Source: a virus
Virus record (IMG/VR): IMGVR_UViG_3300044858_000906
Span: 1 to 24,500 of that record
Direction: 5' to 3' (one strand)
DNA length: 24,500 nucleotides
The notes beneath the pieces were generated by a model, which worked only from the letters and a program-made list of their open reading frames with translations, searched no databases and was not told the DNA's origin. Below are positions 1-24,500 of the stretch, one piece after another. Numbering within the stretch: the first letter of the stretch is position 1; every line of letters starts with the position of its first letter. A program made the position numbers and the translations under genes.

Positions 1-113
1 TGTGTGAATTGACTGATGAAGAAGCAATCCAATACGGAGAACTTATGAAGCAAACCTTTATTGAACACCATAAGGAACACGTTGTGAGGGAGGCAAAGCA
101 AAATGGAGCATAA
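1..113 (+). CDS. Partial C-terminal end of an unknown phage protein
   Basis: The frame beginning at base 3 is open from the left edge to a TAA at 111-113 and gives 36 charged residues ending KQNGA. No stop interrupts it, while both other frames stop within the first few codons, so it is probably the tail end of a gene that starts outside the window. The piece is rich in Glu, Lys and His and looks helical. No family is recognisable and no function is proposed. Confidence 0.5.
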   Translation, partial: CELTDEEAIQYGELMKQTFIEHHKEHVVREAKQNGA

Positions 114-148
114 CTACTGTATAACTGCAATAAAAAGGATAAATAAAT

Positions 149-379
149 ATGAGAGTATCAGTAAGTTATATAGTTGTTTGGCAAGTTGTAATTAATGGAA
201 TTGAAACACCTTATAAGTTCACAAAAGACGGTATTTGTATTAATACCCAACGATGCAAAATATTAAAAAAAGTATCAAAAAATTCAACAATAGGATATAA
301 TTTTAATTCAAAATTTTACCCACTTTCAAAAGTTCGATTAATGATGCAAAAAATAAAAATAAATAAATTACCATTTTAA
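149..379 (+). CDS. Small hypothetical phage protein (76 aa)
   Basis: A 76-residue basic protein, preceded by an A-rich leader typical of Bacteroidota start sites and ending 2 bases before the next gene. The core, from about residue 20, reads like a short beta-rich unit (NGIETPYKFTKDGICIN) followed by a basic segment ending in NKLPF. I have a family-level impression of similar small proteins in Bacteroidota phages but cannot name a function. The first 12 or so residues may not be part of the real protein, because an internal start cannot be excluded. It is co-directional with its neighbours and likely in one transcript with them. Confidence 0.55.
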   Translation: MRVSVSYIVVWQVVINGIETPYKFTKDGICINTQRCKILKKVSKNSTIGYNFNSKFYPLSKVRLMMQKIKINKLPF

Positions 380-381
380 AC

Positions 382-699
382 ATGACAAAAGACATATACG
401 ATAACCATTCAATGAATAGTTTAAACGCCTATTGGCATGCAAAAGCAAGCTGTCAATATTGGGATTCAGTAATAAGCGATAGGCACTTAATGAGTAATAA
501 AGACTTTTTGAAATGTATGATTGCAGCACGAAAAGCAAGCCGCATTTTAATTACTGAAATTGAAAAGGCATACAAGCAAGCTGGAATTGACATTGAACAG
601 ATTGGAGAAGAAAACGAGGTTATATTCCAGGCTATGGAAATAATGCAGGAGTTAACTGATAGTTTACAAATAAAACCAATATTGAAAGTAAAAATGTAA
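382..699 (+). CDS. Hypothetical helical phage protein (105 aa)
   Basis: The protein has 105 residues and is mostly alpha-helical by composition, with a run of Ala, Lys and Glu through its middle (AARKASRILITEIEKAYKQ). It lacks transmembrane segments, a signal peptide or a metal motif. It starts 3 bases after the upstream stop, so it belongs to the same operon, and it ends just before the promoter of the sigma-like gene. Function unknown. Confidence 0.6.
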   Translation: MTKDIYDNHSMNSLNAYWHAKASCQYWDSVISDRHLMSNKDFLKCMIAARKASRILITEIEKAYKQAGIDIEQIGEENEVIFQAMEIMQELTDSLQIKPILKVKM

Positions 700-714
700 A
701 AAATACTATATTTG
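681..714 (+). promoter_or_regulatory. Bacteroidota-type promoter for the sigma-like gene
   Basis: TATATTTG at 707-714 matches the Bacteroidota -7 consensus TAnnTTTG exactly. ATTG at 681-684, 22 bases upstream, fits a degenerate -33 TTTG element. The start codon follows 8 bases after the -7 box, implying a very short or leaderless mRNA. The promoter overlaps the 3' end of the upstream gene. Confidence 0.55.
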
Positions 715-722
715 TAAAATAA

Positions 723-1202
723 ATGGAATTAGTTAACATAATTTTGAGCAACAAAATATATTTTGAAACTTGCAAAAATATAAACATAAATTATGCTGAT
801 GACATTTATCAAGAGGTAATAGAACAACTATTAACAATGCCAGTTGAAAGACTGCCAACAAAGGAATATTTGCAGTTTTGGTTTTATTGCACAGCCAGAA
901 ATATTATCTCACAAAATGGAAAGTTAGGAAAATTAATAAGTAAAGATTTTCCAACCGATATTCAATTTGAAATAATAGAAGAAGAACAAAATTGCGAATT
1001 AAAATTTGAACTAGATATTAAAAATATTGAAGATTTTTTATTAAGTTTAAACGAGTTTGAGAATAGAATAATAATTTTATATTCCGAACATAAATCAATG
1101 CGAAAAATAAGCCAGTTAACTGGAATAAGTTACTCAGCTTTAAGGTCAGTAAAAGAAAAAATAAAACAATTTGCAAATGAAAATACTTGTAATAATTCCT
1201 AG
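723..1202 (+). CDS. Sigma-70-like transcription factor
   Basis: A 159-residue protein with the outline of a small group-4 (ECF-like) sigma factor. Residues about 23-65 resemble region 2: an acidic YADDIYQEVIEQLL segment followed by an aromatic helix WFYCTARNII, as in the core-binding and -10 recognition helices. Residues about 112-150 resemble region 4: an LNEFENRIIILYSEHKSM lead-in and then a helix-turn-helix ending GISYSALRSVKEKIKQ. The middle is acidic. It would bind host RNA polymerase and direct it to phage promoters. Identification is by pattern, and the region 2 match is weaker than region 4, so a plain helix-turn-helix regulator is the alternative. It has its own promoter just upstream and overlaps the next gene by 26 bases. 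Confidence 0.6.
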   Translation: MELVNIILSNKIYFETCKNININYADDIYQEVIEQLLTMPVERLPTKEYLQFWFYCTARNIISQNGKLGKLISKDFPTDIQFEIIEEEQNCELKFELDIKNIEDFLLSLNEFENRIIILYSEHKSMRKISQLTGISYSALRSVKEKIKQFANENTCNNS

Positions 1203-2244
1203 TTACCCCAAAATAAGCGGTGTTGATTATCATCGACTTTTACAGCCACATAAGCGAATGTCTGAAATGTTTAAAGAGTCAGTTGATATGTACCAAATAA
1301 ATGAAATTGACACCGCAACAATTGAGTTTTTACAAGGGTTTGATTTAGTGATTGCAAACCGATTTATTTCAAGAGTAAACGGGAACGAAGCGATTAAAAA
1401 GTTACAAGATGCAAATGTTCCTTATGTTTTAGATATTGATGACGATTACAGATTACCCGAGTGGCATATTTTAGCGCACCAAGCAAAGAAAGAGAAACAC
1501 GCTGAAAAGATATTACAAGCGTTGCATTATGCAAAAGCAATTACAACAACACACGATTATTTGAGTGGAACTTTAAAGCATGAAGCTAATCAGAAATATG
1601 CTTTTGAAATTCCAAATGCAATTAATCCAAAAGAGGAACAGTACAAAGGTAAAAAGCGTGAAATTGATGTTGTGAAATTGGGGTGGAGTGGATCAATTAC
1701 TCACTTTGAAGATGTGATGTTATTGCATGATAGTTTATATTCATTGTATAGCCAGGAGCAAATAAAAGATAAATTTCAAATTGTTTATGGGGGTTATGGA
1801 AATGCAGACGAAAACAGCAAAGCAATAGCAGGTGTTTTAAGTTGCAAAGGTAAAGCAGCACCAAGTCAATTTGCTACGTTTCCAAGTGCATCAATTAACG
1901 ATTATGCAAGGTTCTATGACTTAGTTGATGTTAGTCTTATACCTTTGCGAGATAACCGATTTAACAAGCTAAAATCTAACCTTAAATTAATTGAATCAGG
2001 ATTTAAAAAGAAGGCATGCATAGTTTCAAATGTTCACCCTTACGAACCAATGTTAAAGCATGGTAAGAATTGCCTTGTAGTTAAGCATAAGAACGATTGG
2101 TATAAACACATGGTCAAGTTAATTGAAAACCCAAACATGATTGAGGACTTAGGAGAACAATTATATTTAGATTGCCAAGTGCAACACATTGATAGAATAG
2201 CAGAATTAAGATATAAAACGTATAAACAAATATTAGAATTATGA
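1177..2244 (+). CDS. Glycosyltransferase, GT4-like (GT-B fold)
   Basis: A 355-residue protein starting MKILVIIPSYPK, a typical Rossmann-strand opening. ATG 1177 is preferred over the upstream TTG at 1171. Residues about 165-180 (VVKLGWSGSITHFEDV) resemble the start of the C-terminal donor-binding domain. The stretch KLKSNLKLIESG near residues 263-274 followed by CIVSN and a GKNCLVV element is the usual GT4 donor-site arrangement, where the Glu contacts the nucleotide sugar. It probably transfers a hexose from a nucleotide sugar. The acceptor is unknown: phage virion protein, host surface polysaccharide or modified DNA are all possible. The start lies inside the end of the sigma-like gene and its stop overlaps the next start, so translation is likely coupled. 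Confidence 0.8.
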   Translation: MKILVIIPSYPKISGVDYHRLLQPHKRMSEMFKESVDMYQINEIDTATIEFLQGFDLVIANRFISRVNGNEAIKKLQDANVPYVLDIDDDYRLPEWHILAHQAKKEKHAEKILQALHYAKAITTTHDYLSGTLKHEANQKYAFEIPNAINPKEEQYKGKKREIDVVKLGWSGSITHFEDVMLLHDSLYSLYSQEQIKDKFQIVYGGYGNADENSKAIAGVLSCKGKAAPSQFATFPSASINDYARFYDLVDVSLIPLRDNRFNKLKSNLKLIESGFKKKACIVSNVHPYEPMLKHGKNCLVVKHKNDWYKHMVKLIENPNMIEDLGEQLYLDCQVQHIDRIAELRYKTYKQILEL

Positions 2245-2429
2245 AAATATTACAAACAAACAAAAGCAAAGTTTTATTTTTAGAAAATGAAAACGAGGTA
2301 AAAATTTTAAAAGAATTACTTAAAAAAAATAAAAAAGGTGGATTAATATTTGTTGAAAGTAGCGAAAATACACCAAGTGACAAAGAGATTGATAAAGTAA
2401 TTAAATTAACTTACAAAAATGATAGATAA
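2241..2429 (+). CDS. Small hypothetical protein (62 aa)
   Basis: A 62-residue Lys/Glu-rich protein whose ATG overlaps the stop of the upstream glycosyltransferase (ATGA) and which itself overlaps the next gene by 11 bases. It shows a short strand (KVLFLENENEV), a basic helix and a second strand (GGLIFVES). No family recognised. The tight overlaps on both sides and the lack of a competing frame are the main support that it is translated. Confidence 0.55.
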   Translation: MKILQTNKSKVLFLENENEVKILKELLKKNKKGGLIFVESSENTPSDKEIDKVIKLTYKNDR

Positions 2430-2658
2430 AATTTTATATTGCATTGGAATATCAATGCTGTTTACTTCCTTTTTTAGCTTAACACAAATCCCTAAATGGT
2501 TAGATTTTAAACCATTTAATTGCGGTGTGTGCCTTTCATTTTGGATTTGTGTAATAGCTATTCAATTTGATTTAATTCAATACACACAAGCGTTTGCCAT
2601 AGCAGGGTATGCAGCTTATTTTTCAATGATTTTAAAACGAATAATGTATAAAATATGA
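2419..2658 (+). CDS. Small membrane protein with a CxxC pair
   Basis: A 79-residue protein with two predicted membrane segments (about residues 4-22 and 38-70, the latter perhaps two). Between them lies CGVCLSFWICV, where a Cys-Gly-Val-Cys pair sits at the membrane face. Small membrane proteins with a NCGVCLSFW-like motif recur in Bacteroidota phages as far as I recall, but I know of no assigned function. The CxxC could bind a metal or be redox-active. It overlaps its neighbours on both sides (11 and 4 bases), placing it firmly in the glycosyltransferase operon, and it might anchor or serve the glycosylation machinery. Confidence 0.6.
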   Translation: MIDKILYCIGISMLFTSFFSLTQIPKWLDFKPFNCGVCLSFWICVIAIQFDLIQYTQAFAIAGYAAYFSMILKRIMYKI

Positions 2659-2903
2659 AACCAAAACAAAAAGCAAAAGAATTAGTAATGAGTATGTTTC
2701 AACCTCCGGTAGATTCTTTAGAATATAAACAAGGTCAAAAACATTTTTTTAATCAATATAGTGCAGCAAAACCATGTGCATTAATAGCAGTTGCAGAAAT
2801 ACTAAACGCAATTTATAACGAAGATTTTGATGGGCATTTAATTGATGAAAATGATGCTGCAAGTTATTGGCAAGAAGTAAAAAGAGAAATAGAAAAGCTA
2901 TGA
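2655..2903 (+). CDS. Hypothetical protein (82 aa)
   Basis: An 82-residue soluble protein. The segment KPCALIAVAEILNAI looks like an amphipathic helix and the C-terminus YWQEVKREIEKL is another helix. Short proteins ending in a YWQEVKxEIEKL-like motif are familiar from Bacteroidota phages, but their role is unknown to me. It overlaps the membrane protein gene by 4 bases (ATGA) and the next gene by 4 bases. Confidence 0.6.
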   Translation: MKPKQKAKELVMSMFQPPVDSLEYKQGQKHFFNQYSAAKPCALIAVAEILNAIYNEDFDGHLIDENDAASYWQEVKREIEKL

Positions 2904-3181
2904 GAACATTTAAAGATATTTTAGAACAACTAAAACATAAAGGACCTAACCGATTTAGCTTATATGAATTACTTGAAATATTTATTAATGAAACTGATTG
3001 GGTAGGTAGTGGGCAACAATTTTTAGAACTTGCTTCAATATGGCATGAAATAAGCGGGACACGAGTTAATACTGGCTGCCCTGCTTGCTGCTTAGATACT
3101 TTAAAAAGTCTAAAAAATTGGTATATTCGTGAAAGTGAAATACATTTTAAAGGAGTTCAACCTAAAAAAAGGAGTAAATAA
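2900..3181 (+). CDS. Hypothetical protein with Cys-rich GCPACC motif (93 aa)
   Basis: The start is placed at ATG 2900 because it overlaps the previous stop as ATGA; the in-frame ATG at 2867 would overlap by 37 bases. The 93-residue product has a helical N-terminus and then NTGCPACCLDTLKSLKNWY near residues 62-80. The clustered cysteines could form half of a zinc knuckle, but a second pair is not evident. The C-terminus is strongly basic (KKRSK). The stop overlaps the next ATG by one base. Confidence 0.55.
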   Translation: MRTFKDILEQLKHKGPNRFSLYELLEIFINETDWVGSGQQFLELASIWHEISGTRVNTGCPACCLDTLKSLKNWYIRESEIHFKGVQPKKRSK

Positions 3182-3975
3182 TGGCACTAATTGCAATGTG
3201 TTGCCATGACACAGAAGAAAATGGAAGGTCTAAATATACATCACAAACAATTGAAAGTTTATTTGAAACAGTTGATTTTACACAAGACAAATTAGTTATT
3301 ATTGATAATGCAAGTTGTCAAGAAACTAAAGAACTAATGAAAGAATTGGGTTGCATTCTTGATACTAAAAAGTTTAAAGAAAATCATATACCTTTTGTTT
3401 TAATTACCAACTCCGAGAACTTAGGAACTGCAAAAGCAATTAACCAAGCATGGAGTTTAAGAGAACCTAACGAAGTAGTTATTAAAATGGATAACGATGT
3501 TGTCATAAATAACTATGGTTGGATAGAAGAAATGGAGTTAGCAATGAAACTTGGTGGCTATGGAATAGTAGGCTTGAAACGTAAAGACTTAATGCAACAC
3601 CCAAACGCTAAAGACAATTGGAAAACAGAACTAAAAATGCTTCCACACGAAAAAGGCGACAACTGGGTAGTAGTAGAAGAAAGCGCAGACATAATGGGTA
3701 CTGTTCAAATGTTTAATCCAAGTTTAATTAATAAAATGGGTGGGTTAATGCAAGCAGGAGTATATGGATTTGATGACACATTAGCTTGTATAAGAGCAAT
3801 ATTACTTGGTTATAAACTTGCATTTTTGCCACACATAGACATTGACCATATAGATGTTGGTGGGGATGCTTACACAGAATGGAAACGCAAATATGCAGGC
3901 GAAAAAATGGAAGAATTTTATAAAATAAAAGATGGTTTAATTAATGGCACAATACCAATAAAAGTAGAACTATGA
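3181..3975 (+). CDS. Glycosyltransferase family 2-like (GT-A fold)
   Basis: A 264-residue protein with the classic GT2 order. An N-terminal strand is followed by VIIDNASCQETKEL (nucleotide binding), then ITNSENLGTAKAINQAW, a close match to the GT2 NxGxxxAxNxG-type region. VVIKMDNDVVI follows, carrying the DxD metal motif at D104-N-D106. A later VYGFDDTLACIRAILLGYK stretch fits the catalytic-base region (ED/DD). It should use a divalent cation and a nucleotide sugar. Acceptor unknown. Its start overlaps the upstream stop, and its own stop overlaps the next glycosyltransferase, so the two are likely co-translated and may act in sequence on one substrate. Confidence 0.85.
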   Translation: MALIAMCCHDTEENGRSKYTSQTIESLFETVDFTQDKLVIIDNASCQETKELMKELGCILDTKKFKENHIPFVLITNSENLGTAKAINQAWSLREPNEVVIKMDNDVVINNYGWIEEMELAMKLGGYGIVGLKRKDLMQHPNAKDNWKTELKMLPHEKGDNWVVVEESADIMGTVQMFNPSLINKMGGLMQAGVYGFDDTLACIRAILLGYKLAFLPHIDIDHIDVGGDAYTEWKRKYAGEKMEEFYKIKDGLINGTIPIKVEL

Positions 3976-4607
3976 TAGTTTTAACAGTAGCAGACCAACG
4001 TAGTAAATGTTTCCAATTAGAACGCTCCTTAAATTATTTTAAGTGGCAGTATCATATAATTGAAGTAAACCAATGGCAAGGATTCGCAATGAAACTAAAC
4101 AAGGTATATGAATACTTAAAAGCTAATCCGAATATAACCGATTTTATATTTGTTGATGCTTATGATACATTTTTTTTAGACACACCACAAAACACTAAGC
4201 GCAAAATATATTGGAATTGTTTATTTAATTCAGAAGTAAACTGTTGGCCTGATGTTGACCAACTAGCAAACTACGAAGCAAGGGAACAATACACAAAACC
4301 AAACACAAAATTTAGATTCTTAAATAGTGGTGCTTACTACATGAAGTCAGAAACATTTATTAAGTTAATAGACAAACAAGGAATACACGACAGTGAAGAT
4401 GACCAAAGAATAGCAACTAAATGGCTAATCAATAACCCAAGCATAGGTGTAGACCATGATTGCCGAGTATTTCAAACATTATGTGGTATATTGCCAACTG
4501 ATTACAGAATAGAAAATAATCAATTTATTACTAAAGATAATTTCAAACCAACAATCATTCATGGAAACGGTAAAGCAGATATGAATTTTATATACGAATT
4601 AATATGA
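3972..4607 (+). CDS. PLOD/procollagen-type glycosyltransferase domain protein
   Basis: A 211-residue single-domain protein with the motif order of the glycosyltransferase domain found in lysyl hydroxylase (PLOD) and related proteins. IFVDAYDTFF at about 59-68 has D62 and D65 in the metal-binding DxxD position. FLNSGAYYM around N118-S119-G120 follows, then an acidic DSEDDQR with D143-D144-Q145, and finally IIHGNGK at H197. These are the expected donor, metal and acceptor sites. In eukaryotic homologues the domain glycosylates hydroxylysine of collagen. The phage substrate is unknown, and no collagen-like Gly-x-y protein is visible in this window. ATGA overlap with the upstream GT2 gene suggests coordinated use. 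Confidence 0.75.
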   Translation: MIVLTVADQRSKCFQLERSLNYFKWQYHIIEVNQWQGFAMKLNKVYEYLKANPNITDFIFVDAYDTFFLDTPQNTKRKIYWNCLFNSEVNCWPDVDQLANYEAREQYTKPNTKFRFLNSGAYYMKSETFIKLIDKQGIHDSEDDQRIATKWLINNPSIGVDHDCRVFQTLCGILPTDYRIENNQFITKDNFKPTIIHGNGKADMNFIYELI

Positions 4608-4663
4608 GTAATTGTTTAAAATGCGAAAAAGACTTAAATAAATAACATAATGATAATTTTATA

Positions 4664-4671
4664 TATATTTG
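4664..4671 (+). promoter_or_regulatory. -7 promoter box before the lipoprotein gene
   Basis: TATATTTG at 4664-4671 matches the Bacteroidota -7 consensus. It lies in an 85-base gap without genes (4608-4692) and sits 21 bases before the lipoprotein ATG. No TTTG-like -33 element is seen at the expected distance, so strength is uncertain. It would let the lipoprotein, and perhaps the packaging genes after it, be expressed apart from the glycosyltransferase block. Confidence 0.45.
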
Positions 4672-4692
4672 CAACATAATAAACAACAGAAC

Positions 4693-5040
4693 ATGAAAAA
4701 GATTACAATATTTATCACAGCACTTTTAATGGTATTTAGCTGTACAAAAGAGCAAGTTGAACCAACACAAGTTTACAAAACAATTGAAACGAAGTTGTTT
4801 ATTTTTAACACAATTACCAACGCTGCTAATAACACATGGGTAAATGATACAGCTATTTATTCAGCATTTACAACTGACTTTCAATTTGTGAGAACAATGG
4901 CAAAAGGCGATTCAATAAAAATCAAAGTATTTTCTAATCGTGTAAGCCAAAATAATAAGTTAAATATTGTTTATAATGGATTAGTAATAAAAAATATTGA
5001 AGTTCAAAAAGTTTTAGAATACACCTTTAAATATGAATAG
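4693..5040 (+). CDS. Putative phage-encoded lipoprotein
   Basis: A 115-residue protein starting at ATG 4693, chosen because it gives a proper signal peptide: MKKITIF, a hydrophobic core, and a lipobox VFSC with the lipidated Cys at residue 17. An in-frame upstream start at 4669 would put eight polar residues in front. The mature part is a compact, beta-rich domain of about 98 residues without recognisable family motifs. Lipoproteins carried by phages often act at the cell surface, for example in blocking superinfection, but that role here is inference from location and type only. It has its own promoter-like box and ends 2 bases before the HNH gene. Confidence 0.65.
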   Translation: MKKITIFITALLMVFSCTKEQVEPTQVYKTIETKLFIFNTITNAANNTWVNDTAIYSAFTTDFQFVRTMAKGDSIKIKVFSNRVSQNNKLNIVYNGLVIKNIEVQKVLEYTFKYE

Positions 5041-5042
5041 TT

Positions 5043-5552
5043 ATGGCACGACCTTTTGGAACTAAAGCAATAGAAACACCTGAAAAAATGTGGTGTAACA
5101 TAAACAATTGTGAAGGATACATGATTTCAAATTATGGAGATGTAATTTCATTTAGAAAAAGAAACAGTAAAGTGTTTTATGATGTTCCGAAAGTTATAAA
5201 ACAAAATACAATAACTACTCATTGTGCAAAAAAGTATAATAGAGTAAATTTGCTAGGAAAAGCTTTTTTTGTTCATAGATTAGTAGCAGAACATTTTATT
5301 GAGAATAAAACAAATAAACCTCAAGTAAACCATATTGATGGTGATTCATTAAATAATATTGTGATTAATTTAGAGTGGGTTACTAATTCAGAAAATCAAA
5401 TACATAGATTTAAAATGAATGGCACAAAAAACAATTATGGTCAATATGTACATAAAAGTAAAAACAATTTTAGAGTTTATAAAAAAGGAGTAGTCGATAA
5501 ATCATTTAGAGAATTAGAAGTTGCTCAAACATTTGCTAAACAATACTACTAA
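5043..5552 (+). CDS. NUMOD4-HNH homing endonuclease
   Basis: A 169-residue protein. Residues about 14-40 match the NUMOD4 DNA-binding motif (EKMWCNIN, then EGYMISNYGDVISF). Residues about 78-115 are an HNH_3-type nuclease: VHRLVAEHFI, then VNHIDGDSLNN with H97, D99 and N-N following, and INLEWVTNSENQ. The C-terminal 45 residues (YVHKSKNNFRVYKKGV) look like a small AP2-like or NUMOD DNA-binding unit. Such enzymes cut allelic sites lacking the gene and spread by repair. It sits between the lipoprotein and the small terminase, ending 2 bases before the latter. Its first residues, MARPFGTKAIETPEKMW, look like a small-terminase N-terminus rather than a normal endonuclease start. Confidence 0.85.
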   Translation: MARPFGTKAIETPEKMWCNINNCEGYMISNYGDVISFRKRNSKVFYDVPKVIKQNTITTHCAKKYNRVNLLGKAFFVHRLVAEHFIENKTNKPQVNHIDGDSLNNIVINLEWVTNSENQIHRFKMNGTKNNYGQYVHKSKNNFRVYKKGVVDKSFRELEVAQTFAKQYY

Positions 5553-5554
5553 TT

Positions 5555-5956
5555 ATGCACCCAACAAGAATATTTAAAACACCTGAAGAATTAGAAAAAG
5601 CTTTTAATGAGTACAAACAAAGTCTTATTGAAGAAGCTAAACAATGGGTTAAAGTACAATATGTCGGAAAAGATGGAGATAGGGTTACTGACCCTTTAAA
5701 ACTACCATATACCATAGACGGATTTGAAGTTTGGTGCAAAAATAATTATGGATTTGTACATCAATATTTTGATAATAAAGAGAACCTTTATAATGACTTT
5801 GTGACTATCTGTTCGTACATTAAAAAAGAAATTAGAAATAATCAAATTACTGGAGGGCTTCTAGGTTCATACAACCCAAGCATAACACAACGATTAAACG
5901 GATTAACCGACAAGAGCGAAGTAACTGTAAAAGAACAGCCTTTATTTCCTGAGTAA
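5555..5956 (+). CDS. terS: Terminase small subunit
   Basis: A 133-residue protein that would recognise the packaging site and load DNA onto the large terminase. The N-terminus TPEELEKAFNEYKQSL and the central QYVGKDGDRVTDPLKLPYTIDGF followed by a helix FVTICSYIKKEI match the small-terminase pattern seen in Bacteroidota phages. The C-terminus NPSITQRLNGLTDKSEVTV, with QPLFPE at the end, is characteristic of proteins that pair with a downstream TerL. It starts 2 bases after the HNH gene, so its expression likely depends on read-through from there. Assignment rests on these motifs and on the TerL directly downstream. Confidence 0.8.
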   Translation: MHPTRIFKTPEELEKAFNEYKQSLIEEAKQWVKVQYVGKDGDRVTDPLKLPYTIDGFEVWCKNNYGFVHQYFDNKENLYNDFVTICSYIKKEIRNNQITGGLLGSYNPSITQRLNGLTDKSEVTVKEQPLFPE

Positions 5957-6009
5957 AATTAAACAAAGTCAACAAAACCGCTTGTCTATACGGTGAGCAA
6001 ATCGCATTT

Positions 6010-7995
6010 ATGTTTAAACGAACAACCGCTATAAATAAATTATTGAAACTTGAAAAACGCAAAAAAGTAATTCAAGGCGGTACGAGTGCAGGTAAAACAT
6101 TTGGAATACTGCCAGTCTTAATTGATAGAGCAGCTAAAACACCACATTTAGAAATAAGTGTAGTAAGTGAAACAATACCACATTTGCGAAGAGGCGCAAT
6201 TAAAGACTTTTTAAAAATAATGGAATGGACGAACCGTTATGTAGATGCAAATTGGAACCGTTCACTATTAACATATAAATTTGCCAACGGTTCATATATT
6301 GAGTTCTTTAGTGCAGAACAAGAATCAAAGTTGCGAGGTGCAAGGCGTAATGTGCTTTACATTAACGAAGCAAACAATATTTCATTTGAAGCTTATCACC
6401 AATTAGCAATTAGAACAAGTGGCGAAATATGGTTGGACTTCAACCCTACTGCTGAATTTTGGGCGCATACCGAAGTTTTAAAAGACAATGACAGCGAACA
6501 TATAATACTTACCTACAAAGATAACGAGGCACTCCCTGAAACAATCATTCACGATATAGAACAAGCGCAACACAAAGCGCAAACATCAAGCTATTGGGCT
6601 AACTGGTGGAAGGTTTACGGACTTGGATTGATTGGTTCATTACAAGGTGTTGTATTCGATAATTGGAAACAGATTGAAAAGATACCAACAGATGCAAAAC
6701 TTTTAGGCTATGGAATGGATTTTGGTTTTACGAATGACCCAACCACATTAATCGCAGTTTACAAAACAAACAATCAACTTTACTTTGACGAGGTATTATA
6801 TCGTACTAACATGACAAATAATGAAATCGGTAACTTTATGAAGTCAGAAGGAATAGGTAGACCCTACGAAATAGTTGCGGATAGTGCAGAACCTAAATCA
6901 ATCGAAGAGTTAAGAAGGCAAGGATTTATGATTACACCTGCAACAAAAGGACCCGATTCAATTAAAATTGGTATTGATATTTTAAAACGTGAAAACTTCT
7001 TTGTTACTCAAAGTTCAATCAATTTAATTAAAGAGTTAAGGAGTTACGTTTGGGATACTGATAGAGATGGTAAGCTAACAGGAAAGCCAGTCGATTATTC
7101 AAATCATTGCTTTATAGGTGAAACTTTAATTACAACAAACAAAGGGCTAAAAAGAATTGATGAAATAAAAATAGGAGATAACGTTTTAACATCAAAAGGA
7201 TACAAAAAAGTTCAAAAAGTATTTAATAACGGTTTGCATCATGTGAATAAGTACTCGATACAATTAGATACTAATACTGTATATTTGACTGGTACAAATA
7301 ACCATAAAATAAAAACAACTAAATCATGGACAGAATTATCGAAATTGAAAAAGGGACAGCAAATTTTCCAACACAAACCTTTAAAGGGAAGCAATATAGC
7401 TTGTACAATGGAGAAAAGTATTTTAGTAGAGGAAATAAAAGACTTCATACAGAAGTTTGGAAATTTCATAAAGGAGAAATACCTAAAGACTATCATGTAC
7501 ATCATGTTGATGGGAATCAAAATAATAACGAAATATCAAATCTTAACCTTGTACATAAAACATTACATCAAAGATTCGAAGCGAAAAAAAGATTTAAAAA
7601 CAATCCAGAGTTTGCTAAAAGTTTTCATGCAAAAGGAATTGAGGCTGCAAAAGAATGGCACAAATCAAAACAAGGAATTGAATGGCATAAAAAGAATGGT
7701 AAAGAGTGTTGGATTAATAAACCTTTTACAGATAAAATATGCGAACAATGCGGAAAAGATTATAAAACAAGACACTCGGGCATATCTAAATACTGCCATC
7801 AAAACTGTAAAGCTACTGCACTTCGAGCAAGGAGAAAGTTACAAGGCTCAAGTATATGATTTAATGATAGAGGATTGCCACGAATATTTTGCAAATGGAA
7901 TCCTTGTTCATAATTGTGTTGATGCTATGAGGTATTTCGCACTTAATAAATTAAATAACCGACCAAGTGGCAAATACGCAACAATGAAAATTTAG
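6010..7995 (+). CDS. terL: Terminase large subunit precursor with intein
   Basis: The DNA-packaging motor and nuclease, encoded as a 661-residue precursor that should splice to 392 residues. The ATPase domain has Walker A QGGTSAGKT (22-30), Walker B VLYINE ending at E120, and motif C IWLDFNPT (140-147). The RuvC-like nuclease has GMDFGF with D237, VADS with D291 and, after the intein, CVDAMRY whose D638 is the third acidic residue. The intein occupies residues 367-635, between YSNH and CVDAMRY. Without splicing, the third acidic residue would be separated from its fold, so nuclease activity should depend on splicing. ATG 6010 is the first usual start, but the frame is open and protein-like back to 5953 without ATG, GTG or TTG. 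Confidence 0.93.
   Translation: MFKRTTAINKLLKLEKRKKVIQGGTSAGKTFGILPVLIDRAAKTPHLEISVVSETIPHLRRGAIKDFLKIMEWTNRYVDANWNRSLLTYKFANGSYIEFFSAEQESKLRGARRNVLYINEANNISFEAYHQLAIRTSGEIWLDFNPTAEFWAHTEVLKDNDSEHIILTYKDNEALPETIIHDIEQAQHKAQTSSYWANWWKVYGLGLIGSLQGVVFDNWKQIEKIPTDAKLLGYGMDFGFTNDPTTLIAVYKTNNQLYFDEVLYRTNMTNNEIGNFMKSEGIGRPYEIVADSAEPKSIEELRRQGFMITPATKGPDSIKIGIDILKRENFFVTQSSINLIKELRSYVWDTDRDGKLTGKPVDYSNHCFIGETLITTNKGLKRIDEIKIGDNVLTSKGYKKVQKVFNNGLHHVNKYSIQLDTNTVYLTGTNNHKIKTTKSWTELSKLKKGQQIFQHKPLKGSNIACTMEKSILVEEIKDFIQKFGNFIKEKYLKTIMYIMLMGIKIITKYQILTLYIKHYIKDSKRKKDLKTIQSLLKVFMQKELRLQKNGTNQNKELNGIKRMVKSVGLINLLQIKYANNAEKIIKQDTRAYLNTAIKTVKLLHFEQGESYKAQVYDLMIEDCHEYFANGILVHNCVDAMRYFALNKLNNRPSGKYATMKI
7108..7914 (+). 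other. Intein within TerL (269 residues), TerL frame
   Basis: A protein-splicing element. Block A begins with Cys1 (CFIGETLITTNKG). Then come GDNVLTSKGYKKVQKVFNNG and block B TGTNNHKIKT with the Thr and His of TxxH. The end carries block F VYDLMIEDCHEYFANG and block G ILVHN, giving the penultimate His and terminal Asn, and the +1 extein residue is Cys. All chemistry residues are present, so splicing should work. No LAGLIDADG endonuclease is seen in this frame. The stretch between blocks B and F is Lys/Ile-rich without a recognisable fold, because the same DNA encodes an HNH nuclease in another frame. Confidence 0.9.
7326..7859 (+). CDS. HNH endonuclease nested out of frame in the intein
   Basis: A 177-residue homing-type endonuclease read in the frame one base back (-1/+2) from TerL and lying wholly inside the intein. 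Residues about 26-85 are an HNH_3-type domain: a GEKYFSRGNKRLHTEVWKFH lead-in, then DYHVHHVDGNQNNN with H59, H60, D62 and N64, then ISNLNLV. A helical linker with two EWHK motifs follows. A C-terminal zinc finger has C139, C142, C157 and C161. The ORF is complete, starting at ATG 7326 just past block B and stopping at TGA 7857-7859 within the first codons of block F. No strong ribosome site is visible. It would presumably cut inteinless terL alleles. Confidence 0.88.
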   Translation: MDRIIEIEKGTANFPTQTFKGKQYSLYNGEKYFSRGNKRLHTEVWKFHKGEIPKDYHVHHVDGNQNNNEISNLNLVHKTLHQRFEAKKRFKNNPEFAKSFHAKGIEAAKEWHKSKQGIEWHKKNGKECWINKPFTDKICEQCGKDYKTRHSGISKYCHQNCKATALRARRKLQGSSI

Positions 7996-8014
7996 CAAAA
8001 AAGTACAAAATTTA

Positions 8015-8022
8015 TATATTAA
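8015..8022 (+). promoter_or_regulatory. Possible weak promoter before the tail chaperone
   Basis: TATATTAA at 8015-8022 lies in the 32-base gap between TerL and the chaperone gene, 5 bases before its ATG. It resembles the TATATTTG/TATATTTA boxes found before other operon heads in this window but matches the consensus poorly at its last bases. Position is the main reason for listing it. Confidence 0.25.
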
Positions 8023-8027
8023 ATAGA

Positions 8028-8630
8028 ATGAAGTTTGAAAAAATAACCATTAGTCAGTTTATAAAATGCAAAACAATTGCAGAACTTGAAACCGATCCAT
8101 TAAATCGTAACATTAAATTGCTAGCTGAATTAACAAACAAAACTTTTGATGAAATAGAGTCGATGCCAATTGAAGACTTAACAAAATCATTAAAAGCATT
8201 TAGTGAAATAGAGAACTTAAATCCAAACGCAAGAGTGAAAATGGATTTTAAAGTAAAGGGCAGAAGGTTTAAATGTATTTGGCAAACACAAAAGTTAAAG
8301 GCAGCACAATACATTGATGCAACTTCATTCTGCAAAGATGAGGCGAATATTATAAACAACATTCACAATATACTTGCAGCGATATGTGTTGAAAAGACTT
8401 GGTATGGCAAAGTAAAAAAATACGATGGTGCAAATCATAAAGAGGTTGCAGACTTGTTTTTAAACCACATGAAAATTGAGCAGGCATATCCTATCATGCT
8501 TTTTTTTTGCAGGTACTACAAGGAATTAGCAGACAATATCCTAATTTATTTGGAATCGGAATCGGTGAAAGCAATGGAGAGAGTGAAGCCAATATTGGAC
8601 AAACATTTGAAACAAAATGGGGTTGGATAG
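8028..8630 (+). CDS. Tail assembly chaperone, zero-frame product
   Basis: A 200-residue protein. The N-terminal part (TIAELETDPLNRNIKLLAEL, then TNKTFDEIESMPIEDL) followed by a beta-rich VKMDFKVKGRRFKCIW and a helical LKAAQYIDATSF unit is what I associate with tail assembly chaperones of Bacteroidota siphoviruses. These proteins coat the tape measure during tail assembly and, like lambda gpG, are made together with a longer frameshifted form. The codon series CTT TTT TTT TGC at 8499-8510 contains the slip site. In the zero frame, translation continues 40 residues past it to a stop at 8630. The tape measure gene is unusually far downstream (13523). Confidence 0.65.
   Translation: MKFEKITISQFIKCKTIAELETDPLNRNIKLLAELTNKTFDEIESMPIEDLTKSLKAFSEIENLNPNARVKMDFKVKGRRFKCIWQTQKLKAAQYIDATSFCKDEANIINNIHNILAAICVEKTWYGKVKKYDGANHKEVADLFLNHMKIEQAYPIMLFFCRYYKELADNILIYLESESVKAMERVKPILDKHLKQNGVG
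8500..8508 (+). promoter_or_regulatory. Slippery T9 run for -1 programmed frameshifting
   Basis: Nine consecutive T bases give the perfect heptamer T-TTT-TTT at 8501-8507 in the zero frame of the chaperone gene. A -1 slip re-pairs both tRNAs exactly and continues with TTG CAG GTA into the 8507-8782 frame. The -1 frame has a stop at 8477-8479 and no ATG before the slip, so the downstream ORF is most simply reached by slippage. I could not identify a convincing stimulatory pseudoknot by eye. Confidence 0.7.
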
Positions 8631-8782
8631 TAGCAATTAACAACCTTGCAAACAATGATAGAAGTAAGTGGGAATACTTTGAAGATATGAACATAATAGA
8701 GTTCTTAAACACATTAGTATTTTATAAGGATAAAAGTGAAGACGATAAAATAAAATGGCAAGCAGCAAAACAAATACAATAA
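8507..8782 (+). CDS. Tail assembly chaperone -1 frameshift extension
   Basis: An open frame of about 91 codons overlapping the end of the chaperone gene by 124 bases, in the -1 frame. Reached by slippage at 8501-8507, it would give a fusion of about 160 zero-frame residues plus this extension, ending at TAA 8782. The peptide looks like a real protein: TKWGWIVAINNLANNDRSKW is followed by FEDMNIIEFLNTLVFYKDK, a pattern I recall from small proteins next to tail chaperones in Bacteroidota phages. Independent initiation at TTG 8507 is possible but less likely. In lambda the analogous extension (the T part of gpGT) recruits the tail tube protein. Confidence 0.7.
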   Translation: MQVLQGISRQYPNLFGIGIGESNGESEANIGQTFETKWGWIVAINNLANNDRSKWEYFEDMNIIEFLNTLVFYKDKSEDDKIKWQAAKQIQ

Positions 8783-8937
8783 CAATAAAATATAAAGTAA
8801 CTATTTATGGCAAATTAATTAGGTTGTGTAGAAAAACTTTTGCACTACCATTTTTATTAAAGTTTATAAATAAATTTCCAATAGCAATTATGCAGATACC
8901 TAAGTTGGGAAAAGAATTAGTTTATTTAAAAAAATAA
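8755..8937 (+). CDS. Small hypothetical protein (60 aa)
   Basis: A 60-residue, strongly basic and hydrophobic protein. Its ATG at 8755 overlaps the end of the chaperone extension by 28 bases, and it ends 4 bases before the next gene. The segment FALPFLLKFINKFPIAIMQI could be one membrane-associated helix. The gene fills what would otherwise be an empty stretch in a tightly packed operon, which is the main evidence for it. Function unknown. Confidence 0.5.
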   Translation: MASSKTNTITIKYKVTIYGKLIRLCRKTFALPFLLKFINKFPIAIMQIPKLGKELVYLKK

Positions 8938-8941
8938 AACA

Positions 8942-9541
8942 ATGGCAGCAAGCGCAAAGGACATAGGTAGTAAGTATGGTAGTTCGGTTGATAACTTTGA
9001 AAAGGATTTAGTAAAAGGTGTTGATGGTGTGTTTTTAGATTGGGCTAATGTTTCAATACTGATTATGCGAAAGATAATTACACGCAAGGCACGAACAGGT
9101 CAAGCGAGTACATTAGCGGCCGACATAGCACCTAAACCTTTTAAAAACGGAATACAAATAGTAACAACACAAGACTATTGGCAGTACATTGATGAAGGTG
9201 TACAAGGTGTAAAAAGTCAAACTAAAGCACCTAACTCACAATTTAAATTTAAAAATTTAGGTGTGCCAAAACAAATGTGGAAATCTTTTATTAAGTACGC
9301 CGCAAGAACTGAAGCAAAAGAAATAAAAGGAATAACACTTTCAACAAAAGGTAAAAGTAAAATACAAGCAGGAAGGGACTTAATAACAGTTGCTAAAGGT
9401 TTGGCAGTAGCTACAAAAATAAGCGGTATAAAACCAATGCGATATGTTGAACCAGCAGTAGGTTCAGCAAGAATTAAAAAGCTGAATCAAGCTTTATCTA
9501 AAGAAATGAAAACAGTAATAACAATGGCAATAATTAAATAA
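8942..9541 (+). CDS. HK97 gp10-like neck/tail completion protein
   Basis: A 199-residue basic protein. The core TQDYWQYIDEGVQGVKS, followed by FKFKNLGVPKQMWKSFIKYA and a C-terminal MRYVEPAVGSARIKK, resembles the HK97 gp10-like family of minor structural proteins that sit at the head-tail junction or complete the tail. This is a pattern-based call. Phage virion morphogenesis protein is the alternative label. It lies between the chaperone genes and two large structural genes, consistent with tail or neck assembly. Its stop overlaps the next start (TAATG). Confidence 0.55.
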   Translation: MAASAKDIGSKYGSSVDNFEKDLVKGVDGVFLDWANVSILIMRKIITRKARTGQASTLAADIAPKPFKNGIQIVTTQDYWQYIDEGVQGVKSQTKAPNSQFKFKNLGVPKQMWKSFIKYAARTEAKEIKGITLSTKGKSKIQAGRDLITVAKGLAVATKISGIKPMRYVEPAVGSARIKKLNQALSKEMKTVITMAIIK

Positions 9542-10704
9542 TGGCAATTACAATACTTTCAAGCCCGAATCAGTTCATGGCTGCTTATAATCAAGTGGCA
9601 TATACAGTAAGCAGTAATAATACTGCGCAACCTAATTTCAACTTTATAATTGATGTGAATCAAACGAGCGGTATAAGCAATCCATTAGCGAGGTTAAAAT
9701 ATCCGAAGCAACCTAACAGTAGCACTTTGACATTTGACATTGGCAGCGTTTTAAAAAACTATGTAAGCTATGATTTTAAAGCAGCAATGGAAGATGTATG
9801 TACGGCAAATGATAACAGCCAATTGAAATATTTTTTGCAGTTTAGAGAATTGTATGATGTGAGCGGAATACCTACGTTAAGCGGTGTATTAGCAAGTAAC
9901 CCAACAACACCAAGCACAACAAGTTATCAAATGGCAGGGAATGCTATATTTGATTTTGAGGATTTTACACCAACAAGTTATGCAGGTGTTGAAGTGGCAA
10001 CACATGGCTTTTTAAATACATCTTTACCCGAAAAAATTGAGCCAAATCAAAATAAAATATTAACTTTTTTGCGCAACGCAACGATGTTTGATACAGTGCG
10101 AATTACAAGTGGTGGTGTTAATTATGATGAGCCTATATATACTCCAATTACAAACAAACATTTGTTCAATATAAATGCAGGTGATTTGCTATTGCTAATT
10201 CAAGGCGTAGTAGTGGTTAATAATACATACACAGTATCATTAGTAAACTTAGGGACTGTAATATGCAGTAAAGTATTTACTTATGAAACACCATGCAGTC
10301 AGTACCCAACAGTAAGGCTACATTGGTTAAACAAATTAGGTGGATTTGATTCATTTAACTTTGAAAAAAACACAGTAAATGCAACTGAAATAGAGCGCAA
10401 ACAATTTAAAGCACCATTACCAATAGGTTATTCAACAAGTGATAGGTTAAAGACTAATTACAACACAACTGTAAATGATGTTATAACTATTAACAGCGAT
10501 TGGATAAGTGCAGAACAAAGCTTGTTATTTGAAGAGTTGAGTAATAGCCCTGTAATATATTTAGAAAGAAGTTCAGATGATTTTGTTGCTGTTAATATTT
10601 TAAATTCTAGTTATGAAATTAAGACCTTTTTAACTGATAGAAAAATGTTCAATGTAACATTTGAAATTGAATACAGCTACTCACGTTATAGACAATCTTT
10701 ATAA
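9541..10704 (+). CDS. Phage structural protein, likely tail (387 aa)
   Basis: A 387-residue, Asn/Thr/Ser-rich, beta-dominated protein with few charged helices, typical of virion proteins. The N-terminus (MAITILSSPNQFMAAYNQV) leads into FNFIIDVNQTSGI and a repeated sandwich-like pattern. No enzymatic motif, signal peptide or membrane segment is seen. Start and stop both overlap neighbours as TAATG, so it is probably co-translated with the 939-residue protein that follows. Its place upstream of the tape measure suggests a distal tail or baseplate part, but I cannot assign a precise role. Confidence 0.6.
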   Translation: MAITILSSPNQFMAAYNQVAYTVSSNNTAQPNFNFIIDVNQTSGISNPLARLKYPKQPNSSTLTFDIGSVLKNYVSYDFKAAMEDVCTANDNSQLKYFLQFRELYDVSGIPTLSGVLASNPTTPSTTSYQMAGNAIFDFEDFTPTSYAGVEVATHGFLNTSLPEKIEPNQNKILTFLRNATMFDTVRITSGGVNYDEPIYTPITNKHLFNINAGDLLLLIQGVVVVNNTYTVSLVNLGTVICSKVFTYETPCSQYPTVRLHWLNKLGGFDSFNFEKNTVNATEIERKQFKAPLPIGYSTSDRLKTNYNTTVNDVITINSDWISAEQSLLFEELSNSPVIYLERSSDDFVAVNILNSSYEIKTFLTDRKMFNVTFEIEYSYSRYRQSL

Positions 10705-13523
10705 TGAATCAAAACCGATTAATCATAAATCAAATTGCAGGTGCAAACATAGTTGAATATGAACTTGACTTGTTTGATAACGTGCCAATACCTGTTAACA
10801 AAAGTATCATTGATATTCAAAACATAGCCGAACGCAAAAGTGATTTCACCAAAACAATTACATTGCCTGGCACTCATAACAACAATGATATTTTTAGTAA
10901 TATATTTAACTTAGCTAGGTCAGTTGAAAATGATAATACATATAATTTCGCACCTGACTTTAACCCAAATTTAAAAGCTGATGCAATACTTTATAAGAAC
11001 GGAATTGTACAAATAAAAGGATATTTACAACTAACAAATATAAATGTAACTGATGATTATGAAATTGAATATGAAGTAATAATTATTGGAAGAACTGCTA
11101 ATTTATTTCAGGACTTAGGCGATAAGAAACTAAATGAATTAGACTTGTCAGCATTTGACCATACGTGGAATTACACAAACATTTCAGCAAGTTGGACACC
11201 TAGTTCTGTTATCGGTTATTATTATGGACTAATTGACAATGGGTTAAGTTCAAATCAACAAGGCTACTATACTGAAAATTTTAAACCTCAAATATTTTTA
11301 AAAGTTATTGTTGATGCAATTTTTAAGGATGCAGGATATAGATATGCGTCACTTTTTTTTACAAGTGGAAAATATACCAAGCTAGTAGTTCCAACAACAC
11401 AAAACAAATTATTATTAACAACGCAGCAAGTAACCGATAGAACATTTATAGCGGATAGAATAGTAAACAGTGGTTTAATTTCTTTACCACAAAGTGGCTT
11501 TACTGTATTACCATTTAATAATATTGCTTTACAGAGTACACCTGCTGGGTATAATAGTACAACATTTATTTATACTATACCAACAGGAGCAAGTGGTGTT
11601 TATTCTTTTGCTTGTAATATTGATATGACTTTTTTATATGATAATTTCAATAGTAATAACTGTGGAGTTGATTATAGTTTTTTAATTAAAAAGGGTTCAA
11701 GTTTATTATTCCAAACAGGTAGGGATTCAACTACAATAACATTTCCAAGTCAAACAATTAAAACAAGTTTTCAGAGTCAAGAAGTTTTTTGTAGTGCAGG
11801 TGAGCAAATAGAGGTTCAGTTATTTTTTGAAAACAATACAGATATAAACAACACTTTTGATTTAAGATTAAATACAACTTCTAATTTCTTTTCAATTGTA
11901 AACCCTAATTTAACTATTGGTAGTACAATGCAACTTGCAAATTGTTTGCCAAGCGACATTACACAAGCAGATTTTTTACTATCAATTATAAACTTATTTA
12001 ATCTTTACATTGAGCCAACAGCACTTGACGAAAAAACATTAAAGATTGAACCACGTGATGAATTTTATACAACTGATATAATTGATTTAACAAACAAAAT
12101 AGATGTATCAAAACCTATCGAAATTACACCACTATCAGAATTAAAATACAAAGAATATCTATACACGTTTAGCGAAGACAAAGACGAATTAAATACTATA
12201 TTTCAAAGTAAATATACCTATCCTTATGGGTCATATTTAAAGAGTGTAAACAATGACTTTGTAAAAGAACAATATAAGACTAAAACATTATTTGCACCAA
12301 CTCCATTGAATGGAATTAGAAATAAAAATCCAAAGGTTGTATTTAGTGAAATTGTTTTTTTAGATTCAAGTGGTAAAAGAACAGATGGCACAAGTAAGCT
12401 AAGACTACTATTTGCAGGGGGGTTGAGTGATTTTATAGGTACAAGTTATTTTAGCTTACGTGACCCTGATGGCACGTTCCATTTTATTGATAGTTATCCA
12501 TACGTTGGGCATTTAGATAGCATCACAAATCCGACCTTTGATGTTAATTTTTACACCCCACAACAATTATTTTATGGCAAATCATCAAGTATAAAATATA
12601 CTGATAACAATCTATTCAATTTATATCATAAGAAAGGAGTTGAAGAGATTACAAATAAGGATTCAAAGACTGTTAAGTTTCATGTTAAATTATCCGAAAA
12701 CGATATTAACAAACTTTCGTTTAGAAGCCTATATTTTATTGACAAGCAATATTACCGACTATATGAATTAGACTTTGATAGTAACAGCGAAGAGCCTGCA
12801 GTTTTAACCTTTTTGCAGCTTGCAAATGTTGAATCATTTGTGGGCAGTCAAAGTAATATAAATGGGGGTGGCGATGGTGTAGCAGTTATTGAAATTGATG
12901 TACAAAGGAATGGTAATACACTAACAAAAGGCGGTGATATTTTGTTGTTAGGAAGAGAGAATAATGTTAGCGGTGATATAAATCTAATTAACTCAAATGG
13001 GAACCTTGTAAATGGTGAGCGAATAAGCGTTTTAGGTGGCGAAAACAACATATTAAATAGCACAGATGGAACATACTTAGGCTGTGAAGATTTTACAAGC
13101 GTAAGGAATGGTGAAGTGGTAATAAAAAACATTGACCAACCGTTGCTTACAACACGAATATTGACAGTTGCCGAACTTAAATCACTACATACTACACCTA
13201 TTCAATTACTTGCATCGGTTGATGGTTATTGGATTGAAATATATGATGCTTATATTACTGTGTTCTTTGAATCAGCAACACCAGTAGCATATAACAATCA
13301 CAAACTACACTTACAATACAGTGGCGATGGCACTCACTTATTAGAGTTTGACAATGGAATAACAAGGGTAACAGTAGCAACAAAACAAAGAGGTATAAAC
13401 ATAAACGATTTACCATTTAAGAACTTAGCAGTACAAATACATAGCGCAGGAAACTTAGGAACAAGTGGGAATGGAAAAGCATTAATAGAGTTAGAATACA
13501 GACTACATAGAATCATAACATAA
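10704..13523 (+). CDS. Large tail/baseplate protein with receptor-binding-like C-terminus
   Basis: A 939-residue protein, the largest in the window. Residues 1-130 contain the pattern KSDFTKTITLPGTHNNNDIF, which I associate with large tail proteins of Bacteroidota phages. A beta-rich middle (about 130-700) includes YRLYELDFDSNSEEPAVLTF. Residues about 740-800 contain short repeating turns with LLLGRENN and VLGGENN, resembling beta-roll or beta-helix rungs. The last 130 residues (from about TPIQLLASVDGYWIEIY) look like a small beta-sandwich tip domain seen in tail fibres. I infer a baseplate hub or fibre with a host-contact tip. Start and stop overlap both neighbours (TAATG). Confidence 0.65.
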   Translation: MNQNRLIINQIAGANIVEYELDLFDNVPIPVNKSIIDIQNIAERKSDFTKTITLPGTHNNNDIFSNIFNLARSVENDNTYNFAPDFNPNLKADAILYKNGIVQIKGYLQLTNINVTDDYEIEYEVIIIGRTANLFQDLGDKKLNELDLSAFDHTWNYTNISASWTPSSVIGYYYGLIDNGLSSNQQGYYTENFKPQIFLKVIVDAIFKDAGYRYASLFFTSGKYTKLVVPTTQNKLLLTTQQVTDRTFIADRIVNSGLISLPQSGFTVLPFNNIALQSTPAGYNSTTFIYTIPTGASGVYSFACNIDMTFLYDNFNSNNCGVDYSFLIKKGSSLLFQTGRDSTTITFPSQTIKTSFQSQEVFCSAGEQIEVQLFFENNTDINNTFDLRLNTTSNFFSIVNPNLTIGSTMQLANCLPSDITQADFLLSIINLFNLYIEPTALDEKTLKIEPRDEFYTTDIIDLTNKIDVSKPIEITPLSELKYKEYLYTFSEDKDELNTIFQSKYTYPYGSYLKSVNNDFVKEQYKTKTLFAPTPLNGIRNKNPKVVFSEIVFLDSSGKRTDGTSKLRLLFAGGLSDFIGTSYFSLRDPDGTFHFIDSYPYVGHLDSITNPTFDVNFYTPQQLFYGKSSSIKYTDNNLFNLYHKKGVEEITNKDSKTVKFHVKLSENDINKLSFRSLYFIDKQYYRLYELDFDSNSEEPAVLTFLQLANVESFVGSQSNINGGGDGVAVIEIDVQRNGNTLTKGGDILLLGRENNVSGDINLINSNGNLVNGERISVLGGENNILNSTDGTYLGCEDFTSVRNGEVVIKNIDQPLLTTRILTVAELKSLHTTPIQLLASVDGYWIEIYDAYITVFFESATPVAYNNHKLHLQYSGDGTHLLEFDNGITRVTVATKQRGININDLPFKNLAVQIHSAGNLGTSGNGKALIELEYRLHRIIT

Positions 13524-15073
13524 TGGCAAACGAAAAAATAATATTTGACACCGAAGTAAAAGTAGGCAATTCAGTAGGTTCTGTTAAGAGTTTAAAGGCT
13601 GAATTACGAGCGGTAACGAATGAACTTGGAACACTTGAAAATGGAAGCGAAGCATTTATAAAAGCAGCGAAAAAAGCAGGTGCATTAAAAGACCAAATAG
13701 GGGACATAAAAGACGTAGTTGCAGCGTTTAACCCAGAGGCAAAGTTCCAAGCTTTAGCTGGTGCGGTTGGAATTGCGGCAAATGGTTTTTCAGCGATGCA
13801 GGGCGCAATGGCTTTAATGGGGTCAGAAAATGAAGACTTAAATAAAACCATTGCTAAAACACAAGGCGCAATTGCATTAGCTACTGGTTTGAATGGTTTG
13901 CTTGGAATGAAAGATGCTTTCAATGTTTTAAGTTTAGTAATCAAAACAAATGTAGTAGCAGCTTTTGCAACCATGAGAGCCGCTATAATTTCAACAGGAA
14001 TTGCAGGGTTGGTAATACTAATCGGAACTTTAATTTATCAATTTGTTGAAGAAAAAAACGCAACCGAAGCAGCATCAAAAGCACTAGACGAACACAATAA
14101 AAAACTTCGTGAGCAAGGGCAAGCAATTCAAGATTTATCAGTAGAACTTTTAAAAGGTCGTGACCGTGAAGCGGCTGAACTTGCAAATAAACAAACAAAA
14201 GAACTAGTTGCATTACAAGACCTTTACGCAAAAAAAGAATTAACCGAAGCTGAATTTTTAGAGCGTCAATCCTTAACTATTCAAAAGTTTGAAATACAAA
14301 ACGCTGATTTAAAAAAGAAGTTTGAAGATGAGGACAAAGCTAAGCAAGACGAGAAAAATAAAAAAGCTATTGCTACTAAACAACAACATTTAAAAGAATT
14401 AGCAGATATTGATAAGTTTGAAAACGATGCAATAAATGAAGGTAATAAAACTATTCAAGAAGAAAAAGAAAAAGAAGAAGAAGCCAAAATAAAACGTGAG
14501 CGAGCCTTAGCAGCACAAACAATACTTGTAAAGCAGGAACAATACGCACAAGAACAAGCAGACGCAAAAGCAGATGCAGACGCAAAAGTAAAAATAGCTG
14601 AACTAGAAATACAAGCGAAAAAACAACTACTCCAAGCAAGCGTAAGCATTCTCGGTTCACTAAGTCAATTAGTAGGACAACAAACAGCAGAGGGCAAAGC
14701 ATTAGCAATAGCACAAGCAACTATTAATACTTATTTAGGAGCATCAGAAGCCTTTACAGGAAGTTTAATAATAGACCCAACGGGTGTTTTAGGTAGTATT
14801 TTAGCAGGTGTTGCAGTATTACAAGGTATTGCAAATGTAAATGCAATTGCAAATGTACAAGTTCCAAATGGTGGCGGTGGCGGTGGCGGTGGTATAGCAG
14901 CACCACCAGCACCTAGAATAGCCCCTAGTTTGAGCGGTGCGAAATTAGGAGGTAACAGCGAAGTGATAACAAATAATAAAGGCGGTGTACAAAAGGTTAT
15001 CGTCACCGAAACTGATATTACAAACACACAAAACAAAGTTAAAAATATAGTCACAAAAGCAACTATAAGATAG
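13523..15073 (+). CDS. Tape measure protein
   Basis: A 516-residue protein with the tape measure profile. The helical N-terminus has SLKAELRAVTNELGTLENGS, which resembles the start of many tape measures. An Ala/Gly-rich helical segment follows, then one strongly hydrophobic stretch at about 150-172 (GIAGLVILIGTLIYQFV). Residues about 180-370 are a long Lys/Glu/Ala coiled coil. The tail carries an Ala-rich helix, an eight-glycine run (450-457) and a basic end. It would set tail length; using the usual ratio of roughly 1.5 angstrom per residue gives a tail near 75-80 nm, an estimate only. It closes the tail module and is followed by a terminator. Confidence 0.8.
   Translation: MANEKIIFDTEVKVGNSVGSVKSLKAELRAVTNELGTLENGSEAFIKAAKKAGALKDQIGDIKDVVAAFNPEAKFQALAGAVGIAANGFSAMQGAMALMGSENEDLNKTIAKTQGAIALATGLNGLLGMKDAFNVLSLVIKTNVVAAFATMRAAIISTGIAGLVILIGTLIYQFVEEKNATEAASKALDEHNKKLREQGQAIQDLSVELLKGRDREAAELANKQTKELVALQDLYAKKELTEAEFLERQSLTIQKFEIQNADLKKKFEDEDKAKQDEKNKKAIATKQQHLKELADIDKFENDAINEGNKTIQEEKEKEEEAKIKRERALAAQTILVKQEQYAQEQADAKADADAKVKIAELEIQAKKQLLQASVSILGSLSQLVGQQTAEGKALAIAQATINTYLGASEAFTGSLIIDPTGVLGSILAGVAVLQGIANVNAIANVQVPNGGGGGGGGIAAPPAPRIAPSLSGAKLGGNSEVITNNKGGVQKVIVTETDITNTQNKVKNIVTKATIR
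14870..14893 (+). repeat. Glycine-coding GGTGGC repeat in the tape measure gene
   Basis: Eight in-frame glycine codons alternate GGT and GGC in a near-perfect hexamer repeat. It encodes G450-G457, a flexible linker between the Ala-rich helix and a Pro/Ala-rich segment. Such a repeat could change length by replication slippage in steps of two glycines. Confidence 0.7.
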
Positions 15074-15091
15074 CTTAAATTGATTAATAAG

Positions 15092-15127
15092 AGCGTAATG
15101 GTATATTTATATCATTGCGCTTTTTTT
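15092..15127 (+). terminator. Intrinsic terminator after the tail module
   Basis: AGCGTAATG at 15092-15100 pairs with CATTGCGCT at 15113-15121 (one G-T wobble). The stem extends into the AT-rich centre, and seven T bases follow the fold at 15121-15127. It lies in the 98-base gap between the tape measure and the protease gene and separates the tail and head modules. Confidence 0.8.
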
Positions 15128-15156
15128 ATGTCTAAAAAGCAAATAATTTTTAGTCT

Positions 15157-15164
15157 TATATTTA
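15157..15164 (+). promoter_or_regulatory. Likely promoter box for the head module
   Basis: TATATTTA at 15157-15164 differs from the Bacteroidota -7 consensus TAnnTTTG only in the last base. It lies right after a terminator and 7 bases before the protease start codon, the same geometry as the sigma-like gene and the 17956 gene. No clear -33 element is seen. Confidence 0.4.
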
Positions 15165-15171
15165 TTATTGA

Positions 15172-15753
15172 ATGGATAAATTACCAATTTACAGATTTAT
15201 AGTAAGCGAAGACGATGAAGCACAACTTGAAGCGGTGGCTTTTGTGGATTCACCTGCTATTGAAATGAATTGGCAAGCGTTTAATTCTAATCAATATAAG
15301 TTCAAAGCTGATAACGAAAAAAGAATTATTAGTGGACCGTTAATGGTTGCAGAATTGCCAATCTATCGCAGAACAGAAGAGGGCGAATATTATGGTGTAT
15401 TTCAAAAAGAAGATATTTATAATTTAAGAAATAAGTTTTTTAAACAAGGTAAATCAAACTTAGTAAATGAGATGCACAACAGCGACAAAATGATTGAAGG
15501 TGTGTATATGATTGAAAGTTTTTTAATTGATAAAGAGCGTGGAATAAATGCACCTAAAGGATATACTTTAACTGATGGTAGTTGGTTCGGTTCTTACAAA
15601 ATTGACAATGATGAAATTTGGAATGACTTTATAAAAAGTGGCGAGTTTAAAGGGTTTAGTGTTGAAGGAATATTTAACACAGTTAAGATAGATGAAAAGC
15701 CGCAAAACATAATTGAACAAATAATTGAAATAATAAAAAATACAAATGAGTAA
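15172..15753 (+). CDS. XkdF-type prohead serine protease
   Basis: A 193-residue protein with the XkdF family pattern. KRIISGPLMVAELPIYRR is followed by GEYYGVFQKEDIYNLR, then NEMHNSDKMIEGVYMIESFLID. H102 and S116 are the candidate catalytic residues, and GSYKIDNDEIWNDFIKSGEF leads to KGFSVEGIF at the end of the fold. These enzymes cleave the scaffold and sometimes the capsid N-terminus during head maturation. The position directly before scaffold and major capsid genes fits. The stop overlaps the scaffold start by 8 bases. Part of the N-terminus (AVAFVDSPAIEMNW) is also a usual feature of the family. Confidence 0.85.
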   Translation: MDKLPIYRFIVSEDDEAQLEAVAFVDSPAIEMNWQAFNSNQYKFKADNEKRIISGPLMVAELPIYRRTEEGEYYGVFQKEDIYNLRNKFFKQGKSNLVNEMHNSDKMIEGVYMIESFLIDKERGINAPKGYTLTDGSWFGSYKIDNDEIWNDFIKSGEFKGFSVEGIFNTVKIDEKPQNIIEQIIEIIKNTNE

Positions 15754-16339
15754 AATAAAACTAACACCGATGGAAGCTTTAAAGCAAATTGGTAATTTAC
15801 TAAAAATGGATTTTGCAAAAGTAGAGAAATTCAAAAGTGCAAAATTAGCAGATGGAACTGAAATAATGTGGGATGGTGAAATCGCTGAAGGTACTGCTAT
15901 CATGGTAGTTGCCGAAGATGGAAATCAAATGCCAGCACCCGATGCAGTTCATGAATTAGAAGATGGTACAAAGGTTACAACTGTGGGCGGCTTAGTTACT
16001 GCTATTGAAGCAAAGAAAGAAGAACTTGAAGTTGAAATGGCTGATGACAGCATGGCAAAAATGGAAGAGCGCATGGCATCATGTGAAACTAAAATGGCTG
16101 AAATGGAAGTTAAAATGGGCGAAATGTTCGGCAAGTTTACAGCTATTGATGAAACAATTGCAAGCACTACTAAATCAGCAAATGAAAAGTTTGAAGCAAT
16201 CAAAGTAATTGTTGATGAAATTGCAGAAGAACCAATAGTAACGCAACCTAAACCAACCCAATCAACATTCAGCAAAAAAGATAAACAAATGTCAGCACTT
16301 GAAAAAGTAGCTGCCTACAAAAAATTCATAAACAACTAA
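15746..16339 (+). CDS. Scaffold-like capsid assembly protein
   Basis: A 197-residue acidic protein between the protease and the major capsid genes. Residues about 35-90 form a small beta domain (SAKLADGTEIMWDGEIAEGT, then DGTKVTTVGG). Residues about 90-150 are a Met-rich coiled coil with Met at near-heptad spacing (MAKMEERMASCETKMAEM). A flexible Pro/Thr linker and a basic helical C-terminus follow, a usual capsid-binding element in scaffolds. No enzymatic motif. Position and architecture give the call; direct family recognition is only moderate. It is expected to be cleaved by the protease encoded just upstream. Confidence 0.65.
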   Translation: MSKIKLTPMEALKQIGNLLKMDFAKVEKFKSAKLADGTEIMWDGEIAEGTAIMVVAEDGNQMPAPDAVHELEDGTKVTTVGGLVTAIEAKKEELEVEMADDSMAKMEERMASCETKMAEMEVKMGEMFGKFTAIDETIASTTKSANEKFEAIKVIVDEIAEEPIVTQPKPTQSTFSKKDKQMSALEKVAAYKKFINN

Positions 16340-16360
16340 AAAAAACAAACATAAAAAATC

Positions 16361-17302
16361 ATGGCATTTAACGTAACGAGCCTAGCGGCTTACACAAAGA
16401 CCAACGAGAATACCTTAATAACTCGTTCATTTTTCGAGCCTAAAACGGCTGCAAGAATGCAAAAATTAGTAGGTGTAAAATCAACAATTCAAGTACCATC
16501 ATTATCCGATGTTTTAATATGGCAAAATGGTGATGCATGTGGATTTGAGGCAAGTGGGGATACTACTATTTCTGCTAGAGTATTGACAGTTGGAAGAGTA
16601 AAAGTAAACAAACAATGGTGTATTAACGATTTAGAAACTAAATACACAAGTCTTTTGTTGTCACCTGGTTCTAATTATGATGCTTTGCCTGGTGGTATTG
16701 ATGAAGCTTTTGTTGAAACTATTTTAGGAACAACTAATGAAGATACAGAAAAGGCAATTTGGCAAGGTGACACTACATCATGGAACTCACAATTAAAACA
16801 ATTCGATGGTTTAGTAAAGATTATCAATGCTGCAAGTGGAACAGTTCAAGCGAATGCAACACCTTACATTGCAACAGCAGTAACAGCAATTACAGCGGCA
16901 AATGTGATAAGTGTAATGCAAGCAGTATATGCAGCTATTCCAATTGAAATTTTAGACAAAGCAGATTTAAAAGTTAGCGTTGGAACTCACATTTTCAGAT
17001 TATATCAATTAGCTTTAACAAATGCAAATTTGTTCAATTTCATTGCAACTGATAACGCATTAGGCGAAATGAAGATACATGGTACTAATGTAACGGTAGT
17101 TTCAACTCCAGGACTTAACAACACTAATGCAATCTATGCTTTAAGAGATGCAAATATGTTTCTTGGTGTAGATTTGGAATCGGAAGACAACGACTTTAGG
17201 TTCTGGTATAGTGAAGACTTTGACTTAGTACGTTTTAAATACAGATTTAAAATGGGTGTGCAAGTATCACAAGTTGCAGAAATTGTTAAGTTCACATTAT
17301 AG
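16361..17302 (+). CDS. Major capsid protein (HK97 fold)
   Basis: A 313-residue protein placed after protease and scaffold. The N-terminal segment (NENTLITRSFFEPKTAARMQ) fits the arm and start of the E-loop region. The body contains the A-domain pattern with ISVMQAVYAAIPIEILDKAD, then LKVSVGTHIFRLYQLAL. The C-terminus FRFWYSEDFDLVRFKYRFKM, then GVQVSQVAEIVKF, is the closing strand expected of HK97-like capsids. Length is near the usual 300-350 residues, with no long N-terminal delta domain, consistent with a separate scaffold. I judge this by pattern and context together. Confidence 0.8.
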   Translation: MAFNVTSLAAYTKTNENTLITRSFFEPKTAARMQKLVGVKSTIQVPSLSDVLIWQNGDACGFEASGDTTISARVLTVGRVKVNKQWCINDLETKYTSLLLSPGSNYDALPGGIDEAFVETILGTTNEDTEKAIWQGDTTSWNSQLKQFDGLVKIINAASGTVQANATPYIATAVTAITAANVISVMQAVYAAIPIEILDKADLKVSVGTHIFRLYQLALTNANLFNFIATDNALGEMKIHGTNVTVVSTPGLNNTNAIYALRDANMFLGVDLESEDNDFRFWYSEDFDLVRFKYRFKMGVQVSQVAEIVKFTL

Positions 17303-17308
17303 TCATTT

Positions 17309-17325
17309 GGGGGTTAATAGCCCCC
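17309..17325 (+). other. GC-rich hairpin between capsid and tail tube genes
   Basis: GGGGG at 17309-17313 can pair with CCCCC at 17321-17325 around a seven-base loop, in the 43-base gap after the major capsid stop. Only three T bases follow, so it is a weak terminator at best. It could stabilise the 3' end of the capsid mRNA or tune expression of the downstream gene. Confidence 0.45.
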
Positions 17326-17345
17326 TTTAAACCCCTTATAAAATC

Positions 17346-17864
17346 ATGGCATGTGCAATAGTAGCAGGTTACGCTTTAGACTGTAAAGATACAGTAGGCG
17401 GAATAAAAAATTTGTTTATAACCGAACAAGCAAACATTACAGCGATAACTGAAAATGCGAGCGGTTATGTAACAGCAATTACAAAGACTGGTGGCACTAA
17501 GTATTTTACTTATGCTTTAGAGCCACGTGGCGCAAACAGTACAACTAACAATATTCAAACTGACCCTAAGATTGGAACAGTAGCTTATGAACAAACAATT
17601 GCGGCTGCGTTCTTGAAAATGAAATATGAAACGCAATTTAAATTACAGCAAATTATTAAGAATAGAACTTCGATAATTGTTGAAATGAAAAGCGGTCAAT
17701 ATTTCTTATTTGGAAGTGGCAATGGTATGGAATGTACAGGAGGGACTGGAACATCAGGAGCAGCAATGAATGAGTTTAACGGATATTCATTAACATTCGC
17801 AGGTATGGAAAAAGTATTTGCTCAAGAAGTAGACCCTTCAATTATAGCAGCTTTATTAGTGTAA
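17346..17864 (+). CDS. Probable major tail tube protein
   Basis: A 172-residue protein starting MACAIVAGYALDCKDTVGGI, an opening I associate with a common Bacteroidota phage structural protein. It continues with VTAITKTGGTKYFTYALEP, AYEQTIAAAFLKMKYETQFK and a C-terminal GMECTGGTGTSGAAMNEFNG segment that precedes a final beta strand. The size and beta-rich layout suit a tail tube subunit. The role is inferred, as no other gene here fits the abundant tube protein, and a head-associated structural role is the alternative. It is followed by a terminator. Confidence 0.6.
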   Translation: MACAIVAGYALDCKDTVGGIKNLFITEQANITAITENASGYVTAITKTGGTKYFTYALEPRGANSTTNNIQTDPKIGTVAYEQTIAAAFLKMKYETQFKLQQIIKNRTSIIVEMKSGQYFLFGSGNGMECTGGTGTSGAAMNEFNGYSLTFAGMEKVFAQEVDPSIIAALLV

Positions 17865-17885
17865 TTTGTTTTCATAAATTTTGCA

Positions 17886-17922
17886 AAAGCCTACTGATTA
17901 ATTTTAGTGGGCTTTTTGTTTT
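17886..17922 (+). terminator. Intrinsic terminator after the tube protein gene
   Basis: AAAGCCTACT at 17886-17895 pairs with AGTGGGCTTT at 17906-17915 (10 bp with one T-G pair) around a 10-base loop, followed by a T-rich tract TTTTTGTTTT. It sits 22 bases after the stop codon and ends the head module transcript. Confidence 0.82.
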
Positions 17923-17949
17923 AGCAAACTTTTGTATTATTTATATTTA
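17915..17949 (+). promoter_or_regulatory. Promoter overlapping the terminator tail
   Basis: TTTG at 17915-17918 and TATATTTA at 17942-17949 are separated by 23 bases, the spacing expected for Bacteroidota -33 and -7 elements. The GTG start of the next gene follows 6 bases after the -7 box. The promoter begins inside the terminator T-tract, so one short region ends one operon and starts the next. Confidence 0.45.
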
Positions 17950-17955
17950 TAATTA

Positions 17956-18381
17956 GTGATAAGATTTCAAAAAAATTATACAAACAATGTTGTGGTTACT
18001 CTAACGGAAAATTCAACTGTGAGTAATCCTATTTATTTGTTTTTATTTACAAATCAGACTACCAATGTTAATTATTATTTTATTGCAAATGACACAAGTT
18101 TATTTAAAGACAGATATAATAGTTTTATAATTATTGAAGGACCTTGCTTACCAATTGATACATTATCCGGGTTTGTTGAATTAGGGTTAAATGGCTTTTA
18201 TGACTATACTATTTACCAAACATCATTAACCAATGTCGATGAGTTAGATAGTGCGAATGATGCAATACCTTATATTACTAAAACAGTTGAAGTTGGAATT
18301 GTTGATGTCGTTTTAACTGAACAAGAAATAGAAGAATACGAAGTGCAAAGTAATACCAATATAGTTTACCAACCCGAATAA
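17956..18381 (+). CDS. Hypothetical virion-associated protein (141 aa)
   Basis: A 141-residue beta-rich protein starting with GTG at 17956, right after a promoter-like box; no ATG lies near the beginning of the conserved-looking part. The sequence (VVVTLTENSTVSNPIYLFLF, then RYNSFIIIEG and GFYDYTIYQT) suggests a small two-part beta sandwich, a type I recall as a recurring small protein of Bacteroidota phages. The C-terminus is acidic (LTEQEIEEYEVQ). No function is assigned. It ends exactly where the portal gene begins, suggesting joint expression. Confidence 0.6.
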   Translation: MIRFQKNYTNNVVVTLTENSTVSNPIYLFLFTNQTTNVNYYFIANDTSLFKDRYNSFIIIEGPCLPIDTLSGFVELGLNGFYDYTIYQTSLTNVDELDSANDAIPYITKTVEVGIVDVVLTEQEIEEYEVQSNTNIVYQPE

Positions 18382-20190
18382 ATGAGTTATACAGATAGAA
18401 CTATCAAAATAGGATTTAGCAATGATAAAGTTCCGCAATTCGTGGAGCAAAAGTCAAAAGTATGGGTTAAATATGGTGAAGAAAACAACTATCCTCAATA
18501 CCTTGTATTATTATTTAACAGAAGTGCAAAGCATAACGCAATTGTAACTTCAAAACAATTATATATAAGTGGTAAAGGTTGGCAATTTGACCAAGCAGAA
18601 ATGCAAGGCGAAGAGGTTATTGCATTGCAAGCATTTATCGATAACCCTAACCAGTACGAAACCTTAAACGATTTAGCCAAAAAAACTATTTTAGACAACG
18701 AATTATTTGGAGGTTGTTATTTAAAAGTAGTAGGTACAAAAGGGAAGAAAGGACAAGAACTTTACCACATTGATTATTGCACAGTAAGAAGCAACGAAGA
18801 CAATTCAGAATTTTATATAAGTGATGAATGGATAGATGAAAGTGGTAATGAAAAAAGCAATCCATTGTTTGTTACTTTGCCTGCTTATGACCCGAATGTT
18901 AAACAAGCTGAAAGTATTTATTATTACAAGAGTTACAGACCGAATTTAAAGACTTATACATTACCCGAATACATAGGTGGTATTCCTGCAATTATTACTG
19001 ATGCAGAAGTAGCAAATTACCATAGAGCAGAAATACAAAATAGCTTTAAAGGAAGTAAAATGATTACTTTCGTTAATGGTATTCCAAGTGATGATGAAAT
19101 GAAAGCTACTGAACGCAAGTTAAAGAGCAAATTTACATCAACAGATAGCGCAGGTTCAATAGTTGTAGACTTTGCAGATGACAAGGATAGAGTAGCAATA
19201 ATAAACGATTTAAGCGCAGGTGATTTTGCTGATAAATACACTGCTTTAAACGATACAATTCAACAAGAGATTTTTGTTTCGCATAAAATTGTATCGCCAA
19301 CTATTTTTGGGGTAAGGGTTGAGGGTCAGTTAGGGGCAAGGGCTGAAATGATTGATGCTTTTAACCTATTTAATGCAACTTATGTAAGCCCAAAACAACA
19401 AGTTCAAGAACAAATATTTAATATTTTTGCACCAGTAAAAGGCAAGTTAAAGATTAAGCAACTTGAACCTATTATGCCTTCATTTAGTGAAGCCACATTA
19501 ACGCAAATTTTAACAAAAGATGAGTTAAGAGAAGTAATAGGTAGAAAACCTTTAGAGCCAACACAAGTAGTTCAAGCACCTGCAACTAATTTTAAATTTA
19601 GTAAGCAAGTAAAGGATTTAATAGACTATGAAACCTTTGCAAAGTATGGTGAAAGTGTAGAAAATTTTACAAGCATAAAAACTAAAAAGTTTATGTTTGG
19701 CAAGCAAGATTTTATATCTAAAATTGAACAAGGAATACTTGACTTAATTAAAAAGACTCCAAACATTTCAGTTGAAAGTATAATGAAAGTTATGAGTTTG
19801 GATAAAACCAAAGTCAATGATGCTTTAGAAACATTGATTGGCGATAATTTAATTGATAAAGATTTAAAAATTACTATCAAAGGCGAAAACAAGAATGTAC
19901 CTAGTTTTAGTGAATTATTTATTAGATATAAATATGCTTTAAGAAGTGATGCGCCTGCATTATTAGAAGGTGGCGAAAGTCGTGACTTTTGCGCTGCAAT
20001 GATGGCTAATCCTAGATACTTTAGCAGAGAAGATATTGAGAATATAGGCAATGATTTAGGACAAGTTTATGACATACCTAACTATGATGCATTTCGCAGG
20101 CGTGGAGGTTGGTATCATGACCCAAAACAAGATGTAAATTTACCGTTTTGTAGGCATATTTGGGTACAAGAATTAGTAAAAAGAAAATAA
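18382..20190 (+). CDS. Portal protein with extended C-terminus
   Basis: A 602-residue protein. Residues about 1-400 match a phage portal: an N-terminal segment KHNAIVTSKQLYISGKGW, then TILDNELFGGCYLKVVG and HIDYCTVRSNE. A stem and crown-like helical region follows with GQLGARAEMIDAFNLF and VSPKQQVQEQIFNIFAP. Residues about 444-495 look like a winged helix (KIEQGILDLIKKTPNISVES). The last 75 residues (SRDFCAAMM, YFSREDIENIG, RRRGGWYHDP, FCRHIW with C537, C590 and H592) resemble the C-terminal part of Mu gpF-like minor head proteins. The body forms the dodecameric DNA entry ring; the extension could be a fused minor head function. Gene placement downstream of the capsid is less common. Confidence 0.82.
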   Translation: MSYTDRTIKIGFSNDKVPQFVEQKSKVWVKYGEENNYPQYLVLLFNRSAKHNAIVTSKQLYISGKGWQFDQAEMQGEEVIALQAFIDNPNQYETLNDLAKKTILDNELFGGCYLKVVGTKGKKGQELYHIDYCTVRSNEDNSEFYISDEWIDESGNEKSNPLFVTLPAYDPNVKQAESIYYYKSYRPNLKTYTLPEYIGGIPAIITDAEVANYHRAEIQNSFKGSKMITFVNGIPSDDEMKATERKLKSKFTSTDSAGSIVVDFADDKDRVAIINDLSAGDFADKYTALNDTIQQEIFVSHKIVSPTIFGVRVEGQLGARAEMIDAFNLFNATYVSPKQQVQEQIFNIFAPVKGKLKIKQLEPIMPSFSEATLTQILTKDELREVIGRKPLEPTQVVQAPATNFKFSKQVKDLIDYETFAKYGESVENFTSIKTKKFMFGKQDFISKIEQGILDLIKKTPNISVESIMKVMSLDKTKVNDALETLIGDNLIDKDLKITIKGENKNVPSFSELFIRYKYALRSDAPALLEGGESRDFCAAMMANPRYFSREDIENIGNDLGQVYDIPNYDAFRRRGGWYHDPKQDVNLPFCRHIWVQELVKRK

Positions 20191-20191
20191 A

Positions 20192-20791
20192 ATGGCAGCG
20201 CAAATATTATTTTTAAGTGAGCAAACATTAAAGCAACGTTCTGTATTGCAGGATAATGTTGATATGAAGATTGTAACCCCTACCATTATTGAGGTGCAAG
20301 AATTCTATATTTTACCGATATTAGGAACAAGTTTATACAACGAATTAAAGACACAAATTGCAGCAAGCACAGTTACAGCAGCGAATAAGAATTTAATTGA
20401 TAATTATGTAACGAATACGATGATTTGGTATATGCAAGTAGAGTTACCTTTGTCAATGAATTATAAATATTTTAATAAAGCAGTAGGCGTACAAAATGCT
20501 GATAATATGCAGCCTGCAAGCATGAGCGAAATTCGTGACTTAATGGATGAAGCTAGAAATAAAGCCCAAGTATATGCTGAAAGATTAACTAAATTTTTAC
20601 TAGCAAACACAGCTACTTATCCATTGTATTTAACACAAACAGGAGTAGGCATAGATACTATATTTCCACAAAGAACTAATTATAATAGTGGAATGTTATT
20701 AGATGGTGATGGGTGTTGTAATGGTAAATACAACTTTCAAGGGATTAGAATTGAACCAAGAGAATTAACACAACCATGCACATTTTGCTAA
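20192..20791 (+). CDS. Putative head-tail connector protein (199 aa)
   Basis: A 199-residue protein beginning one base after the portal stop. The N-terminal half is helical (VTPTIIEVQEFYILPILGTS, then NLIDNYVTNTMIWYMQVELP), and the motif of a short helix followed by ILPILG and a Tyr is what I expect from gp6-like head-tail adaptors and from DUF6712-like proteins of Bacteroidota phages. The C-terminal quarter has GDGCCNGKYN and ends CTFC, possibly metal-binding. Position after the portal supports an adaptor that docks on the portal ring. The call is moderate. Confidence 0.6.
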   Translation: MAAQILFLSEQTLKQRSVLQDNVDMKIVTPTIIEVQEFYILPILGTSLYNELKTQIAASTVTAANKNLIDNYVTNTMIWYMQVELPLSMNYKYFNKAVGVQNADNMQPASMSEIRDLMDEARNKAQVYAERLTKFLLANTATYPLYLTQTGVGIDTIFPQRTNYNSGMLLDGDGCCNGKYNFQGIRIEPRELTQPCTFC

Positions 20792-20925
20792 TGAAAACTA
20801 AAATAAAAAATATCGAAAAATTACAGAAATTTATAAAAGAACAAAATGGAATTTTACAGCTTAAACCAAATAATAAATCTATTCCAAACAATAGCGACAA
20901 GCCACGCTCAAATAAACGGATTTAA
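20791..20925 (+). CDS. Possible small ORF (44 aa) overlapping the next gene
   Basis: An ATG overlaps the stop of the connector gene (TAATG) and opens a 44-codon basic peptide starting MKTKIKNIEKLQKFIKEQNG. The last 80 bases overlap the next gene in another frame. The peptide begins like an amphipathic helix and ends in a polar, Asn/Ser/Pro-rich tail. The overlapping start and the 54-base gap it fills speak for translation, perhaps as a coupling leader for the next gene, but nothing else confirms it. Confidence 0.35.
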   Translation: MKTKIKNIEKLQKFIKEQNGILQLKPNNKSIPNNSDKPRSNKRI

Positions 20926-21289
20926 CTTTGGTGAAAGCTATGATATTTCAGCAAGTGAGCAAGAGCAATATCCTTTGTTATGGATTGATGTAGTAGATAG
21001 CGCAATTGATAGTAATACTTTGAGTTTAAATATGAACGTAAAAGTAATGGATATTCAAAAGGATGACCAAACGAATGAACGAGATACTTTAAGCGATTGT
21101 TTAAGCATATCACAAGACGTTTATTCTGCTTTGACTAACCCAATATACCAAGATTACTTTATGTTGCAATTTAGCACTAATTTAGTACCTTTAAGGGAAG
21201 CATTAGCCGATAAAGTAAACGGTTGGGAAATGAATTTAACTTTTGAATTAGCACAAGAAAGAAACAGGTGTCAAATACCTTTAAAATAA
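20846..21289 (+). CDS. Putative neck or tail terminator protein (147 aa)
   Basis: A 147-residue acidic protein. The order helix (YSLNQIINLFQTIATSHAQI), then beta strands (YPLLWIDVVDSAIDSNTL, LSLNMNVKVMDI), then a long helix and final strands (VNGWEMNLTFELAQ) matches the fold layout of tail terminator or tail completion proteins. No sequence motif proves it. Its location after the connector protein and before fibre-like genes is consistent. The start at 20846 lies within the preceding small ORF. Confidence 0.5.
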   Translation: MEFYSLNQIINLFQTIATSHAQINGFNFGESYDISASEQEQYPLLWIDVVDSAIDSNTLSLNMNVKVMDIQKDDQTNERDTLSDCLSISQDVYSALTNPIYQDYFMLQFSTNLVPLREALADKVNGWEMNLTFELAQERNRCQIPLK

Positions 21290-21299
21290 AATAAATATT

Positions 21300-21569
21300 A
21301 TGACAGATTTAGGAAAAATAATTGGATCGGGAGGCTGCGAATTTATTAAGGCAGCAACTGCAAAAACAAGTAAAAATTATTGCGGTATTGTTATCAATAC
21401 TGATGCTGTAATTGGCACACTTGAAATGAATGGTGTAAATGTATTAGCAACAAAAGACTTTACAAGTGCAACTGTTAGCGCAGGTATGTATATACCAGCA
21501 GCGGCAGGGACTGCAATTACTGCAATTACATTAACAAGTGGTACAGCAATAGGCTATAACTTTCAATAG
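21300..21569 (+). CDS. Small Gly/Ala/Thr-rich structural protein (89 aa)
   Basis: An 89-residue protein made almost wholly of small residues and beta strands, with no Trp and few charges. It has GIVINTDAVIGTLEMNGVNV and a run of Thr/Ala-rich strands (AGTAITAITLTSGTAIGYNF). The composition resembles capsid decoration or fibre-associated proteins, and it precedes a fibre-like gene by 2 bases. No specific family is recognised. Confidence 0.5.
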   Translation: MTDLGKIIGSGGCEFIKAATAKTSKNYCGIVINTDAVIGTLEMNGVNVLATKDFTSATVSAGMYIPAAAGTAITAITLTSGTAIGYNFQ

Positions 21570-21571
21570 TT

Positions 21572-22411
21572 ATGCTTGGAATTACGACAACAAATGCAAG
21601 GGTTGGCGGTTATCGTAAGAAAGCGATTGACCCAGCAGCAGCAGCATTTATAGCAGCTGCAGGAATAACAGACCCTACGCAACAAGCAGCGGTTATTTAT
21701 TTAACCGATAGTTTGAAAGGTAATAACAAAGCCCAAAACGCAAGTGGTATTGACTTCTTTAGCGGTTGTTATGCTATTTATCCATTGGTAGGTAGTGCAG
21801 CGACACCGCATAGATATAACTTGCGTGATATATCAACGTTCCTAATTACTTATGGTGGTACTGTTACACATGATGCAAATGGTATAACTGGAAATGGTGT
21901 GAATGGCTTTGGTGATACTGGTTTCAGTCCTTTAAATAATGGCTTGCCTTTAGATGATGCAGGTATTGGAGTATACACAAGAACAAGTGCTAATTTAGGA
22001 ACAGAAATGGGCGCAAGTGATGCAGGATTAACCAATAGTTTATATCTTCAAACAAGAGCGGGCGGTTTTACTGTAATGCAAGCTAATAGTAGTACATTTG
22101 CCGCAGTTGCAGAAGCTACTGGAACTGGGTTGTTTGTAGGTGTGAGGCGTAATGCAACAAGTATGCAGATTTATAAAAATGGTGCAAGTACTATATTGAA
22201 AACAACAAGTGCAGGAAGTTCAGCAAGAACAGCAAGCACGTTGAATTTAATGCGACTAAATACTGGTGGAGTTGGAACAAGTTATAGTGGTAAAAACATT
22301 GCTTTTGTTTTGATTTTTACAGCTACAAATGCCACATTTATAAATGCAAACATGGCTACACTTTACAACATAATTCAACAATATCAAACTTTATTAAGTC
22401 GCCAAATATGA
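21572..22411 (+). CDS. Tail fibre-like protein with lectin-like fold (279 aa)
   Basis: A 279-residue protein. The first 70 residues (DPAAAAFIAAAGITDPTQQA, then YLTDSLKGNN) and the following FFSGCYAIYPLVGSAATPHR, with YNLRD next, form a pattern I recall from tail or fibre proteins of Bacteroidota phages. Residues from about 85 on are beta-rich with Gly-Asn-Gly turns and end in NIAFVLIFTATNATFINANM, like a concanavalin-A-type jelly-roll. Role inferred: host recognition or virion surface glycan binding. It overlaps the next gene by 4 bases. Confidence 0.6.
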   Translation: MLGITTTNARVGGYRKKAIDPAAAAFIAAAGITDPTQQAAVIYLTDSLKGNNKAQNASGIDFFSGCYAIYPLVGSAATPHRYNLRDISTFLITYGGTVTHDANGITGNGVNGFGDTGFSPLNNGLPLDDAGIGVYTRTSANLGTEMGASDAGLTNSLYLQTRAGGFTVMQANSSTFAAVAEATGTGLFVGVRRNATSMQIYKNGASTILKTTSAGSSARTASTLNLMRLNTGGVGTSYSGKNIAFVLIFTATNATFINANMATLYNIIQQYQTLLSRQI

Positions 22412-22602
22412 TAGGTTATAAACTAACAAAAACAAAAGCATTAACACTAATTGGTCAAACATTTGATGGTGTAAGTATGTTTAATCCAGTTGAAATAAAT
22501 GGGCAATGGCTAATCTTTGAGGGTGAAGTAAACGAATGCACCAATGAAGAATATATGTGGGTTAAAAATTTAACAACAATAGAAATAAATACAATAATTT
22601 GA
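22408..22602 (+). CDS. Small protein downstream of fibre gene (64 aa)
   Basis: A 64-residue protein whose ATG overlaps the fibre stop. It contains GVSMFNPVEINGQWLIFEGE followed by VNECTNEEYMWVKNL, a Trp-containing acidic pattern I associate with small proteins next to tail fibre genes in Bacteroidota phages. It may be a chaperone or an accessory fibre component, but that is only inference from position. Confidence 0.55.
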   Translation: MIGYKLTKTKALTLIGQTFDGVSMFNPVEINGQWLIFEGEVNECTNEEYMWVKNLTTIEINTII

Positions 22603-22611
22603 AATAAATAT

Positions 22612-22845
22612 ATGAACACGACAGAAACAATTTTAGAACAAGTAAAAAGCAATTTAGTAGCAGCAAAAGCTATTGAGATATGTTTAGCAGAAAATGCAAC
22701 TATTAGCATAATTGATAATGGTACAACATCAATGATGTTGGAAATAACTGAAAGTGGGCAAAATGTGCCAATTGTTCAAGAACCAGTTAATGACATTGCT
22801 GAAATAGCAGCAGTATTTATAAGTCGATTAAATTTCGTATTTTAA
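22612..22845 (+). CDS. Hypothetical small acidic protein (77 aa)
   Basis: A 77-residue protein with helical N-terminus (NTTETILEQVKSNLVAAKAI) and two beta strands (ATISIIDNGTTSMMLEITES). No membrane segment and no motif known to me. It lies between the fibre-associated gene and the lysis cassette. The upstream sequence is A-rich (ATAAATAT) as at other starts here. Confidence 0.5.
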   Translation: MNTTETILEQVKSNLVAAKAIEICLAENATISIIDNGTTSMMLEITESGQNVPIVQEPVNDIAEIAAVFISRLNFVF

Positions 22846-22854
22846 TTAAATATA

Positions 22855-23130
22855 ATGATTATTGATTTCCAAAATTTCATAAACATATTAACGAGTGGGC
22901 TTTTGGGAGTATCAATATACTTTTTTAAAGTGAGTCAAAACCATGAACAAAGGATTCAGAAAGTCGAGGATATTTTTTCAATAAAATTTGAACATTTAAT
23001 GAAAGAAATTGATGACATGAAGCATGAGATAACTAACCTTACAACAATGGTTAACAAGCAAGCGAATAACGAAAGCAACATGAAGAATGCAGTTGATTTA
23101 TTGCTTCAAAAATTACTTGAAAAACAATGA
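22855..23130 (+). CDS. Membrane-anchored coiled-coil protein, lysis-associated
   Basis: A 91-residue protein with one N-terminal membrane segment (about 8-25, FINILTSGLLGVSIYFFK) followed by a coiled coil of about 60 residues (QRIQKVEDIFSIKFEHLMKE). This topology is the reverse of XhlA-type hemolysin holins, which have the coiled coil first. It overlaps the holin candidate by 4 bases, so a holin regulator (antiholin) or accessory lysis role is likely, by context only. Confidence 0.5.
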   Translation: MIIDFQNFINILTSGLLGVSIYFFKVSQNHEQRIQKVEDIFSIKFEHLMKEIDDMKHEITNLTTMVNKQANNESNMKNAVDLLLQKLLEKQ

Positions 23131-23366
23131 AAAAAATAATTAACTATATTGGTGCAAGTTTTGACAATTCAAAAGAGGGCGCAAGTGCAAGGAAATTAAC
23201 AGCTTTTGCATTGATGGTGTGTATTGGTTATTTGCATATAAAATACACCGATATAAGTAACTCTGTAAGCTTCCTAACAGTTGATTTAATAGGCGTATTC
23301 ATGTTGTTAGGTATAGTAACAGCTGAACAAGTAATTAAGTTTAAAAACGGTGCAAATGATAAGTAA
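23127..23366 (+). CDS. Holin candidate (79 aa)
   Basis: A 79-residue protein with two predicted membrane helices: about 24-40 (LTAFALMVCIGYLHIKY) and about 51-68 (VDLIGVFMLLGIVTAEQV), a short loop, a basic N-terminus and a charged C-terminus (KFKNGANDK). Size, topology and position directly before the M15 peptidase gene fit a two-helix holin that would release the endolysin. The start overlaps the previous gene (ATGA) and the stop lies inside the endolysin gene by 11 bases. No sequence-specific holin family is identified. Confidence 0.6.
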   Translation: MKKIINYIGASFDNSKEGASARKLTAFALMVCIGYLHIKYTDISNSVSFLTVDLIGVFMLLGIVTAEQVIKFKNGANDK

Positions 23367-23763
23367 GCATATTACAATAGAAGAAGCCACACATAGCGAA
23401 AAGGCTATAAAAAACAAGATTTCAAATGTGCCAAATGAAGCGCAATTGGAAGCAATGCAATTAGTAGCTGGAAAGTTGTTTGAACCTTTGCGAGAATGGT
23501 ACAATAAACCGATTAAAATAAATTCATTTTATCGCAGTACAGAAGTAAATAAATTAGTTGGCGGTGCTGCAACTTCGCAGCATTGTAAAGGCGAAGCAAT
23601 AGACATTTCAGCTGGCACAAAAGAAGAAAATAAAAAATTATTTGATTGGATAAAAAATAGCGGTTTGACTTTTGACCAGTTGATAAATGAATTTAATTAT
23701 ACATGGATTCATATTTCGTATAAAACTAATGGAAACAGAAAACAAATTATTGTAATAAAATAA
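23356..23763 (+). CDS. M15 family endolysin (D-Ala-D-Ala peptidase)
   Basis: A 135-residue protein of the peptidase M15A type (PF08291-like). ATG 23356 was chosen over GTG 23350. It carries the zinc site: SQHCKGEAIDIS with H76 and D83, and WIHISY with H119, plus NSFYRSTEVNKLVGG before the first motif. The enzyme should cleave peptide cross-links of murein, giving lysis. No signal peptide is present, so release depends on a holin, supplied by the overlapping upstream gene. Length is normal for this single-domain family. Confidence 0.9.
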   Translation: MISKHITIEEATHSEKAIKNKISNVPNEAQLEAMQLVAGKLFEPLREWYNKPIKINSFYRSTEVNKLVGGAATSQHCKGEAIDISAGTKEENKKLFDWIKNSGLTFDQLINEFNYTWIHISYKTNGNRKQIIVIK

Positions 23764-23876
23764 TGGATTCGGTAGAAATTGAAAGAGCAAAAAATGTTCA
23801 AATAATTAAAAAAAAATATGCTAAAATTGAAGCGGATAAAAGGCAAATTTTAGACGATAAGAAAAAACGCAAATGA
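23763..23876 (+). CDS. Tiny basic ORF (37 aa)
   Basis: The ATG overlaps the endolysin stop (TAATG) and the stop overlaps the next start. The 37-residue product is a highly charged single helix (MDSVEIERAKNVQIIKKKYA). Its translation is supported only by the overlap pattern in the lysis cassette. No function known. Confidence 0.45.
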   Translation: MDSVEIERAKNVQIIKKKYAKIEADKRQILDDKKKRK

Positions 23877-24016
23877 CCGAAGTAGAATTTAAAGGAGTAA
23901 TTAAAGATTATAACCGCTTTTGGAATTTAAAAAGACGTGTAATTCGTAAACTAAAAGGAAAAAAAAGCCACAGAATCGAAGCAATAATTAAAAGATGTAA
24001 AAGACTATTGAAATGA
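23873..24016 (+). CDS. Tiny basic ORF (47 aa)
   Basis: The ATG overlaps the stop of the 37-aa ORF (ATGA). The product has 47 residues, very rich in Lys and Arg (WNLKRRVIRKLKGKKSHRIE). It could bind nucleic acid or be a regulator, but this is only composition. Start/stop chaining with both neighbours supports it being real. Confidence 0.45.
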   Translation: MTEVEFKGVIKDYNRFWNLKRRVIRKLKGKKSHRIEAIIKRCKRLLK

Positions 24017-24096
24017 AAAACTACGAGCCAAAACCAAAGGAAGATGAAACAACCGAAGATGCGTATGACTACTGGACTGAAAATGATATGTCGTAA
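24013..24096 (+). CDS. Tiny acidic ORF (27 aa)
   Basis: A 27-codon ORF chained by ATGA to the gene before and overlapping the spanin-like gene by 14 bases. The peptide (MKNYEPKPKEDETTEDAYDY at its start) is acidic. Listed because of the overlap chain; translation is uncertain. Confidence 0.35.
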   Translation: MKNYEPKPKEDETTEDAYDYWTENDMS

Positions 24097-24500
24097 TATT
24101 AGTGCTATTGCAATAGTTTCTATTTACCTATTTATATGCAGTTGCAGCCCTTTAAGAAATCATTATTTAAATAAGTATTGTAAGAATGATACAACCGCTA
24201 AAATCGTTTATATACATGATACAATTGTTATTGATTCTATTAGAGTTGACTCTGTATTTAGTGATAAAATTGATTCAGTTTATTTGGTTAAAGATAAAAT
24301 TGAAATTCAATATGTAAAGAAGTTTGGTAAGGTATATTTGCAAGGTAAATGTAAAGGCGATACTATTTACTACGAAAAGAAAATATTAGTTTATAACGAT
24401 TGTAAGTCAAAAGAATTAGCATATATGGATAAATTCATGATAAAATACAAATGGGCATTTGTAGTAATTGCATTGCTATTAGTAGCAGTAATTATACAAA
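24083..24500 (+). CDS. Lipoprotein with C-terminal membrane helix, spanin-like (partial)
   Basis: The frame from ATG 24083 is open for 139 codons to the window edge, so the C-terminus is missing. It begins with a short signal (MICRNISAIAIVSIYLF) and a lipobox-like ICSC, lipidation probably at C21 (C19 also possible). A periplasmic part of about 95 residues follows, with strands such as TAKIVYIHDTIVIDSI and DSVYLVKDKIEIQYVKK. A hydrophobic helix starts near residue 125 (KWAFVVIALLLVAVII). An outer-membrane lipid anchor plus an inner-membrane helix in one protein is the unimolecular spanin architecture, and it lies just after the endolysin. The family is not recognised by sequence. Confidence 0.6.
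   Translation, partial: MICRNISAIAIVSIYLFICSCSPLRNHYLNKYCKNDTTAKIVYIHDTIVIDSIRVDSVFSDKIDSVYLVKDKIEIQYVKKFGKVYLQGKCKGDTIYYEKKILVYNDCKSKELAYMDKFMIKYKWAFVVIALLLVAVIIQ

Follow-up and report, generated by a model that had tools for sequence, protein, structure and literature searches.

A terL intein and an HNH gene in a second reading frame

The window, by which we mean the whole 24,500-nt stretch of viral DNA that was analysed, carries terL as a single unbroken ORF (6010-7995) rather than as the two ORFs of a split gene. Inside this ORF lies an intein that stays in the TerL frame throughout, and between the intein's blocks B and F the same DNA encodes an HNH endonuclease in the -1/+2 frame. The features of the locus, with the evidence for each in brackets, are as follows.

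6010-7107, + strand: TerL N-extein, with the ATPase and most of the nuclease domain (ORF; Pfam Terminase_3 and Terminase_3C; relatives with an empty site)
7108-7914, + strand: intein of 269 aa, Cys1 to Asn269, in the TerL frame (splicing blocks; empty-site TerLs; profile)
7294-7305, + strand: block B, TxxH, here TNNH (sequence; T and H invariant across 23 homologues)
7326-7859, + strand: HNH endonuclease gene, 177 aa plus stop, -1/+2 frame (ORF; Pfam; PHROG; AlphaFold2 mean pLDDT 83)
7326-7328, + strand: proposed internal start codon of the HNH gene (conserved ATG at a fixed intein position)
7381-7791, + strand: TerL-frame linker between the intein halves, a stop-free shadow of the HNH gene (pLDDT; no domain; substitution pattern)
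7440-7571, + strand: HNH_3 core, in the HNH frame (Pfam; invariant H41, H60, N68, N72 and H81)
7740-7808, + strand: CxxC...CxxxC zinc-finger-like motif at the HNH C-terminus (invariant C139, C142, C157 and C161)
7852-7914, + strand: blocks F and G, VYDLMIEDCHEYFANGILVHN (sequence; conserved block VYDLMVED-HEYFANGILVHN in the alignment of 23 homologues)
7915-7992, + strand: TerL C-extein, CVDAMRYFALNKLNNRPSGKYATMKI, which completes the nuclease motif DAxRY (empty-site comparison)

The splicing blocks A, B, F and G, which the original prediction described as intact in the TerL frame, were all confirmed at their coordinates. Cys1, encoded from position 7108 and invariant in the 23 homologues, corresponds to the nucleophile of a class 1 intein, and block G has the ending of this class, a His-Asn pair whose terminal Asn ends at 7914 and is followed by a +1 Cys at 7915. 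A profile search matched the element to the gp41-1 intein (9.8e-17). In the AlphaFold2 model the splicing halves were confident (pLDDT 84-91) and the linker was poor (33-64 over most of 7381-7791), and a Foldseek search with the intein returned the gp41-1 (TMt 0.83), Mtu RecA and Ssp DnaB inteins, as expected for a HINT fold. These features point to a class-1-type intein with intact HINT halves that would be able to splice.

An exact empty site was found in L230-L235, whose TerLs are 87-92% identical to that of the window and read SNH-(A/S)IDAMRYFALNKLNNRPSGKYAT without a break at the position where the window has SNH-269 aa-CVDAMRYFALNKLNNRPSGKYAT. The +1 residue is Cys in the window and Ala or Ser in these empty-site TerLs. 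No intein was present at this site in any of the 79 nearest inteinless TerL loci, and the distribution of the terL intein is sporadic. A group I or group II intron carrying the HNH ORF was also considered and was ruled out, as Rfam gave no match at the locus (6900-8100, E up to 1).

The second gene is likewise complete, as had been predicted, with an HNH domain and a zinc finger in the -1/+2 frame. The ORF matched Pfam HNH_3 (1.5e-10) and PHROG 15471, an HNH family (7e-25); its only sequence match in the PDB was the homing enzyme 1u3e (I-HmuI), which was weak (E 0.0043), and a Foldseek search of the HNH model against the PDB gave nothing significant (best E 0.9). The gene sits out of frame between blocks B and F and is not the canonical in-frame fusion, and its cassette fits the gap between the two blocks, from an ATG at 7326, downstream of block B, to a TGA across the first codons of block F. 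Both ends are shared with intein codons: the TG of the start codon and the G that follows form a conserved intein Trp codon, and the TGA spans the TAT-GAT (Tyr-Asp) codons at the opening of block F. In the TerL frame, the linker gave only insignificant matches in Pfam and PHROG when it was considered as a conserved domain. It is a stop-free shadow of the HNH gene, modelled with low confidence and not conserved as protein. The window also holds a second, freestanding endonuclease gene of the HNH_3 plus NUMOD4 type (5043-5552), directly upstream of a terS-like gene.

Overlap elements in other phages and stop avoidance in the intein frame

With the HNH and the intein as queries, searches yielded 228 loci, to which architectures were then assigned by profile classification. 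Contiguous inteins overlapped by an HNH gene made up 94 distinct elements, 77 with the register of the window and 17 with the opposite register, and no contiguous intein with its HNH in frame was found among the 228 loci. The remainder included 15 loci in which intein and HNH are non-contiguous, as well as freestanding HNHs. Most of the non-contiguous loci, among those listed, are split inteins in the order TerL-IntN, HNH, IntC-TerL, and split relatives of the window's HNH/TerL pair were found in Lactobacillus phage CL2 (L083) and in L094, L103-L105, L124, L192 and L197. In the CL2 locus (L083:455-2771), TerL-IntN runs to 1954, the HNH gene occupies 1967-2590 and an unannotated IntC-TerL precedes the portal gene.

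Many of the relatives are metagenome contigs, and the overlap is also present in the named genomes of Tetrasphaera phage TJE1, Acinetobacter phage Highwayman and Rhodobacteraceae phage LS06-2018-MD07, in all three of which the overlapping HNH lacks annotation. TerLs of several Pfam types serve as hosts: of the 52 scanned, 33 matched Terminase_3 and 34 Terminase_6N, the two sets overlapping. In L106, the host gene matched PhoH-like profiles and not terminase profiles, so that its identity as TerL is unconfirmed. In the HNH tree the architectures are intermixed, and the well-supported branches require at least two changes for the window register. The suspicion that the terminase linker belonged to a wider, poorly described class proved correct. 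To this class the opposite register must be added, split forms occur as well, and it extends beyond Lys/Ile-rich, AT-rich phages, since GC-rich hosts carry the overlap too.

Several individual loci had further features. In L183 and L106, the ORF that carries the HNH overlap intein also encodes, further upstream in the N-extein, a second intein or a LAGLIDADG-type endonuclease. In an uncultured Clostridium contig (L140:1331-4732), a single TerL ORF holds two overlap inteins. One lies at the Walker-B region and the other at the nuclease motif; each has an HNH of its own, both HNHs are in the same register, and AAGGAG stands upstream of each. L026 and L036 have near-identical inteins and HNH C-terminal halves and differ in the HNH N-terminal half and linker, a pattern that suggests recombination inside the overlap. 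Outside terminases, the helicase genes of Escherichia phage ES (L312) and Pectobacterium phage Amona (L313) resemble split inteins, with an endonuclease ORF in another frame, annotated as LAGLIDADG in Amona, that overlaps both intein halves. The RNR intein of Thermus phage phiLo, a weak full-length match, was without an HNH of the window family.

For both registers, stops in the intein frame were absent. With the HNH protein held fixed and synonymous codons resampled from each element's own locus, 363 intein-frame stops were expected for the 77 elements with the window register and 261 for the 17 with the opposite register, versus none seen in either set. The unused third frame contains 1650 stops in the former and 139 in the latter. 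Among freestanding HNH relatives, the counts were near expectation (109 seen versus 95 expected in one frame, 299 versus 329 in the other), indicating that the resampling model fits them. An open frame was itself the criterion by which elements were called contiguous, which is a bias; it cannot produce the zero-stop effect, however, since apart from these elements the intein-embedded cases found comprised only the 15 non-contiguous loci. The two frames are thus held open together, as originally proposed, and across the 94 distinct elements there was no homologue with a broken TerL frame in the HNH region. For the window alone, the estimate that so long an open linker would arise about once in a million was too strong: 5.8 TerL-frame stops are expected and the probability of having none is 1.3e-4 (HNH fixed, own codon usage).

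The way in which stops are avoided can be read from the codons of the HNH gene. NTA codons before a purine were missing (0/1075, versus 24% expected), and before a pyrimidine they were found at 32%, versus 31% expected. This is because NTA followed by a purine would create TAA or TAG in the intein frame, while no stop can arise before a pyrimidine. None of the 110 Met residues in overlap HNHs precedes a codon starting with A, compared with 20 of 61 in freestanding HNHs; the HNH protein sequence itself has therefore yielded to stop avoidance. We also noted that, away from stop-forming contexts, the wobble bases of overlap HNH genes with the window register are A-richer and G-poorer than locus usage predicts (wobble A before purines, 0.444 versus 0.323 predicted).

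Collectively, we think it likely that the window represents a general class: phage terL inteins whose splicing and homing functions come from truly overlapping genes and whose HNH is never fused in frame, with the shadow frame kept stop-free in two registers and one HNH lineage moving between overlapping, split-intein and freestanding states. Such an overlap would be permitted by intein linkers that tolerate almost any sequence.

Constraint on the HNH gene and its probable expression and mobility

We have high confidence in the view that the element is a mobile terL intein whose endonuclease is encoded separately, by a gene that uses another frame of the same DNA, with TerL splicing itself and the free HNH driving homing. 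The ribosome would read TerL straight through, intein included, and the intein, with a poorly structured linker of ~135 residues, would excise itself and join 'SNH' to 'CVDAMRY'. A free HNH of 177 aa would be produced by internal initiation at the ATG at 7326 and would cut inteinless terL at the insertion site, repair then copying the whole 807-bp element. Selection would maintain the function of the HNH protein and, because TerL is essential, a stop-free TerL frame.

As expected for a homing endonuclease, the HNH is linked to a mobile element of sporadic distribution. Among pairs with at least 60% HNH identity, TerL identity was below 35% in 92 of 172, a descriptive count as the pairs share members. 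The same genes could in principle be tied to terL by function and not by homing, if the HNH acted with the terminase in packaging, as a partner of the HK97 gp74 type. Freestanding HNHs of the window family do adjoin terL in five named phages (Pseudomonas PAE1 and FBPa53, Brevundimonas Poludnitsa, Sphaerotilus SN1 and Exiguobacterium EauM-23), and HNH proteins adjoining terminases can act in packaging (PMC10448857). The nearest inteinless phages (63-92% TerL identity), however, are without this HNH within 3 kb of terL, so that it is not a fixed companion of the terminase in this lineage; a remote HNH was found in only 2 of the 79 nearest inteinless loci. Moreover, intein and HNH together are common to TerLs less than 35% identical, and T4 Mob-type homing enzymes likewise combine an HNH_3 domain with a C-terminal zinc finger (PMC10448857). 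A packaging role is therefore improbable. That freestanding HNHs often flank terL suggests that the target of an ancestral HNH lay in the terL region, either before the HNH became associated with the intein or afterwards.

The start of the HNH gene bears on how the endonuclease would be made. Programmed frameshifting from the intein frame, giving a fusion of intein-N and HNH, is brought to mind by A-rich runs near the junction and by an HNH frame that is open 10-30 codons upstream in some elements. In most elements, however, this frame opens merely 0-6 codons ahead of the conserved ATG (in about 70%, no more than 6 codons separate the upstream stop from the first ATG), which leaves little space for frameshift entry, and one kind of slip cannot serve both of the registers that exist. 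In the window register, the codon preceding the intein Trp has A as its last base, creating ATGG, in 60 of 67 inteins (25.3 expected), as against 2 of 8 (1.8 expected) in the opposite register, and the first HNH ATG is at the exact intein position of the window in 46 of the 77 elements. Of the 77 elements, 12 have a Shine-Dalgarno-like site ahead of the HNH start, compared with 3.9% of control starts; examples are GGAGG in L084 and AAGGAG ahead of both HNHs of L140. The split relatives carry the HNH as an independent ORF, and such a site is present before the HNH in 10 of the 15 non-contiguous loci. No Shine-Dalgarno site was found before the HNH start of the window. The best named matches of the window TerL are Flavobacterium phages, and with a Bacteroidota host a Shine-Dalgarno site is not expected. 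The conserved ATG, the short open stretch upstream and the Shine-Dalgarno-like sites favour internal initiation, and we give frameshifting slightly less weight still than a role in packaging.

HEG degeneration is a frequent end of homing cycles, and the HNH could accordingly be a dying relic, with only the open intein frame under selection. This is very unlikely, given that the catalytic-type H and N residues and all four zinc-ligand Cys are invariant in 23 homologues and that the start ATG is conserved. In the HNH frame, substitution rates at codon positions 1, 2 and 3 were 0.24, 0.21 and 0.43 (122 pairs); those of freestanding HNHs were 0.19, 0.16 and 0.50 (from 9 pairs only). The wobble position evolves fastest, the signature of a protein under purifying selection, whereas in the linker it is the second codon position of its own frame that varies most, indicating that the TerL frame is kept open and little more. 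Finally, two compensating indels or assembly errors that mask an ordinary in-frame HNH intein, a general risk in metagenome contigs with nothing further to commend it here, have a negligible chance of being correct and were ruled out, as the element recurs at 100% identity in five IMG/VR contigs whose sample identifiers differ (L001-L005) and independent homologues, named phage genomes included, share the window register in 77 distinct elements with zero contiguous in-frame cases. Judged from these comparisons, the intein/HNH overlap is widespread and selectively maintained, and neither chance nor assembly error accounts for it.

Relation to known inteins and homing endonucleases

Mobile inteins are textbook fusions of splicing and homing domains. 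In the 94 distinct elements, splicing and homing would share DNA and not a polypeptide, and annotation that allows one gene per stretch misses the endonuclease. The elements also form a large, clean set of overlapping genes with controls from one protein family (freestanding, split and in two registers), so that how overlapping genes arise and are maintained can be tested directly, and they make long-linker inteins and free HNH nucleases available for protein-engineering tests.

Like canonical endonuclease inteins (LAGLIDADG or in-frame HNH), the window intein has its endonuclease between blocks B and F; theirs, however, is fused in frame, an arrangement with zero contiguous cases in this set. 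The HNH shares an HNH_3 core and a C-terminal zinc finger with I-HmuI and other HNH_3 phage homing endonucleases, including T4 Mob-like enzymes, but lies outside any known RNA intron (no Rfam match) and overlaps a protein-splicing element. In the literature, we found no description of a contiguous intein overlapped by its HNH, with two works standing outside the comparison: a preprint on actinobacteriophage inteins of 'non-canonical architecture' (Gosselin et al., bioRxiv 10.1101/2025.01.02.630785) and Gorbalenya 1998 (PMC147447), both of which PMC11855218 cites for overlapping frames. Similar inteins may be described in the preprint, known here through the citing paper, and given these two works, priority for the contiguous overlap is uncertain.

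Closer parallels come from two systems. In the fractured genes of Dassa et al. 2009, as cited in PMC10448857, split inteins have an intervening homing endonuclease gene. The likeness to the window is that intein halves flank an endonuclease, that gp41-1 is the closest solved intein and that some window relatives are split, whereas the window TerL is one unbroken ORF with the HNH nested inside. The endonuclease of the fractured genes is reportedly translated independently of the intein halves that flank it. The other parallel is the ShiLan methylase, in which an out-of-frame HNH lies in a stop-free insertion that lacks a splicing domain and is not known to splice (PMC11855218). Here too an in-frame, stop-free insertion encodes an HNH in another frame, with the same relative register and a disjunct distribution. 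The ShiLan HNH was rejected as a close homologue, being only remotely similar (best domain 15.7 bits), and intein profiles gave no significant match around the ShiLan insertion; in the window, by contrast, the HNH lies within a complete HINT intein. The hidden HNH of the ShiLan type and the arrangement of split inteins are combined where an HNH gene overlaps an intein that is both complete and contiguous.
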